A DNA stretch of 62,164 bases from Bacteroidota bacterium (lineage in GTDB: Bacteria; Bacteroidota; Ignavibacteria; OLB7), in NCBI GenBank assembly GCA_018266795.1, contig JAFDZV010000001.1, positions 1-62,164 of the forward strand, given 5' to 3'. The notes beneath the pieces were generated by a model. The model did not search any database. It was given only the letters and a program-made list of their open reading frames with translations, and was not told the origin of the DNA. Positions 1 to 62,164 of this stretch are shown one piece after another (position 1 is the stretch's first letter; each line of letters starts with the position of its first letter). The translations under genes and the position numbers were made by a program.

Positions 1-317
1 CAAACTCAAAGGAGAATCCATGCGGAAACAGACTGCGGAGTTGCACGATGCCGACCACCTGCGTACATAGCAACACCAGCGTCGCTTCGCTCCGACGTAG
101 TGGTCACCTTCGAGCGGAATAGGTGGTCGGCTTCGGCGGAATACACACTCCCCGGCCGCGACGTGCGGCCGGGGATACGAATGCATGAAGCTACCATTTC
201 CTTCCGTTGTCTTCCTTCGCGCCCCCTGCGGTCAGCTCTCCCGCATTCATACCACATGCGCCCTCCACCTGCCTCGGTCTCCCCACTACCTCTCCCCGAA
301 AAAAAAATCCCAGGCTC
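1..317. other. Left-end region without a convincing gene
   Basis: No open reading frame here looks like a known protein. A 16-codon frame at 20-70 follows a good ribosome-binding sequence (AGGAG, 5 bases before ATG), but it is too short to support alone. A strong hairpin lies at 150-174. The rest has no feature I can name. The long minus-strand frame covering 6-560 is antisense to the ArsR gene and is treated as a shadow. Confidence 0.4.
150..174 (+). terminator. GC hairpin, terminator-like
   Basis: A perfect 10-bp stem (CCCCGGCCGC / GCGGCCGGGG) encloses a 5-base loop. No clear U-tract follows, so it may be a factor-dependent terminator or simply a stable hairpin. It sits before the arsR promoter and would insulate that operon from transcription arriving from the left. 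Confidence 0.45.
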
Positions 318-349
318 TTGACATGCAGGTGTCTGCCTGCCTATATTTG
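318..349 (+). promoter_or_regulatory. arsR promoter (Bacteroidota type)
   Basis: TTG (within TTGACA, 318-323) is followed after 21 bp by TATATTTG (342-349), a full match to the Bacteroidota -7 consensus TAnnTTTG. Read as a classical sigma-70 promoter it is TTGACA-18 bp-TATATT. Transcription should start near 355, inside the second operator dyad. One dyad fills the spacer, which fits repression by the downstream ArsR protein. Confidence 0.7.
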
Positions 350-370
350 AACACGCAGGTAAACGCCTGC
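325..370 (+). promoter_or_regulatory. Twin operator dyads for ArsR repressor
   Basis: Two copies of GCAGGTnnnnGCCTGC lie at 325-340 and 355-370, exactly 30 bp apart (about three helical turns). Each is an imperfect palindrome. The first lies between the -33 and -7 promoter elements and the second covers the predicted start of transcription. That is the usual place for sites of an autoregulating ArsR-family repressor. Binding is inferred; only symmetry, repetition and location are seen. Confidence 0.65.
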
Positions 371-387
371 ATATGACGGAGAAGCAG

Positions 388-717
388 ATGACACAGATCG
401 ACAAGGTGTTCAAGGCATTGGCGGACCCCAGCCGGCGTGCGCTGATCGACCGCCTGCATGCCAGGAACGGACAGACATTGAGCGAGTTGTGCAAGGGGCT
501 GGAGATGGCCAGGCAATCGGTCACGCAGCACCTGGGGCTTCTCGAGGATGCCAATCTCATTACGGTGCAGTGGAAGGGGCGGGAGAAGCTCCATTACTTC
601 AATCCCGTTCCCATCCACGAGATCTACCGGCGTTGGATACAGAAGTTCGAGCAGCCCCGCCTGGACGCGCTGCATGACCTGAAAACAAAACTTGAACGGG
701 AGAAGAAACAGCCATGA
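388..717 (+). CDS. ArsR-family winged-helix transcriptional repressor
   Basis: This is a 109-residue ArsR/SmtB-type winged-helix protein. The segment with ALADPSRR near residue 10 and the recognition helix around ARQSVTQHLGLLEDANL are typical of the subgroup found beside AHSA1/SRPBCC genes. The metal-binding cysteine motif of classical ArsR is absent, so the ligand is probably an organic molecule or none. I chose ATG 388 because GGAG ends 6 bases upstream; ATG 373 is in frame but only two bases past an operator dyad. It overlaps the next gene by ATGA (714-717), so the two are co-translated. Autoregulation through the dyads at 325-370 is likely. Confidence 0.88.
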   Translation: MTQIDKVFKALADPSRRALIDRLHARNGQTLSELCKGLEMARQSVTQHLGLLEDANLITVQWKGREKLHYFNPVPIHEIYRRWIQKFEQPRLDALHDLKTKLEREKKQP

Positions 718-1157
718 GCAGTGAAACGTTTGTCTACGTCACCTACATCGCCACCACTCCGGACCGGGTCTGGCAGGCGCTGATCGATGGGGAGCTGACC
801 CGCCAGTACTGGGGGAACGAGAACGTGTCGGACTGGAAGCCCGGTTCCAAGTGGGAGCATGTCTCCGGCGATGAGAAGCGTACGGTACGTGTGGTCGGCG
901 AGGTGCTGGAGTCCGTTCCGGACAGACGGCTGGTCATGACCTGGGCGGAGCCCGCCAATGCTGCGGACAGGAGCGCCTACTCGCGCGTCGCCATGGACAT
1001 CGAGCCCGTAGGCGACATGGTTCGCCTCACCGTCACGCACGACCAGCTGGACCCCGCATCGGACATGCCGCGCAAGATCGGCAATGGCTGGCCGCGCGTT
1101 CTCTCCAGCCTGAAGTCCTTCCTGGAAACCGGCCGGCCACTGAAGACCTGGGCGTAG
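714..1157 (+). CDS. SRPBCC/AHSA1-family protein
   Basis: A 147-residue protein of the SRPBCC (START/Bet v1-like) fold, AHSA1 branch. The pattern TPDRVWQAL near the N-terminus, a WxPGSxW turn (WKPGSKW) and the C-terminal helix with GNGWPRVLSSLKSFLETG are characteristic. Such proteins form a hydrophobic pocket, and many are encoded directly after an ArsR regulator, as here, with a 4-bp overlap. The substrate is unknown. It is presumably cytoplasmic, having no signal peptide. The operon arrangement suggests that the ArsR protein controls it. Confidence 0.85.
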   Translation: MSSETFVYVTYIATTPDRVWQALIDGELTRQYWGNENVSDWKPGSKWEHVSGDEKRTVRVVGEVLESVPDRRLVMTWAEPANAADRSAYSRVAMDIEPVGDMVRLTVTHDQLDPASDMPRKIGNGWPRVLSSLKSFLETGRPLKTWA

Positions 1158-1198
1158 ATGAATCGCGAATCCAAACATCAATCAACGGGAGAACCATA

Positions 1199-2011
1199 AT
1201 GCAGAACGCAGGAACAATCCTCAGGGAATTCTACGATGCGGTTATCGCGGGGGACATGGCGCAGGCGCGCACGTATCTGGCGGACGACATGACGTTCATC
1301 GGTCTCTTCGAGACCTATCCAAACGCCGACGCATACATGGCTACCTTTACCCAGCTCATGCAGATCGTGCGTCGCCTGGATATCAAGGTGATCGTCGGTG
1401 AAGGGGAGAATGCCGCAATCTTCATGGAGATGGATACCACCGCGCCTGTCGAGGCGGTCACGCTCGTGGCCGAGTGGCATCGCGTGGAGAACGGGAAGAT
1501 TGTGTATGCGCGGTCTGCCTTCGACGGACGTCCGTTCGCTGCGATGTTTGCCGCCGCAGGCGATGGAGCGCCGCGGGGAGGAACGCACGACATCCTCCAC
1601 CGTGTTGGCGTGAACGCGAGCCCGGAGGCGGTGTACAACGAGCTTGCGAGCATCGAAGGGATTCGTGCCTGGTGGGTCGCTACTGCCGACGGCGATCCGA
1701 CGAAGGGAGGGACCATCGATTTCGGGTTCTGCAAGATGCTGGTGCTCGATGCCGAGCCCGGCAAATTGATTCGGTGGCGCTGCACGAGCGGTCCGAACGA
1801 TTGGATGGATACGGAGGTCTCATTCCGACTGGAGTGGAGGGACGATCAGACCTTCGTCATCTTCAAGCATGCCAACTGGAAGGAGCCGGTGGAGTTCATG
1901 CACCATTGCAGCACCAAGTGGGGGACCTTCCTTCTCAGCCTCCGCGATGCGCTGGAGTCTGGCACGGGGCACCCGACTCCGCACGACCTCAAGATCCATG
2001 TCCGCGACTAG
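1199..2011 (+). CDS. SnoaL-like / SRPBCC two-domain fusion protein
   Basis: The 270-residue protein has two parts. Residues 1 to about 115 resemble a SnoaL/NTF2-like cone domain (FYDAVIAGDMAQARTYLADD, then a MEMDTTAPVEA strand and VENGKIVYARSAFDGRPF). Residues about 135 to 265 form an SRPBCC domain (VNASPEAVYNELASIEGIRAW and a closing helix with KWGTFLLSLRDALESG). Each fold binds small hydrophobic ligands in other proteins; the role of the fusion is unknown. It starts 41 bp after the previous gene with GGGAG upstream and is probably the third gene of the arsR operon. The N-terminal assignment is by pattern only and less certain than the C-terminal one. Confidence 0.75.
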   Translation: MQNAGTILREFYDAVIAGDMAQARTYLADDMTFIGLFETYPNADAYMATFTQLMQIVRRLDIKVIVGEGENAAIFMEMDTTAPVEAVTLVAEWHRVENGKIVYARSAFDGRPFAAMFAAAGDGAPRGGTHDILHRVGVNASPEAVYNELASIEGIRAWWVATADGDPTKGGTIDFGFCKMLVLDAEPGKLIRWRCTSGPNDWMDTEVSFRLEWRDDQTFVIFKHANWKEPVEFMHHCSTKWGTFLLSLRDALESGTGHPTPHDLKIHVRD

Positions 2012-2044
2012 CCTGGAAACGGCTTACCATCCGAAGCCCGGAAC

Positions 2045-2085
2045 GGTTGCCAGGCTCACTCCGCTCGCTTGCAATGGCTATGGAA
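2045..2085. repeat. Degenerate copy of short dispersed repeat
   Basis: The stretch with GGTTGCCAGGCTCACTCCGC followed by TCGCTTGCAATGGC resembles the conserved core inside each unit of the tandem array that follows. It probably is a decayed copy of the same 'CGCGATGAC...GCGATCC' type of dispersed non-coding repeat. Confidence 0.4.
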
Positions 2086-2098
2086 TGAAGATACGCTC

Positions 2099-2750
2099 CG
2101 TCTTCGCGAGCCCCGACACCGCCGGCGGCGGAGGAGGGGCGTGGCGACCTTTCCCGCTCAACGTACCGAGCCATATCAGCCACGTGAGGCCAGCCCGCAA
2201 AGGATCGCCACGGCTTCGCTGCGCTCGTCTCGCGATGACAACAGGTGGGTCATTGCGGAGGGATACTTTGACGCAGTCGAAGTTGATGTTCTGCTCATGA
2301 CAACAGGCATTGAGCATCACGTATATCGATCGTCTTCGCGAGCCCCGACACCGCCAACGGCGGAGGAGGGGCGTGGCGACCTTTCCCGCTCGACGTACCG
2401 AACCATATCAGCCACATGAGGCCAGCCCGCAAAGGATCGCCACGGCTTCGCTGCGCTCGTCTCGCGATGACCACAGGTGGGTCATTGCAGAGGGATACTT
2501 TGACGCAGTCGAAGTTGATGTTCTGCTCATGACAACAGGCATTGAGCATCACGTATATCGATCGTCTTCGCGAGCCCCGACACCGCCGGCGGCGGAGGAG
2601 GGGCGTGGCGACCTTTCCCGCTCGACGTACCGAACCATATCAGCCACGTGAGGCCAGCCCGCAAAGGATCGCCACGGCTTCGCTGCGCTCGTCTCGCGAT
2701 GACCACAGGTGGGTCATTGCAGAGGGATACCCTGACGCAGCCGAGGTTGT
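2099..2750. repeat. 232-bp tandem repeat, about 2.8 copies
   Basis: Three head-to-tail units start at 2101, 2333 and 2565 (TCTTCGCGAGCCCCGACACC); the period is 232 bp. The third unit diverges after about 2730. Units differ by few substitutions, so the duplication is recent or kept uniform. Each contains a core (2202-2239, 2434-2471, 2666-2703) beginning GGATCGCCACGGCTTCGC and ending TCTCGCGATGAC, a word family seen as dispersed repeats in many bacterial genomes. The period is not a multiple of three, and the frames crossing it encode arginine-rich nonsense such as VIARRAQRSRGDP, so the array is treated as non-coding. Confidence 0.9.
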
Positions 2751-2803
2751 CTCGCAACGACCCCGCAGTCGACATTCAATTTGTCATCGAGGGACCCACG
2801 CCC

Positions 2804-2833
2804 TTTGGAATTGCGCGCGCAGGTGTACCTTCG
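2804..2833 (+). promoter_or_regulatory. Candidate promoter of cupin gene
   Basis: TTTG (2804-2807), an 18-bp spacer and TACCTTCG (2826-2833) match the Bacteroidota promoter except for one base in the -7 element. The predicted start of transcription lies about 26 bases before the ATG at 2865. Confidence 0.5.
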
Positions 2834-2864
2834 CGAACGCGTTCCAAACAAAAGGAGAGAGGTA

Positions 2865-3260
2865 ATGGAAATCAGGAGAAACGGGTCCCGCCCGTCGGGC
2901 AAGGGGCCGGAGGAATATTTCACCGGGACTGTTCGCATCGATCCGTTGTTCGAGACGGAGGAGCCGGCGCGAGCCGTGGGCGCATGCGTCACATTCGAGC
3001 CGGGGGCCCGCACCGCATGGCATACGCATCCGTTGGGGCAGACGCTGATCGTGACATTCGGACTTGGATGGGTGCAGCGCGAAGGGGAACAGGTGCTGGA
3101 GATCCGTCCCGGCGACGTGGTCTGGATCCCGCCTGGAGAACGGCACTGGCACGGCGCCACGGCGACCACGGCAATGACGCACATCGCGGTTCAGGAGCGG
3201 CTGGACGGCCGAACCGTGGACTGGATGGAGAAGGTCAGCGACGAGCAATACAGAGGCTGA
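2865..3260 (+). CDS. Cupin-domain protein
   Basis: A 131-residue single-domain cupin. The first metal-binding motif is seen as [18 protein letters not shown], with the two histidines (HTH) and the downstream glutamine, and the second as [18 protein letters not shown] with its histidine. The family resembles YkuX/mandelonitrile-lyase-like and quercetinase-like small cupins, which bind a divalent metal in the barrel; the reaction is not predictable. ATG 2865 was chosen because GGAGAGAGG precedes it by a few bases; the upstream in-frame ATG at 2781 lies before the candidate promoter. It appears to be transcribed alone. Confidence 0.85.
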
Positions 3261-3425
3261 GTCTGGCGCGGGAGCTCCACACCGATCCATGCCGGAGCCT
3301 GGAGGGCGCCCGGCCGTGGCTGATCTGCGCCGTACGGCGTCGGGACGAAAGAATGGGGCCTGTGCGGAGACCGGCAGCGCGGTGCCTGCCGATTGCGATC
3401 ACCGTACAACCAACGCACATCTATC

Positions 3426-3968
3426 ATGAAGCCTCTGGCCGGATGGGAGAACTTCTACGTCATCATCGGGTCATCGGCCGGTGCCCTGATCGGCCTGCAG
3501 TTCGTTGTGCTTACCCTTGTCGCAAACACACTCCGTTCCGCGGAGGAGGCGGAGGCCGGTGATGCCTTTGCCACGCCCACCATCGTTCACTTCTCGGCGG
3601 TGCTCCTCCTTGCGGGGATTGCCAGCGCACCGTGGGAGGGAATCGGTACCGTGGCAGTGCTCTGGGGAATCATGGGGCTGAGCGGACTCGTGTACACCGT
3701 GATTGTCACCTGGCGCATGCGACGGCAGGGCGTATACAGACTCCAGCTCGAGGATCTGTTGTTTCATATTCTTCTACCGCTCGCTGCATACGGCATGCTG
3801 GCCGTCTCCGCCTGCCTGGTCCGTTCGCGCCCGGATGAGCCGCTGTTTGTTGTTGCGGCGGCCGCATTGCTCCTCCTCTTCGCGGGCATTCACAACGCCT
3901 GGGACAATGTGGCGTACCATGTCTTTGTCAAGAGAGAGAGCCGAACGGAACGGGAGCGAGGCTCGTGA
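3426..3968 (+). CDS. Small integral membrane protein, function unknown
   Basis: A 180-residue protein with four or five hydrophobic segments (residues about 8-30, 50-72, 73-92, 110-135 and 140-160) and a charged C-terminal tail. The N-terminal phrase WENFYVIIGSSAGALIGLQF recalls a family of unnamed bacterial membrane proteins of about 180 residues with W-x-x-FY-x-x-x-G-S-S-A-G-A-L-x-G near the start. I know no function for that family. The start was chosen at the methionine that opens this segment. Confidence 0.7.
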   Translation: MKPLAGWENFYVIIGSSAGALIGLQFVVLTLVANTLRSAEEAEAGDAFATPTIVHFSAVLLLAGIASAPWEGIGTVAVLWGIMGLSGLVYTVIVTWRMRRQGVYRLQLEDLLFHILLPLAAYGMLAVSACLVRSRPDEPLFVVAAAALLLLFAGIHNAWDNVAYHVFVKRESRTERERGS

Positions 3969-4143
3969 GCTTCGGTTGGTACCGCTCTACTTCCGCCCGC
4001 ACCATCCGCATGTTGAACAACTCATCGGCGCGGTGTAACCTGCCTACGACTTACGGTGGTTGTCCGGTGCCGGGACGGTGCGATGCGGTGTCGGCACTGG
4101 CCGGCAATGAATCCAGTGTTTCGATCCATGGCGCGCACTCTCC

Positions 4144-4151
4144 TATCTTTG
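4144..4151 (+). promoter_or_regulatory. TAnnTTTG promoter element, leaderless transcript predicted
   Basis: TATCTTTG is a full match to the Bacteroidota -7 element and ends only 7 bases before the ATG at 4159. A TTTC at 4119-4122 is 21 bp upstream and could serve as the -33 element. Transcription would then start at or next to the A of the start codon, giving a leaderless mRNA. Confidence 0.5.
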
Positions 4152-4158
4152 GATCACC

Positions 4159-4968
4159 ATGCGTTCAATTCTCCTCATCCTTCTGCTTCTGATCCCGGCG
4201 GCGCGGCTCCGTGGCGGCGGCTCGCCGGCGGAGGAGATGCTGCGCCGCTATACGGCGGCGGTTGCAGAGCGGCTCCCCGGGCGTGTGGGGCGTGCGCTTG
4301 CACGCATCAGTGATCCCGGCCGGCGCCTGCTCGCGATCCGGTACTATCTCAACCGGAGCGATTCGGAGATCGTTGCCAAGTGGGCGTGGTCGCCGGAGGA
4401 GATCGAGGCGTTCCGGCGGTCCGATCTCTACGGCACCACGATCTTCGAGCTCAGGAAGGTGCAGCATGCGTTCGGGGAACGCAATCCCGGATACGTGCTC
4501 GACGCCCGTATGGAGATACGAACGTTGGGAGATCAGATCCACAAGTGGAACAGCGTCCACTCCGTGGGAAGCATCGCGGCAATGCTGCACGATACCTTGA
4601 TGCGATGGATGGCGGATTCCACCACAATGCTGGACTCGCTCCCGACGCCGGTCGGCATGGAATGCTTCGTTGCATTTCTCCGCTCCTTCCAGCCCCCTTC
4701 GCCGCCGACGGTGGCCGTGCCCGGGCTCTCGCAGCACGGGCAGCTCCGTGCGTTCGACTTCCGCATCCGCCGTCGTAGGAGGGTGGTTGCCGGAGGTTCC
4801 AGCGACCGGATCGCATGCGAGTGGGATTCGCCCGGATGGACCGCGCGATTGCACGAGGCGATCTGCGCCGTCTCCGATCGCTTTACCGGCCCTCTGGAGG
4901 AACCGTACGAGCCATGGCACTATGCCTTCGTTCACATCACACCCGATGTGCTCGCAGAGACACAGTAG
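4159..4968 (+). CDS. Exported M15/VanY-like peptidase, putative
   Basis: A 269-residue protein with a short signal peptide (residues 1 to about 16). I do not recognise the N-terminal 180 residues. The C-terminal part carries what look like the zinc ligands of peptidase family M15 (VanY-type D,D-carboxypeptidases): SQHGQLRAFDF gives His193 and Asp200, and YEPWHYAF gives Glu251 and His254, with the spacing and order of that family. M15 enzymes trim peptidoglycan stem peptides outside the membrane. The motif match is good but the overall sequence is divergent, so the function is tentative. The gene may be read from a leaderless mRNA. Confidence 0.6.
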   Translation: MRSILLILLLLIPAARLRGGGSPAEEMLRRYTAAVAERLPGRVGRALARISDPGRRLLAIRYYLNRSDSEIVAKWAWSPEEIEAFRRSDLYGTTIFELRKVQHAFGERNPGYVLDARMEIRTLGDQIHKWNSVHSVGSIAAMLHDTLMRWMADSTTMLDSLPTPVGMECFVAFLRSFQPPSPPTVAVPGLSQHGQLRAFDFRIRRRRRVVAGGSSDRIACEWDSPGWTARLHEAICAVSDRFTGPLEEPYEPWHYAFVHITPDVLAETQ

Positions 4969-5069
4969 CACATGCATGATGAGGGCGACGGCGAAATGAC
5001 TGGCGCCGCTGCGTCCTCACCCGCATGTTCCTCCGCGCCCTGATGCCATTCACAGGCCTCGCCGCCCGA

Positions 5070-5088
5070 TATATCGCTCCGCGATATA
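5070..5088. promoter_or_regulatory. AT-rich perfect dyad before membrane protein gene
   Basis: TATATCGC, three bases, GCGATATA: a perfect inverted repeat 32 bp before the next start codon. It stands out in GC-rich surroundings. It could be an operator or a small RNA hairpin; no regulator is identified. Confidence 0.35.
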
Positions 5089-5119
5089 CCATCGGAGGCA
5101 GTCCGAGTGGAATGGCTGC

Positions 5120-6475
5120 ATGATCCATTCATTGAACCACCCCGATGAGCAGGCTCCACGGCCAACCCGGATTGCCCGGGCAACCATGGCCGTGCATGTG
5201 GTGCTGCTTGCTGCCTTCATCTTCGCCTTCCGCTACATCCCGCTTCAGGACTACCCGGAGTGGCTGTACCATGGGGTTCTCCTGGAGCGCATTGCAACCG
5301 GGGACCATGGGGCGGACGGGTATGTGCTTGCCGGCTGCATCCCGCCGAACTCCGTCTCCACCATCGCCATCGCAGTGCTGCATCTGATGTTCCCGGCGGA
5401 ACCGGCCGGCAAGCTGTTTCTGCTTGCTGCAATGTTGCTCCTCTACGCCGGCATCGTCCGCTTCATGCGTATTACGCTGCATGGATGCGATACCATGATT
5501 GCCTGGATGGCGCTTCTCCTCGTGTTCAACTACAGCTTCTGGCTGGGGAATCTGAGCTTCTACGCCGGGCTGGGCATCTCGCTCTATGGAGCGCACCTGC
5601 TGCTGGTGCGGCGCTGGGCCGCCTCGGTATGGGGCTCGATGCTGCTGGTAACGCTGGCGTACCTCTCGCACTTCTTCGCCTGGTTCTTCATTCTCTGGGC
5701 CGGCATCGCCGCCGCACTGCTCCGTCGCGATCGGGTGCAGGTTCGCGTGCTGGCCGTGGCGGCGTTGCCGTCGCTTCTCCTCTTCGCCCGTTACCTCATG
5801 GCCCGGCCCGCGGTGCCGGGCATTGAGAGTGCGCCGGAGACGGCGGCCGGGTTCACCCTGTTGCGCGCGCACCTGTTCGTTGCGGCCGTGCAGCCGGTGC
5901 AGCGCTTCAAGGGGGTCGCGGAGCCTGGCGCGGCGATGGAGATTGCCAACTATCTCTTTGCCGCGGGCATCGGCGTAGCGGTTGTGCTTGCCGCGATTCG
6001 CTTCGCCCGCAGGCGGCGCGCCGGATTGAACGTTGTGCTCGCGCTCCCGCTGCCGGCGCTCATGCTCGCGCTTCCGCTCTTCAGCAGCGGCATCGTGTTT
6101 CCCGCACAGCGTCTGGTGGTATTCTTCCTGATCAACACGATCGCATATCTTGCTCTGGAGTACGGGCGCATTCGTGCCTGGCTCGCCGGCTTCTTCATCC
6201 TCTTCGCCACGATCGGCGTCTGTTATGGATTCTTCTTCACCGCACGATTCGATGCGATGGCGCGGGCAGGATGCGGACCTGACCGGGAGTTGTATCTTTC
6301 GGCCGATCGAAAGGGAGGGACCGACGGCTTCGTGCGGCTCGAGTTCTACAGCGCTCTGCACGTCTCCCGGCAACTTCGTCTCTTCGAGACCGGCCTCGTG
6401 CTTTCTCGTGATTCCGTCATCTCACGGCGGCGAGCGGCGGAGGCGATTCTGCCGGATTCATCCGAACATCCATGA
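5120..6475 (+). CDS. Polytopic membrane protein, glycosyltransferase-C-like topology
   Basis: A 451-residue protein with about ten hydrophobic helices and a C-terminal soluble tail of roughly 70 residues. After the first helix comes an extracytoplasmic segment with the acidic pair DYPEW (about residue 44), in the place where GT-C glycosyltransferases and related DUF2029/GT39-type proteins keep their acidic catalytic residue. That likeness is only topological. The function is unknown. The stop overlaps the next start (ATGA at 6472-6475), so the two genes are co-translated. Confidence 0.65.
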   Translation: MIHSLNHPDEQAPRPTRIARATMAVHVVLLAAFIFAFRYIPLQDYPEWLYHGVLLERIATGDHGADGYVLAGCIPPNSVSTIAIAVLHLMFPAEPAGKLFLLAAMLLLYAGIVRFMRITLHGCDTMIAWMALLLVFNYSFWLGNLSFYAGLGISLYGAHLLLVRRWAASVWGSMLLVTLAYLSHFFAWFFILWAGIAAALLRRDRVQVRVLAVAALPSLLLFARYLMARPAVPGIESAPETAAGFTLLRAHLFVAAVQPVQRFKGVAEPGAAMEIANYLFAAGIGVAVVLAAIRFARRRRAGLNVVLALPLPALMLALPLFSSGIVFPAQRLVVFFLINTIAYLALEYGRIRAWLAGFFILFATIGVCYGFFFTARFDAMARAGCGPDRELYLSADRKGGTDGFVRLEFYSALHVSRQLRLFETGLVLSRDSVISRRRAAEAILPDSSEHP

Positions 6476-6813
6476 TCGACTACGACGGCAAGGTCTTCGT
6501 ACTCGTCTCCAGCACCTCCAACGGCGACGCCGAGGAGGAGACGACGTTTCAGTACCATCAGCATGAGGATCTCGTGTGCGGTACCTACAGCGGCGGCACC
6601 GTGCGCTTCGGCTCCTTCGTTGCCGTTGCGGACGAGGCAGGCGTGCTGGATCTCAGATATCAGCATCTGAATGTCGCAGGGGAGTTGATGACCGGTATCT
6701 GCCGCTCCGTTCCGGAGGTGCTGGCGGACGGGCGCATCCGTCTGTACGAGTCGTGGCGCTGGACCTGCGGCGACGGCTCCGCCGGTGAGTCCGTTGTTGA
6801 AGAGATCGAGTAA
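6472..6813 (+). CDS. Small beta-rich protein often labelled N-acetylglutamate synthase
   Basis: A 113-residue cytoplasmic protein that opens MIDYDGKVFV and has beta-hairpin repeats of the type GGTVRFGSFVAVADEAG and LRYQHLNVAGELMTGICRS, ending in WRWTCGDGSAGES. This matches a widespread family of about 110 residues in Bacteroidota and Firmicutes that databases often name N-acetylglutamate synthase. It lacks a GNAT acetyltransferase fold, so I regard that name as doubtful. It overlaps the preceding membrane-protein gene by 4 bp. Confidence 0.75.
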   Translation: MIDYDGKVFVLVSSTSNGDAEEETTFQYHQHEDLVCGTYSGGTVRFGSFVAVADEAGVLDLRYQHLNVAGELMTGICRSVPEVLADGRIRLYESWRWTCGDGSAGESVVEEIE

Positions 6814-7183
6814 CGGCTTCTGCCGGAGTGGTGCTTGGTACTTTGTACGCCCGGCTGCGCCGAGCTGTGGTGCTTGGCAATGAACCCGCCGGATGTCACC
6901 GAACGAAGTACCAAGCACGAAGCACCAAGTGCCAGATCGACGGCGGTTGGCTCCACTCTATCTGTAGAGCGGCTGTATCAGCTACAGACAGGCTGCATCG
7001 CAGTTGCATAACGGCATCGGTGCGTCACCGCGAAGTCCGGCGTACACCACTGGAGGCTTCGCGCTCGGACGGATCGCGGTACCTGATGGTATCGGCGTGT
7101 ATGAATACGCGGATCGGAAACATGCCCGCCGGACGCATGCATCTGTCCAAGACCCAAGCTCAAAGCTCTAAGACCTGATTACC
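6814..7183. other. Gene-free stretch with low-complexity inverted repeat
   Basis: No gene is evident in these 370 bases. The left part holds the word-type inverted repeat described at 6831-6918. The right end (about 7145-7175) has another low-complexity run of the CCAAGACCCAAGCTCAAAGC kind just before the next start codon. No promoter consensus was found. Confidence 0.5.
6831..6918. repeat. Inverted 'word' repeat GTGCTTGGTACTT
   Basis: GTGCTTGGTACTTTGT (6831-6846) pairs with ACGAAGTACCAAGCAC (6903-6918): 16 bp with one G-U pair across a 56-base loop. A further partial copy (GAAGCACCAAG) follows the right arm. It lies 17 bases after a stop codon, so it may end transcription or stabilise the 3' end. 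Confidence 0.6.
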
Positions 7184-7717
7184 ATGAACGTTCAGTCTCT
7201 GCGGTTTGGAATGAAGGTGAAGCATCCTGCGTACGGCGTTGGCGTTGTGAAGACCATAGCCGAGCGTACGGTGGAAATACAGTTCGAGGATGGCGCCGTG
7301 CGCACGGTATCGCCGGAGGCGAGCCAGTTGCAGCCGGCCGAGCCCACGGCCTCGATCGCCGGTCTGGAGATACCGCTTGCCGGATTCATCGCACAGATCA
7401 ACGGAGCCCTGATCGATCGCCTGGGGCTGGGGCACAAGGACGAGGATATCGATCTGCTGGGGGGACGCTGGCACGATGGAATGCTGGTGATGCGCCCTGC
7501 CGACGCGAGTCTGCAGTCGAAGGAGGTGCCGATCGAGACATTCTTCCACAAGATCGTCATGATGCGCAACAACCTTCGCGTGCTGGAACAGAAGATCAAT
7601 GCGCACGAGAAACTGAGCGATGCCGAGAAGGTGGAGATGCAGCAGTACATCACGCGCTGCTACGGATCGATGACCACGTTCAACGTTCTGTTCCGCGACA
7701 AGGAAGATCAGTTCTGA
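7184..7717 (+). CDS. Uncharacterised protein with UvrD-like Tudor start
   Basis: A 177-residue cytoplasmic protein. The first 45 residues (FGMKVKHPAYGVGVVKTI, then VEIQFEDGAVRTV) resemble the small SH3/Tudor barrel found at the C-terminus of UvrD/PcrA helicases and in CarD-like proteins. The remainder is helical, with LRVLEQKINAHEKLSDAEK suggesting a coiled segment. I recognise no full-length family. The Tudor-like part would suggest binding to RNA polymerase or another protein, but this is inference only. Confidence 0.6.
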   Translation: MNVQSLRFGMKVKHPAYGVGVVKTIAERTVEIQFEDGAVRTVSPEASQLQPAEPTASIAGLEIPLAGFIAQINGALIDRLGLGHKDEDIDLLGGRWHDGMLVMRPADASLQSKEVPIETFFHKIVMMRNNLRVLEQKINAHEKLSDAEKVEMQQYITRCYGSMTTFNVLFRDKEDQF

Positions 7718-7812
7718 ACGTCACGAACTGAACGCCGCATCGTCCCGGCGCACGTGCCCGGCAGTTCGCCGCGCATCCCGAATGTCGGGAACTCTTACAA
7801 GGAACTCATCGC

Positions 7813-8646
7813 ATGTTTCCCGTTCTTACCGCAACACGTTACGTGACGCCGCTTCGCGAGGGAGGATCGCTTCCCGCCATCCTCGAGGCAGAGGGGGGCG
7901 GGTACGTTGTTGCAAAGTTCCGCGGCGCCGGGCAGGGCGCACGCGCGTTGATCGCGGAGCTGATCGTTGGAGGGCTTGCGCGGGCGGCCGGCCTGCCGGT
8001 CCCCGCAGTGGTTCTGGTGGAGATCGACGAGAGCTTCGGACGTTCCGAGCGCGATCCCGAGATCCAGGATATCCTGAAGGGGAGCCGCGGCGTGAACGTG
8101 GGGCTCGGGTATCTCTCCGGCGCCTTCAACTACGATCCGCTGGCCGTGCCCGATATCGATCCGGATCTCGCGGCGGACATCGTCTGGCTGGACGCGTACG
8201 TCACCAACATCGACCGTACCGCGCGCAATCCGAACATGCTGGTGTGGGAGGGAGGGCTGTGGCTGATCGATCACGGCGCGGCGCTCTACTTCCATCACAA
8301 CTGGGACACGCTGGACGATGCGAGAATCGTTTCGCCGTTCGCGCCGATTCGCGATCATGTTCTGCTGCCGCTGGCGGGCGACATTGCCGCGGCGGACCGG
8401 CGCATGAGCAAGCGGATTACGCCGGAGACGATTGCGGCCGTTACCGCGGCGCTTCCCGACTCACTGCTGATGGATTCTCCCGCCGGGATGCAGCCGGCCT
8501 TCGCTTCGGCGGGGGAGGCACGTGCCGCCTACGCACGTTACCTGACGCGGCGTCTCGAGGGGCGCGAAGGATTTGTGAAGGCGATCGTGGATGCGCAGGA
8601 GGCGCTTCGTTCCGCACCTCCAATCGAGCAGAGGTACCGGCGATGA
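7813..8646 (+). CDS. HipA-like kinase (HipA_2 type)
   Basis: A 277-residue protein of the compact HipA-related kinase family. Visible kinase features are an ATP-side lysine in YVVAKFRG (Lys35), a catalytic-loop equivalent VTNIDRTARNPN (Asp134, Asn141) and a DFG-like metal-binding segment WLIDHG (Asp153). Unlike HipA toxins, there is no HipB antitoxin gene; instead a DUF3037 gene follows with a 4-bp overlap, a pairing known from other genomes. The substrate is unknown. The start at 7813 follows AAGGAAC at a workable distance. Confidence 0.8.
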   Translation: MFPVLTATRYVTPLREGGSLPAILEAEGGGYVVAKFRGAGQGARALIAELIVGGLARAAGLPVPAVVLVEIDESFGRSERDPEIQDILKGSRGVNVGLGYLSGAFNYDPLAVPDIDPDLAADIVWLDAYVTNIDRTARNPNMLVWEGGLWLIDHGAALYFHHNWDTLDDARIVSPFAPIRDHVLLPLAGDIAAADRRMSKRITPETIAAVTAALPDSLLMDSPAGMQPAFASAGEARAAYARYLTRRLEGREGFVKAIVDAQEALRSAPPIEQRYRR

Positions 8647-9050
8647 CGAGCGTTGTTCATGGCGGCGATGTCTGGATCGAGTACGACTACGCCATCGTGC
8701 GGCTGGTGCCGCGCGTGCACTGCGATGTGTTCATGAACATCGGCGTGGTGGTGCATGCCCGCGCCGCCAACTATCTGGAGGCATGCTTCACGATCGATGA
8801 TGATCGCGTGGCGGAATTTGCTCCGGCCCTGAACCGCGAGCTGTTGAGCCGCTATGCGGAGGCGTTCCGGCTGGTGTGCGCGGGAGGCGCTGCCGGCGGT
8901 CAGATCGGCCTGCTCCCTCCGTCGGAACGCTTTCACTGGCTCACGGCGCCTCGCTCCGCGGTGATGCAGACTTCGCCGGTGCACCCGGGGCGCTGCCGTG
9001 ATCTTGCGGATTCGCTTGCCCATCTCCTGATGGAGCATTGCCGTTCGTGA
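8643..9050 (+). CDS. DUF3037-family protein
   Basis: A 135-residue protein with the DUF3037 pattern: YDYAIVRLVPRVHCDVFMNIGVV near the start (an RxxP...E/C..NIGV strand-turn) and a later LTAPRSAVMQTSPVHPG segment. The function is not known. It is translationally coupled to the HipA-like kinase (ATGA overlap at 8643-8646). This constant partnership suggests that it works with, or is a target of, the kinase. Confidence 0.8.
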   Translation: MTSVVHGGDVWIEYDYAIVRLVPRVHCDVFMNIGVVVHARAANYLEACFTIDDDRVAEFAPALNRELLSRYAEAFRLVCAGGAAGGQIGLLPPSERFHWLTAPRSAVMQTSPVHPGRCRDLADSLAHLLMEHCRS

Positions 9051-9139
9051 GCCGGAGGCGCCGTCTGCCGGATGAGAACCGGACTTGCGCCTGCGGCGGC
9101 TGAGAATTGCGTTGAGGAGCTATCCCGTCAGAAACACCT

Positions 9140-10573
9140 ATGCCGATCCGATTCAACATCCGCCGGCGCATTGCCTCCGCGCTCTGTATTGCTGCAGCCC
9201 TTGCTGCGCCGGGACTGGCAGGCTGCGGATCGAGTCTCGTGATTCCGAAGCCGGGAGCGGTGCCGCCGCTTCCCCTGCCTCCGGCGGAGGAGTCCGTGGT
9301 GGAGATTCCGATATCGGTGAACCTTGCCGGAATGTTCGGCGAGGTGGAGCGCTCCGTTCCGGCATCGCAGCGGGCGAACGACTGGACCGTTGCAACGAGC
9401 AATGCCGTTGGCGATGTCGGTGTCCGGTACGAGTTGCGTCGCGATCCGCTTCAGATCACGTTGAATCGTAATACGATACATGCGCAGAGCCGCGTGCGCT
9501 ACTGGTTCCAGTTCGCGCAGCGAGTCGAGAAGCCGTTTGTTGGAGGGTTCTTCTGGCAGGAGCTGGGTTCGTGCGGTGTGGATGAGGCGCCCCGCGAGGC
9601 CGTGGTGGGGATGGAGACGAAGGTTGGATGGACCGACAACTGGGCGCTTGCTCCGGTCTCCACCGTTCTGCCGATCCAGTTCGGCAATCGGTGCGAGGTT
9701 ACCTTTCTCAGGTTCGATATCACCACGAAGGTGAACGACGCCTTCAGCGACGGCTTGAAGCAGGGGGCGCGGCTGGCAGACAACCGCATTCGAGAGCTGG
9801 CGCAGTTCCGTACGATCGGGGAGCAGGTGTGGAAGCAGCTTCAGGATCCCATCCCGTTGGACAGCGGGCTCTGGCTGACGATGTCGCCAACCGGTGCGTT
9901 CGCCGGTCCGTTGAGCGGGTCCGGGCAGAGCGTGAGCACCGTTGCCGGCTTCACCGCAACGCCCTCCGTTGTGTTCGGAGCGAAGCCGCAGCTCCGCTCC
10001 ACTCCCCTGCCGAAGCTGAGAACGGTGGAGAAGACCGGGAACGGTTTTCACGTGGTGGTGGAAGGGAGCCTCACGTACGGGCAGGCGGGAACCATGCTGG
10101 CGCAGGCTCTTGCAGCGGACACGTTCCACATGGTGGGGCACGAGGTGCGGATCGTGGCCGCATCCATCTACGGCGCCGGGGCGAAGGCGGTCGTACAGCT
10201 TGCGCTGGCCGGCGATGTGAACGGCACCATCTATCTGATCGGCACACCGGCGTACGATGCCGCACGCAACGAGGTGTACATGCGCGATCTGGACTACAGT
10301 CTGGAGACGCACCATGCATTGGCGAACGCGGCGGACTGGCTTCTGCACGGCGCGTTCCGCGAGAACATCGCGGAGGGATCGCACTTCCCGCTGGCCGATC
10401 ACATCGCGGGCGCGAAAGGCAGGCTGGAGAAGGCATTGAATCGTCCGCTTACGCCGCACATCACCTCGCACGCCATCGTGGGGGCATTGCGGCCGATAGC
10501 CGTCTACACAACAGAGAGCGGGTTCACCGCACGCGTTGCAATCGATGGTGCACTGCATCTGGACGTGCATTGA
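9140..10573 (+). CDS. DUF4403-family lipoprotein
   Basis: A 477-residue exported protein. The N-terminus has a basic region, a hydrophobic stretch and a lipobox ending LAGC, so it should be lipid-anchored after cleavage before that cysteine (about residue 29). The body fits DUF4403: an early IPISVNLAGM strand, long amphipathic beta pattern, and a C-terminal half with GDVNGTIYLIGTPAYDAARN and repeated tube-like strands. DUF4403 proteins resemble BPI/TULIP-type lipid-binding tubes, so handling of envelope lipids is a reasonable guess, not shown here. The next gene begins 28 bp downstream. Confidence 0.75.
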   Translation: MPIRFNIRRRIASALCIAAALAAPGLAGCGSSLVIPKPGAVPPLPLPPAEESVVEIPISVNLAGMFGEVERSVPASQRANDWTVATSNAVGDVGVRYELRRDPLQITLNRNTIHAQSRVRYWFQFAQRVEKPFVGGFFWQELGSCGVDEAPREAVVGMETKVGWTDNWALAPVSTVLPIQFGNRCEVTFLRFDITTKVNDAFSDGLKQGARLADNRIRELAQFRTIGEQVWKQLQDPIPLDSGLWLTMSPTGAFAGPLSGSGQSVSTVAGFTATPSVVFGAKPQLRSTPLPKLRTVEKTGNGFHVVVEGSLTYGQAGTMLAQALAADTFHMVGHEVRIVAASIYGAGAKAVVQLALAGDVNGTIYLIGTPAYDAARNEVYMRDLDYSLETHHALANAADWLLHGAFRENIAEGSHFPLADHIAGAKGRLEKALNRPLTPHITSHAIVGALRPIAVYTTESGFTARVAIDGALHLDVH

Positions 10574-10601
10574 ACCGGACAACGGAAACAGAGAACGGAC
10601 C

Positions 10602-10976
10602 ATGACATCGAAGCGAGTCTCCAGAACGGCAGCAGCCGGCACGGCTGAGGCGCTGCATCGCGCCCGGGTTCGCGAGTTGCGCGCGATCCCCGGCGTGGGG
10701 TCATCGATCGCGAACGATCTGATCGACATCGGCATCACCTCCCTGCAGGCGTTGAAGGGATGCTCGCCGGATGATCTCTACGATCGTTCGAATCGTGTTG
10801 CCGGTGTCGTGCAGGACCGCTGCCTTCTGTACGTGTTCCGGTGCGCCGTCTATTTCGCCGAGCAATCGGCGCCCGATCCGGAGATGTTGAAGTGGTGGAA
10901 CTGGAGCGACGAGAATCTCGCGAAGCAGGGGAAGCGCGCGGTCTCGCGCAAGGGTGTGCGCCGGAGGGTAGCATGA
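10602..10976 (+). CDS. Cdd1-type helix-hairpin-helix protein
   Basis: A 124-residue protein of the 'pathogenicity locus Cdd1' family. It has a helix-hairpin-helix segment (IPGVGSSIANDLIDIGI, residues 29-45), the LKGCSPDDLYDR follow-on and the typical CLLYVFRCAVYFAE helix. HhH motifs bind DNA without sequence specificity, but the cellular role is unknown. Start 10602 was taken at MTSKR after an AACGGA sequence; an upstream in-frame ATG at 10536 lies inside the previous gene. Its stop overlaps the next start by ATGA. Confidence 0.82.
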   Translation: MTSKRVSRTAAAGTAEALHRARVRELRAIPGVGSSIANDLIDIGITSLQALKGCSPDDLYDRSNRVAGVVQDRCLLYVFRCAVYFAEQSAPDPEMLKWWNWSDENLAKQGKRAVSRKGVRRRVA

Positions 10977-12067
10977 CGATACGCGAATCCACGGCCGCAT
11001 ACGAGACCTGGCTGGGCCGGCGTATCGCGCTGTTCCCCGCCGATCTGGCGTTGAAGCATAGAAGAATGGCCGCCGATCCGTTCTCCTTTCTGCGCGGCAC
11101 CTACTACCGATGGGCGCAGTTGTGGCCGGCGCTCTGTGCGGAGCTGAATGCGGCTCCGCTGGTTGTGGCGGTCGGCGATCTGCACGTGGCGAACTTCGGC
11201 ACATGGCGCGATCCGGAGGGGCGCCTGATCTGGGGCGTGAACGATCTGGACGAAACCTACCCGCTTCCGTACACCGGCGATCTGGTACGGCTTGCAACCA
11301 GCGCGCGGCTTTCCATCGAGATCGGCCATCTCTCCCTGCCGCCGCAGGATGCATGCGATGCGATTCTGGACGGCTACTGTTCGATGCTGGAGCGCGGCGG
11401 ACGGCCGTTCATTCTCACCGAGCGGCATCGCTGGCTTCGGCTGCTCGTGCGCCGCATCCGCTTCGATCCTGCGCGCTTCTGGGCGCGCCTGCGCGCACTA
11501 CCGGACCATCATGCCGCCGTTCCCATCGCCGTTCTGGAACTGCTGGGGCAGTTGATGCCGGAACGGGGGCACTCCTACATCATGAAGCGCCGTGCGGCCG
11601 GCGTGGGAAGCCTTGGGCGCCGGCGTTTCGTTGCGCTGCTGGATTGGGAGGGAGGCTTCATCGCGCGCGAGGCGAAGGAGCTCATCGTCTCCGCGGCTGC
11701 CTGGGCTGCCGGAGCCGGGCATTCGGACGAACGTTACGGTATGTGGGTGCGGAACAATGCCGTTCATATCGCCGATCCGTTTCTTGCGATCGGCACCGGC
11801 TGGGTCGTGCGCCGCCTTGCGCCCGATTGCCAGCGGATCGATCTGGTGCGCCTTCGCAATCACTCGCTGGAGCGGCGGCTGCTTCGGGCGATGGGACAGG
11901 AGACGGCGAACCTTCACCTTGCGAGCGCGAAGCATGTGCCTGCCATCCTGGGCGATCTTCGCTATCGCTCCAACGACTGGCTTCACCGGGCGTCGCGCCT
12001 GATGGGGCGCGCAGTGGCGGACGACTGGCGCGACTGGAAGCGGGCACTCCGGCGAACCGTGGGATGA
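10973..12067 (+). CDS. DUF2252-family protein
   Basis: A 364-residue protein of DUF2252. Hallmarks are FLRGTYYRW (about residue 39), GDLHVANFG (68-76) and NDLDET (90-95), followed by the helical RLATSARLS region. The family is distantly kinase-like, and GDxHxxNFG recalls the catalytic loop of aminoglycoside-phosphotransferase-type kinases; no substrate is known. It overlaps the Cdd1-type gene by 4 bp, so they are expressed together. The longer frame starting at 10841 lies over the previous gene and was rejected. Confidence 0.8.
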   Translation: MTIRESTAAYETWLGRRIALFPADLALKHRRMAADPFSFLRGTYYRWAQLWPALCAELNAAPLVVAVGDLHVANFGTWRDPEGRLIWGVNDLDETYPLPYTGDLVRLATSARLSIEIGHLSLPPQDACDAILDGYCSMLERGGRPFILTERHRWLRLLVRRIRFDPARFWARLRALPDHHAAVPIAVLELLGQLMPERGHSYIMKRRAAGVGSLGRRRFVALLDWEGGFIAREAKELIVSAAAWAAGAGHSDERYGMWVRNNAVHIADPFLAIGTGWVVRRLAPDCQRIDLVRLRNHSLERRLLRAMGQETANLHLASAKHVPAILGDLRYRSNDWLHRASRLMGRAVADDWRDWKRALRRTVG

Positions 12068-12151
12068 TCCGGCTCATGGCGCCGTTCGGTCCGGCATGCA
12101 GTATGCCGCGATGGGAAACGATTACGACTTCACAACAACACGATCTACACA

Positions 12152-13123
12152 ATGCAGTTCAAGCGATTGGGACGTACGGGAGTACAGGTCAGCAGGCTCT
12201 GCCTCGGCACGATGAACTTCGGCGCGTACGCCACGGAGGCGGAGAGCCATGCGATGATGGATAGAGCGCTCGATCTCGGGATCAACTTCTTCGATTCCGC
12301 GAACGTGTATGGCGGCGATGCCGGAAGGGGTGCTACCGAAAGCATCGTGGGGAACTGGTTCGCTCTGGGAGACGGCCGGCGCGAGCGCGTGGTGCTGGCC
12401 ACGAAGGTCTACGGCCGGATGGGGGATGGGGTGAACGATGCCCGGCTCTCCGCGTATCACATCCGGCGTGCATGCGAGGAGAGCCTTCGCAGGCTGCGTA
12501 CCGATCACATCGATCTCTATCAGATGCATCATATCGACCGCGACACGCCGTGGGACGAGATATGGCAGGCGATGGAGATTCTGGTTCGCGACGGCAAGGT
12601 GCTCTATGTGGGAAGCAGCAACTTCGCCGCATGGAACATCGTGCAGGCGAACGCCGTTGCCGCTCAGCGGAATTTCCTGGGGCTTGTCAGCGAGCAGAGC
12701 ATCTACAGCCTGCGCAACCGGCATGTGGAACTGGAGGTGCTCCCCGCCTGCCGCGCGTTGGGAGTTGGGGTAATTCCCTGGAGCCCGCTCGGCGGCGGTA
12801 TCCTGGCCGGCATTCTGGGGGGCGCTGAGGAGGGGCGGCGTGCCCGCCCGCAACTGCTTGCAGCGGCGGAGCGGCTGCGCCCGCAACTGGAGGCGTACGA
12901 GTCGCTCTGCCGTGAGATCGGCGCACGCCCCGCCGATGTGGCGCTGGCATGGGTGCTGGCCAATCCCGTCGTCACCTCGCCGATCATCGGCCCGCGCACG
13001 CTTGCGCAGTTGGAGGAGAACGCTGCTGCGCTTGATCTGGAACTGAGCGTGGAGACGATGAAGAAGCTGGATGAGATCTGGCCCGGTCCCGGCAACCAGG
13101 CTCCCGAGGCGTATGCATGGTAG
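12152..13123 (+). CDS. Aldo/keto reductase
   Basis: A 323-residue NADPH-dependent aldo/keto reductase. The catalytic tetrad is complete: Asp48 and Tyr53 in FFDSANVYGG, Lys85 in LATKVYG and His126 in DLYQMHHID. The sequence opens with the KRLGRTGVQVSRLCLGTMNFG pattern of the YajO/potassium-channel-beta-like branch, and the cofactor segment near the C-terminus (SPIIGPRTLAQLEEN) is present. Length and end are normal. The substrate cannot be read from sequence. It is followed by a strong hairpin and then a new promoter, so it is probably monocistronic. Confidence 0.92.
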   Translation: MQFKRLGRTGVQVSRLCLGTMNFGAYATEAESHAMMDRALDLGINFFDSANVYGGDAGRGATESIVGNWFALGDGRRERVVLATKVYGRMGDGVNDARLSAYHIRRACEESLRRLRTDHIDLYQMHHIDRDTPWDEIWQAMEILVRDGKVLYVGSSNFAAWNIVQANAVAAQRNFLGLVSEQSIYSLRNRHVELEVLPACRALGVGVIPWSPLGGGILAGILGGAEEGRRARPQLLAAAERLRPQLEAYESLCREIGARPADVALAWVLANPVVTSPIIGPRTLAQLEENAAALDLELSVETMKKLDEIWPGPGNQAPEAYAW

Positions 13124-13187
13124 CCGCCGGCGGCTGCATTCAGCAACAAGCGCATCCTCCGCATTGCGAACGGTCGCACCAGGTATA

Positions 13188-13210
13188 CAGGGCCGCCCTC
13201 CGCGGCCCTG
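13188..13210 (+). terminator. Hairpin terminator after aldo/keto reductase
   Basis: A perfect 9-bp stem (CAGGGCCGC / GCGGCCCTG) with a 5-base loop lies 65 bases after the stop codon and is followed by AAACGTTCTT. The U-tract is weak. Confidence 0.55.
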
Positions 13211-13218
13211 AAACGTTC

Positions 13219-13248
13219 TTGCACGGTTCTTCAATTGCCGTAGCTTTG
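13219..13248 (+). promoter_or_regulatory. Strong Bacteroidota-type promoter
   Basis: TTG (13219-13221), exactly 19 bp, then TAGCTTTG (13241-13248): a full match to the consensus. Transcription would start near 13254, giving a leader of about 147 bases before the ATG at 13401. Confidence 0.65.
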
Positions 13249-13400
13249 CAACCGCATTGTCTTAATCACCCCCTGTCTGGCGACCCATACCCTCCGGCGC
13301 TCTTGGTGTAAGGTTTCCTATTGTTCGATCGTTATCTGTCCACCCTGTGCTCCCTCGGCCACTGCGGATGTTTTGCATACACATCAACCAGTTACTGCCA

Positions 13401-14033
13401 ATGTTCCCACGCATACTTGTTGCCGCGTGTCTTTTCCTTGCTGCCATACCATCACTGACCGCCCAGCATGCCTCCATCTGGAAGCATCTCTCCCGACCGG
13501 AATTCGGAGTGGGGCTTATCACGCATACGCTCGCCGAAACTGATACCACAGCAGCAACTGATATCGATTCGCGTATCGACGTGAAGTTTCTGCAAGGCAT
13601 CATCGGCTTCGATCTGCCGGTAGTGTATCTCGCCGATCAGTTGGCTCTGGGGATCAACCCCAACTTCGAGGCCGGCCTGGTGCTCAATCAGGAAGGATTT
13701 ACCGGCAGCCTGGAGGCTCCGATCTACGCTACGCTGAAGTACGGAACCGATGCCACGTGGCAGGGCTCGCGCAGCCCGGTGGGCTTCTCCATTGGGGCCG
13801 GCTACCGCTTTACCGCGCTCTTCACGGACGGGCCTGCGTATTCGTACGGCGTTCCGCAGTTCATGGCGGAGCTCAACTTCGGCAAGCGCCGCAGCGAGAT
13901 CGGGCTGATCAAGCTCCGCTATTCGATGTCGATCGGCAAGGCGCATGACGAGATCGGCATCGGCAACGGCCTCACCGCACCCATCGTCTACAGCAACTAC
14001 GCTCTTCAACTGGTCTTCGTGCCCGGGTACTGA
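13401..14033 (+). CDS. Exported outer-membrane-like protein, unknown
   Basis: A 210-residue protein with a clear signal peptide (MFPRILVAACLFLAAIPSLT-A, cut near residue 21). The mature part alternates hydrophobic and polar residues and repeatedly has glycine-aromatic strand ends (GINPNFEAGLVLN, FSIGAGYRFTALF, YALQLVFVPGY), ending in an aromatic residue, as outer-membrane beta-barrels do. I know no named family. The start was placed at the methionine that opens the signal peptide, 54 bases inside the longest frame. It is flanked by its own promoter and a terminator. Confidence 0.7.
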   Translation: MFPRILVAACLFLAAIPSLTAQHASIWKHLSRPEFGVGLITHTLAETDTTAATDIDSRIDVKFLQGIIGFDLPVVYLADQLALGINPNFEAGLVLNQEGFTGSLEAPIYATLKYGTDATWQGSRSPVGFSIGAGYRFTALFTDGPAYSYGVPQFMAELNFGKRRSEIGLIKLRYSMSIGKAHDEIGIGNGLTAPIVYSNYALQLVFVPGY

Positions 14034-14053
14034 TCCCGGCCGTGCAGGCCAGT

Positions 14054-14077
14054 ACCGGCCCCGATATTCGGGCCGGT
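14054..14077 (+). terminator. Hairpin terminator
   Basis: ACCGGCCC and GGGCCGGT form an 8-bp stem around CGATATTC, 20 bases after the stop codon of the exported protein gene. No U-tract follows. Confidence 0.5.
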
Positions 14078-14192
14078 CTCCGCTCACGACATTCCCGGCG
14101 CATCACATCGATACTCTACACAGTCACCATGATGCCTCGTGCATGCACGTGCACGCAGTGGGGCATCGAACACACTTACATATCTGTTCAAC

Positions 14193-16466
14193 ATGAAACA
14201 ACTCTTCCTGCTGCTGATCCTGCTCGCCGTAGTGAATGCTGTACATGCACAGCCTGCGGACTGGCATCACAAGGCCGGACTGGAAATCCGGTACTCCACG
14301 ACGGCGCCCAACGGGTCGCGCATACTCTATCTGACGCGTGACGACGAGACCGTTGTCACCTGTGTGAACGTTCAGACCGGTGCAAAGGAGTGGTCGCGGC
14401 CGCTTGGAAAACTCAAGGAGTACCGCGTGGTACGGTTCATCGGCAACGATACCGTGCTGGTGGGGAACGGCAACAAGTATGAATTCCTGAATGCACGCGA
14501 CGGGGCACTGATTACCTCGATTCCCATTTCGGACGAGGCGTGGAGCGATCTCGCGTGGGAAGAGAAGGCCGACGAGGGAAGCGATACGCTGCGTCCCTAC
14601 TTCGAGGGAGGCATCGGGATCTACTATTTCGATGAATCGTTCCAGATCCTCGATCTCGAAAAACTTTCCGTTGTCTATCAGTCCCCCATGCCGATCCGCA
14701 AGGTGCATTACTACAAGTGGGACAACGTGCTGATGATCCAGCCGCTCTCCGGAGTGGACACGTTCTACTTCGTGGACCTGCACGAGAAGCGGGTTGTCTA
14801 CAAAGTCTCCAAGTACGATGAGCCGCTCAACAGCAGCGTCTACCAACCGTTTGCCATCAGCCTCAACGAGCTTCTGCTCTTCAACGAACGGGACATCCAG
14901 AGCATCGACATGACAACCGGCAAGGTGAACGCGAAGATCGATGTGGATCCCGACGATCCGGAGTTCTATGCGCCGATCATCTTCAACAAGGGACTGTATC
15001 TGCTTGTCAGCGACGACAACGTGCAGAAGCTGTACCATACCAAGGACGGCAAACTGCTGTGGCAGACGCCGGAGGGCGCAATCCCGGGCATTGTGGAACA
15101 GATGATCGAACTGCCGAACAACGAGGCATTGATGTTGGGCTACGAGTCCGACGGCAAGACGACCGTCTACAAGATCAACACGGTCACCGGCCAGAAACTC
15201 TGGAGCAGGCTGATCTTCATTCAGGATGGCGAGCTGAAGCCCGGGCACAAGCAGGGAGGAAAGTTCTGGGCAACCGTGGGCACGATTGCCCTCACTGTTG
15301 CGAGGAGCTATCTGCGGGGTGCAGGGCGGAGCTATTCGTACGGCAGCAGCAGCGACCTCATGTACCGCAATGATCCATTTGGTCGCTACGGCAGCTTCAA
15401 CCGCTTCGATCAGGAAAACTACGAGCGCGACATGCGCACAATCAACGGCCTGTACAACAAGTGGGTGAACAGGCAGAAGAAGAGCGACGGATACGCCACG
15501 GTGGTTCGCCGTATGGACGACCGCATCACCTTTGCCGTTGCCGGCAAGATCTATCCTCCCAACGACGACGGAACGACGCGCGACTATACGGGCGAAGCGT
15601 TGATGACGCTCAACCTGAACGACGGTTCGGTTGCGGAATCCAAGCCGTTCCAGATGTTCTCGAAAGCGGAGTACTCGGGATTCAACGCCGTCACCGACAT
15701 GAAGATCCAGGCGTTCGACTCCACGCAGGTGCTGGTTGGCGTGCACGACATTTATGTTCTGCGGGGCAATGCGCTGGAGCAGGTCCCGTTTGGTGATGGC
15801 CAGACCCTGAAGATGCTGAAGACCGGGGTTGACGAGATTACCGTAATGGCAGACAGCGACGGCGAGCGATTCGACTACTGGCGCATCAACGTTGCCGGGC
15901 CAGCCACGAGGCGCTTCCTGATCGCCCGCTCCACACAGGCGAACGTTACCTTCCTCGATTCGGCCTCCGTGTCCACATCGATCCGGTTCACGGAGGATCA
16001 CATCGAGGCGTTTCCTCTGATCGAAGGGAATGCAACGGATGCAAGCTTCGCCTCGCCGAAGTGGAAGCTCTCCGAGAAGGATCTGGACAAGATGAACATC
16101 GGAGACCTGGACAACAAGGTGGCGCCGGACAACCGCACGCAGGGAATCAGCATTGTTGGTGGCGATGTGCTGTTGATGGGGGGAGATGGGCTCGGCTTCG
16201 TCTCCTCCGATGGAGCCTGCCGCTGGTCCTACGAATGGTCGCCGAAGCAGGATGTGAAGAAGCTCGGGGTGACGAAGGTGGGGAGTGCGATCGCATACTC
16301 GCTCGGCAAGATCACGAAGTGCTACGGCACGGACTGCCCGTCCAAGGAAATCGGCTCGCACAAGATCTCGCCGTCCGACTGCGAAGTATCCATTACGCAG
16401 AACGGGGCGATGATCGTTGTAGATCGTGACGAGGGGGAGATCCATTGTTATCGGACGGCGCGATAG
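14193..16466 (+). CDS. Exported PQQ/WD-like beta-propeller protein
   Basis: A 757-residue protein with a signal peptide (MKQLFLLLILLAVVNAVHAQ). The N-terminal half has blades of the PQQ-like propeller type: VTCVNVQTGAKEWSRPLG, LYHTKDGKLLWQTPEGAI and VYKINTVTGQKLWSRLIF. Around residues 370-440 there is a hydrophobic stretch and a low-complexity GRSYSYGSSSD segment. The C-terminus returns to propeller-like strands. Such proteins usually act as binding platforms in the periplasm or outside the cell; nothing points to an enzyme. No T9SS tail is visible. The start at 14193 opens the signal peptide. Confidence 0.75.
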   Translation: MKQLFLLLILLAVVNAVHAQPADWHHKAGLEIRYSTTAPNGSRILYLTRDDETVVTCVNVQTGAKEWSRPLGKLKEYRVVRFIGNDTVLVGNGNKYEFLNARDGALITSIPISDEAWSDLAWEEKADEGSDTLRPYFEGGIGIYYFDESFQILDLEKLSVVYQSPMPIRKVHYYKWDNVLMIQPLSGVDTFYFVDLHEKRVVYKVSKYDEPLNSSVYQPFAISLNELLLFNERDIQSIDMTTGKVNAKIDVDPDDPEFYAPIIFNKGLYLLVSDDNVQKLYHTKDGKLLWQTPEGAIPGIVEQMIELPNNEALMLGYESDGKTTVYKINTVTGQKLWSRLIFIQDGELKPGHKQGGKFWATVGTIALTVARSYLRGAGRSYSYGSSSDLMYRNDPFGRYGSFNRFDQENYERDMRTINGLYNKWVNRQKKSDGYATVVRRMDDRITFAVAGKIYPPNDDGTTRDYTGEALMTLNLNDGSVAESKPFQMFSKAEYSGFNAVTDMKIQAFDSTQVLVGVHDIYVLRGNALEQVPFGDGQTLKMLKTGVDEITVMADSDGERFDYWRINVAGPATRRFLIARSTQANVTFLDSASVSTSIRFTEDHIEAFPLIEGNATDASFASPKWKLSEKDLDKMNIGDLDNKVAPDNRTQGISIVGGDVLLMGGDGLGFVSSDGACRWSYEWSPKQDVKKLGVTKVGSAIAYSLGKITKCYGTDCPSKEIGSHKISPSDCEVSITQNGAMIVVDRDEGEIHCYRTAR

Positions 16467-16500
16467 CACCGCGACCCATGGTTGACTGATCGTATGCCTC

Positions 16501-16532
16501 ACCGGGGCGTGAACCTGCGTTCACGCCCCGGT
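16501..16532 (+). terminator. Very strong hairpin terminator
   Basis: A perfect 14-bp stem (ACCGGGGCGTGAAC / GTTCACGCCCCGGT) with a CTGC loop lies 34 bases after the propeller gene, followed by TCGTTTCC. Confidence 0.75.
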
Positions 16533-16697
16533 TCGTTTCCGCCGGTTCCTCTCCGACGGTTCTTCGATCCTGCTTCGTCCAGGCCCCGGACCGTTCCGAC
16601 GCTCACGCTCCGTATGATCATTCCCGAAACCGGCGTATACTTGGCCCTCCCTCGCAATGGCACATGCATCGCCGAACGAAGACCCGGAGGCACAACG

Positions 16698-18533
16698 ATG
16701 ATCGCCCGTCGCATGCATCTTCTTCCAACTCTCGTATTCTTTCTCATCATGAGCACTACTGCGCCATCGCTCACCGCGCAGATTGCCGGCACGAGCTTTC
16801 ACGATCGCTTCCAGGCGTTGCATGCGAACGCTCCGGGGCAGAACGATTCCGCCCGGCTCTACGCGATCTTCCAGACCTGGTACGAGTACGGCATGCACGA
16901 GTACCCGGAGTGGGCTACCTACGAGGGATATCCGGGGGGTGAAGACCGCCTGACCGATATCTCCATGGATGCGATCGCGCGGCGGAAGCAGGAGATGCAC
17001 TGGCCGCTGGATGCGATCGCGACGATCGACCGCGCGCATCTGGCGCCGGGCGACCAGACGAACTACGATCTGTTCCGGCGCGATCTCGAGGCGCAGATCG
17101 AGGGGCAACGCTTTGCCGGCGAGCTGATGCCGATCAATCAGCTGGGCGGGATTCAGCAGGACATTCCGCAGCTGATGGCGGTGATGCCGACGGCCCATGT
17201 GAAGGACTACGAGAACATGCTGGCTCGTCTGCGCGCGCTGCCGCACGCGATGGAGCAGACGATTGCCTTGATGAAGGAGGGGATTGCACGCCACATCGTT
17301 CCACCCGCGGTCACCATGCGCGATGTGCCGCAGCAGGTGCTGAACGTGATCCCGGATGACCCCGCAGCGAGCGCCATTCTGCAACCGTTCAACGACATGC
17401 CCACCTCCATTCCGGAGGCGGAACGGGCGCGCCTGCGCGAGGATGCGTACGCCGTGTATCGCAGTGCGATTGTTCCCGCCTACCGTTCGCTGCATCAGTT
17501 CCTCATAAGCACCTATCTGCCGGCCGCGCGCGGTACGATCGGCATGAGCGCGCTCCCTGACGGCGCGGCGTGGTATGGCTATCGTGTGCGCCAGACCACC
17601 ACCACCAGTCTGTCGCCGGACGCAATCTTCGATCTCGGCATGCGCGAGGTGAAGCGCATCCGTGCCGAGATGGAAAAGGTGATCGCGTCCACCGGCTTCA
17701 AGGGGGACTTCGCCGCCTTCACGAACTATCTGCGCACCGATCCCAGGTTCTTCTACACGGACTCCGCAAGCCTGCTCGAGGGCTATCGCGATATCTGCAA
17801 GCGTGCCGATCCGGAGCTGATCAAGCTCTTCGGCAAGCTGCCGCGGCTTCCGTACGGTGTGATCCCGGTTCCGGCGTACGCGGAGAAGTCGCAGACCACG
17901 GCCTACTACTACCCCGGTTCGCCCGAAGCCGGACGCCCGGGATACTTCTACGCGAACACGTACGATCTGAAGTCGCGGCCGAAGTGGGAGATGGAGGCGC
18001 TTGCGCTGCACGAGGCGGTACCGGGGCATCACCTGCAGATCTCGCTTGCGAAGGAGATGGAGGAGGTTCCGCAGTTCCGCAAGAACGGTGACTACACGTC
18101 GTTCGTGGAAGGATGGGGACTGTATTCCGAGAGCCTTGGCGAGGAGATGGGGTTCTATCGCGATCCGTATTCCAAGTTCGGCCAGTTGACCTACGAGATG
18201 TGGCGCGCCATTCGTCTGGTGCTCGATCCCGGCATCCACGTGAAGGGGTGGACCCGCCAGCAGGCGATCGACTTCTTCCGCGAGAACTCCGGCAAGACCG
18301 AGCATGACATCGAGGTGGAGGTTGATCGCTACATCGCCTGGCCGGGACAGGCCACGGCGTACAAGGTTGGGGAATTGAAGATCAAGGAGCTGCGGCATTA
18401 CGCCGAGGAGCAGCTTGGCGAGAAGTTCGACATCCGCGCCTTTCACGATCACGTTCTCGGCGAGGGAGCCATCCCGCTGGACCTGCTGGAGCAGCGCATC
18501 CACGCCTGGGTTGCCTCCGTGAAAACGAAATGA
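16698..18533 (+). CDS. Exported DUF885 metallopeptidase-like protein
   Basis: A 611-residue protein with an N-terminal signal peptide (about residues 1-28, ending SLTAQ). It belongs to DUF885, whose members are predicted zinc peptidases. The key motif HEAVPGHH begins at His438, inside EMEALALHEAVPGHHLQISLA; the second segment FVEGWGLYSESLGEEMGFY supplies a likely third ligand (Glu). Length is normal for the family (550-620). The start was placed at the signal peptide, far inside the longest frame. TATACTTG at 16636-16643 is a near match to the -7 promoter element. Confidence 0.85.
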   Translation: MIARRMHLLPTLVFFLIMSTTAPSLTAQIAGTSFHDRFQALHANAPGQNDSARLYAIFQTWYEYGMHEYPEWATYEGYPGGEDRLTDISMDAIARRKQEMHWPLDAIATIDRAHLAPGDQTNYDLFRRDLEAQIEGQRFAGELMPINQLGGIQQDIPQLMAVMPTAHVKDYENMLARLRALPHAMEQTIALMKEGIARHIVPPAVTMRDVPQQVLNVIPDDPAASAILQPFNDMPTSIPEAERARLREDAYAVYRSAIVPAYRSLHQFLISTYLPAARGTIGMSALPDGAAWYGYRVRQTTTTSLSPDAIFDLGMREVKRIRAEMEKVIASTGFKGDFAAFTNYLRTDPRFFYTDSASLLEGYRDICKRADPELIKLFGKLPRLPYGVIPVPAYAEKSQTTAYYYPGSPEAGRPGYFYANTYDLKSRPKWEMEALALHEAVPGHHLQISLAKEMEEVPQFRKNGDYTSFVEGWGLYSESLGEEMGFYRDPYSKFGQLTYEMWRAIRLVLDPGIHVKGWTRQQAIDFFRENSGKTEHDIEVEVDRYIAWPGQATAYKVGELKIKELRHYAEEQLGEKFDIRAFHDHVLGEGAIPLDLLEQRIHAWVASVKTK

Positions 18534-18543
18534 GTGATGGGTG

Positions 18544-18583
18544 ATGGGTTATGCGTGTGTTGGGACAATCACACATAACCCAT
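18544..18583 (+). terminator. Inverted 'word' repeat, hairpin after DUF885 gene
   Basis: ATGGGTTATGCGTGTG (18544-18559) pairs with CACACATAACCCAT (18570-18583), with two bulged bases, 10 bases after the stop. It belongs to the GATGGGTGATGGG type of low-complexity repeat also seen at 47961-48000. Likely a transcription end or mRNA stabiliser. Confidence 0.55.
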
Positions 18584-18747
18584 ACCGCTTCCCCCTCTCT
18601 CCACGCTTTGCAACATTCTCGGGCGCCGCTCGGGGTGCTGGTCCGTTGTATCTTCGCGCCTCGAATTTCCAACGGCGGCGCGGGGGCTTCCCCTCCCGGA
18701 GCGCCGGGTTCCCAATCGTCCAACCCGATTTCATCCGCATCAGCTTC

Positions 18748-21003
18748 ATGCTCAATATCGTTCAACTCATCGCCAGCGAGCTTTCACTTCAGCCGGCAAA
18801 TGTCCGCAGTGCTCTCGATCTCTTTGCAGAGGGTGGGACCATCCCCTTCATCGCCCGCTACCGCAAGGAGCGTACCGGGGAGATGAACGAGATCGAGCTG
18901 CGTGCGCTCCACGAACGCTACACTTATCTGACGGAACTTGCCGAGCGGAAGCGTGCGATCCTGGAATCGATTGCCGAGCAGGGAAAGCTTACGGACGAAC
19001 TGCGGCGGAAGATCGAGGAATGCCTTCAGAAGACGGAGTTGGAGGATCTCTATCTCCCGTACAAGCCGAAGCGCCGCACGCGTGCAACCATTGCCCGGGA
19101 GCGCGGCCTGGAGCCGCTTGCCGAGTACATACGCTCGCAGAACACGCCGGAGGGATCGGCCGGGCTGCTCGACGACGAGGCGGCGAAGTACGTGAACGCG
19201 GAGATGGAGGTGCCCACCGCCGCCGATGCTCTGGCCGGCGCGGCGGACATTCTTGCCGAGGAGATATCGGAGAAGGCCGATATCCGTGCGGCCCTTCGCG
19301 ACTACATGCTGCAGGAGGGAACGTTCACCTCGCGCGTGAAGCCGGAGTTCCCCGAGGGGACAACGAAGTTCGAGATGTACCGCGACTATCGCGTGCGGGT
19401 GAAGGAGATCCAGCCGCACAACATGCTTGCGCTGCGCCGCGGTGAGAACGATGGCGTGCTCTTCTTCGAGGTGCTGTACGATCACGACCACGTGATGAAC
19501 TACCTGGAGAGCCGGGAGATCCGCGCACGCGATCCGAAGCTGCGCGAGTTCCTGCGCGCGATGCTCGCGGACTGTTTCGACCGGCTGCTGAAGTTCTCGT
19601 TGATCGGCGAGATACGCGTGGAGAAGAAGCGGCAGGCCGACGTGGAATCCATTCGCACCTTCGAGGAGAATCTGCGCGAACTGCTTCTCTCCAGTCCGGC
19701 AGGGATGAAGCCGACGCTCGGCGTGGACCCCGGCTTCCGCACCGGCTGCAAGGTTGCCGCGCTGGATCATACCGGAAAGTTTCTGGAGTACCAGGCAATC
19801 TTTCCGCATGCCTCGGCCGGCGAGCGCGAGCGGGCCGCACGCACGCTTGTTGCGATGATCCAGCGGCACGGCATCGAGCTGGTGGCGATCGGCAACGGCA
19901 CCGCCGGACGCGAGACGGAACAGTTCGTGACCGAGGCTCTCGCGGGTCTCGAGAAGCAGCCGGTGAAGGTGATGGTGAACGAGTCCGGTGCCTCGATCTA
20001 CTCCGCGAGCGAGGTGGCGATCGAAGAGTTCCCGGATCTGGATATCACGGTGCGCGGCGCGATCAGCATCGCACGGCGCCTTCAGGATCCGCTTGCGGAA
20101 CTGGTGAAGATCGATCCCAAGTCCATCGGCGTTGGGCAGTACCAGCACGACGTGGACCAGCGCCTGCTGAAGAAGAAGCTGGAGGAGACGGTGGAGAGCT
20201 GCGTGAACTATGTCGGGGTTGACCTGAACACGGCTTCGAAGGAACTGCTTGGCTATGTGGCGGGGATCACGCCGTCGGTGGCGAAGTCCATCGTTGCGCA
20301 CCGGAACCAGAACGGTGCATTCCTGAGCCGCCACGAGCTCCTGAAGGTTGCGAAGTTCGGTCCGAAGACGTTCGAACAGGCGGCAGGCTTTCTCCGCATC
20401 CGTGATGGCGCCAACCCGCTGGACAACACTGCCGTGCATCCGGAGCGGTACGATCTGGTGGAACGGATCGCGGGCGATCTCTCGATACCCGCCTCACAGG
20501 TGACGCGGCAGCCGGAGCGGTTGAAGGCGCTCGATCTGCGGCGTTACGTGAGCGACACCGTTGGCGAGCCGACGCTGCGCGACATTCTCTCGGAGCTGGA
20601 GAAGCCCGGGCGCGATCCGCGCGCCGAGTTCCGTTATGCGACCTTCAAGGAGGGGATCCGCGAGATCAAGGATCTGCGCACCGGCATGGAGCTCGAGGGC
20701 GTGGTGACGAACGTTGCAAACTTCGGGGCGTTCGTTGACATCGGCGTGCATCAGGATGGGCTGGTGCATATCTCGCAGCTCGCCGATCACTATGTGAACG
20801 ATCCGAAGACCGTGGTGAAGGTGGGGCAGGTTGTACGCGTGCGCGTGCTGGAGGTCAACGAGGGATTGAAGCGCATCGGACTCTCCATGAAGTCCGCCGG
20901 CGGAGCGCCGCGGCCCGGCAGGCGTGCGCCCGCAGAGGCGGCGCCTCCGAAGCGCGAGTTCACGCTGGACGATCTGAAGGCGAAGTTCAACAACAAACCG
21001 TAG
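18748..21003 (+). CDS. tex: Tex-family RNA-binding transcription accessory protein
   Basis: A 751-residue Tex protein. In order: N-terminal Tex/SPT6 helical domain with the phrase TIPFIARYRKERTGEMNE (about residues 30-47), a YqgF-like RNase H-fold domain beginning LGVDPGFRTGCKVAALD (about residue 330), HhH motifs around GVDLNTASKELLGYVAGI (about 490), and a C-terminal S1 RNA-binding domain (LEGVVTNVANFGAFVDIG, about 650) with a basic tail. Tex helps transcription and RNA turnover and matches Spt6. The start ATG 18748 gives the standard MLNIVQLIA opening; upstream in-frame sequence is non-coding. Confidence 0.95.
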   Translation: MLNIVQLIASELSLQPANVRSALDLFAEGGTIPFIARYRKERTGEMNEIELRALHERYTYLTELAERKRAILESIAEQGKLTDELRRKIEECLQKTELEDLYLPYKPKRRTRATIARERGLEPLAEYIRSQNTPEGSAGLLDDEAAKYVNAEMEVPTAADALAGAADILAEEISEKADIRAALRDYMLQEGTFTSRVKPEFPEGTTKFEMYRDYRVRVKEIQPHNMLALRRGENDGVLFFEVLYDHDHVMNYLESREIRARDPKLREFLRAMLADCFDRLLKFSLIGEIRVEKKRQADVESIRTFEENLRELLLSSPAGMKPTLGVDPGFRTGCKVAALDHTGKFLEYQAIFPHASAGERERAARTLVAMIQRHGIELVAIGNGTAGRETEQFVTEALAGLEKQPVKVMVNESGASIYSASEVAIEEFPDLDITVRGAISIARRLQDPLAELVKIDPKSIGVGQYQHDVDQRLLKKKLEETVESCVNYVGVDLNTASKELLGYVAGITPSVAKSIVAHRNQNGAFLSRHELLKVAKFGPKTFEQAAGFLRIRDGANPLDNTAVHPERYDLVERIAGDLSIPASQVTRQPERLKALDLRRYVSDTVGEPTLRDILSELEKPGRDPRAEFRYATFKEGIREIKDLRTGMELEGVVTNVANFGAFVDIGVHQDGLVHISQLADHYVNDPKTVVKVGQVVRVRVLEVNEGLKRIGLSMKSAGGAPRPGRRAPAEAAPPKREFTLDDLKAKFNNKP

Positions 21004-21441
21004 GGGGTGTTGGTCCTCACCGGTTGAGTTCACCGTTCAACCGTCACTGCTGTCGATATCCGTGGGCGCAGGCGTCTCGGCCTGTGCCCACGTGTGCTTC
21101 TCCACCCGTGGCTGTATCTGACCATACGTTTACACCGACCCGGTGCCTTCCGTCCGGCGGACGAGTATGAATCTTCACGCGATACGTTTTGGCGTGACAG
21201 GTTTATCGTGCTGCGATCGTCATCCCGGATGGTATTTTCCTTCCGCTTCATCCTCAGTTGTCTGTTCCAATTACAATACCTCACCGCTCATGGCGAAACT
21301 CTCCCGTCCGTTCGTCCGAATACTGCGCCGTTTGAAATACGATGGTGAGCGTGCGGACCGTGAAACACACGGCGTACCGCTCCCCACGTATGCCGCCTCC
21401 GGTGCCGCCGCGCAATGCGCGATGGAAGGAGGAGAGAAACG
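21004..21441. other. Gene-free stretch between tex and the NfeD-like gene
   Basis: No gene is evident. It holds the tex terminator at 21061-21092. Small frames of 80-100 codons overlap here in several frames without any recognisable pattern. A promoter for the next operon is expected but I cannot point to a clear one. Confidence 0.45.
21061..21092 (+). terminator. Hairpin terminator after tex
   Basis: CGTGGGCGCAGGC pairs with GCCTGTGCCCACG: 13 bp with one G-U pair and a 6-base loop, 57 bases after the stop. A related hairpin with the same GGCGCAGG/CCTGCGC core follows the DinB gene at 33687-33711. Confidence 0.65.
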
Positions 21442-21966
21442 ATGATCGAACTTTTCTGGTGTTGCCTGATCGGCGGCATCGTGTTCGCGATCCTCATCCT
21501 GATCAGTGGTGGCCTGCACCACGTTCACGCATTCCATCACGCGCTTCGATTCCGGGCCTTCAGGTTTCTGCATCCCACGACGATCGTGGGGGCGATCACT
21601 GCGTTCGGTGGTGCGGGCGTGCTGCTGGAACGGCACACGGTGTTGCAGGAGCCGCTGCTCACGGCAGTGGCCGCGGGCTCGGCGCTGGCGGTTTCCGTGG
21701 GAGTCCACTTCGGCTACGTGCGGCCGATGGATCGTGCCGAAACGTCGATGGCATTCTCTGTCCGCGACTACATCGGCCACACCGGTGAGGTTACCATCGC
21801 CATCAGGGCGGGGGAGCACGGCGAAGTGATGGTGCACATGGGATCCATGAACTACTACGTGGTTGCCCGGTGCTCCGAAGGCCGCGATATCGGTCGCGGG
21901 CAGAAGGTTGTTGTAGTAGATGTGCAGGACGGCGTGCTTTCGGTTACGCCGCTCGACATAGAGTAG
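21442..21966 (+). CDS. NfeD-like membrane protein with OB-fold domain
   Basis: A 174-residue protein: one N-terminal helix (residues 3-25), two further hydrophobic segments (about 45-62 and 70-90) and a C-terminal soluble domain of about 80 residues with TGEVTIAIRAGEHGEVMVHMG and GQKVVVVDVQDGVLSVTPL, the OB-fold pattern of NfeD/YqiJ proteins. Such proteins accompany flotillin/SPFH proteins and are thought to bind them at the membrane. A flotillin gene follows 28 bp downstream. The start at 21442 is set by a GGAGGAGA ribosome-binding site. Confidence 0.8.
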   Translation: MIELFWCCLIGGIVFAILILISGGLHHVHAFHHALRFRAFRFLHPTTIVGAITAFGGAGVLLERHTVLQEPLLTAVAAGSALAVSVGVHFGYVRPMDRAETSMAFSVRDYIGHTGEVTIAIRAGEHGEVMVHMGSMNYYVVARCSEGRDIGRGQKVVVVDVQDGVLSVTPLDIE

Positions 21967-21994
21967 TGTTCATTGACAACGAGGAGAATCAGAC

Positions 21995-23452
21995 ATGACG
22001 GAAGTGGTGCTCATTCCGGTAGCGGTTGTTGCCGTACTGCTTATCACAGCGATGGCGTTCGCAGCCCGTTACAAGACCGTGGGTCCGGACTACGCGATGA
22101 TCATCACCGGCGCCGGCATCGGCCACAGAAATGTTGTGGCCGATCACTCCGGCAACAAGGTGAAGATCGTGCGCGGCGGCGGCGCCTACGTGCTGCCGAT
22201 ATTTCAACGGAGCGAGTTCATCTCGCTCCAGACACACAAGCTGGAGGTTTCCACACCGCAGACGGTGTACACATTGCAGGGCGTGCCGATCCTCGTGGAT
22301 GGCGTCGCCATCGTGAAGGTCGGCAGCACCGTGGAGGAGATTGCAACCGCCGCGGAGCAGTTCCTGCGCAAGGAGTCGGTGGCACTCGAGGCGGAAGCGC
22401 GCGAAGTGCTGGAAGGCCATCTGCGCGCGATCCTTGGCTCGATGACCGTTGAGGAGGTGTATCGTAATCGCGACAAGTTCGCGCAGGAGGTGCAGAGCGT
22501 TGCGGCGCTCGATCTGAAGAAGATGGGCTTGCAGATCGTTGCCTTTACGATCAAGGATGTGCGCGATCCGGCCGGCTATCTGGAGGCGCTCGGGCGCCCG
22601 CGCATCGCAGTGGTGAAGCGTGAGGCTGATATCGCCGAGGCCAACGCAATGCGCGACGCACGCGTGCAGAAGGCGCTTGCCGAGGAGGAGGGGATGCGTG
22701 CGGAGCTGGAGCGCGACACCAAGGTGGCCGAGGCCAACAAGCAGAAGGAGCTGCAGATGGCGGCCTTCAAGAAGGATCAGGATACTGCGAAGGCGGAAGC
22801 CGATCAATCCTACTTCATTCAGGAGGCCCGCTCGAAGCAGCACGTGGTGGAGGAACAGATGAAGGTGGAGGTTGTGCGCCGGCAGCGCGAGATTGAGCTG
22901 GACGGGTTGGAGATCAGCCGCCGCGAACGGCAGTTCGATGCGGACGTGAAGAAGAAGGCCGATGCCGAACGCTATGCGGTTGAGCAGGCGGCAGAGGCTG
23001 CCAAGGCGAAGGCGATGCGTGAGGCGGATGCGCGGAAGTACGGCATCGAGACGGAAGCCCAGGCAAACGCCGAACGGCAGCGCGTGCAGGGTACGGCGGA
23101 GGCGGAGGTGATTCGCATGAAGGGTCTGGCGGAGGCCGAGGCGAAGGAGAAGATCGCCGAGGCGTTCCAGAAGTACGGTCAGGCGGCCGTCCTCGATATC
23201 ATCGTGAAGATGCTCCCGGAGCTTGCCGCACGCGTTGCGGAACCGATCGGCAACATCGACAAGCTGACCGTGGTGGATACCGGCAACGGTGCCGGCGCCG
23301 CGCGGGTAAGCAACTACGTGACGTCGTTGATGTCCACGGCGCCGGAGCTTCTCAAGAGCGTTGCAGGCATCGACCTGAACGCGCTTGTGGGGAAGCTTGT
23401 GGGCGGTTCGGATCAGGCGGAGGAGGCAACCGAAGCACCGGTTGCGGGGTAG
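21995..23452 (+). CDS. Flotillin/SPFH-domain protein
   Basis: A 485-residue flotillin-like protein. It has an N-terminal membrane segment (residues 4-22), an SPFH/band-7 domain (RGGGAYVLPIFQRSEFISLQ, VDGVAIVKVGSTVEEI, LEGHLRAILGSMTVEEVY) and a long alanine- and glutamate-rich coiled coil from about 205 to 390 with repeats of the RQ-AEAEVIRMKGLAEAEAKE type. Flotillins scaffold membrane microdomains. The neighbour upstream encodes its usual NfeD-like partner, and GAGGAG precedes the start. It ends before a bidirectional terminator. Confidence 0.92.
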   Translation: MTEVVLIPVAVVAVLLITAMAFAARYKTVGPDYAMIITGAGIGHRNVVADHSGNKVKIVRGGGAYVLPIFQRSEFISLQTHKLEVSTPQTVYTLQGVPILVDGVAIVKVGSTVEEIATAAEQFLRKESVALEAEAREVLEGHLRAILGSMTVEEVYRNRDKFAQEVQSVAALDLKKMGLQIVAFTIKDVRDPAGYLEALGRPRIAVVKREADIAEANAMRDARVQKALAEEEGMRAELERDTKVAEANKQKELQMAAFKKDQDTAKAEADQSYFIQEARSKQHVVEEQMKVEVVRRQREIELDGLEISRRERQFDADVKKKADAERYAVEQAAEAAKAKAMREADARKYGIETEAQANAERQRVQGTAEAEVIRMKGLAEAEAKEKIAEAFQKYGQAAVLDIIVKMLPELAARVAEPIGNIDKLTVVDTGNGAGAARVSNYVTSLMSTAPELLKSVAGIDLNALVGKLVGGSDQAEEATEAPVAG

Positions 23453-23540
23453 CAGCTGCTACCGTGTAGTTGCCGCCGCGCGGTTGACAGCCAACGTGCA
23501 TGACGCTCCGCTCGAGCGGAGCATGCCGGGCCGGATGAGC

Positions 23541-23575
23541 AACGCCCCCTCTTCACATATGTGAGGAGGGGGCGT
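23541..23575. terminator. Bidirectional terminator between convergent genes
   Basis: AACGCCCCCTC pairs with GAGGGGGCGTT, and inside it TCACA pairs with TGTGA around TA, giving a stem of about 17 bp. It lies between the flotillin gene and the convergent transporter gene and has AA on one side and TT on the other, so it can serve both strands. Confidence 0.75.
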
Positions 23576-23665
23576 TCGCATGTTGCGCATCGCCGTACGA
23601 TGCTGCGGCCCATACCGCCGTTGCCTGCGTTCCATGCAGTGCCGACGGGCACTGCATCCTCACCG

Positions 23666-24985
23666 TCATTGCACGATCGCCATCACGATCATCGCAAGGC
23701 CCGCGATCCCCATCACGGCCGTTGTGATCCATCCCAGCCAGCGGAGGAGCGGCGGGGAGACGCGATCGCCCATCACCTCCCTGCTGCTGGTCAGGAGCGT
23801 GACCACGGCAACGAGCGGCGGCGCAAGAAGCCCGTTCAACACAGCGGCGATGAACAGCATGTGGATGGCGCTCACGTGCAGATAGTTCAGGCCCACGCCC
23901 GCAATCATTGCGACGGCGAAGACGATGTAGAACTGTGGTGCTGCGTTCGGCCTCGCATCCAGCGAGCCGCGCCAGGCTTTCGCCTCGGCGATCGCATACG
24001 CCGCCGATCCCGCAAGCACCGGAACGCCCAGCATTCCCGTGCCGATCAGGCCAACGGTGAACAGAAGGTAGGCCAGGTTCCCGGCGAGCGGCTTCAACGC
24101 CAGCGCCGCATCGCGCGCCGTTTCGATCTGGCTCATGCCGTGGGCATGCAGTGTGGCGCCGGTGGTGAGGATGATGAAGTACATGATCAGATTGGAAAAC
24201 GCCATGCCGACCATCACGTCCCGGCGCATTCCTTTCAACTCCTTGTCCGTGGCTCCCCTGCGCTCCGCGGCCGTGGTACGGCCCTGCGCAACTTCCTCCT
24301 CAACCTCCTGCGCCGCCTGCCAGAAGAAGAGATAGGGGGAGATGGTTGTGCCCAGAATCCCGATGAACGTGGCCAGGTAGGCGGAGGTCAGCTCGACATG
24401 AGGAACGAACGTGCTCTTCAGAATTGCGGTCCAGTCCGGCTGCGAGAGAAAGGCCGTGACCACGTACGCCAGGAGCACAAGCGTCAGCCACTTGAAGATG
24501 CGGACCAGGATGCGGTAGCTGGTCCAGATCATGAGCACGGCGATGACGATCGCCAGCACGATCACCCATATCGATGTATCGATGCCGGTCATCATCTCCA
24601 TTGCCTCACCCATCCCCTTCAGATCGGCGCCGATGTTCACGATGTTGGCCACGATCAGCAGCAGGCAGCAGCTCCACAGCACATACGGAGGGTAGCGGCG
24701 GCGTATCACGCCGGCAAGGCCGAAGCCGGTGACCATGCCGAGCCGCGCACACATCATCTGTACGGCCGCCATCATGGGGAAGGAGAAGAGCGCCGTCCAG
24801 AGCTGGCCGTATCCGAATGCCGCGCCGGTGACGGAGTATGTCGAGATGCCGGACGGATCGTCATCCGCCGCGCCGGTAATGAGGCCCGGGCCGAGCTGCC
24901 TGAAGAATCCGTCCCTTCCAGGCCTGGCGGCACTCTCGCGGGAGGGACGCTGCTGTTCTTCGGTCGGTTCGTTTTCCTGCTGCAT
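23666..24985 (-). CDS. NRAMP-family divalent metal transporter
   Basis: A 439-residue NRAMP-type protein with about eleven membrane helices. The first-helix metal-site region is GPGLITGAADDDPSGISTYS (Asp43-Pro44-Ser45-Gly46), where classical MntH/NRAMP has DPGN; the sixth-helix region AFSNLIMYFIILTTGATLH lacks the canonical A/C-x-x-M-P-H methionine. The protein is therefore in a diverged subgroup whose ion may not be manganese. The start at 24985 gives a polar N-terminus of normal length; the frame runs 113 codons further upstream but that part is low-complexity and non-coding in appearance. It is divergent from mgtE. Confidence 0.85.
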   Translation of the reverse strand: MQQENEPTEEQQRPSRESAARPGRDGFFRQLGPGLITGAADDDPSGISTYSVTGAAFGYGQLWTALFSFPMMAAVQMMCARLGMVTGFGLAGVIRRRYPPYVLWSCCLLLIVANIVNIGADLKGMGEAMEMMTGIDTSIWVIVLAIVIAVLMIWTSYRILVRIFKWLTLVLLAYVVTAFLSQPDWTAILKSTFVPHVELTSAYLATFIGILGTTISPYLFFWQAAQEVEEEVAQGRTTAAERRGATDKELKGMRRDVMVGMAFSNLIMYFIILTTGATLHAHGMSQIETARDAALALKPLAGNLAYLLFTVGLIGTGMLGVPVLAGSAAYAIAEAKAWRGSLDARPNAAPQFYIVFAVAMIAGVGLNYLHVSAIHMLFIAAVLNGLLAPPLVAVVTLLTSSREVMGDRVSPPLLRWLGWITTAVMGIAGLAMIVMAIVQ

Positions 24986-25343
24986 GCAATGCTGTTGTTG
25001 ATTCTGATGAAGCGCCCCGCCGCGTGCTTCGTCGTGATTCGAATGCGAGGCTGGGCGGGCGGCACAACGCGCGCGCGTGGCCGGAATCGTGCGTGCCGCC
25101 TGCCGTGCGTGCCGCATACCGTGCGGCCGTCGTGACGATGCGCCATCCGAAACACCGAAGCGGCCTGAAGATAGAGAAGAAGCGTGAGCCATCGGTGCGG
25201 CAACCTGCGGAGCGTAGAGGATTTCATACCGCGCACGAATTGCGTTGTCGAGATTTATTACATCGAGCCGGTGCCTCGTTCCATGTACGGCCGTATTTTG
25301 TGCGGCCGCACAAATCCCATCCATCCTTTCCCGCGGAGGAACA
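24986..25343. other. Divergent intergenic region, NRAMP-type gene / mgtE
   Basis: This region must hold the promoters of both transporters. Toward mgtE there is TATTTTG (25294-25300), one base short of the -7 consensus, joined to an 18-bp palindrome. I saw no M-box magnesium riboswitch pattern. Short frames here have no recognisable product. Confidence 0.45.
25297..25314. promoter_or_regulatory. 18-bp perfect palindrome before mgtE, candidate operator
   Basis: TTTGTGCGG followed by CCGCACAAA is a perfect palindrome that overlaps a TATTTTG promoter-like element and ends 29 bases before the mgtE ATG. Position and symmetry suggest a repressor site or a start-site hairpin. Confidence 0.5.
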
Positions 25344-26819
25344 ATGCTCGGGAAACTCCTTCAGCCAGAAATTCAGAACCTGCTCGAGCAGCGGGAGTAC
25401 GAGACACTTCGCGAGATCTTCGATGAGTGGACGCCGGTGGATCTGGCGGAACTCGTCAACGATTTCCCCGAGGAGGATCAGGCTACTCTGTTCCGTGCCT
25501 ATCCGCACGCCGCGGCCGCCAAGGTATTCGAGTATACCGATCTCGATGCGCAGGAGACACTGCTCCACAGCCTGAGCACGGAGGAAGTGTCCGCCATCCT
25601 GAACGATATGGCTCCGGACGATCGAACGGAGTTGTTCGAGAGTCTTCCCTCCGGCGTCGCAGGCCGCATGATGCTTCTCCTCTCGCCGGAGGAACGCGCC
25701 GTTGCCCAGACGCTGCTCGGCTACCCGGAGGGAAGCGTGGGGCGACTGATGACGCCGGACTATATCGCGGTTCGTGCCGGATGGACTGTGAAGCAGGTGC
25801 TGGATTACATCCGCCGTTACGGAAAGAACTCCGAGACGATGGATGTGATCTATGTCGTGGATCGGGAACTGAAGCTGATCGACGACATCGTGATCCGTGA
25901 GTTCCTTCTTTCGCCGCTCGATACGCTGGTCTCCGACATCATGGACGGCCGGTTCGTTGCGCTGAAGGTCTCCGACCTGCAGGAGGTGGCCGTTGAAGTG
26001 TTCCGGAAGTACGACCGCTCGGCACTCCCGGTGGTTGACGGCTCCGGCGCGCTTGTGGGAATCGTCACGATCGACGACGTGCTGGATGTGGCGGAGGAGG
26101 AGGCCACCGAGGACATCCAGAAGTTCGGCGGTCTCGAGGCTCTGGATGAGCCGTACGTGGACACGCCGCTCTTCGCCATGATCCGCAAGCGTGCAAGCTG
26201 GCTGGTGGTGCTCTTCCTCGGGGAGATGCTCACCGCCACGGCGATGGGCTACTTCCAGAGCGAGATCGAGAAGGCGGTGGTGCTTGCGCTCTTCGTGCCG
26301 TTGATCATCTCGAGCGGAGGCAACTCCGGCTCGCAGGCTGCCACGCTGATCATCCGGGCGCTTGCGCTCGGCGAAGTGAGCCTGCGCGACTGGTGGTTCG
26401 TGATGCGCCGCGAGATCTACTCCGGACTTCTGCTGGGTCTGATCCTTGGCGTGATCGGCTTCATCCGAATTGCCACCTGGACGCTCTTCAGCGATATCTA
26501 CGGTCCGCACTGGGTGCTCGTCGGCCTCACGGTCACGTTCTCGCTGATCGGCGTCGTGCTCTGGGGTACGCTCTCCGGTTCGATGCTGCCGTTCGTGCTG
26601 AAGAAGTGCGGCGCCGATCCGGCCACGTCGTCCGCGCCGTTCGTTGCGACGCTGGTGGACGTGACGGGCCTCGTGATCTATTTCACCGTCGCCATGGTGG
26701 TGCTGCACGGAACGGTGATCAACAATACGCCGGAGAAGGGGAAGCCGTCCGGAGCCCGTCCGCAGCCGGCTCCGGTTCGCGCGCATACCGCAGCAGCCCT
26801 TCCTTCGTTCGCACATTGA
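25344..26819 (+). CDS. mgtE: MgtE-type magnesium transporter
   Basis: A 491-residue MgtE. Order: N-terminal superhelical domain (residues 1 to about 130, with LAELVNDFPEEDQATLFRAY and SVGRLMTPDY at its end), two CBS domains (about 135-260, second one RSALPVVDGSGALVGIVTID) and a five-helix membrane domain from about 285, with the pore segment VPLIISSGGNSGSQAATLII. MgtE is a Mg2+ channel gated by cytoplasmic Mg2+ through the N and CBS domains. GGAGGA just before ATG 25344 fixes the start. The C-terminal 30 residues are a proline-rich tail not typical of the family. Confidence 0.95.
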   Translation: MLGKLLQPEIQNLLEQREYETLREIFDEWTPVDLAELVNDFPEEDQATLFRAYPHAAAAKVFEYTDLDAQETLLHSLSTEEVSAILNDMAPDDRTELFESLPSGVAGRMMLLLSPEERAVAQTLLGYPEGSVGRLMTPDYIAVRAGWTVKQVLDYIRRYGKNSETMDVIYVVDRELKLIDDIVIREFLLSPLDTLVSDIMDGRFVALKVSDLQEVAVEVFRKYDRSALPVVDGSGALVGIVTIDDVLDVAEEEATEDIQKFGGLEALDEPYVDTPLFAMIRKRASWLVVLFLGEMLTATAMGYFQSEIEKAVVLALFVPLIISSGGNSGSQAATLIIRALALGEVSLRDWWFVMRREIYSGLLLGLILGVIGFIRIATWTLFSDIYGPHWVLVGLTVTFSLIGVVLWGTLSGSMLPFVLKKCGADPATSSAPFVATLVDVTGLVIYFTVAMVVLHGTVINNTPEKGKPSGARPQPAPVRAHTAAALPSFAH

Positions 26820-26841
26820 GGCGTATATTGGCGAAACCATT

Positions 26842-26867
26842 GCGGCACCCGAACTCCCGGGTGCCGC
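26842..26867 (+). terminator. Hairpin terminator after mgtE
   Basis: GCGGCACCCG pairs perfectly with CGGGTGCCGC around a 6-base loop, 22 bases after the stop, followed by ATCATTTCG. Confidence 0.7.
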
Positions 26868-26958
26868 ATCATTTCGTCATCGCTCCGGCAGCGCACGTGC
26901 CCAGGCCAGTCCCCGCCTGCAGGCTTCTCACGGCGCCATCCGGACGGCAGCTCGCGGT

Positions 26959-29373
26959 ATGGTGACCAATCTCCGACGGCGTGTTCCGGCTTCACTGCTG
27001 CTGTTCCTTCTGCTGACCCTGGGCGCACACGCACAGGGGACGCGAGGCACGGATTTCTGGGGCGGCTTCATCTACAACGTCGTTGGCGGACAGCTGCCGC
27101 AACTGCAGGTCTTCGTCGTTTCCCACATCAACACAACCGGTACAATCTCCAATCCGCTCTCCGGCTGGTCGCAGAACTTCGGCGTTCCGGCGAACACCGG
27201 CATCGTTCTCACCATTCCGGCGCCTCTCTTCATGTCGTTCGGATCGGAGGGGGCGGAGAACAAGGCATTCCATATCACCACCTTCGACTCCGTGGAGGTG
27301 TACTGCATGAACTACCTGCCGGCGGAACTGGATGCGAGCTTTCTGTTGCCGACGGCCGCGCTCGGGAAGAGCTACCGTGTGCTTTCCTATTCGGGAACGA
27401 CCAGCCCCACCGGTCCCCTGCCATCACAGTTCCAGATCGTTGCCACGCAGGACGGGACGAACATCGAGATCACACCGGCCTCCACGACGCTCGCAGGCCA
27501 TCCGGCGGGAACCCCATTCAGCATCGCGCTCGATGCCGGCCAGGTCTATCAGGTGCAGTCCGAGAGTGACCTTACCGGCTCGCTGGTGCGAGCGCTGAAC
27601 GACAAGAGCTTCGCGGTCTTCGCCGGTGTCGTGCAGACCGTTGTGCCGCCAACCGCCACGCAGTTCGCCGATCATCTCTACGAGGAGCTGTATCCGATGG
27701 AGCGGTGGGGCACGTACTTCGTTGCATTGCCGCTCCTGACGCGCGGGCGCGATCTGTATCGTGTGATGGCCGCCATGGACAACACCACGGTGGTGGTGCA
27801 GGGGATGCCGCCGTTCGTGCTCAACGCAGGGGAGTTCAAGGAATTCGATCTGTCGCAGCCGACGGTGATTCAATCCAGCGAGGTCGTGGAGATCGCGCAA
27901 TACTCCTACAGCGGCCAGGTGGATTTCAACAGCAACTCCGATCCCGCGGTGCAGATGATCAACCCGGTGGATCACGTGAGCCACGATCTGATCTTCGAAT
28001 CCTTTCCCGAGGGAGCGATCACCGACCACTACGTGAATCTCCTGACGCTCAACGCTTCGCTGAATCAGGTGATGCTGGACGGCTCGCCGATCGGAGCGCA
28101 GTTCGCTCCCGTGCCGGGCGATCCGTTCTACGCTTATGCACGCCTGCGTGTCGGGGCCGGGGCGCATCACGTCACGTCCTACTGGGGCGTTAACGCCGGC
28201 GTCTACGGCTTCGGAAGCGCAAGCGCCTACTCCTATGCGGCCGGCGCCGAGAACCTTCGCCCGTGCGCAACGCCGGTTATCAAGGCGCTCGGCGACACCG
28301 TCTTCTGCAAGGGAGGGAGCGTGGGGCTGGATGCCGGTCCCGGCTTCAAGTCCTATCAATGGTCCAGCGGAGAAGCCACGCAGAGCATCGTGGCCGATAC
28401 CAGCGGCACATATGCGGTGATCACCGTGGACAGCTCCGGCTGCGAGCGCCTCTCGCGGCCCGTGCACGTAACCGTGAACCCGCTTCCGCCGGCGGCGATC
28501 TCCGTGGCTCCGGATACCGTCATCTGCCCGTGCGACAGCGCCGTGCTCTCGGCTCCGCCGGGATTGACGTACGTGTGGTCCAACGGATCCACCGCACAGC
28601 AGATCTCCGTGCGGACTGCCGGAACGTACAGCCTCAGCGTAGCCGATACCTTCGGCTGCACGGCCTCCTCCTCCGTGACGATTGCGGTAGACGACGCCAC
28701 GCCGATCGTTGCGCTCGGCGGCGGAAGCGCCGCCCCCGGCGAGCATCTGCGCATCCCGCTGCATGTGGTGAACCGCGGCGATATCGAGCACTGCGGGCTC
28801 GTGGACTACACCGTCACCGTCCGCTTCAACAAGACACTGCTCCATCTGGAGAATGTGAGCGGCGCGGCTGTAACCGGCAACACTGTGGATTCAACCGCCC
28901 GCACCCTCGCCATCAGCGGCGTGCGCGGCGGCGACACGCTCGCCATGCTGGAGTTCTCCGCCGCGCTCGGCAACGCGGAGTCCACACCGATCACGATCGA
29001 GAGCTTCCAGTGGACGAAGTGCTCCGCGGTGCACACCGATACGGCGGGGGGCACCTTCATGCTCCTCGGGGTCTGCACCGACGGCGGGCCGCGTCTGCTG
29101 GAGCTTCGTTCCCCGAGCGGCCTGAAGAGCATCGCGCCGAATCCGGCCGGAGAAGAAGTCGCCATCGATTGCCAGATCATCGAACCTGGGGAGGTGGAAC
29201 TCTATCTTGCCGATGCCGCGGGACACAGAGTCATCACGCTTCTCCGGAAAACCGTTGCGCCGGGACCGCTCAGCGTTGGCCTGAATACAGCCCGGCTCGC
29301 GTCCGGCGTCTACTACTGCGTGCTGGAGACGCCCAGCCAGCGCTTCGTCCGGCAACTGCGTGTTCTGCGCTGA
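26959..29373 (+). CDS. T9SS cargo with IgGFc-binding-like and Ig-like domains
   Basis: An 804-residue exported protein. It has a signal peptide (residues 1-26, ending GAHAQ); an N-terminal region of about 400 residues with GTDFWGGFIYN and later SFEVVEIAQY-like strands that resembles the IgGFc-binding N-terminal domain; two PKD/Ig-like repeats (CKGGSVGLDAGPGFKSYQWS and CPCDSAVLSAPPGLTYVWSN, both ending in SGTY/AGTY strands); a cohesin-like segment (about 590-690); and a T9SS type A sorting domain with IAPNPAGEEVAIDCQI near the end. It should cross the outer membrane by type IX secretion and be released or anchored outside. Adhesion is a plausible role. Confidence 0.82.
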   Translation: MVTNLRRRVPASLLLFLLLTLGAHAQGTRGTDFWGGFIYNVVGGQLPQLQVFVVSHINTTGTISNPLSGWSQNFGVPANTGIVLTIPAPLFMSFGSEGAENKAFHITTFDSVEVYCMNYLPAELDASFLLPTAALGKSYRVLSYSGTTSPTGPLPSQFQIVATQDGTNIEITPASTTLAGHPAGTPFSIALDAGQVYQVQSESDLTGSLVRALNDKSFAVFAGVVQTVVPPTATQFADHLYEELYPMERWGTYFVALPLLTRGRDLYRVMAAMDNTTVVVQGMPPFVLNAGEFKEFDLSQPTVIQSSEVVEIAQYSYSGQVDFNSNSDPAVQMINPVDHVSHDLIFESFPEGAITDHYVNLLTLNASLNQVMLDGSPIGAQFAPVPGDPFYAYARLRVGAGAHHVTSYWGVNAGVYGFGSASAYSYAAGAENLRPCATPVIKALGDTVFCKGGSVGLDAGPGFKSYQWSSGEATQSIVADTSGTYAVITVDSSGCERLSRPVHVTVNPLPPAAISVAPDTVICPCDSAVLSAPPGLTYVWSNGSTAQQISVRTAGTYSLSVADTFGCTASSSVTIAVDDATPIVALGGGSAAPGEHLRIPLHVVNRGDIEHCGLVDYTVTVRFNKTLLHLENVSGAAVTGNTVDSTARTLAISGVRGGDTLAMLEFSAALGNAESTPITIESFQWTKCSAVHTDTAGGTFMLLGVCTDGGPRLLELRSPSGLKSIAPNPAGEEVAIDCQIIEPGEVELYLADAAGHRVITLLRKTVAPGPLSVGLNTARLASGVYYCVLETPSQRFVRQLRVLR

Positions 29374-29564
29374 GGGTTTCCAGCAATGGCGCTGCAGTGC
29401 GTGCAGGCTCTCGAGCGCATCCCGGCTTCGACAGGAACTGTACGGTGTAACCTCGTGCCCGGCGCACCTTTCTGCCGTTGTGTGCCCGCGTGCCTGTTAC
29501 ATCGCATTCTCCAGGTGTCTACCACCGTCATAGGTCGGCTTTATTTGAATTTCCGGGGAACACC

Positions 29565-30683
29565 ATGAAACGCTCCACGCTCATCTGTCTGCTGTTTCTC
29601 GCGTACTGTACCTTCGGCTATCGCCTCGGGGTCACGAGCGATGATATCTCGAAGATCTATCTCACGGGAAGCATGCTGATCCGCACCACTCCGGGCACCG
29701 GCATCCGCTTCTACGATCTGTCGCGACCGACATCTCCGCAGGCTCGCGGCTCCATCGCCCTCACCCAGAACAGTGATGTGGCGGTGAAGGGGCATTACAT
29801 GTATGCGGACAACGGGCTGGACCTGCTTGTGTACGACATCGCGGATGCCGGGCATCCGGTGATGGTGGACTCCATTCACTATGCATTTCAGTCCCTCGGG
29901 CTCAACTATGTACCGGTGGATACTCCCATTGCCGAAAGCAGCACCGGCACCTCCGGCTGCCATGCCTGCTCTCAGGAGACTCCGGTGGCCGCTCCATCAA
30001 CCGGCCCGATGACCTCGGGGGGAACGGGTTCCAGGAATCAGGCCGGCTCCATGGCCCGCTTTGCCGTTGTTGGAGACTATCTCTACTGCATCGATGACTA
30101 TTCGCTGCGGGTGTTCGAGATCATGGACCCTGCTCGTCCGCGGTACAAGAACCGGATCGAGATCGGATGGCAGATCGAGACGCTGTTCCCCTATCAGGAC
30201 AAGCTCTTCATCGGCGGCAGCGATGGGATGTATATCTATTCGCTTGCACGTGCGGACAGTCCGGAGCCGCTGTCGGAGTTCCATCATGCGCGCCGCTGCG
30301 ATCCGGTTGTGGTGGACGGGAAGTATGCCTACGTAACGCTCCGCAGCACCGGAGCATGCGGCGGCAACGACAATCAGCTCGATATCCTGGACGTGAGCGA
30401 CGTAACCAGTCCGCAACTGGTGAACGTGGTGCCGATGACCGGCCCGTTCGGCCTCGCCACGCGCGGCGGCCTGGTGTTCGTCTGTGACGGCCCGGCCGGT
30501 GTCGCGATCGTGGATGCGGCGAACCCGCAGAAGCCGGTGAAGGTGGGAGGGCTTACCGGCATCACGGCGCACGACATCATCCTTGGAGACAACGTCATGA
30601 TCGTCACCGCGGAGAGCGGCTTCTTCCTGTACGATCTCACGGACATCCGGAACCCGCGGCCGTGCGGCACGCTTCAGTTCTGA
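29565..30683 (+). CDS. LVIVD-repeat exported protein
   Basis: A 372-residue protein with a short signal peptide (MKRSTLICLLFLAYCTFG). The rest has repeats of the LVIVD type: IRFYDLSRPTSPQARGSI, LLVYDIADAGHPVMVDSI, LRVFEIMDPARPRYKNRI, LDILDVSDVTSPQLVNVV and VAIVDAANPQKPVKVGGL, spaced to form beta-propeller blades. A low-complexity linker with four cysteines nearby (about residues 128-165) interrupts the propeller. The function is unknown; such proteins are usually surface or periplasmic. The next element is a strong terminator. Confidence 0.8.
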   Translation: MKRSTLICLLFLAYCTFGYRLGVTSDDISKIYLTGSMLIRTTPGTGIRFYDLSRPTSPQARGSIALTQNSDVAVKGHYMYADNGLDLLVYDIADAGHPVMVDSIHYAFQSLGLNYVPVDTPIAESSTGTSGCHACSQETPVAAPSTGPMTSGGTGSRNQAGSMARFAVVGDYLYCIDDYSLRVFEIMDPARPRYKNRIEIGWQIETLFPYQDKLFIGGSDGMYIYSLARADSPEPLSEFHHARRCDPVVVDGKYAYVTLRSTGACGGNDNQLDILDVSDVTSPQLVNVVPMTGPFGLATRGGLVFVCDGPAGVAIVDAANPQKPVKVGGLTGITAHDIILGDNVMIVTAESGFFLYDLTDIRNPRPCGTLQF

Positions 30684-30994
30684 ATATCGTCGGTCCTGAT
30701 CCAGGCATCACACCGTTCCTGCTTCGAACGGAGCAGAGCCCGTATCCGCGTTTGCGGGTGCGGGCTCTGCACATTTTGGAGATTGTGTGGGGGAGCGAAA
30801 CCCAACGCCCCGAGCTGTTCGGGGCCGCGTCGGGATGGGGTGCACACGTCCGGATCGGTCACCACGGCCGCGGTTTCATCGCGCGTGCCGCCGATTCCTC
30901 TTCGCTGTATGACGTTTCCTCCGGAACACCTATGTTCACGGCTTCTTCCTCGGCGTCTCTGCCGATCTCTCTCAACGTAACCGATCTCCTTTCG
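30684..30994. other. Gene-free stretch with terminator before YkgJ gene
   Basis: The first third holds a strong terminator (30733-30770). The remainder is a probable leader. An in-frame ATG at 30932 would extend the next protein by 21 hydrophobic residues, but neither start has a ribosome-binding site and the shorter form matches the family. Confidence 0.45.
30733..30770 (+). terminator. Strong hairpin terminator
   Basis: GCAGAGCCCG pairs perfectly with CGGGCTCTGC; inside, CCGC pairs with GCGG. It is followed by ACATTTTGG and lies 50 bases after the LVIVD gene. Confidence 0.75.
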
Positions 30995-31417
30995 ATGGCG
31001 AAGCCCAAATACGACTGCCTGAAGTGCGTGGGATATTGCTGCGCGATCTATGGCCGTGTCAGCGTGCGCGACACGGACGTTCGCCGGCTGGCGAAACACT
31101 TCAAGGTGACGCCCGAGGTGGCCGAGCGACGATACACGAAGATGTACGGGGACGAGCGGGTGCTCCGGCGCTCCGCCGATCCGATCTTCGGCGAGTCGTG
31201 CATGTTCCAGGATCCGGAGCGCCGCATCTGCACGATCTACGACGCGCGTCCGAAGACCTGCCGCGACTGGCCTACGCACGGGCAGGCGGGGCACTGTGTC
31301 TATTACGACATTCTCGAGTTCGAGCGCCGCCAGCAGGAGGACCCGGACTACGTGCCGCTGGTTCACATCGAACTGGTGGAGGGTGCGGGCTCGCTGGGAG
31401 CGAAGAAGGAGGAGTAG
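30995..31417 (+). CDS. YkgJ-family cysteine-cluster protein
   Basis: A 140-residue protein with the CxxCxxxCC cluster near the start (CLKCVGYCC, residues 8-16) and later cysteines in GESCMFQDPERRICTIYDAR and PKTCRDWP. This is the YkgJ/UPF0153 family, proposed to bind a zinc or iron-sulfur centre. The biochemical role is unknown. I chose ATG 30995 (MAKPKYDCLKC) because homologues begin shortly before the first cysteine pair. Confidence 0.82.
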   Translation: MAKPKYDCLKCVGYCCAIYGRVSVRDTDVRRLAKHFKVTPEVAERRYTKMYGDERVLRRSADPIFGESCMFQDPERRICTIYDARPKTCRDWPTHGQAGHCVYYDILEFERRQQEDPDYVPLVHIELVEGAGSLGAKKEE

Positions 31418-31467
31418 ACCGGAGCGCCGTTCATCCCCCTTCAATCTGTAACACCCCTGTGGTCTTC

Positions 31468-31498
31468 TTTGCCCACCAGAGGCCCTTCGCTAACTTTA
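31468..31498 (+). promoter_or_regulatory. lpd promoter (Bacteroidota type)
   Basis: TTTG (31468-31471), 19 bp, then TAACTTTA (31491-31498), which differs from TAnnTTTG only in the last base. Transcription should start about 95 bases before the lpd ATG. Confidence 0.65.
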
Positions 31499-31598
31499 CG
31501 ATCGCTACGGCTGGCCGGCACCTGCGGCCCGCATGCGCCGCGGATGCGGCACTCCCTTCGCGACATGCCTCTCTCATTCTTGAACCGTACCAACACAC

Positions 31599-33002
31599 AT
31601 GGCCGACAGCAATTTCGATCTGATCGTTATCGGTAGCGGACCCGGCGGTTACACGGCGGCGATTCGTGCGCACCAGCTTGGTCTGAAGACGGCAATCGTG
31701 GAACGCGACCGCCTTGGCGGCGTCTGTCTCAACTGGGGATGCATTCCCACGAAGGCGCTGCTGCGGAACGCGGAACACATGCACTTCCTCAATCATGCAG
31801 CCGATTTCGGCTTCAGCATCGAAGGCGTGAAGGTTGACTTCGAGCGCGTCATCGGGCGCAGCCGCGAGGTTGCCGACGTCAACTCCTCCGGTGTGGAGTT
31901 CCTGATGAAGAAGAACATCGTCACCGTCTTCAAGGGGAACGGCTTCATTCCGCAGGCCGGAACCGTCGAGGTGCGCGACAACGACGGCACGGTTACCGAC
32001 ACGCTTACCGCGCGCGCCATCATCATCGCCACCGGCGCGCGGCCGCGGATGATCCCCGGCATCGAGGTGGACTTCAAGCGCGTGATCACCTCCACGGAGG
32101 CGATGCTTCAGAAGGAGATCCCGAAGTCCATGATCATCATCGGGGCCGGCGCCATCGGCGTGGAGTTCGCATACTTCTACAATGCGTTCGGCACCAAGAT
32201 CACGATCATCGAGATGCAGCCGCGCGTGGTTCCGGTGGAGGATGCGGACAGTTCCAAGGAACTGGAGCGCGCGTTCAAGAAGCGGAAGATGGATATCCTC
32301 ACCGAGACCAAGGTGCTTTCGGCAAAGGCCGTTGGCGACGGAGTGGAGGTGGTTGTGGAGGACAAGAAGGGGCAGCAGAAGACTCTGACGGCGGACATTG
32401 CTCTGAACGCCGTGGGTGTTGTTGGGAACACGGAGAACATCGGCCTGGAAGGGCTGGGCGTTACCATGGAGCGTGGTTGGATCAAGGTGGATGAATTCCT
32501 GCGCACCAATGTGCCGGGCATCTACTCCATCGGCGACGTTGCCGGCGCCCCCTGGCTGGCGCACAAGGCCTCGCACGAGGGGATTGTCGCGGCGGAGCAT
32601 ATCGCCGGGCATCCTACCCACGGCATCAACTACAAGACGATCCCGGGCTGCACCTACTGCCAGCCGCAGGTTGCCTCCGTTGGCCTTACCGAGGCCAAGG
32701 CTCGTGAGCTGGGCTACGATGTGAAGGTGGGGCGCTTCCCGTTCAAGGCAAGCGGCAAGGCGCGGGCGATCGGCGAGACCGACGGCTTCGTGAAGCTGGT
32801 GATCGACGGCACGTACGGCGAGATCCTGGGCGGCCACATCGTCGGCGTGGAGGCTACCGAGATGATCGCGGAGATCTGTACGGCCATCGCTGCCGAGGCA
32901 ACCGCGGAGACGCTGATCAATACGATCCATGCCCACCCGACGCTCTCGGAGAGTGTCATGGAGGCGGCGGCGGACGCCTACGGCATGGCCGTGAACATGT
33001 GA
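31599..33002 (+). CDS. lpdA: Dihydrolipoyl dehydrogenase (E3)
   Basis: A 467-residue flavoprotein that reoxidises dihydrolipoamide in 2-oxoacid dehydrogenase complexes and the glycine cleavage system. Visible are the FAD motif IGSGPGGYTAA (residues 11-21), the redox disulfide GGVCLNWGCIPTKALL (Cys43 and Cys48), the NAD motif IGAGAIGVEFAYFY, a second FAD segment SIGDVAGAPWLAHKA, and the C-terminal active-site histidine in HAHPTLSE. All catalytic residues are present and length is normal. It has its own promoter and is followed by a terminator with a UUCG loop. lipB lies 1.5 kb downstream, a weak functional link. Confidence 0.96.
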   Translation: MADSNFDLIVIGSGPGGYTAAIRAHQLGLKTAIVERDRLGGVCLNWGCIPTKALLRNAEHMHFLNHAADFGFSIEGVKVDFERVIGRSREVADVNSSGVEFLMKKNIVTVFKGNGFIPQAGTVEVRDNDGTVTDTLTARAIIIATGARPRMIPGIEVDFKRVITSTEAMLQKEIPKSMIIIGAGAIGVEFAYFYNAFGTKITIIEMQPRVVPVEDADSSKELERAFKKRKMDILTETKVLSAKAVGDGVEVVVEDKKGQQKTLTADIALNAVGVVGNTENIGLEGLGVTMERGWIKVDEFLRTNVPGIYSIGDVAGAPWLAHKASHEGIVAAEHIAGHPTHGINYKTIPGCTYCQPQVASVGLTEAKARELGYDVKVGRFPFKASGKARAIGETDGFVKLVIDGTYGEILGGHIVGVEATEMIAEICTAIAAEATAETLINTIHAHPTLSESVMEAAADAYGMAVNM

Positions 33003-33018
33003 CATCGAGTTGAACGCT

Positions 33019-33042
33019 GCGGGGCGCCTTCGGGTGCCCCGC
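33019..33042 (+). terminator. Hairpin terminator with UUCG loop after lpdA
   Basis: GCGGGGCGCC pairs with GGTGCCCCGC (one G-U) around TTCG, an extra-stable tetraloop, 17 bases after the stop. Confidence 0.7.
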
Positions 33043-33138
33043 CTGCGTTCGAGCCCGGCCGGATGCATCGCCCGATGCCGGCGCGTGGCTACTATCGCAC
33101 TACGATATGCCGCCTGCGGCATTCCAACCGATCCGGTC

Positions 33139-33606
33139 ATGACGCTCGAAGAACAGTGTGTGGATGGCTGGCGTATCGCCGCCAGAATCAACGGCTACCT
33201 TCTCGATTCGCTCAACGATGATGCGCTTGCGGCTACGGCGGGCTCCAAGGGGCGAAGCGTTGGCGAGGTGTTCGCGCATCTTCACAACGTGCGACTGATG
33301 TGGCTCTCCGTTGCTGCCGCGGAACTGATGTGGGGGATGACCAAGATCGAGAGGGATGCCGCCGGGGAGAAGGCCGGCCTGTCGGCTGCGCTCGAGGAGT
33401 CCGCGCTTGCGGTGGAGAAGCTGCTGGTGCAGGCGTTTGCCGCCGGAAAGGTGAAGAACTTCAAGCCACATCCCGCCGCCTTCCTGAACTATCTGGTTGC
33501 GCACGAGGCGCATCATCGCGGCCAGATCATGATTGCCCTGAAGCAATCCGGCATAAAGGTGGATAAGAAGATCGCGTTCGGAATGTGGGAGTGGGGAGTG
33601 CGGTGA
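33139..33606 (+). CDS. DinB-family protein
   Basis: A 155-residue four-helix DinB/YfiT-type protein. The three metal-ligand histidines are visible: His47/49 in FAHLHN and His122, His126 in VAHEAHHRGQIMIAL. The family includes metal-dependent thiol S-transferases (bacillithiol, mycothiol) and damage-inducible proteins of unknown action; which applies here is not clear. The start ATG 33139 follows a region with no coding pattern. A word-like sequence and a GGCGCAGG hairpin follow. Confidence 0.85.
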   Translation: MTLEEQCVDGWRIAARINGYLLDSLNDDALAATAGSKGRSVGEVFAHLHNVRLMWLSVAAAELMWGMTKIERDAAGEKAGLSAALEESALAVEKLLVQAFAAGKVKNFKPHPAAFLNYLVAHEAHHRGQIMIALKQSGIKVDKKIAFGMWEWGVR

Positions 33607-33686
33607 GATATGAAGTATGAACGATGAGATATGATCGGCGATAACGACAGCGCACCGCGGCAGGACCGGTTGCCACCGGATCCTGT

Positions 33687-33711
33687 AGGCGCAGGTCCTC
33701 AGCCTGCGCTT
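33687..33711 (+). terminator. Hairpin after DinB gene
   Basis: AGGCGCAGG pairs with CCTGCGCTT (one G-U) around a 7-base loop, about 80 bases after the stop. The core is shared with the tex terminator at 21061-21092, so it may be a dispersed hairpin family. Confidence 0.45.
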
Positions 33712-33776
33712 CTGCATGTGCCCGGCAACGACGAGACGCCGGAGAGGAATGATGCCATTGCGATGAACCATGCGAC

Positions 33777-34400
33777 ATGAAAACGTTCGGCAACGATAGT
33801 CCCATGCATCATGATGCGCCATGGCGTTCACCCGGCATCCGGCCCCGCGCGCATGTGGTGTATGCATTTCTGTTGACGATTCTGTGCGGCGTGCCGCTGG
33901 CCGCGCAGGAATACCCGGCCGGCATCGTGTATGGCCCGAGTGCTGCGTTTCAGATTTCGGCTCCGGATGGCTGGGTGCTCAGCAACACGGCGGGCTTGGC
34001 GCAGAGTCTGCATTGCGTGCTCTACCTGCAGGGCTCCACGTGGGTGGACTCACCGGTGATCATGTATGCGAAGATTGCCAGCCCGACGTTCACACGGCAC
34101 GATGCGTTCGCACGCTGGGCTATTGCGCAGTATCGGAAGGAGGACACCGCATTTCAGTTCACGCGTGTCGGGGCGGGGCATACCGGCGATGGGCATTCCT
34201 ACATCGTCAACGAATACCGGAGCGGCGGCGACAGCACCGTTGAGCGGGTTGCCTACATCCAGCTTCCGAAGGCTGTGGCCTATATTGTTCTCTCGGCGCG
34301 AAACAACGCTGCGTATGCGCCGCAGTCAGGTGCGCTCGCCGCCGTGCTGGAATCGTTCCGCTACACGCCGAGGTACATACGCCGGTCAGCGGCCAGGTAG
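33777..34400 (+). CDS. Exported protein of unknown function
   Basis: A 207-residue protein with a signal or anchor segment at residues 25-44 (HVVYAFLLTILCGVPLAAQ) after a polar N-terminus; a start at 33804 would give a more usual signal peptide. The mature part has alternating strands (FQISAPDGWVLSNTAG, YIVNEYRSGGDSTVERVAYI, AVAYIVLSARN) that recall PsbP/MOG1-like or DcrB-type folds, in which an 'APDGW' turn is common. I would not assign a function. It precedes lipB, separated by a short word repeat. Confidence 0.65.
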   Translation: MKTFGNDSPMHHDAPWRSPGIRPRAHVVYAFLLTILCGVPLAAQEYPAGIVYGPSAAFQISAPDGWVLSNTAGLAQSLHCVLYLQGSTWVDSPVIMYAKIASPTFTRHDAFARWAIAQYRKEDTAFQFTRVGAGHTGDGHSYIVNEYRSGGDSTVERVAYIQLPKAVAYIVLSARNNAAYAPQSGALAAVLESFRYTPRYIRRSAAR

Positions 34401-34440
34401 TCAGTTGCGAGCAACCAACGACTGACGACCAACAACTGAC
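34400..34440. repeat. Inverted 'word' repeat GTCAGTTG / CAACTGAC
   Basis: GTCAGTTG (34400-34407) and CAACTGAC (34433-34440) flank further CCAACGACTGACGACC words. The stretch fills the gap between the exported protein gene and lipB and is related to the longer array at 56778-57068. Confidence 0.55.
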
Positions 34441-34442
34441 CA

Positions 34443-35129
34443 ATGACCATTAATCCCTTGACCCACATGCCTGCAGAACGTACAGCGATGGCCACTACGG
34501 TGGAGCCGCAGTGGATCGGCCGGATTCCGTTCGGCGATGCGTGGGCGATGCAGCGCGCCATCTTCGAAGAGGTAGTGCGCAACGAGCGGCCGAACACGTT
34601 TCTGCTCTGCGAGCATCCGGACGTAATCACGCTCGGGCGCAACGCCCGCAACGATTCCAATCTGCTGGTGTCCCGTGAGGAGCTGGCTGCACGCGGCTAC
34701 GAAGTGTTCGATATCGATCGCGGCGGCGACGTCACGTACCATGGGCCGGGGCAACTGGTGGGATATCCGATCATCCGCCTCGGGGACTTCCGCGAGGATC
34801 TCGGCTGGTACATGCGGACGCTGGAGGAGCTGGTGATTCATGCGATTCGTGCCTACGGCCTGGAAGGGGAGCACCGTGCCGGGATGAGCGGCGTCTGGTG
34901 CAACGATGCCAAGATCTGCGCCATCGGCGTACGTGCATCGCGCTGGGCCACCATGCACGGCTTCGCGCTCAACGTGACAACGGACCTGAGCCGCTTCGAT
35001 CCGATCATCCCCTGCGGCATCTCGGAGTATGCGGTCACCTCAATCGCACAGGAGTCCGGCTCGGTTCCCGCGCTGGAAGACGTTGCCCGCGAGGTTGTCG
35101 CCGTCTGGGATACCGTCTTTGCCGGCTAG
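34443..35129 (+). CDS. lipB: Octanoyltransferase LipB
   Basis: A 228-residue lipoyl(octanoyl) transferase, which moves octanoyl from acyl-carrier protein to lipoyl domains. The active-site pair is present: Lys157 in CNDAKICAIG and Cys191 in IIPCGI. The signature RGGDVTYHGPGQLVGYPI is at 93-110. The start could be 34443 or the later ATG at 34488 (MATTVEPQW); neither has a good ribosome-binding site, and homologues usually begin near the latter. It would supply the cofactor for complexes that use LpdA, encoded nearby. Confidence 0.95.
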   Translation: MTINPLTHMPAERTAMATTVEPQWIGRIPFGDAWAMQRAIFEEVVRNERPNTFLLCEHPDVITLGRNARNDSNLLVSREELAARGYEVFDIDRGGDVTYHGPGQLVGYPIIRLGDFREDLGWYMRTLEELVIHAIRAYGLEGEHRAGMSGVWCNDAKICAIGVRASRWATMHGFALNVTTDLSRFDPIIPCGISEYAVTSIAQESGSVPALEDVAREVVAVWDTVFAG

Positions 35130-35530
35130 GCACTGTCTGCCGGTCCTGTCTGTGCCGGGTTGCGGTACCTGAGCGTCCGCGGCCACGTTGCACTCGCTCG
35201 CCGAAGCGCCGCCGTGCCTGGTTCGTGCGTCGTGCCACGGGCGCCCGTCGCTTGCGACCGGCCTGCAAGACACTCGCAAGACAGCTGTCGGACGCCGGCC
35301 GGGCGAGCGCAGTCGGTTCGGCTGCCGGAAGGAGCGCTGCGGGGAATGGGCCCTGCCCGAAACGCTGCGATCTCTTTGGCAAAGCAATGCCGCCCGATAT
35401 TGGCGGGAACTGTTATATTCGCGAGCTAACGTGCTATGCGGTGGGGGTGATCCCTCCAATTCTCACCTGCCGGCACCCGGTGCGGACCTCGACGGCCGCT
35501 CCGGAGTCGGCTTCACGGAATGAACTCGAT
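35130..35530. other. Gene-free stretch between lipB and amidotransferase gene
   Basis: An open frame runs through here into the next gene, but its product is arginine- and alanine-rich without pattern. TATATTCG (35414-35421) is one base off the -7 promoter consensus and could start the next transcript; a matching -33 element is not clear. Nothing else is seen. Confidence 0.45.
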
Positions 35531-36427
35531 ATGTGTCGATTCCTCGCCTATATCGGAAAGCCGGTTCTTGCCAACGATCTGCTCTACCGCCCGACGCACT
35601 CGCTGATCGAGCGGCAGTCGCTCGCTGCGCAGGAGATGTCCATTCCGATCAACGGCGATGGCTTCGGCATCAGTTGGTACGACTTCAACCTGGATGATGA
35701 GCCCTGCCAGTTCCGCTCTGTGCGTCCCGCATGGAGCGACGAGAACCTGAGGCATCTTGCGAAGAAGGTGCGCACGAACATGCTCTTCACCCATATCCGT
35801 GCCGCGACGCCCGGCTCCACGGTGGAGGAGATCAACTGCCATCCGTTCATATACGGCAAGCTTACATGGATGCACAACGGCATGGTGCAGGGATTCAGAA
35901 CCATCCGCCGCGCGCTGCTGCGCGAGCTGCGCGATGAAGCCTACGATGCCGTGAGCGGCTCCACCGATTCCGAACATCTCTTCGGACTCTTCCTGAACAA
36001 TCTTCGCGACCCCGGCGGTCCGGTATCCACGCAGGACATGGTGGATGCCATGTACGGGATGTTCAACGATTTCAATCGGCTCCTTTTCGAGCACGATGTG
36101 AAGGAGCATTCCTATCTCAACCTCTGCGTATCGAACGGCCGCTCGGTGATCGCGACACGCTATACAACCAATCCGCGTGTTCAGCCCGCATCGCTCTACT
36201 ATATGTTCGGCCGTGAGTATGTCTGCGACAACGATCGCTGCACGATGCTTCCGGACGACGGCCACAGCGAGGCGATCGTGATCTCCTCGGAGCCCTTCAC
36301 CGGGGTGAAGTCCGACTGGATCAAGGTGACGCGCAACTCCATGTTGATCGTGGACGAGGATCTCTCGATCCGCTTCGCCGATATCGAACTGCCGTTCGAG
36401 AAGGCGACGTTCGTATACGAGGAATGA
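35531..36427 (+). CDS. Class II glutamine amidotransferase
   Basis: A 298-residue protein of the YafJ/GATase type 2 family. Cleavage of the initiator Met would expose Cys2 (MCRFLAYIGKPV), the N-terminal nucleophile that hydrolyses glutamine. Other family marks are NGDGFGISWY (about residue 41), the FTHIRAATPGS segment (about 90) and the glutamine-site phrase CHPFIYGKLTWMHNGMVQGF. The N-terminal Cys requires the start at 35531, so the long in-frame upstream extension is excluded. The acceptor substrate is unknown. Confidence 0.9.
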   Translation: MCRFLAYIGKPVLANDLLYRPTHSLIERQSLAAQEMSIPINGDGFGISWYDFNLDDEPCQFRSVRPAWSDENLRHLAKKVRTNMLFTHIRAATPGSTVEEINCHPFIYGKLTWMHNGMVQGFRTIRRALLRELRDEAYDAVSGSTDSEHLFGLFLNNLRDPGGPVSTQDMVDAMYGMFNDFNRLLFEHDVKEHSYLNLCVSNGRSVIATRYTTNPRVQPASLYYMFGREYVCDNDRCTMLPDDGHSEAIVISSEPFTGVKSDWIKVTRNSMLIVDEDLSIRFADIELPFEKATFVYEE

Positions 36428-36438
36428 TACCTGCTGAG

Positions 36439-36507
36439 AGTTCCTGACAAAACCGGGTGGCAATGGCCTGCCTGCCGGCCATGCAGCGACTATAGATAGG
36501 AACTCCA
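36439..36507 (+). ncRNA. 69-nt twin element, copy A (before nuoL)
   Basis: This 69-base element starts 12 bases after a stop codon and is the same length as copy B at 41089-41157. Ends are inverted (AGTTCCT / AGGAACT), with an internal conserved AAAACCGGG on the left and TGCAGCGACTAT on the right; the middle 24 bases differ. Here the middle can form its own hairpin (TGGCC / GGCCA). It may be a structured leader RNA, a processing site, or a small mobile palindrome. Confidence 0.5.
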
Positions 36508-36601
36508 AGCCCCTCCGCGCGCTGCGCGGCCCGGGGCACGGCACATCCCGGTTGTTCGTTCTGCACATCTTCGTCAGCCAAGTTCCTTTGCCTTCTCAAG
36601 C

Positions 36602-38557
36602 ATGATTTCAACGCTACTCCCGTTTGTCCTGCTGTTGCCGCTTGCCGGTTTCGTGATCAACGGTCTCCTCGGCAGGAAGATTGGATCGGAAAAGACCATT
36701 GCCACCATAGGAACCGCCGCGGTCGGGATTGCATTCCTGATGGCCGTCGCCATGTTCGTCGAGATGCTGGGGCTGCCGCCGCACGAGCGCCGCGTGATGG
36801 TGGATCTGGCACCATGGATCACGGCCGGGGACTTCTCGATCGGCTTCTCCTATCAGGTGGATCAGCTCTCGATGGTCTTCCTCCTGATCATCACCGGCGT
36901 CGGCTCGCTCATTCATCTCTACTCCGCCGGCTACATGCACGGCGATCCCGGCTTCTCCAGGTTCTTTGCCTACCTGAACCTCTTCATCTTCATGATGTTG
37001 AATCTGGTACTGGCGGACAACTTCCTGGTGACCTTCCTGGGATGGGAGGGGGTGGGCCTCTGTTCGTTTCTGCTGATCGGCTTCTGGTACGACCGGAAGT
37101 TCGAGGGGGTCGGGATCACATGGACGGGGGATGCGGCGAAGAAGGCGTTCGTGATGAACCGCATCGGTGACCTGGGCATGCTCATCGGCATGTTCATACT
37201 CTTCAACGAGTTTCACACGTTGAAGTATCAGCAGATCATCGAGATCGTAACCACCGGCAGTTCCTTCTATCCCGGTTCGAGCACGGCGATCACCGCGGCA
37301 ACGCTCTGCCTCTTCCTCGGCGCATGCGGCAAGTCCGCCCAGATACCGCTCGGCGTCTGGCTGCCCGACGCCATGGCCGGACCCACGCCGGTCTCCGCGC
37401 TGATCCATGCAGCCACGATGGTGACCTCCGGCATCTTCCTCGTGAGCCGCAACGCCGCACTCTTCACGCTGGCGCCAACCACGATGGCCGTGATTACCGC
37501 GATCGCCATCACAACGGCGTTCATCGCCGCTACGGTCGGCCTGGTGCAGAACGATATCAAGAAGGTGCTGGCCTATTCCACGGTCTCGCAGCTCGGCTTC
37601 ATGTTCGTTGCGTTGGGTGTCGGCGCCTACACCGCGGCCGTGTTCCATGTGATGACTCACGCCTTCTTCAAGGCGCTTCTCTTCCTCGGCTCCGGATCGG
37701 TGATCCACGGCATGCACGAGGAGCAGGACATGCAGCGGATGGGGGGTCTGAAGAAGTACATGCCGGCAACCTATCGTACCTATCTCATCGGCGCGCTCGC
37801 GATCGCCGGCATCTTCCCGCTCAGCGGTTTCTTCTCGAAGGACGATATCCTCTATCACGCCTTCACCGACGGCAACGGCATCCTGTGGGGAGCGGGCGTG
37901 CTCGCAGCCTTCTGCACGGCCTTCTACATGTTCCGCTCCGTCTATCTCACCTTCGACGGCGAGGAGCGGTTCGATCATCATCACGTGCATCCGCACGAGT
38001 CGCCGGCCACCATGACGATCCCGCTCTGGATCTTGGCTGTTCTCTCCGTGGCGGGGGGCTTCCTGGGTCTGCCGGGCATCGTCGGCGAGGATGCCAACCT
38101 GCTTCACTCCTGGCTGGAGCCGGTGTTCGAGCCGGCCTACAAGAACTTCTCGCAGCACCATGCCACCTCGAGCACGGAGCTGATCCTGATGGCGATCTCG
38201 CTCGGCGTGGGCATCAGCGGCATCCTGCTGGCACGCCGCATCTACATTCAGAAGCCGGGCACGGCGGACCGGATGGCCGGTTCCATGAAGGGGATCTACA
38301 AGCTTCTCTGGAACAAGTGGTACGTGGATGATGTGTACGAGAACGTGATCGTGAAACCGGTGGAGATCGGCTCGCGCACGTTTCTGCATCGCTTCGTGGA
38401 CGTTGGCCTGATCGACGGCATCATCAACGGCTCCGGCCGTCTTACCGCTGCGGTTGCGGCGAACATCAGGAAGATGCAGAACGGGGTGGCGCAGAACTAC
38501 GCGATGGTGTTCGTTGTGGGCATCGTGGTGATACTGGCATGGCTGCTGATGAAGTAG
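36602..38557 (+). CDS. nuoL: NADH-quinone oxidoreductase subunit L
   Basis: A 651-residue membrane subunit of complex I with about 16 helices. The antiporter-like core is recognisable: HATMVTSGIFLVSRNA (helix 8 region), VLAYSTVSQLGFMFVALGVG, and HAFFKALLFLGSGSVIHGMH, with the conserved lysines and histidines in place. The long C-terminal lateral helix region follows LARRIYIQKPGTADRM. It pumps protons (or Na+) coupled to quinone reduction. The order nuoL-orf-nuoM-nuoN is preserved, but nuoA-K are not in this window. The start follows CTTTGCCTTCTCAAGC without a clear ribosome-binding site. Confidence 0.96.
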   Translation: MISTLLPFVLLLPLAGFVINGLLGRKIGSEKTIATIGTAAVGIAFLMAVAMFVEMLGLPPHERRVMVDLAPWITAGDFSIGFSYQVDQLSMVFLLIITGVGSLIHLYSAGYMHGDPGFSRFFAYLNLFIFMMLNLVLADNFLVTFLGWEGVGLCSFLLIGFWYDRKFEGVGITWTGDAAKKAFVMNRIGDLGMLIGMFILFNEFHTLKYQQIIEIVTTGSSFYPGSSTAITAATLCLFLGACGKSAQIPLGVWLPDAMAGPTPVSALIHAATMVTSGIFLVSRNAALFTLAPTTMAVITAIAITTAFIAATVGLVQNDIKKVLAYSTVSQLGFMFVALGVGAYTAAVFHVMTHAFFKALLFLGSGSVIHGMHEEQDMQRMGGLKKYMPATYRTYLIGALAIAGIFPLSGFFSKDDILYHAFTDGNGILWGAGVLAAFCTAFYMFRSVYLTFDGEERFDHHHVHPHESPATMTIPLWILAVLSVAGGFLGLPGIVGEDANLLHSWLEPVFEPAYKNFSQHHATSSTELILMAISLGVGISGILLARRIYIQKPGTADRMAGSMKGIYKLLWNKWYVDDVYENVIVKPVEIGSRTFLHRFVDVGLIDGIINGSGRLTAAVAANIRKMQNGVAQNYAMVFVVGIVVILAWLLMK

Positions 38558-38586
38558 CCGGCCGCACGGGTGCGCGCGCCTTGCGT

Positions 38587-39297
38587 ATGACGCGCTTCGG
38601 CGTTCGATGCCTTCTGCTTTCGATTGCGATCGTTACCGCCGCTGCGGCGGCACCGGGAACCCTGCTGGACGTTCGCGTGGTGGAGGCGCCGCGCCATGAA
38701 GGAAGTCCCGGCCGTTCCTTGATACGACTTCTCTCGCGTTCGGACTCCTCGGTGATCAGCCGTGATACGGTGGAGGGGATCTGGCATCGGATCGGCTACG
38801 ATTCCGCCCGCGCCCGCTATCTGCTTGGAGGCGCATTCGAGATCGGAGCCTGGCTGCCGGTGCGTTCCGTTGCCTACCTCGATGAGGGAACCGGGCACCT
38901 CGCGTACTCGCGCTTCGGCGAGGACGGCTGGTTTGCAATGGCGATGATTGCCCGCTCCGACGGCCGCTACGTAGCGTTCGTGGGAGGAAGGGAGGACGAT
39001 GCGGGGATGCGCCTTGCCGTGCTGGATACGCAGGCCGACGCCGTTGCCGTTGCAGGAAGGGCGCCCGGCCCTCCGCCGCTTGCGGATGCGAGCGAGCGCG
39101 AGTTCTTTCGAAGCTCTCACGGCGACTACCAGTGGGGATCGCCGCCGTGGGATGGCTTCGTGACGATGGATGCGGGCATCGTTCTGTTCGACGGCTCCGG
39201 CCACCTGGTTGCCAGATACGGAGCGGATGTGGCAGCGCATCGTGCCGCCCGGCGCACCGCGCGCCGATGGAGTATCGCAAAGCTCTTTCCCAAATAG
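38587..39297 (+). CDS. Exported protein of unknown function inside nuo cluster
   Basis: A 236-residue protein with a signal peptide (MTRFGVRCLLLSIAIVTAAA). The mature part has no family I recognise; it contains several beta-type stretches (RYLLGGAFEIGAWLPVRSVAYL, GRYVAFVGGREDDAGMRLAVL) and a basic C-terminus. The frame opens earlier at 38539, overlapping nuoL by 19 bases, but the start at 38587 begins the signal peptide. Its position between nuoL and nuoM is unusual and suggests co-transcription with complex I genes. Confidence 0.65.
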   Translation: MTRFGVRCLLLSIAIVTAAAAAPGTLLDVRVVEAPRHEGSPGRSLIRLLSRSDSSVISRDTVEGIWHRIGYDSARARYLLGGAFEIGAWLPVRSVAYLDEGTGHLAYSRFGEDGWFAMAMIARSDGRYVAFVGGREDDAGMRLAVLDTQADAVAVAGRAPGPPPLADASEREFFRSSHGDYQWGSPPWDGFVTMDAGIVLFDGSGHLVARYGADVAAHRAARRTARRWSIAKLFPK

Positions 39298-39416
39298 GTG
39301 TCCGCGGCCAACGGGCCGCACGCCGACAACGTACGAAGCGGCAGCGCCGGAGGTCATCGTGACGGTGACGCGTACGGTTGGTGCCGACCGAGTCCGATAA
39401 TCGAATACCTGGATCA

Positions 39417-41087
39417 ATGCTTCTTCTGCTGACGCTTTTCATACCGCTCCTCTTCGCGATCGTGCAGATGTTCGTCCCGGCGGAGAACAAGACTGCGCAT
39501 CGGAATCTGGCGGCGGCCGGATCGATTGTCACATTCATCGTATCGCTGGCGCTCTGGTTCAGCTTCGACAAGGCGAATCCGGCGTTCCAGTTCGTGATCA
39601 ACGTGCCGTGGATCGCGTCGCTGGACATCGGCTTCCGATTCGGGCTGGACGGCATGTCGCTGTTGCTCGTGATGCTCACCACGTTCACCATGCCGATCGC
39701 CATCCTTTCCAGCCGCAACTCCATCAACGATCGCGACAAGCTGTACTACGTGATGTTGATGATCCTGCAGTTCGGGCTCACCGGCGTCTTCATGTCGCTG
39801 GACACCTTCCTCTTCTACATCTTCTGGGAGGTGGTGCTGATCCCGATGTACTTCCTGATCGGCATCTGGGGCGGCAAGGACCGGATCTATGCGTCGATGA
39901 AGTTCTTCCTCTACACGATGGCCGGCTCGCTTCTGATGCTGGTGGCGATCGTGTGGCTGGGGTACTACGCGCAGACCCACGGCGGAGCCTTCACGACCGA
40001 TTTCATGAAGCTGATGAAGGTGGGGCCCTCCATTCCGGTGGAGGTTCAGAAGTGGCTGTTCCTGGCGTTCGCGCTCTCGTTCTGCATCAAGGTGCCGCTG
40101 TTCCCGCTGCATACCTGGCTGCCCGACGCGCACACGCAGGCGCCCACGGCCGGCTCCGTGATCCTGGCGGCGGTGATGCTGAAGATGGGAACCTACGGCC
40201 TCATCCGCTTCAACCTCCAGTTGTTCCCGCAATCCTCGCTGCAGTACGCCGACATCATCTCCGTGCTTGCGGTGATCGGCATCATCTACGGCGCTTTGCT
40301 CGCGATGGTGCAGAGCGATGTGAAGAAACTGGTTGCCTACTCCTCGGTTGCCCACCTCGGGTTCGTGGTGCTGGGCATCTTCTCGATGACGGCAGAGGGA
40401 GTGCAGGGAGCCGTTCTGCAGATGGTCAATCACGGCCTCTCCACCGGCATGCTCTTCCTTCTGGTGGGTTTCATCTACGAGCGGCGTCACACGCGGCAGA
40501 TGTCGGAGTTCGGCGGCCTTGCCAAGTCCATGCCGGTCTACGCCACCTTCTTCGCCCTTGCGGTGTTCGCATCGGTTGGCCTTCCGGGCTTGAACGGTTT
40601 CGTGGGTGAGTATCTCACGCTCGTGGGGGCGTACGTCTCGGACAACCTCTCCAGCAAGTGGTTCGCGGTGGTCGCGGCATCCGGCGTGATTCTCGCCGCC
40701 GTCTACCTGCTCATCCTGTTCCAGAAGATGTTCTTCGGGCCGCTCACGAATCCGGAGAACAGCAAGCTGAAGGATCTGAGCCGTCTGGAGGTTGGCCTTC
40801 TGGTGCCGATGGTGCTCTTCTGCATCTGGATCGGATTCCATCCCAACACCTTCCTGAGCGTTACCGAGAAGTCATCGCGCGCGGTGGTCGGGGTTGTGGA
40901 GCAGCTGAAGGGGCAGAACCGGTATGCGGTGGATGCGAATCTTCGGATCGGGCGGGACACGACGATCGTACCGCCGGGAGCCGGCACCAGGGTGGGGCAG
41001 CCGGAGATCATGCATCCGGGTCCGCAGGGGGCGCCTCCGGTACAGGTGATGCCCGCGCCGGCGCAGGCCGCGCCTCCGGGGCACTAA
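39417..41087 (+). CDS. nuoM: NADH-quinone oxidoreductase subunit M
   Basis: A 556-residue complex I antiporter-like subunit with about 14 helices. Diagnostic segments are FYIFWEVVLIPMYFLIGIWG (with the conserved Glu), LPLHTWLPDAHTQAPTAGSV-type region (PLHTWLPDAHTQAPTAGS), VAYSSVAHLGFVVLGIF and GLPGLNGFVGEYL. The last 60 residues are a soluble proline/alanine-rich tail (GAPPVQVMPAPAQAAPPGH) not found in most NuoM proteins. ATG 39417 was chosen over an in-frame TTG at 39378. Copy B of the 69-nt element begins one base after the stop. Confidence 0.95.
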   Translation: MLLLLTLFIPLLFAIVQMFVPAENKTAHRNLAAAGSIVTFIVSLALWFSFDKANPAFQFVINVPWIASLDIGFRFGLDGMSLLLVMLTTFTMPIAILSSRNSINDRDKLYYVMLMILQFGLTGVFMSLDTFLFYIFWEVVLIPMYFLIGIWGGKDRIYASMKFFLYTMAGSLLMLVAIVWLGYYAQTHGGAFTTDFMKLMKVGPSIPVEVQKWLFLAFALSFCIKVPLFPLHTWLPDAHTQAPTAGSVILAAVMLKMGTYGLIRFNLQLFPQSSLQYADIISVLAVIGIIYGALLAMVQSDVKKLVAYSSVAHLGFVVLGIFSMTAEGVQGAVLQMVNHGLSTGMLFLLVGFIYERRHTRQMSEFGGLAKSMPVYATFFALAVFASVGLPGLNGFVGEYLTLVGAYVSDNLSSKWFAVVAASGVILAAVYLLILFQKMFFGPLTNPENSKLKDLSRLEVGLLVPMVLFCIWIGFHPNTFLSVTEKSSRAVVGVVEQLKGQNRYAVDANLRIGRDTTIVPPGAGTRVGQPEIMHPGPQGAPPVQVMPAPAQAAPPGH

Positions 41088-41088
41088 C

Positions 41089-41157
41089 AGTTCCTATCAA
41101 AACCGGGATGCGCTTCAAAGCCTACAGACCTTGCAGCGACTATGGATAGGAACTCCA
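41089..41157 (+). ncRNA. 69-nt twin element, copy B (before nuoN)
   Basis: The end stem is perfect here: AGTTCCTATC pairs with GATAGGAACT (10 bp). AAAACCGGG and TGCAGCGACTAT are shared with copy A. The central part differs and can form GCTT/AAGC. The element lies between the nuoM stop and nuoN and is followed by a second hairpin (41166-41193). Equal length and fixed internal words in two places beside nuo genes argue against chance. Confidence 0.5.
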
Positions 41158-41165
41158 GGTTCCAT

Positions 41166-41193
41166 GCGGGAATTCCCTCCCGGGAACTCCCGC
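41166..41193 (+). terminator. Hairpin between nuoM and nuoN
   Basis: GCGGGAATTCCC pairs with GGGAACTCCCGC with one A-C mismatch and a TCCC loop. No U-tract follows. In an operon it may lower read-through or protect the upstream mRNA. Copy A is likewise followed by a short GC hairpin (36516-36530, CCGCGC/GCGCGG). Confidence 0.45.
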
Positions 41194-41298
41194 TTCATGC
41201 GCCCGGCATCCACCGATGGCGGCGCATCCAGGCAGATGTCAACTTCGAATTGAACACGCATGCCGGCCAGCGCAGCGCCGGCCAACAACGATCGCTTC

Positions 41299-42747
41299 AT
41301 GAGCCAGATAGACCTTTTAACAGCATTGCCAATCGAGATCGTCAGCGCCTTCGCGCTGCTGGTGATGCTCGCCGACGCGCTTGTGGAGAAGAGCACCAAG
41401 CTGTGCTCGGCTCTCGCCGTGATCGGCTTCGTGGGCGGCATCGTCGCCGCGATCCTGCCGCTCACCGGCGCCATACCCGCGATGCATGGGACCATGGATG
41501 GATTCAACGGCATGATCCGCACGGGCGGCATGTCCGCGATCTACGACATCGTCTTCTGCGCCGCCGCGATCATCGCCGTGCTTCTCTCAACGGACTATCT
41601 GCGCCGTGTGGGGGGGATGTACGATGAGTTCTACACGCTCGTCGCCATGTCCGTTGCCGGCATGATGCTGATCGCGCACGCCAACGATCTGATGATCCTC
41701 TTCGTGGGCGTGGAGGTGATGTCCATCGCATTCTACGTGCTCGCAGGTCTGGTGCGCGGCTCCATCGGTTCCAACGAGGCTGCCATGAAGTACTTCCTGC
41801 TCGGCGCCTTCGCTTCCGGTTTTCTGCTGTACGGCATCGCGTTGGTGTACGGCGCCGTTGGCGATACCACCTACAAGGCGATCGTGAGCGCGGCTGCAGC
41901 GTCGCAGTATCCTGCGCTGCTGTGGGCCGGCGTTGGGCTGATCGTTGTGGGCCTCGGCTTCAAGGTGGCCGCGTTCCCGTTCCATCAGTGGGCGCCGGAT
42001 GTCTATCAGGGGGCGCCTACCGTGGTGACGGGCTTCATGAGCACGGCCGGCAAGGCGGCCGCGTTCAGCGGGTTCATCGGCGTGATTGCGGCGGTTGCGG
42101 CCAGCGGCGCTCACGACTTCAACCGCGTGCGCTTCATCGTTGCGATACTTGCGGTCTGCTCCATGCTCGTGGGGAATATCACGGCGATCGCGCAGACGAA
42201 CATCAAACGGATGCTTGCCTACAGTTCCGTTGCGCACGCCGGCTACATGCTGATCGGCATCGCTGCGGCAAACAACACGGGCTTCAACGGCATCACCTAC
42301 TATCTCGCGGCCTATCTCTTCATGCAGGTTGGCGCGTTCGCCATCGTCGGCATGCTCGAGCGCGAGAACGGCGGCAACCTCTCCATCGAAGACTATCGCG
42401 GCCTGGGCCGCCGGCGCCCCGGGCTTGCCATCGTGATGGCGATCTTCATGTTCTCGCTCACCGGCATTCCGCCGTTCGCCGGCTTCTTCGGCAAGTACTA
42501 TCTCTTCGCGGCGGCCATCGAATCGGGAATGACGTGGCTCGCCATTGTGGGCGTTGTTGCCTCCGTGATCTCCGCATGGTTCTATCTGGGCCTGATCGTG
42601 GCGATGTTCTTCCGCGAGCCGAGCGGCGAGGCCGCGGCCGAGAACAGCATCTCCGGTCTCTCGAAGACCGCGCTGGCGCTCTCCATTGCCGGCACGCTGA
42701 TCGTGGGCTTCCTGCCGGAGCTCTTCCTGCGGGTGCTGGCGCACTGA
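41299..42747 (+). CDS. nuoN: NADH-quinone oxidoreductase subunit N
   Basis: A 482-residue complex I antiporter-like subunit. Family marks are FVGVEVMSIAFYVLAGL (conserved Glu), GLGFKVAAFPFHQWAPDVYQ, GAPTVVTGFMSTAGKAAAF and MLAYSSVAHAGYMLIGIAA. Fourteen helices are expected. The start ATG 41299 (MSQIDLLTAL) fits the usual beginning; an in-frame ATG at 41260 adds 13 polar residues. It closes the nuoL-nuoM-nuoN set. Confidence 0.95.
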   Translation: MSQIDLLTALPIEIVSAFALLVMLADALVEKSTKLCSALAVIGFVGGIVAAILPLTGAIPAMHGTMDGFNGMIRTGGMSAIYDIVFCAAAIIAVLLSTDYLRRVGGMYDEFYTLVAMSVAGMMLIAHANDLMILFVGVEVMSIAFYVLAGLVRGSIGSNEAAMKYFLLGAFASGFLLYGIALVYGAVGDTTYKAIVSAAAASQYPALLWAGVGLIVVGLGFKVAAFPFHQWAPDVYQGAPTVVTGFMSTAGKAAAFSGFIGVIAAVAASGAHDFNRVRFIVAILAVCSMLVGNITAIAQTNIKRMLAYSSVAHAGYMLIGIAAANNTGFNGITYYLAAYLFMQVGAFAIVGMLERENGGNLSIEDYRGLGRRRPGLAIVMAIFMFSLTGIPPFAGFFGKYYLFAAAIESGMTWLAIVGVVASVISAWFYLGLIVAMFFREPSGEAAAENSISGLSKTALALSIAGTLIVGFLPELFLRVLAH

Positions 42748-42899
42748 CGGGGATGCGCGACCCGGAGCCGTTTGCGTTGTGCTGTGGCGGAGAGTGGGCG
42801 ACGGGGCGGGCACCTGGATCTGCAGAGCGGCGCGGCATGCATGTGCTCATGCGCAGTCCAGAAACCGGATTCCCGCTGATGCGGGATGGGTGTACATAT

Positions 42900-42921
42900 C
42901 AAATATAGAATTGTATATTTG
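42900..42921. promoter_or_regulatory. AT-rich dyad with two back-to-back TAnnTTTG elements
   Basis: CAAATATA, GAATTG, TATATTTG: a perfect 8-bp inverted repeat in which each arm is a full Bacteroidota -7 promoter element, one on each strand. It lies 65 bases before the ATPase gene and is very AT-rich for this genome. It could be a promoter with built-in operator symmetry. No -33 TTG is at the right distance on the plus strand, which weakens the promoter reading. Confidence 0.5.
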
Positions 42922-42960
42922 CAGGGGTGGTAAATCTTTACTGCCCCTGCCGTTGTTTTT
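42921..42960 (+). terminator. Hairpin with U-tract before the ATPase/DUF4276 module
   Basis: GCAGGGG pairs with CCCCTGC, and GTAA with TTAC inside, followed by CGTTGTTTTT, the clearest intrinsic terminator of the window. It can end the nuoN transcript. Because it starts right after the TATATTTG element it could also act as an attenuator for the module downstream. Confidence 0.7.
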
Positions 42961-42985
42961 ATGAGTGCTCCGTAGATTACCGGCC

Positions 42986-44185
42986 ATGAAAAAATTTCCT
43001 CGCATATCATCCATCACCATCTCCGGCTATCGTCCGTTCGGAGAATTCCACGCGAACCTCGGCTCGCTCGAGGTGATCGTGGGTGCTAACGGCTCCGGCA
43101 AGTCCAGCCTGCTGGAGTTCATGCAGGTATTGCGCAATGCGGTATCCGGCAACGAATTGATCCCCGGTCTGGTACCGGGCGGCGCGGCGCGGGCGTTGTA
43201 TCATCGGGGGGCATCTCATGGTGACCAGATTGCCTGCGAAGTGACTGTGGATGATCTGATGAAGGAATCGCTGCTTTACAACCTGCATGTCGGCGGGCAG
43301 TTCGGCAATCGGGTCCTCTTCGAAGAGGTTGCGGCGTGGCATGACGGTGAGGCCGAACTGTTGCTGCATCGTGATGACATGGGGACCGGGCTTCGAGTGG
43401 CCGAGAATTATCAGGGTGCCGCCGGAATGCTGCTTGGAGATGGGCCGAGCCAGGGAAGCAGCTTCGATCCGGACAGGCTGGCTCTCGGGTGGTGGGGAAG
43501 GGGCAGAATGACTTCTTCCCTGGACGTTCTGCAGCAGCATCTGCGCGACGGACGATTCTACGGCACGTATGAGATCGCGACAGAGAAGCTTCGCCAGCCG
43601 GTCATCACCGAACAGAACCCTGTGCTCGAGGAGGATGCTTCGAATCTGAGCGACGTGTTGCTGCATCTGTCGAACGAGCATCGAAAGGCATTTGAGGAGA
43701 TAAATGCCGTCATGCGCCTGCTCGTGCCGGGCTTTGACCGGCTCAAGGTGAAGAGCTACGGAGCGCCCGGGCACGTGATGGCATTCTGGAATGAAGATGG
43801 CGTCGATCAGGATCTCAGCCTGGCCGATCTCTCCGCCGGCATCTTCCGCCTGCTCTGCTGGGTGGTGCTCTGTCTCGATCCGGACCCGCCTGCTTTGATC
43901 TGTATCGATGAACCCGATCAGGGCGTGCATCCGCGCACGCTACCGGTGCTGGCAGGCCTGTTCAAGGAGGCCAGCGAGCGTACGCAGATCATTCTGACTA
44001 CGCACAATTCCTACTTCCTCTCCCGGTTCGCACTGGAGGACATCGCAGTGATGCGGAAGGAGAGGGGCGAGGCGGAGTTCATCAAGCCGAAGGATTCGAA
44101 GGCGCTGGTTGCCATACTCCAGGACTTTGGCTCGCAGGAGATCGAAGCGCTGCATCGCTCCGAGGAACTCGAACAGCTGCCATGA
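42986..44185 (+). CDS. AAA ATPase of OLD/PARIS-like defence module
   Basis: A 399-residue ABC-type (AAA_15/AAA_21) ATPase. It has Walker A GANGSGKSS (residues 33-41), an ABC-like signature LSAGIFR (282-288), Walker B with LICIDEPDQGVHP (304-316) and an H-loop LTTHN (337-341). There are no membrane helices, so it is a cytoplasmic SMC/Rad50-like ATPase. ATPases of this kind paired with a TOPRIM-type gene form anti-phage systems (OLD, Gabija, PARIS). It overlaps the DUF4276 gene by ATGA (44182-44185), so both are made together. The exact system name is not established. Confidence 0.8.
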   Translation: MKKFPRISSITISGYRPFGEFHANLGSLEVIVGANGSGKSSLLEFMQVLRNAVSGNELIPGLVPGGAARALYHRGASHGDQIACEVTVDDLMKESLLYNLHVGGQFGNRVLFEEVAAWHDGEAELLLHRDDMGTGLRVAENYQGAAGMLLGDGPSQGSSFDPDRLALGWWGRGRMTSSLDVLQQHLRDGRFYGTYEIATEKLRQPVITEQNPVLEEDASNLSDVLLHLSNEHRKAFEEINAVMRLLVPGFDRLKVKSYGAPGHVMAFWNEDGVDQDLSLADLSAGIFRLLCWVVLCLDPDPPALICIDEPDQGVHPRTLPVLAGLFKEASERTQIILTTHNSYFLSRFALEDIAVMRKERGEAEFIKPKDSKALVAILQDFGSQEIEALHRSEELEQLP

Positions 44186-44832
44186 AGGTGATCGTGTATG
44201 TGGAGGGGCGCTCGGATGTTGACGCGCTCAAGGGGCTCCTTCGCGAACTGATCGCGAGCAGGAGCGCGGCAGGTATCAGCATCGGGTTCTTCGAGTCGCC
44301 GAAGGGAGACAGGAAGAAAACGCTGCTGAGGGATGTGCCGATGAAGGCCGTTGACATTCTGCGCACAACGCCGGATTCGCATGTCGTAGCACTCCCCGAC
44401 CTTTATCCACCGGACATCGCGTTCCCGCATCGAACTGCGGAGGAACTGTTTCAAGGCATGAAGAGCCGATTCCGCGAGGTGCTTGCGAGTAAGGGGGACG
44501 TTGACGAGCGGATTGCAGGGCGCTTTCATGTCTTCTGTATGAAGCACGATCTGGAGGTGCTGGTGCTGGCAGCGCGAGAGCAACTGGCACAACGTCTCGG
44601 CGTTTCCAGGCTCAAACCGGAATGGAAGGAGCCTGTTGAGGAGCAGAATCATGATCGTCCGCCGAAGCGAGTGGTGAAGGAACTGTTCGACGCTCACAAT
44701 CGGAAGTATCGGGAGACACGGGAAGCAGCGTTGATTCTCGGCAGCGCCGACTACGCAATCATCGCGGAGCGCTGCCCGCAATGTTTCAAGCCCTTCGTGG
44801 AATTCTTGACCAGCCTGCACCCCGCGGCGTAA
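44182..44832 (+). CDS. DUF4276 TOPRIM-like protein
   Basis: A 216-residue DUF4276 protein. Motifs in order: YVEGRSDVDALKGLL (Glu8, Asp12), the LPDLYPPDIAFP segment (71-82, equivalent to the family's DxYxLPxDFP) and KHDLEVLVLA (121-130, equivalent to HExEALLF). These acidic residues are arranged as in TOPRIM nuclease/primase folds. With the upstream ATPase it resembles the AriA/AriB pair of PARIS, where the TOPRIM partner (DUF4435) is the effector nuclease; here the effector belongs to a different family. Nuclease activity is inferred, not shown. Confidence 0.78.
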   Translation: MKVIVYVEGRSDVDALKGLLRELIASRSAAGISIGFFESPKGDRKKTLLRDVPMKAVDILRTTPDSHVVALPDLYPPDIAFPHRTAEELFQGMKSRFREVLASKGDVDERIAGRFHVFCMKHDLEVLVLAAREQLAQRLGVSRLKPEWKEPVEEQNHDRPPKRVVKELFDAHNRKYRETREAALILGSADYAIIAERCPQCFKPFVEFLTSLHPAA

Positions 44833-44903
44833 GTTTGCATGTTGAACGCACCAGCAAGACAGTTGTACCCTAATCGCAATCCATGTACGTCGGTTAACGG
44901 GTG

Positions 44904-45980
44904 ATGACGCCGGGACGACATATTGGCGGGGCCCAGAACGGCCGCAGTGAGCTTACGGAGCGGGAGGAGCTTGTGCTGCGCTACATTGTGCAGCACTACA
45001 TTCTCACAACCACACCGGTCGGATCGCGATATCTCTCGAAGCGTCTGGAGGAGGAGGCGATCTCCGCGGCTACGATCCGCAATACGATGGCGGACCTGGA
45101 GGAGAAGGGCTTCATCTCGCACCCGCACACATCGGCCGGGCGCGTTCCCACCGATCGGGGCTACCGCTTCTACGTGGACACGATCGCCAGGATGAGTCGC
45201 CTGAGCGATGTCGAGCGTCTGACGATTCGCGACAACATCCGGACAACCGTGCCGACGCCGATGCTGATGAAGGAGGCGTCGCGGATTCTGGGGTTGATCT
45301 CCAATCAGCTCGGCATCATTGCCGCCCCTGAACTGTTGAACAGCACGCTGGAGCAGATCGAGCTGGTGCCGTTGGGGAGCACGCGGCTGCTGGTTGTCCT
45401 TTCGTTGCATGCCGGGATGGTGCGCACGGTGACGCTGGAGGTGCATCAGGAAATTGTTCGCGACAGGCTGGATGCGATTGTTAGTGTTTTGAATGAACGC
45501 CTCGCCGGCCTTACATTGCGGGTGATTCGCACCACATTCCGCGATCGCATTCGAGATGTATCCGTTGCAGCCGATGATGGCATCGTGCAGTTGCTGACCG
45601 ATTCCGTGGAGACGATCTTCGACGAAGCTCCCGGGATCGAGCGCGTTCAGCTATCGCCCACGCAGAATCTGCTGCGCCAGCCGGAGTTCGCGAGCCCCGA
45701 GCAGGTGCGCGGAATCGTGGAGCTGATCGAGGATGAGGAGATGGTGATCCATCTGCTGGACAGCCATCCCGGCGCCTCCGAGACGGTGGAGGTGACGATC
45801 GGTGCCGAACACGGCAACGAGCGTCTGGTGAACTACAGTCTGCTTACCACGAGGTATCAGGTTGGCGATGCCACTGGAACGATTGGGCTGATAGGCCCGA
45901 AGCGGATGGATTACGCGCGGCTGATCTCCGTGGTGGCGTACATCGCCGAGACGATCACGAATAATTTTCAGGACCGTTGA
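44904..45980 (+). CDS. hrcA: Heat-inducible transcription repressor HrcA
   Basis: A 358-residue HrcA. The N-terminal winged helix (LTEREELVLRYIVQHYILTT, then ISAATIRNTMADLEEKGFIS) and the following HTSAGRVPTDRGYRFYVD motif are diagnostic; the central GAF-like region and the C-terminal IGLIGPKRMDYARLISVVAY complete the protein. HrcA represses chaperone genes by binding CIRCE operators. I could not find a CIRCE sequence between 44833 and 46100, so its sites must be elsewhere or diverged. A GTG at 44901 precedes the chosen ATG 44904. It leads a cluster with grpE and dnaJ. Confidence 0.95.
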   Translation: MTPGRHIGGAQNGRSELTEREELVLRYIVQHYILTTTPVGSRYLSKRLEEEAISAATIRNTMADLEEKGFISHPHTSAGRVPTDRGYRFYVDTIARMSRLSDVERLTIRDNIRTTVPTPMLMKEASRILGLISNQLGIIAAPELLNSTLEQIELVPLGSTRLLVVLSLHAGMVRTVTLEVHQEIVRDRLDAIVSVLNERLAGLTLRVIRTTFRDRIRDVSVAADDGIVQLLTDSVETIFDEAPGIERVQLSPTQNLLRQPEFASPEQVRGIVELIEDEEMVIHLLDSHPGASETVEVTIGAEHGNERLVNYSLLTTRYQVGDATGTIGLIGPKRMDYARLISVVAYIAETITNNFQDR

Positions 45981-46100
45981 GCGTCGTAAGCATGCCGTTG
46001 AAGGCATGCGGCCCGCATCCGGGGCGATTGCAACGCGGAGCATACTCAGAGAAGCGGCGGCACGACGCAACGCCGTGACATGGTTCCATCAATACAGCAT

Positions 46101-46673
46101 ATGAGCACGCGAAACATACCGATCGACGAGCCAGAGAGCAACATGAAGGGCGAGACGGATGCCCCGGCAAACGATGCAGCCGGCGGGGGAGAGATGGTTG
46201 AGGCACATGAGGAAACGCCGGAGCAGCGGATCGAGGCGCTGGAGCGTGACAACGCCCGCCTTCGCGATGCCGCTTTGCGGGCCGTTGCGGACCTCGAGAA
46301 CTACCGCCGTCGCGCCAACGCCGAGCGGGAGCAGGTGGTTGTCTACGGCAACGAGCGGCTGCTTCGCTCGCTGCTTCCAATTGTGGACGACATGCAGCGC
46401 TCCATCGAGATGGGGGGGCAGAGCCGGGACTTCGACAACTTCTTCCAGGGGGTTTCGATGATCAACGACAAGTTCGCGAAGCTGCTGGATGGCCTTGGCG
46501 TGAGGAAAATCGAAACGGTTGGGCGACCGTTCGATGTGAACGTGCACGAGGCGCTGCTGCGCCAGCCGAGTGACGAGCCGGAGGATACGGTGATCACGGA
46601 GCTGGAGGCCGGCTACATGTTCGGCGACCGTGTGCTGCGCCATGCCAAGGTGGTTGTTTCCGCCGGAAACTGA
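46101..46673 (+). CDS. grpE: Nucleotide exchange factor GrpE
   Basis: A 190-residue GrpE, the ADP/ATP exchange factor for DnaK. It has an acidic, unstructured N-terminus, a coiled coil (RIEALERDNARLRDAALRAV, then DLENYRRRANAEREQ) and the C-terminal beta domain with NPFD-equivalent VGRPFDVNVHEALLRQPSDE and GYMFGDRVLRHAKVVVS. The start may be 46101 or the in-frame ATGs at 46080 or 46143. It lies between hrcA and dnaJ, in the usual order. Confidence 0.93.
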   Translation: MSTRNIPIDEPESNMKGETDAPANDAAGGGEMVEAHEETPEQRIEALERDNARLRDAALRAVADLENYRRRANAEREQVVVYGNERLLRSLLPIVDDMQRSIEMGGQSRDFDNFFQGVSMINDKFAKLLDGLGVRKIETVGRPFDVNVHEALLRQPSDEPEDTVITELEAGYMFGDRVLRHAKVVVSAGN

Positions 46674-46797
46674 AGTACCACGTGACGAATCGGTAACCAT
46701 GATCCTGAAGGGGCGGCAGGACGCGGACTGGAACCATGCCATTGTTCGGCGTGCGATGTACCGGGCCTGCACCGCCTTTTGAAACAACGATTGAGTT

Positions 46798-47946
46798 ATG
46801 GACAAGCGCGATTACTACGAGGTGTTGGGCGTTGGCCGCGATGCGGCCGATTCCGACATCAAGGCGGCATACCGGCGCCTTGCAATGCAATACCACCCGG
46901 ACAAGAATCCGGACAACCCGGAGGCCGAGGAGCGCTTCAAGGAGGCTGCCGAAGCATACGAGGTCCTTTCCAACGCCGACAAGCGTGCGCGATACAACCA
47001 GTTCGGCCACCGCGGCATGCACGCCGGCCAGGACTATCATCCGTTCTCGAACATGGACGAAATCTTTTCGGCGTTCGGAGGCAACTCCATCTTCGAGGAG
47101 TTCTTCGGCGGCGGCCGCAGGCGTTCGGGCGGCGGCCATGCGCAGCCGGGAAGCGACCTCAAGATCCGTTTGCCGCTGACGCTGGAGGAGATCGCATCGG
47201 GCATCGAGAAGACCATCATCATCAAGAAGATGGTGAACTGCTCGGACTGCGGCGGCCGGGGCACGCCTACACCGGAAGGGGTGATTGCATGCACCGTCTG
47301 CGGCGGCAGCGGCGAGGTTCGCCAGATAACTCGTTCGATCTTCGGGCAGATGATCAATGTTGCGCCGTGCAGCAACTGCAGCGGGGAGGGGCGTGTTGTG
47401 AAGGAGCCGTGCAAGACCTGTCGCGGCGAAGGGCGCGTGCAGGGGGAGGCACGGGAGACGATCGACATTCCAGCCGGCGTCTCGGACGGCAACTATATTC
47501 CGTTGCGCGGCAAGGGGAACGTTGGGCGCCGCGGCGCGCCGGCCGGCGACGTGATCGTTCTGATCGAGGAGAAGCCGCACAAGCATTTCGCGCGCAACGG
47601 CAACGATGTGATCTACGATCTCACGGTCAGCTATCCGCAGGCTGCGCTCGGTGCGGATGTGGAGGTGCCGACGCTCACCGGCGCCTCGGTGATCACGATC
47701 GAGCCCGGCACGCAGCCGGGAGCGCTTCTCCGCATGCGCGACAAGGGGATTCCGCAGCTCAACAGCAATCGCCGCGGCGATCAGATTGTTCGCGTGAATC
47801 TTCACATCCCCACGCGCCTCAACGAAGAGGAGCGCGAGCTGCTGCGCAATCTCTCCAACGGCCCCAACATCGCGGCTCCGGCGCGCGACAAGAAGGATGG
47901 ATCGAAGGGAGGCTTCTTCTCCAAGGTGAAGGAAGCGTTCTCGTAG
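46798..47946 (+). CDS. dnaJ: Chaperone DnaJ
   Basis: A 382-residue class I DnaJ. The J-domain has the HPD motif ([11 protein letters not shown], about residue 33); a Gly/Phe-rich segment follows; four zinc-binding repeats are seen as [24 protein letters not shown] and CKTCRGEG; and the two C-terminal beta domains end normally. It presents substrates to DnaK and stimulates its ATPase. grpE is 124 bp upstream. dnaK is not adjacent, unlike in many genomes. A 14-bp inverted repeat follows the stop. Confidence 0.96.
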
Positions 47947-47960
47947 TTATGAATGATGGA

Positions 47961-48000
47961 TGATGAGTGATGGGGAGTGGACGGCACCCATCACTCATCA
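47961..48000 (+). terminator. 14-bp perfect inverted 'word' repeat after dnaJ
   Basis: TGATGAGTGATGGG pairs perfectly with CCCATCACTCATCA around a 12-base loop, 14 bases after the stop. Further GATGGATGATGAG and CACCCATACCCC words flank it. It probably ends or stabilises the dnaJ transcript. Confidence 0.65.
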
Positions 48001-48032
48001 CCCATACCCCTCCTCCAATGTCTTCCTGACAG

Positions 48033-49793
48033 ATGAACACACTCCGCAGTCTCATCCCGTACGTGATGCGCTACCGCTGGCGCCTGATTGCCGGCCTGGT
48101 TGCGATCACGATCTCCAACGTCTTCTCGATCCTGATTCCGCGGTATGTCGGGCACACGGTGGACACCATCGCACATGGTTCCGGGCCCGGGCATGTCACG
48201 GCGGAGTTCCTGCTGCAGCAGGGGCTGATTATCGTCGGCCTCTCGATCGGGAGCGGTGTGTTCCTTTTTCTGACGCGGCAGACGATCATCGTGCTCTCCC
48301 GTCTGGTGGAGTACGATCTCCGCAACAACTTCCTCAGTCACGTGCAGTCGCTCTCGGTCGGCTGGTTCAACAACACGCCCACCGGCGACGTGATGGCCCT
48401 TGCCACGAACGATATCGGCGCCGTGCGCGAGTTCGTTGGCCCGGCCGTGATGTACACCGCGAACACGATCACCACGTTCCTCTTCGCGATGACGATGATG
48501 CTCACGCTGTCGGTGAAGATCACGCTCCTCGCGCTGATACCGCTTCCGCTTGTCAGCTATTCCGTCTATCGCCTCGGGAAGCGTATTCACGGCCTCTTCG
48601 GCGACGTGCAGAAGCAGTATGCGGACCTCACCTCGCAGGCGCAGGAGAACATGTCCGGCGTGCGCGTTGTGCGCGCCTACGTTCGCGAGCAGTATGCGAT
48701 CGACGCATTTGCTTCGATGAGCCGGCTGTACCGTACCAAGAACATGCGCCTGGTGAAGACCCAGGCACTGATGATGCCGGTGATGATGGCGTTGATCGGC
48801 CTCTCGCAGCTGATCGTGCTCGGCGTTGGCGGTCTGGACGTTGCGCGGGGCGTACATACCATCGGCGACATCACGCAGTTCTTCGGGTACATCTCGCAGC
48901 TCATCTGGCCGGTGATCGCGATTGGGTGGGTAACCAATCTGGTGCAGCGGGGCATCGTATCGATGGGGCGTCTCAACAAGATCTTCGATATGAAGCCGGA
49001 GATCGCGGACAGTTCCGGGACGGACAACATGGTTACCGCAATCGGCGGCCGCATCGAGTTCCGCAACGTCTCCTTCCGCTACCGGCCGGAGCTGCCGCTG
49101 GTGCTGAAGGACGTCAGCTTCACGGTGAATCGCGGCGACACGCTGGCAATCATCGGCCGTACGGGCTCGGGCAAGACCACGATCGTAAACCTGATCGCCC
49201 GCATGTACGATGTAACCGAGGGGGAGATCCTGATCGACGGCCGGCCGATCAAGTCGATCCCCATCCATGTGCTTCGCAGTGCCATCGGCGTGGTGACGCA
49301 GGAGACATTCCTCTTCTCCGATACGATTGCCGGCAACATCCGCTTCGGCCGGCGCGAGGCGCCGATGGGGAAGGTGGAGGAGGCCGCGAAGATCGCCCGC
49401 CTGTACGACAACGTGGAAGGCTTCCCGAACAAGTTCGAAACCATCGTCGGAGAGCGTGGGATCACGCTCTCCGGCGGGCAGAAGCAGCGCACGTCCATTG
49501 CGCGCGCCGTGCTCCGCGAGCCGAACATCCTGATGCTGGATGACGCGCTCTCCGCGGTCGACACGGAGACCGAGGACGAGATCCTGATGCGGCTGCGCGA
49601 TGTGATGCGCAACCGCACAAGCATTCTGATCGCGCACCGGATCTCCACGGTGAAGGATGCCGATCAGATCATCGTGCTCGATCACGGAGGCATCAGCGAG
49701 CAGGGAACGCACGAGGAGCTGTTGGAGCTGCGCGGGGAATACTCCCGCATCTACGAGCGCCAGTTGCTGGAGGCTGCGCTGGAGAGCCTGTAG
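48033..49793 (+). CDS. ABC exporter, MsbA/multidrug type
   Basis: A 586-residue half-transporter. Six N-terminal membrane helices (about residues 10-310, including the elbow MRYRWRLIAGLVAITISN) are followed by a nucleotide-binding domain with Walker A GRTGSGKTT (375-383), Q-loop VVTQETFLFSDTI, signature LSGGQKQR (479-486), Walker B ILMLDDALSAVD and H-loop IAHR. It should act as a homodimer exporting lipids or drugs; the substrate is not evident. The arrangement and length match the MsbA/LmrA/BmrA-like group. Confidence 0.93.
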   Translation: MNTLRSLIPYVMRYRWRLIAGLVAITISNVFSILIPRYVGHTVDTIAHGSGPGHVTAEFLLQQGLIIVGLSIGSGVFLFLTRQTIIVLSRLVEYDLRNNFLSHVQSLSVGWFNNTPTGDVMALATNDIGAVREFVGPAVMYTANTITTFLFAMTMMLTLSVKITLLALIPLPLVSYSVYRLGKRIHGLFGDVQKQYADLTSQAQENMSGVRVVRAYVREQYAIDAFASMSRLYRTKNMRLVKTQALMMPVMMALIGLSQLIVLGVGGLDVARGVHTIGDITQFFGYISQLIWPVIAIGWVTNLVQRGIVSMGRLNKIFDMKPEIADSSGTDNMVTAIGGRIEFRNVSFRYRPELPLVLKDVSFTVNRGDTLAIIGRTGSGKTTIVNLIARMYDVTEGEILIDGRPIKSIPIHVLRSAIGVVTQETFLFSDTIAGNIRFGRREAPMGKVEEAAKIARLYDNVEGFPNKFETIVGERGITLSGGQKQRTSIARAVLREPNILMLDDALSAVDTETEDEILMRLRDVMRNRTSILIAHRISTVKDADQIIVLDHGGISEQGTHEELLELRGEYSRIYERQLLEAALESL

Positions 49794-49993
49794 GCTGGCT
49801 CTCCGGCCGGCATGGACTGCCTCGTCGCGAGCGTCGGGTCCGGGAGGGGGCCCGGGCGTGATGCGAACCGTGCGGAGTTCGCCTCGCACACGACATCCTC
49901 CCCGGGCGCGCCCGCAGCGCCGAACTCCGGGCGCATGCCGATTGGCAACCGATTACGAACAACCAACCACGAACAAATTCCCTGAGCCGAATC

Positions 49994-50419
49994 ATGAGCA
50001 CACCGAAGGAGGAGATCAACGAGTTGCTGCAGGTTGCACGCGGCATGAGCGAGAGCATGTTGCAGGAGGCGGAGGGCTTTCAACCCTTTGGTCTTATCAT
50101 CACCTCCGACGGGGAACTGAAGGTGATCACTCCGAACGAGGGGCTGCGGGATACGGCGGCCTCCACGCTGGTCACAATGCTCGAGAACGATTTCCGCGAG
50201 GAGGGGACGCGGGGGCTCAACAGGGCTTCGGCAATCGTCTACGAGATTCGCGGGCGGTTCGATGAGGAGGGGGCCCAGAGCGATGCGGTTGCCGTTGCGG
50301 CGGATCATCGCGACGTCTATTCGGTGATCGTCTACTTCCCGTACACGCGATCCGAGGAGGGTATTGTCTTCGGCAAGGCGGTGGTATTCAAGGGAAAGGA
50401 TGCCATCTTTGCGCGCTGA
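49994..50419 (+). CDS. Conserved hypothetical protein
   Basis: A 141-residue soluble protein without signal peptide. Strands such as FGLIITSDGELKVITPN, ASAIVYEIRGRF, VYSVIVYFPYTRSEEGIVF and GKAVVFKGKDAIFA suggest a small alpha/beta fold. I recognise no named family. GGAG is not evident before the start at 49994, which is preceded by a low-complexity ACGAACAACCAACC sequence. Codon pattern matches its neighbours, so I consider it a real gene. Confidence 0.65.
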   Translation: MSTPKEEINELLQVARGMSESMLQEAEGFQPFGLIITSDGELKVITPNEGLRDTAASTLVTMLENDFREEGTRGLNRASAIVYEIRGRFDEEGAQSDAVAVAADHRDVYSVIVYFPYTRSEEGIVFGKAVVFKGKDAIFAR

Positions 50420-50469
50420 GACGGTTGTGCCGCCCCGATAGCAATCTCCGGCGAGACTGCTTTTCGTGT

Positions 50470-51287
50470 ATGTCGCGGCAGCGCCGCCGGGTTGGTTCAA
50501 CGCTCCGTCCGGTAATCCACGGGTATGCTGTGAGGGATTTCGTTCGCGGTCTTACCGCTCCGTTTCGCGGGGCGCGCCTGATAGTGGCAAGTCCGCCGCT
50601 TCGCAGGCTCGCGGTGATGCCGGTGTTGATCAACATCGTCGTCTTCATCGCCGGCATCACGCTTGCCGCGATCGCGGCCCTCTCCTGGGTCCGACATCTG
50701 GTGCCCGGGAACGATCTGCTTCGCATCGCCGTTCAGATCCTCGCGGTTGCAGCGGTTCTTGTCGCCGCGCTCTTTCTCTTCCTGATCGTCGGCAACATCA
50801 TTGCCGGGCCGTTCAACTCCAGACTCTCGCAGGCGATCGAGCTGCAGCTCACGGGCCGCGCCGGAGCGTTCGCAACCACCGTCCGCCAGGATGTGGGCCG
50901 CAGCATCGCCACCACTGCGGGCCGTCTGTTCCTCTTCATCGTCTGCTATCCGCCGATCCTTCTCACCGCCCTTATTCCCGTTATCGGTTTCATCGTTCAG
51001 CCGCTGCTTGCTACGTTGTATCTGGCCTTCGTTCTCTCGTTGGACTTCAGCGACTTCGTGTTCGAGCGGCATATGGCGCGTTTCGGCGAGAAGGTGCGTT
51101 ACATCCGCGATCGCAGGGCGCTCTACCTCGGCTTGGGTTGACGGCGGTGGCGTTCGCGTTCATTCCCATCATCGATTTTCTGCTGCTGCCGGCTGGCGTG
51201 GCCGGGGCAACGCTCCTCTTCATCGAGGATGACCGGATCTCCGGCGAGCTGGGTGGCGCCGGCGTGCGCCGCGACCCGCCGTTGTGA
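50470..51287 (+). pseudogene. EI24/CysZ-like membrane protein, frameshifted
   Basis: An EI24-type membrane protein broken by a one-base shift. The first frame (50470-51141) encodes about 223 residues with the family's opening VRDFVRGLTAPFRGARLIVA, four helices and the DFSDFVFERHMARF motif, then stops after RRALYLGLG. The continuation LTAVAFAFIPIIDFLLLPAG plus VAGATLLFIEDD, typical of the family C-terminus, is read in the -1 frame to 51287. Adding one G to the GGG at about 51135-51137 would restore the frame. It may be a sequencing or assembly error, a recent mutation, or a recoding site. Related proteins are sulfate-permease (CysZ)-like. Confidence 0.75.
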
Positions 51288-51350
51288 CCATCGGCGTGCG
51301 GGCGGGTCCATTCAGGCTGATGTTGTACAACAGTTCGTTGGAGGTATGCG

Positions 51351-53513
51351 ATGCACCATGACCTCAGGGTGATGCGCCGGATCGTGCTGCCGAGCCTGCT
51401 CGGCATTCTGATTGCGGTGACGGTGTTGCCAGCGCAGGCTGTGCGGTGGGAGCCGGCTCATGGGCCGTACGGCGGCAGGATTGCCATGATGCTCGGTGAG
51501 CCTCGAAGCGGTGGCCTGTACGCTGCCACGCATGGGGGCGGCGTGTTTGCGAGCATAGATGGGGGCGGCTCGTGGACGCAGGGAACAGACGGGTTGGACG
51601 ACTACGATGTCTTCTCGCTTGCACTCGATTCGAGCGGTGTGCTCTATGCGGGGACCGGAACAGGCGGCGTCTTCAGGTCGTTGAACCGCGGCGCAACGTG
51701 GGTGCGGCTTGCCCCTTCATTCGGCCCGTTGCCGGTGTCGCGGCTGGTGGCCGCGCCCGGCGGCATGTTGTACGCCGCAACGTACGGGAACGGCCTGTAT
51801 CGTTCATCCGACGGCGGTGCATCGTGGGAGGCAGCCAGCACCGGACTCTCCAACAAGTTCATCACAGCGCTCACGACTGCCTACGGCCAACTCTACACAG
51901 GCGGTACCGGCGGCGGAGTGTTCGGCTCCGCGGACAGCGGCACAAGCTGGACGCAGCTCAACACCGACCTGCCGCGCGGTGGTGTGAACGATATCGCGCT
52001 CGGTCCGGACGGTGCGCTCTACGCGGCGGTGAGCGGGCGCGGCATCTTCCGTTCGGGCGACAGCGGCGCCACCTGGATCGGCCTGAACAACGGGCTTACC
52101 TCGCCCGGCGTCACTTCGCTTGCGTTCTCGCCGAGCGGATACTTCTTTGCCGGCACGACTGCGGGGGTCTACCGCAGCGTCAACCTGGGGGCGCGATGGG
52201 AGCCGGCTGTGGGAAGCGGCGCCACGAACCCGGATATCCTCACGCTGGCTGTTACCGATCACGGCGGCCTCTGGGCGGGCTCCAACGGAAGCGGCGTCTA
52301 TCAGTCATCGGACAACGGTTCCACGTGGGAGCAGCGGAATGCAGGGATCAACGGAGCGGACCTGTTGGATGTGATGTGCGGCGCCAACGGTCTCGTCTTC
52401 GCCTCCACGCAGGGCTACGCAGCGGATTACTACAGCGGCGTGTATCGTTCCAGCGATCAGGGAGATACCTGGACGCCGGTGAACGCGGGGCTCACGAATC
52501 TCGAGATCAGGAACACCATGTACGACCGTGCCGGTGTTCTCTACGCTGCGAGCTTCGGAAGTGGCGCCTATCGTTCGCGCGACAACGGCGACCGCTGGAC
52601 TCTGCTGAGCAGCGGCATCGAGGGGGATCAGAGCGAGGACGCGAATGCTCTCATGCTGGACTCCGCCGGCCGGGTCTACCTTGGCACGCTTGGCGGATTG
52701 TTCCGGCTGGATACGGCCGCGGGGCGTTGGGCGAACGTGAACGGCAATCTGCTGGACACCAATATCCGCGCTCTCGTTTGCGCACCCAACGGCTCGATAT
52801 TCGTTGGCGCCGTTCGCTCCATCAGCCGCTCGACCGATGGTGGCGCATCGTGGAGCCATGTGGTAACGTTCGATAGGAGCAGCGTCTTCAGCCTGGCGGC
52901 CGCACCCAACGGCTACATCTATGCCGGGGCATATGCCGGCGGCGTCTATCGTTCCACAGACAACGGCGACACCTGGACGCAGGTGAACAACGGGCTGCCG
53001 GATACCAATGTGAACGTGGTGATCGCCAATCGGTCCGGGCACATCTTCGCCGCGCCGGGGCGGAAGGGTGTGTATCGCTCCACGGACAACGGCGCGAACT
53101 GGGAGCCGGCCGGCGACGGCATCGGCGCCTCCGCCGTTCTCTGTTTTGCGGTGAACGGCACGGGGCGCATCTTCGCCGGCACGCTGGGCGGCGGCGTCTA
53201 CCGCACTGCCGGCACAACCGTTGGAGTTGAACGACGCAGCACAGCGGCCCATGCGGCGGCTCTCCAGGTGCCGACGATTCTGAGGCCGGGGGAGATGGCA
53301 ACGATCGGCTACACGCTCGATGCTGGCTGCTCGGTCCGGCTCGAACTGTTCGATGCGCTCGGCGCCCGCGTATGCGTTGTCGATGACGGGATGCGCGAGA
53401 CCGGAACACATCACGCCATGCTGAACGGTGCCGGCCTTCCGCCCGGCTGCTTCTGGCTCCGTCTCACGGCCGGCGGCGCCGTTGCAACGCAGCGCGTGGT
53501 GGTGCTGAGGTAG
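51351..53513 (+). CDS. T9SS-secreted BNR/sortilin-like beta-propeller protein
   Basis: A 720-residue exported protein. After a signal peptide (about residues 8-29, ending LPAQA) there are some fourteen repeats of the photosystem-stability/BNR type, e.g. GVYRSTDNGDTWTQVNNGLP and GIFRSGDSGATWIGLNNGLT, enough for one large or two propellers. The last 80 residues (LRPGEMATIGYTLDAGCSVR, LELFDALGARV, GCFWLRLTAGG) form a T9SS type A-like sorting domain. It should be secreted and perhaps surface-bound; its ligand is unknown. GGAGG, 6 bases before ATG 51351, supports this start. Confidence 0.85.
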   Translation: MHHDLRVMRRIVLPSLLGILIAVTVLPAQAVRWEPAHGPYGGRIAMMLGEPRSGGLYAATHGGGVFASIDGGGSWTQGTDGLDDYDVFSLALDSSGVLYAGTGTGGVFRSLNRGATWVRLAPSFGPLPVSRLVAAPGGMLYAATYGNGLYRSSDGGASWEAASTGLSNKFITALTTAYGQLYTGGTGGGVFGSADSGTSWTQLNTDLPRGGVNDIALGPDGALYAAVSGRGIFRSGDSGATWIGLNNGLTSPGVTSLAFSPSGYFFAGTTAGVYRSVNLGARWEPAVGSGATNPDILTLAVTDHGGLWAGSNGSGVYQSSDNGSTWEQRNAGINGADLLDVMCGANGLVFASTQGYAADYYSGVYRSSDQGDTWTPVNAGLTNLEIRNTMYDRAGVLYAASFGSGAYRSRDNGDRWTLLSSGIEGDQSEDANALMLDSAGRVYLGTLGGLFRLDTAAGRWANVNGNLLDTNIRALVCAPNGSIFVGAVRSISRSTDGGASWSHVVTFDRSSVFSLAAAPNGYIYAGAYAGGVYRSTDNGDTWTQVNNGLPDTNVNVVIANRSGHIFAAPGRKGVYRSTDNGANWEPAGDGIGASAVLCFAVNGTGRIFAGTLGGGVYRTAGTTVGVERRSTAAHAAALQVPTILRPGEMATIGYTLDAGCSVRLELFDALGARVCVVDDGMRETGTHHAMLNGAGLPPGCFWLRLTAGGAVATQRVVVLR

Positions 53514-53583
53514 AACCAATGGCTGAAACGAGATTGCCGTGGACGGGCAGCCGACGATTTGCAATTGACTACTGACACACTCC

Positions 53584-54369
53584 ATGCATCGCATTCGATA
53601 TGTTCTCTGGAAGGAAACGGAGGCAGCGGCGAGAGGCGCGGCCCTCGAAGCGGCAGGCTTTGCCGTGACGGCCGGACCGCTCCACTATCCGGAGTTTCCA
53701 GCACAGCGCAAGTCACCGCCCGATGCGTTCGTGTTCGACCTCACACGGCAGCCGATGCTCTGCCGCGACATCGCGCTTCTCTTTCGCAGAAGCAGGGCCA
53801 CGCGCCATGTTCCGTTGGTCTTCGTGGATGGGCTGCCGGAGAAGGCGGACCGCGTGCGCGAAGTGCTTCCCGATGCGGTCTATACCACGTGGGGCGACCT
53901 TCCCGATGTTCTTCGCGAGGTGATCGCCAACCCGCCTGCCGTGGAGGTTGTTCCTGCCACGGGAACGGACGGCTACGCCTCGTCTACAACCGCCAAGAAG
54001 CTTGGGCTTGCAGATGGCATTCGCGTGGCTCTGGTGAATGCTCCCGCCGGATTCGAGGAGGAGATCGAGGGGCTCCCGGACGGCGTGATCTTCAACAACG
54101 GCACGTCGAGGCGCTACGACATGGTGCTCTGGTTTGCCGAGCGGTACGAGGATCTTGCAGGGAACGTTGATGCAATGGCGAAGGTTGCCCGCGCGAAGGG
54201 AGGGCTCTGGATTCTCTATCCGAAGAAGAAGCGCCGCGATGCCGGCGATCTAACGCAGCCGGCGGTGATCGAGATGGGGCGCGCCGCCGGATTGAATGTC
54301 GGGAAGATCTGTGCGATCGGCGACTCGTGGTCCGCACTTCGCCTGAGCGTTCCCCGCAGCGAACGGTGA
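53584..54369 (+). CDS. Receiver-like / DUF3052 fusion protein
   Basis: A 261-residue protein in two parts. Residues 1-118 have an alpha/beta rhythm like a response-regulator receiver (RIRYVLWKETEAAARGAALE, PPDAFVFDLTRQPMLCRDIA with an acidic residue at the strand end, RHVPLVFVDG), though key phosphorylation residues are not all clear. Residues about 125-261 match DUF3052: SSTTAKKLGLADGIRVALVN, APAGFEEEIEGLPDGV, WILYPKKKRRD and VGKICAIGDSWSALRL. DUF3052 is known mainly as a stand-alone actinobacterial protein. The function is unknown. Confidence 0.72.
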   Translation: MHRIRYVLWKETEAAARGAALEAAGFAVTAGPLHYPEFPAQRKSPPDAFVFDLTRQPMLCRDIALLFRRSRATRHVPLVFVDGLPEKADRVREVLPDAVYTTWGDLPDVLREVIANPPAVEVVPATGTDGYASSTTAKKLGLADGIRVALVNAPAGFEEEIEGLPDGVIFNNGTSRRYDMVLWFAERYEDLAGNVDAMAKVARAKGGLWILYPKKKRRDAGDLTQPAVIEMGRAAGLNVGKICAIGDSWSALRLSVPRSER

Positions 54370-54464
54370 TGCGCGCCGTGGCGTTCGCGCCGCATGCAGA
54401 ATCACATCATGTAACGTAACACGATACGATCCGCGCGCGTAGCGAAGAGTGCATCTTCAGCAAC

Positions 54465-54929
54465 ATGACAGGACGACTGGAGACGCACGTGAGGATCGAC
54501 ACGGACTTCGCCGCAGCACTTCTCTCCATCCCGATCACCGAGCCCGAGCGCCTCTTCGTTGGTGACGCGAGCGCCATCAGGCTCATCTATCATCAGCGCG
54601 CGCTCCACCGGCATCCAGACCGCAATCCCGATCCGCAGGCAGCGGAGGTTACCTCGCAGATCCACCGGCTCCACGAGGCGGCGGCTGCATGGCTGTGGGC
54701 CGGCGGAGCGCTGGGGCTCGGCTTCCTGGAACTTCCCGGCGCCGACCGACGGCAGGCTTCGCCGCATACGCTATCGCAGGCGCGATTGTCCGGCGGCACG
54801 CGCTTCGGCCGGTATGATCATATCCCTGGCCGGCAACATTCCCATCTGCATGCGGGAATAGCATTGTCTCCATGTGGAATACCTGCATGTTCTCACGAAC
54901 TGCATCATGTATTTCACACAGGAGGATCG
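54465..54929 (+). pseudogene. J-domain fragment, probable gene remnant
   Basis: The frame beginning at 54465 encodes a J-domain-like helix pair: PERLFVGDASAIRLIYHQRA, then LHRHPDRNPDPQAAEV with a complete HPD motif, then TSQIHRLHEAAAAWL. After about residue 90 the sequence loses any recognisable pattern (LSQARLSGGTRFGRYDHIPG) and runs without a stop into the next gene. Large proteins in other phyla start with this kind of J-domain, so it may be what is left of one. A real fusion with the reductase is possible, but the next gene has its own strong ribosome-binding site. Confidence 0.45.
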
Positions 54930-55592
54930 ATGTACAAGACGAAGCCGTGCATGAGCTGCGACATGCCCGCGAATCAGCCCTTGAATGTTCTCGTGCTCAA
55001 CGGCTCCTTGCAGCACGAGCCGGAGATATCGAACACGGACGAGCTCTCGCGGCTGGCGATTTCCTGCATGGAAGATCTGGCCACGGTTCACAGCGAGGTG
55101 ATCCGTCTGGCCGACCGCAATATTCCGGTGGGGCTGGGATTCAGGGAGTCTCCGGATGATGAATGGCCGGAGATCGTTGGGAAGATCAAGGCAGCGGACA
55201 TCGTGATCTTCGCAACGCCGATCTGGTGGGGGAGCCGCTCCAGCCTGATACAGCGGGCGATAGAGCGTCTGGATGCGCTGGACGAGGAATATCATGCATC
55301 GGGGCGGAGCGCGCTGTACAACAAGGTTGCCGGTATTGTGATCACCGGAAGCGAGGATGGCGCGCTCAGCACGATGGGGAGCATCATGATGGTGCTTACG
55401 TGGATGGGCTTCACGCTCCCGCCGGAGTGCGCGGCGTACTGGGTCGGTGAGGTAGGCTTCCCGCCCGCCGATGACCGGGCGAAGCGGCTGATGAACGGTG
55501 CCACGAGTGCCATGGCGAAGAACATGGCGCGCAACCTCGTGTACTACGCGCAGCTGCTGAAAGCCAATCCGTTGGAACCAAAGAAGGAATAA
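54930..55592 (+). CDS. NADPH-dependent FMN reductase/flavodoxin-like protein
   Basis: A 220-residue flavodoxin-fold protein. The first strand and phosphate loop are LNVLVLNGSLQHEPEISNTD, the second cofactor segment is ADIVIFATPIWWGSRSSLIQ (about residue 86), and VAGIVITGSEDGALSTMGSI closes the FMN site. Two N-terminal cysteines (PCMSCD) precede the fold. Such proteins reduce quinones, metals or iron-sulfur centres. GGAGG 5 bases before ATG 54930 sets the start, though the frame is open to 54465. Confidence 0.85.
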   Translation: MYKTKPCMSCDMPANQPLNVLVLNGSLQHEPEISNTDELSRLAISCMEDLATVHSEVIRLADRNIPVGLGFRESPDDEWPEIVGKIKAADIVIFATPIWWGSRSSLIQRAIERLDALDEEYHASGRSALYNKVAGIVITGSEDGALSTMGSIMMVLTWMGFTLPPECAAYWVGEVGFPPADDRAKRLMNGATSAMAKNMARNLVYYAQLLKANPLEPKKE

Positions 55593-55624
55593 CGTTTGTG
55601 ACGCGGCGAACCGGAGAGTCTGCC

Positions 55625-56794
55625 ATGTACATTCCACATCGAGCCTCGATCAGCCTGGGCATCTCGGTCGCGATACTGTTTGCAGCCGGTGCATGCGGGG
55701 CGCGTCTCGAGGCGCAGCCGGATGGGACGGAACTCTATCGGTATGCCGACGTTCCGATCCGCGACTCCCGCTGGGGGCCGATCGCCCGTCTGCAGGCGGC
55801 CATCAACGGCCGCCTGCGTCTGCTCGGGGCGGATACGATGGTGGTTGACGGCATCTTCGGATCGGCAACGGTGCACGGTCTTGGGAAGGTGGCGGAGCGA
55901 TTCGGCATGCACACGGTGCTCGCCAGAGATTCATTGGGCATCGCGGCATACTATATCACAGCCGGGTTGTGGCGGGCGCTCCTTCCGGATGCTCCGCCCG
56001 GTGTTCACGAACGTGCCTTCGCGCTGACCCTCACGTACGAGGGGACCGATTACGACCGGGCAGAGTGGAACTTCGGAACGGATGACGATGGCTCCGCGCT
56101 TACGTGGGGACCGTACGGGGCGACGGTTGGCTACGGCAACGAAGTGCGCGGCATCCTGCGGCTGATTCATCGGAACGACAGCACCATGTTGCCTGCCACG
56201 TTCGGTGCGGAGTTTCCGTTGATCGACTCGCTGATGCGTGCGAAGCCGGGGCAGGGAGCGGACCTGATGCATGCGGCCTGGAGGGACTCGGTGCGGCGTG
56301 CGGTGATCGTCGATGCGTTCGGAGCACTTGGGCGTAACGCCGCCGCTCGTGGCTTGTACGATCGCTATGCGCTGGAGGAGGGCGAATGGCTGCGCCCGGC
56401 CATGCGCAGGCTCTACGGCCTGATACCGGATGCGGCAACACATGCAACGGAGGTGGACTACGCGTTCTTTCTCGATCTGTCGGTGCACATGAGCGTTACC
56501 AATGAACGCATCACCGCCTGCCGCGATTCGCTGGCAGCGTTCACGCGCAGGGAGCGTCGCGATCCGAGACCGGAAGAGCGCCGCCGCATCATCGCCCGCG
56601 TGATGCTTCCCCGGCATGCACAGTGGGACAGGCTTGGGCGAAGCGTCGCCTACTATATCGATGCGGTTGGCGATCGCGATCTCACGCACGAGGAACGCGC
56701 TGCCTGGATGCGCCGAAGCCGCATGCGTGCGTCGCAGTTCGGGCTGAGCGACATGAGATTATTCCTTCCCGGGCGGGAAGTCGGTAGTCGGTAG
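55625..56794 (+). CDS. Exported lysozyme-like protein with peptidoglycan-binding start
   Basis: A 389-residue protein with an N-terminal signal or lipoprotein-like segment (ILFAAGACGA, Cys24). Residues about 50-95 (IARLQAAINGRL, VVDGIFGSATVHGLGKVAER) resemble a PG_binding_1 domain. The following region has ALTLTYEGTDYDRAEWNFG and TDDDGSALTWGPYGATVGYG, i.e. a glutamate (Glu139) followed by a D/T/G-rich loop as in lysozyme-superfamily glycoside hydrolases such as chitosanases. Its substrate is probably cell-wall glycan. The family match is by pattern and uncertain; the start at 55625 opens the signal segment, while a GTG at 55598 is also in frame. Confidence 0.6.
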   Translation: MYIPHRASISLGISVAILFAAGACGARLEAQPDGTELYRYADVPIRDSRWGPIARLQAAINGRLRLLGADTMVVDGIFGSATVHGLGKVAERFGMHTVLARDSLGIAAYYITAGLWRALLPDAPPGVHERAFALTLTYEGTDYDRAEWNFGTDDDGSALTWGPYGATVGYGNEVRGILRLIHRNDSTMLPATFGAEFPLIDSLMRAKPGQGADLMHAAWRDSVRRAVIVDAFGALGRNAAARGLYDRYALEEGEWLRPAMRRLYGLIPDAATHATEVDYAFFLDLSVHMSVTNERITACRDSLAAFTRRERRDPRPEERRRIIARVMLPRHAQWDRLGRSVAYYIDAVGDRDLTHEERAAWMRRSRMRASQFGLSDMRLFLPGREVGSR

Positions 56795-57068
56795 ACAGTT
56801 GTCGGTTGTTCGTGATCAGCCGTCAGTCGAACGCCGTCGGCAACGGAGATTCCCCTCGCAGACGGATCGGAGTACAGTATGATGTCGGCATGTACGAGTA
56901 CATGGACCAGCAGCATGTCCGTCCGAGACTCGACGTTCACAACGCCTGGTGCCGACCCTGCCGACGGCTGACCCAAATGACTACCGACAACTGACAACTG
57001 ACTACCGACAACTGACAACTGACTACTGACAACTGACTACTGACTACTGACCAATGACAACGAACTAC
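56778..57068. repeat. Low-complexity inverted 'word' array ACAACTGACTACTGAC
   Basis: The left arm (56780-56810, with AGTCGGTAGTCGGTAGACAG followed by TTGTCGGT) is complementary to a right arm (about 56981-57065) made of repeated ACTACCGACAACTGAC, CAACTGACTACTGAC and CTACTGACCAATGAC words. About 170 bases separate them and hold no gene. Such arrays occur in intergenic regions of several bacterial phyla and probably spread by replication slippage; they may also form a long hairpin that ends transcription. Confidence 0.75.
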
Positions 57069-57105
57069 TGATCCTGCCGGCCAGCTAACGACCTTCAAGA
57101 ACCCC

Positions 57106-57858
57106 ATGAATCAATCGCCTGTTGGAGCCGCAGTGGACGCAGCCGCGTTGCTGAGAATTGTTGGCGGACCGATGCCGGTGACTATTCCGGATGTGGTGGC
57201 GATGATGACGGCGATCGACGAAGTGCTTCCCGCCGGCGACGGGTTGAAATGGTTCAACCTGCTTTATCGCGACGTGACGAAGGGAGTGGATCAATCCACA
57301 CAGGTCGGCCAGTGGCGCCGTCCCGAATGGCTGGAGCGTCTTGACGTGGAGTTCGCCGGCCTCTATTTCGGGGCGATCGCATCGTGGTATCAGAACCAGG
57401 CGGGGACGCCTCGTGCGTGGGCCGATCTCTTCGCCGCGCGCTTCAGGCCCGGCGTTGCCCGCATTCAGTTCGCGATCGCCGGGATGAATGCGCATATCAA
57501 CCATGACCTTCCGTTCGCGGTGATCGCAACGTCGCGTGCGATGAACGTTGTGCCGGATGACGACACACCGGAGCATCTCGATTACCAGGCGGTCAACTCC
57601 GTACTGGAGCGGGTGGAGCCGGATGCGCTTCGCTTTCTGGCGACGGGGATTGCAGGACATGTGATGGAGGATCTCGGCGCTCTCGGCAGGCATATGGCGA
57701 TGTGGAGCATTCGGGGCGCGCGCGATGTTGCGTGGACCAATGCGCGCGTGCTCTGGCAGCTGGAGGCCTCACCGCTCCAGGAGGCGGCACGCGCCTATGT
57801 TGCCGAGTTGAACGGTTCCACCGGCATCCTTGGCGAAGGGATTCTGAGCCCGTTGTAG
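57106..57858 (+). CDS. DUF5995-family protein
   Basis: A 250-residue helical protein. Its best segments are DGLKWFNLLYRDVTKGVDQS, AGLYFGAIASWY, PRAWADLFAARF and the conserved IQFAIAGMNAHINHDLPFAV, whose histidine-rich helix marks DUF5995. The GHVMEDLGALGRHMAMWSI region may add another metal ligand. No function is known for the family. Its stop is 5 bases from that of a convergent gene on the other strand. Confidence 0.75.
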   Translation: MNQSPVGAAVDAAALLRIVGGPMPVTIPDVVAMMTAIDEVLPAGDGLKWFNLLYRDVTKGVDQSTQVGQWRRPEWLERLDVEFAGLYFGAIASWYQNQAGTPRAWADLFAARFRPGVARIQFAIAGMNAHINHDLPFAVIATSRAMNVVPDDDTPEHLDYQAVNSVLERVEPDALRFLATGIAGHVMEDLGALGRHMAMWSIRGARDVAWTNARVLWQLEASPLQEAARAYVAELNGSTGILGEGILSPL

Positions 57859-57863
57859 GCGCA

Positions 57864-59006
57864 TCACGGTGCGGGAGCGAAGGAGACGCTGCAGGCCGCC
57901 GCGCCGAGCATGCCTGCGATTGCTTCGGCCCGTTCCGCCACTGCATGGCGCACCTGCCGCCGCAGCGGGGCGAACGGTTCTATCGTGAAGGTTGCTTCGC
58001 GCCCGCGCCGGTTGATCCCCCATGTTGCGATCACCCTTCCTTCCTGCAGCACCGTTGCCGAAATCCATCCGGCGTCGCGGTATACCCGCTTGTAGAACGC
58101 GGGGGGAACGAACTGGCTCTTGTCGCGATGGCTCAACAGCCACGTGTCGAAGTAGGGGAGAAGAACGATGCCCGATTCGCCGTGGGTTGCCGAACGGAGA
58201 CGCGCCAGATCCGTTCGGAGGATCATCGCGCGGCCCCGGCCGGTCTCAACGTCCAGCGTCTCATCCAGCAGCAGCTTGAATATCTTCGATGCCGCCGTTA
58301 CGGGCATGCCCGCCCACGATGCGAAGTCGTGTGGTGATGCCGGCCCGTAGGCGCGCAGATATCGGCGTGCCAGTTCCACGAGCGCGGTCTCCTCCTCCAT
58401 CAACTCCATCGCACCCAGCCAGGCATCGATCCGCACGAACGTTGTCTCGCCTCCCCGCGGCGGTCCGAAGCAGATCAGGCCGTTCTGTACCAGATGCTTC
58501 ACCATCCCTCCCCATCCGCTCTCGAGCCATGCGCGCACCTTCTCGCCATGTTCCTCGGCAACGAGAGCCGCCATCTCCCTGCGCGTCATGAAGCCGCCGT
58601 GCGCTGCTGCCGCGCTACCCATCACATCCATGATCGCTGTGGTGACGCGCTCCAGTTGCCGGAGCGTGACGCCATCGTTCAACATCCGCTTCTCGATCCA
58701 TCTGTGCCAGCATCGGAGCGCGCCGAGGTAGAGCGGCAACTCCGCAGCGGCATGCAGATGCAGTGTGCTGCGCATGGACCATGTCTTTACAAGCGCCCGC
58801 TTCTTCCACAATGCCCGGTCCGTACTGGCCGGCGGATGCGCGGCCGATCGCGCCCACACGCCGAGCTGGGCGGCGGAATAGACCTGTGCCTGTATGCCGC
58901 AGATCGTGCGGGCAATGCCGGCCGGCGACGTCCGCTTCGGCGTTCCCGCAAGGCTGTGGCGTTCGAGACGGAATGCGGCGGCCTGCCGATCGGAGATTGC
59001 GTTCAT
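57864..59006 (-). CDS. Winged-helix DNA-binding protein, AlkZ/HTH_42 family
   Basis: A 380-residue protein of the HTH_42 family, related to AlkZ and YcaQ DNA glycosylases that remove alkylated or cross-linked bases. Marks are the GIQAQVYSAAQLGVWAR segment (the QxQ-type catalytic motif, here QAQ near residue 33), TWSMRSTLHLHAAAELPLYL, a winged-helix region with FMTRREMAALVAEEHGE, and the C-terminal LPYFDTWLLSHRDKSQFVP and WGINRRG strands. ATG at 59006 begins MNAISDRQ; the frame extends 50 codons upstream without family likeness. Repair activity is inferred. Confidence 0.82.
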   Translation of the reverse strand: MNAISDRQAAAFRLERHSLAGTPKRTSPAGIARTICGIQAQVYSAAQLGVWARSAAHPPASTDRALWKKRALVKTWSMRSTLHLHAAAELPLYLGALRCWHRWIEKRMLNDGVTLRQLERVTTAIMDVMGSAAAAHGGFMTRREMAALVAEEHGEKVRAWLESGWGGMVKHLVQNGLICFGPPRGGETTFVRIDAWLGAMELMEEETALVELARRYLRAYGPASPHDFASWAGMPVTAASKIFKLLLDETLDVETGRGRAMILRTDLARLRSATHGESGIVLLPYFDTWLLSHRDKSQFVPPAFYKRVYRDAGWISATVLQEGRVIATWGINRRGREATFTIEPFAPLRRQVRHAVAERAEAIAGMLGAAACSVSFAPAP

Positions 59007-59190
59007 CGCGATGGAGTTTGATGCATCATGGCCGCGATGATACGGAGCCTGCCGATAATGGAATGCCCCGCAGCGAAACTCCATCTGAGGATACTCAAAT
59101 GTGAGCGATCGCATGCGGGGCATCTGCTTGCGAGCATCCGAAGGGAGCGGCGTCATCGGGCCGCAGGCCGCCGGATGCGGTTCTGCGCGG

Positions 59191-60789
59191 TCAATGCACC
59201 ACGATCAACGGACGGGCTTCCACTACATTCCCGGCCGAGAGCTTTACGAAATAGGTACCGGGTACAAGCTCGTGTGTGCTGATGGTTGCCTCGTGTCGGC
59301 CGGCCTCCATCTGCGCGTCGGCAACTGTGGCAACGTGCGTGCCGCGTGCGTCGTACAGCTCGATGCGAACGTGCGTTGCCGTCTGCACCGTGTATGCAAC
59401 ACGCGCGATGGTTGTTGCGGGGTTCGGCTGGATCGAACTGATGCTGTTCGTGCTGCCGCTCGCGCGATCGTTCCCCACCGAGGAGTAGAGCCGGTCGGGA
59501 TCGGTGTTGCCGTCGATGATTGCCAGGCCGTGCGCCGAAGTGCCGAGCCAGATGCGGTTGTCGCGACCTGCGGCAATCGAGGAGACATAGTTGTCTGGAA
59601 GGCCGGAGTTGCCGGATGTGTAGAGCGTGCTGTTGGTTCCGTCAAATCGACAAAGGCCGCCGTCGTTGCCGATCCATGTGCGCCCGGCCGGGTCGAATGC
59701 TGCGCACAACGGTCCGGGACCGGGGAACTTCTCCGGATCGCGGGCTAATCCCTTCCATTCCTTCCCTATGAACATCGCAATCCCACCACCGCAGAGACAC
59801 CAGATGTTTCCCTGTGGGGCGGTCGCCAGCACATTGGGGCGGCTGATTGCACCTCCGAAGGCGCCTCCGGTGATGTCCCCGTATTCCGTCCAGTAGGTTC
59901 CATCGAATCGAGAGAGCTGCCCCCTGAAGGGAACTATCCAGATCGCGCCATTACCGTCGATTGCCACGGTCGTCAACTCAGTAATGGTGAGCGTATCGAG
60001 CATCCAGGTTGTTCCATCGGTGGAGGCAAGCACGTTATCTCCCGCAATCCAGATTCTTCCCCCACGATCAACGGCGATGTGCCCGGTTGGCGGCTCGCCC
60101 GTTGGGAATATTCCGAACGGCGTTGCAATGTTCGTCCAGGTATTGTTCTTGAAATGGTGAAGCATTCCGTTGGAAATTACCCAGACGCCGTTGGTGCTGT
60201 CCACCGCGATTCCATCAATCTCGCGTTGTGGTTCCGGGTCGCGGCCGTTGGTGAATCCGTTGGTGCTGTCGTACACCCGCCACGTTGTACCATCGAAGCT
60301 TGCAAGGCCGTTGTCGGTGCCGATCCAGCCGACACCGTTCCGATCGATCGCGATCGCCGTGATCCGGTTGCTCGGCAGCGGCGAGTTGTTCGTATCGAAT
60401 ACCAGCCATGCGGTGCTTGCTGGTGCGACGTTCAGCTGTACTGTGTCGCGGACAACCCTCGGTCCGTTGTAGCCTTCGATCACGATCGCATGGGTTCCTC
60501 CAATCTTCCTGCCGGTAACGTTTGCCACAAGGCTCACGTCGCCGTATGGGTAGTTGATTGTGGTTTTCGAGAACGCGAACCAGGTACCGGGCAGCGATGG
60601 GGCGGAGGCGCGGAAGGTGATCGACGAGGAATAGGTGCTGTCGGCATGCACATGGATGGTAAACGTTGCCGTACCGTTTGTCGCAGCCTGCGTGCGCGGC
60701 AGCGCGCCGATCGTGAACGGCTGGGCATGAAGCTGAGTAACGCCGGCAAAGGCGATGATGAGGGCAAGGAGAGAGAAGAGTCTGGTCAT
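59191..60789 (-). CDS. T9SS-secreted two-component-regulator-type propeller protein
   Basis: A 532-residue exported protein with a signal peptide (MTRLFSLLALIIAFAGVTQL, then HAQ), an N-terminal beta-sandwich of about 100 residues, and a propeller of Reg_prop-like blades: ITAIAIDRNGVGWIGTDNGL, GIAVDSTNGVWVISNGML, HIAVDRGGRIWIAGDNVL and SSIAAGRDNRIWLGTSAHGL. It ends in a T9SS type A sorting domain (ISSIQPNPATTIARVAYTVQ, LYDARGTHVATV, GTYFVKLSAG). Reg_prop blades elsewhere are sensor domains of hybrid kinases; here they are free and secreted. Divergent from secA. Confidence 0.85.
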   Translation of the reverse strand: MTRLFSLLALIIAFAGVTQLHAQPFTIGALPRTQAATNGTATFTIHVHADSTYSSSITFRASAPSLPGTWFAFSKTTINYPYGDVSLVANVTGRKIGGTHAIVIEGYNGPRVVRDTVQLNVAPASTAWLVFDTNNSPLPSNRITAIAIDRNGVGWIGTDNGLASFDGTTWRVYDSTNGFTNGRDPEPQREIDGIAVDSTNGVWVISNGMLHHFKNNTWTNIATPFGIFPTGEPPTGHIAVDRGGRIWIAGDNVLASTDGTTWMLDTLTITELTTVAIDGNGAIWIVPFRGQLSRFDGTYWTEYGDITGGAFGGAISRPNVLATAPQGNIWCLCGGGIAMFIGKEWKGLARDPEKFPGPGPLCAAFDPAGRTWIGNDGGLCRFDGTNSTLYTSGNSGLPDNYVSSIAAGRDNRIWLGTSAHGLAIIDGNTDPDRLYSSVGNDRASGSTNSISSIQPNPATTIARVAYTVQTATHVRIELYDARGTHVATVADAQMEAGRHEATISTHELVPGTYFVKLSAGNVVEARPLIVVH

Positions 60790-61420
60790 CGTGTGTACTC
60801 CTACAGTAATTCTGATGCGATGGCCACGCCATTGTTCACGGGGTGCGCCGCCCGGGTTCGCCGGAGTTGCGTGCAGCGGTCACACGAATCGCGTCACATT
60901 GGCGGCCTGCGGCTGGGTCGTCTCGGACAGAGAGACAGAATCCCACTCTCCGGTGCCGATCTGTCAGAACCGCGAACCGGTCTGGTGTGCTGCACCGGAG
61001 TGGTTCAGGGCAACCGCAAAAGTGTTAGGTTTGCACCTCATGTCCGTTTGCAGGTGTCCCGGATGTTTACCGACATGCTGCGGGCGGAGATGTCGCGATT
61101 GCTGGCTGTTGCGGCGCAATCGCGGGTTTCAGAACCTGGCCACCGTTTGCCCTTCAGCCGGGGAGAAGATGCCGAGAGTGATCGAGTACATTGGTCGCTA
61201 CGAGTCAGTAGACCGCTTGGCACACCGATTGTTACACCGGAGCGAGCCGGTTGGCGATCCGCGCACGTGGTGCAAGCCCTTGCGTGAGCGTCATCCGGGG
61301 AGGGCATTCCGGCAGTCCCAGGCAGATTCTTCATCGGGATTGCCGGCCAATTCGGCCGGACGCTCTACGTCGTAGCGTCTACACCTACTCAAGCATCAGG
61401 TAACGGGAAGAGAGAGTACT
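60790..61420. other. Gene-free 630-bp stretch between propeller gene and secA
   Basis: Several open frames cross this stretch, but none shows a protein pattern. TAGGTTTG (61026-61033) is a full -7 promoter match on the plus strand, about 390 bases before secA, without a good -33 element. GGAAGAGAGAG lies just before the secA ATG. Nothing else is seen. Confidence 0.45.

Positions 61421-62164
<744 letters not shown>

Follow-up and report, generated by a model that had tools for sequence, protein, structure and literature searches.

What is the 232-bp tandem repeat that lies between two genes near the start of this contig, and how did its unit multiply? We analyzed the array within the window (the whole stretch of DNA studied here, 62,164 nucleotides) and compared it with the rest of its source genome and with other genomes. 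The array is non-coding DNA between genes, and it is an ordinary, well-resolved case of a bacterial repeat type that is already known.

Structure and setting of the array

TRF identified a tandem repeat at 2099-2749 with a period of 232, 2.8 copies, and 96% matches, and a repeat search placed the unit starts at 2099, 2331, and 2563. The third unit runs on to ~2762 (profile match to 2761) when a small deletion is allowed, and TRF, the profile match, and alignment together delimit the whole array at 2099-2762 on the + strand, in the order A-B-C-D / A-B-C-D / A-B-C. Unit 1 (2099-2330) was delimited by TRF, the repeat search, and the genome match; unit 2 (2331-2562) seems to combine units 1 and 3 through a crossover; and unit 3 (2563-2762) has a shortened C module and no D, with all three on the + strand. 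Compared without gaps, units 1 and 2 differ at 7 of 232 positions, units 2 and 3 at 7 of 187, and units 1 and 3 at 8 of 187. With 7-8 differing sites per pair and the TRF values above, the sequence-only reading of nearly three near-identical 232-bp units is borne out.

Each complete unit consists of an A hairpin that carries a CGTC tag, a 52-bp spacer, an inverted B module, a short linker, a C inverted-repeat module, and a 27-bp linker, D. The A module (+ strand, 2099-2149 in unit 1, repeated at 2331-2381 and 2563-2613) is a hairpin with a TCGC/GCGA outer stem. The conserved A-to-B spacer (+ strand, 2150-2201, 2382-2433, and 2614-2665) is also present at many copies elsewhere in the genome. 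Module B, on the - strand (2202-2239, 2434-2471, and 2666-2703), is an inverted palindrome of the form GTCATCGCGAG...GTGGCGATCC. The C hairpin (+ strand) occupies 2248-2303, 2480-2535, and about 2712-2762, and D (+ strand, 2304-2330, with a second copy at 2536-2562) precedes A at many dispersed copies as well. The A tag reads CGTC throughout, and the B tag is TGTC in the first unit and GGTC in the other two.

The start of the window (1-2099) is an end of contig C11, and the array begins 2.1 kb further on. Both neighboring genes lie outside the array on the + strand: an upstream gene with SnoaL-like and AHSA1 domains (1199-2011), whose stop is 88 bp before the array start, and a downstream gene with a cupin domain (2865-3260). 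Three open frames at the array (2069-2416, 2310-2648, and 2542-2862) are 16.8-21.5% arginine, and none of the three has a Pfam match. We rejected a coding function for them and regard them as products of GC-rich hairpin repeats; the reading from the letters alone had already called them spurious. This is non-coding repeat DNA, and annotating its frames as arginine-rich proteins would be a mistake.

Distribution and folding of the repeat family

Copies of the same composite, whole or partial, are dispersed between genes genome-wide, and those in the array cluster tightly with one another. The genome-wide search with one unit that the sequence-only reading had proposed was run with unit 1, which matches its own genome (5.97 Mb, 71 contigs) at 54 or more places, mostly with 75-92% identity; this is a lower bound, since scoring covered 40 of the 96 first-look candidates. 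A profile made from the matched loci gave 64 non-redundant hits, 29 of them near full length (93 raw hits before overlaps were removed), in loci that were fetched because they matched, so that these hits are no genome census. The claimed kinship of the core with "common" intergenic repeats holds across the genome (at least 54 places), but within the window the exact pattern is confined to the array: the motif GTCATYGCGAGN{5,30}GCRATCC has three matches there, all inside the array on the minus strand, and none in 100 shuffles.

Dispersed copies keep the order D-A-spacer-B-C, with A on the + strand and B on the - strand, and D or a worn D stands ahead of A at about 12 of the 17 hits that start at the tag (by eye). 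Of 42 repeat clusters, 40 lie mostly outside the genes that a crude codon-based finder predicts, vs 12.6% of random 150-bp segments drawn from the window. Genes flanking these 40 mostly non-coding clusters are co-directional in 23 cases, convergent in 7, divergent in 7, and undetermined in 3. A second form of A plus spacer, with a TTGC/GCAA outer stem instead of TCGC/GCGA and a spacer from near TGTGCCGGCCGGCATCACGG, occurs at about eleven loci (L015, L022, L027, L029, L030, L053, L054, L055, L057, L058, and L061), where it is mostly joined to the same B and C modules. The genome also carries a second abundant repeat class, a 7-base tandem repeat of the CAACTGACTACTGA type, seen in the window at 56974-57071 and found at 49 places; similar strings flank repeat copies at L020 and L026.

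Folding was compared with shuffled sequences. The A module of the window (z -2.5) and the C module at 2248-2303 (z -3.0) fold better than shuffles, the window B module alone does not (z 0.09), and the whole unit gains only slightly (z -1.2 to -1.5). A B type whose inner palindrome is perfect, such as the one at L055, does exceed its shuffles in folding (z -3.6). The B alignment took in 32 of the 39 extracted modules; an identical window copy and six modules of unusual length or type were excluded. In it, 80.5% of cells pair, and the observed pairing and covariation were each reached by 0 of 500 shuffles. All 29 of the 29 C modules were aligned, with 82.5% of cells pairing; here 30 of 500 shuffles attained the observed pairing and 46 of 500 the covariation, and covariation support for C modules is weak. 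The palindromes have an outer stem of 4-5 bp, an internal loop, and an inner hairpin of variable sequence. With both paired positions left free in the motif, the tested base pair is Watson-Crick in 139 of the 150 matches listed, from 7 of 16 genomes of the phylum (94 T-A, 41 C-G, and 4 G-C; 77.6 expected if independent), although related copies are included, so the matches are less independent than this figure suggests. We rejected a structured RNA family, since Rfam gave no match at E up to 1 across 1900-2900. A promoter and terminator scan found no promoter-like site, and no terminator-like site within the array.

Beyond the source genome, a search of 20 relatives gave no whole unit, and among 391 genomes of the class (own genome included, two candidates scored per genome) the whole unit occurs in its own genome only. 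Stretches of 39-41 bases of the unit match in two genomes of the class sample (G107 and G176). The motif itself is broader, occurring in 53 of 395 genomes of the phylum and up to 89 times in one of them, compared with two hits in all for a reversed control pattern. A genome from another family of the phylum (G521) has a tandem A-B array (L064, 1015-1247; period 128, 95% matches) that starts at CGTC, so the tandem form is not unique; the tail there is CCA, whereas in the window A ends in ...GGCGACC and then TTT. Eight single proteobacterial hits to a linker pattern share ~22 spacer letters, in a collection that possibly lacks the source genome, and were taken as unrelated. An origin from a mobile plasmid or phage was also rejected, as the unit matched nothing in 72,556 plasmid and 50,697 phage records. 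In the literature, as represented by titles and abstracts, the repeat letters turned up only in primer-like coincidences. Since the composite family is unmatched in the other genomes searched, it can be used to mark a strain or species, and the array can serve as a variable-number locus.

Origin of the array and competing explanations

Each of the three units resembles the other two much more than it does any dispersed copy. Within the array, identity by alignment is 0.934-0.966, while window copies share at most 0.847 (mean 0.73) with other loci. At unit positions 62, 72, 142, and 159, unit 2 has the letters of unit 3 and not those of unit 1, and at 169, 170, 179, and 183 it has the letters of unit 1 and not those of unit 3, with three private changes (26, 27, and 86). 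Such perfect four-and-four sorting has a chance of about 2 in 70, on eight sites in all, and from these letters unit 2 seems to be a hybrid of its two neighbors. A crossover joining the first and last units of a two-unit locus would leave this order in its product. Because of this hybrid order and the tightness of the array group (copies 3-7% different), unequal exchange, which had been suggested from the uniformity of the copies, is supported, and the unit was very probably multiplied locally by unequal recombination. A two-unit A-B-C-D-A-B-C form also exists at another locus of the genome (L004); its copies are just 78% alike, which indicates that local homogenization is not general.

Altogether, we consider it highly likely that the array is a BIME-like, CGTC-type composite, non-coding, that was spread by some mobilization and grew into an array by unequal recombination or slippage. 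The composite would first have been spread by some mobilization, now decayed or of a kind for which we found no cognate transposase. A two-unit A-B-C-D-A-B-C locus would then have stood at the array site, and the third unit may have arisen by unequal recombination or replication slippage between the two direct copies. We think that the array most likely does nothing essential, possibly forming RNA hairpins behind the upstream gene. If the transcript of that gene reads through, it would carry strong hairpins past the stop codon, and these would be at most a modest 3'-end or termination element; otherwise, the array would be neutral or selfish DNA.

Six PF01797 (Y1_Tnp) hits are present in the source genome, two of them IS200-type. 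An NCBIfam scan covered five of the six (the sixth has stops): two open frames, on contigs C7 and C9, pass the cut-off for REP-associated tyrosine transposases, and a fragment on C51 falls below it. None of the six hits has the unit within 1.5 kb, in agreement with the report that CGTC repeats have no dedicated transposase (Di Nocera et al. 2013), and the copy nearest the C7 gene is about 2.7 kb away. The C9 transposase gene (L033, C9:73636-74359) lies between inverted GTAG-type copies of GTAGGCGCACGTCTTCAGCGTGCG, a sequence found once more at C69:39407, and looks like a GTAG REPtron. The gene on C7 (L062, 6749-7281) lies between near-identical 27-base direct repeats (C7:30521 and C7:31448), which have no further copy in the genome at up to 3 mismatches.

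These genes bear on the possibility that an enzyme recognizing the CGTC tag generated the array in a single step, e.g., by RAYT-like rolling-circle copying, and not by homologous exchange. Nunvar et al. (2010, PMC2817692) put forward a model of this kind for BIMEs. Both the window array and the L064 array start exactly at CGTC and have n units and n-1 linkers, and the source genome itself encodes two genes above the REP-associated tyrosine transposase cut-off. Still, we judge one-step copying unlikely: the unit is absent within 1.5 kb of either gene, both genes are flanked by repeats of other kinds (inverted and GTAG-type at C9, direct at C7), Di Nocera et al. (PMC3733652) linked no transposase to CGTC repeats, and the hybrid middle unit fits exchange. 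A more specific version, which we regard as a long shot, is that a hypothetical tag-specific enzyme makes CGTC composite arrays with exact tag ends in several families of this phylum and uses the conserved unpaired stem-hairpin letters as its recognition site. If true, such an enzyme would be the missing mobilizer of CGTC repeats.

It is also quite improbable that the array was selected as a regulator, with its multiple hairpins controlling the mRNA between the cupin gene and the SnoaL/AHSA1 gene ahead of it. The two genes are co-directional, the array follows the upstream stop by 88 bp, and the folding of modules A and C exceeds that of shuffles; yet dispersed copies adjoin many different genes in all orientations (23/7/7, plus 3 undetermined), and the cupin gene of a congener lacks an upstream copy. 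That congener, G001, has an orthologous cupin gene (81.5% identity), and the 1.5 kb ahead of it hold no copy of the unit. The SnoaL/AHSA1 gene matched nothing in four other genomes of the family, G001 among them, so the G001 cupin locus is no true empty site. An assembly artefact in which one or two true units were falsely expanded is very unlikely: this is a 71-contig draft genome with a contig end 2.1 kb from the array, but the three copies differ at 7-8 sites, unlike a falsely repeated single unit, and copy 3 ends differently.

Comparison with known repeats

The array is a BIME-like series of palindromic repeats, and its palindromes are nearest to CGTC-tagged REPs. CGTC repeats comprise four families with stems of 8-9 bp and loops of 4-5 bases (Di Nocera, De Gregorio and Rocco 2013, PMC3733652). 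The same study gives TGTC or CCTC as tag variants and a CCA-like tail, and reports the repeats from Chlorobi and Bacteroidetes among other phyla, with grouped elements being rare. Like these repeats (PMC3733652), the modules described here have a short palindrome with compensatory changes; they form inverted heterodimers with conserved spacers of 20-100 bp, and they are intergenic with no linked transposase. The end tag (CGTC in A, TGTC or GGTC in B) and the tail (CC before TTT in the window, CCA in L064) may be further points of likeness. Unlike them, our palindromes are longer and bipartite, the outer stem of 4-5 bp being set apart by the internal loop from a separate variable inner hairpin, and there are an extra C module and tandem arrays. 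Because the stem and loop lengths of the CGTC families (8-9 and 4-5) do not fit, we do not file these palindromes in CGTC-1 to CGTC-4.

As in BIMEs, the palindromes alternate in orientation, are separated by a fixed spacer (52 bp), and are extragenic; BIMEs usually exceed 100 copies per genome, and the unit here has at least 54 matches. Binding of DNA gyrase or IHF is another trait of BIMEs. E. coli BIME-2, as described in PMC2817692, is likewise a unit repeated in tandem, its two palindromes facing opposite ways at fixed spacing, but it is made of GTAG REPs associated with a RAYT gene and has no demonstrated sequence relation to our unit. The unit differs from REPIN/REPtron systems (GTAG REPs with RAYT) in that it flanks no RAYT gene (none within 1.5 kb). 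CGTC-type repeats have no known mobilizer, and the array and its L064 parallel are loci for testing movement against mere recombination. L064 repeats A(+)-spacer-B(-)-linker, with the same two palindrome types and the same CGTC start as the window array, from which it differs in its period of 128, its different spacers, and its lack of a C module.
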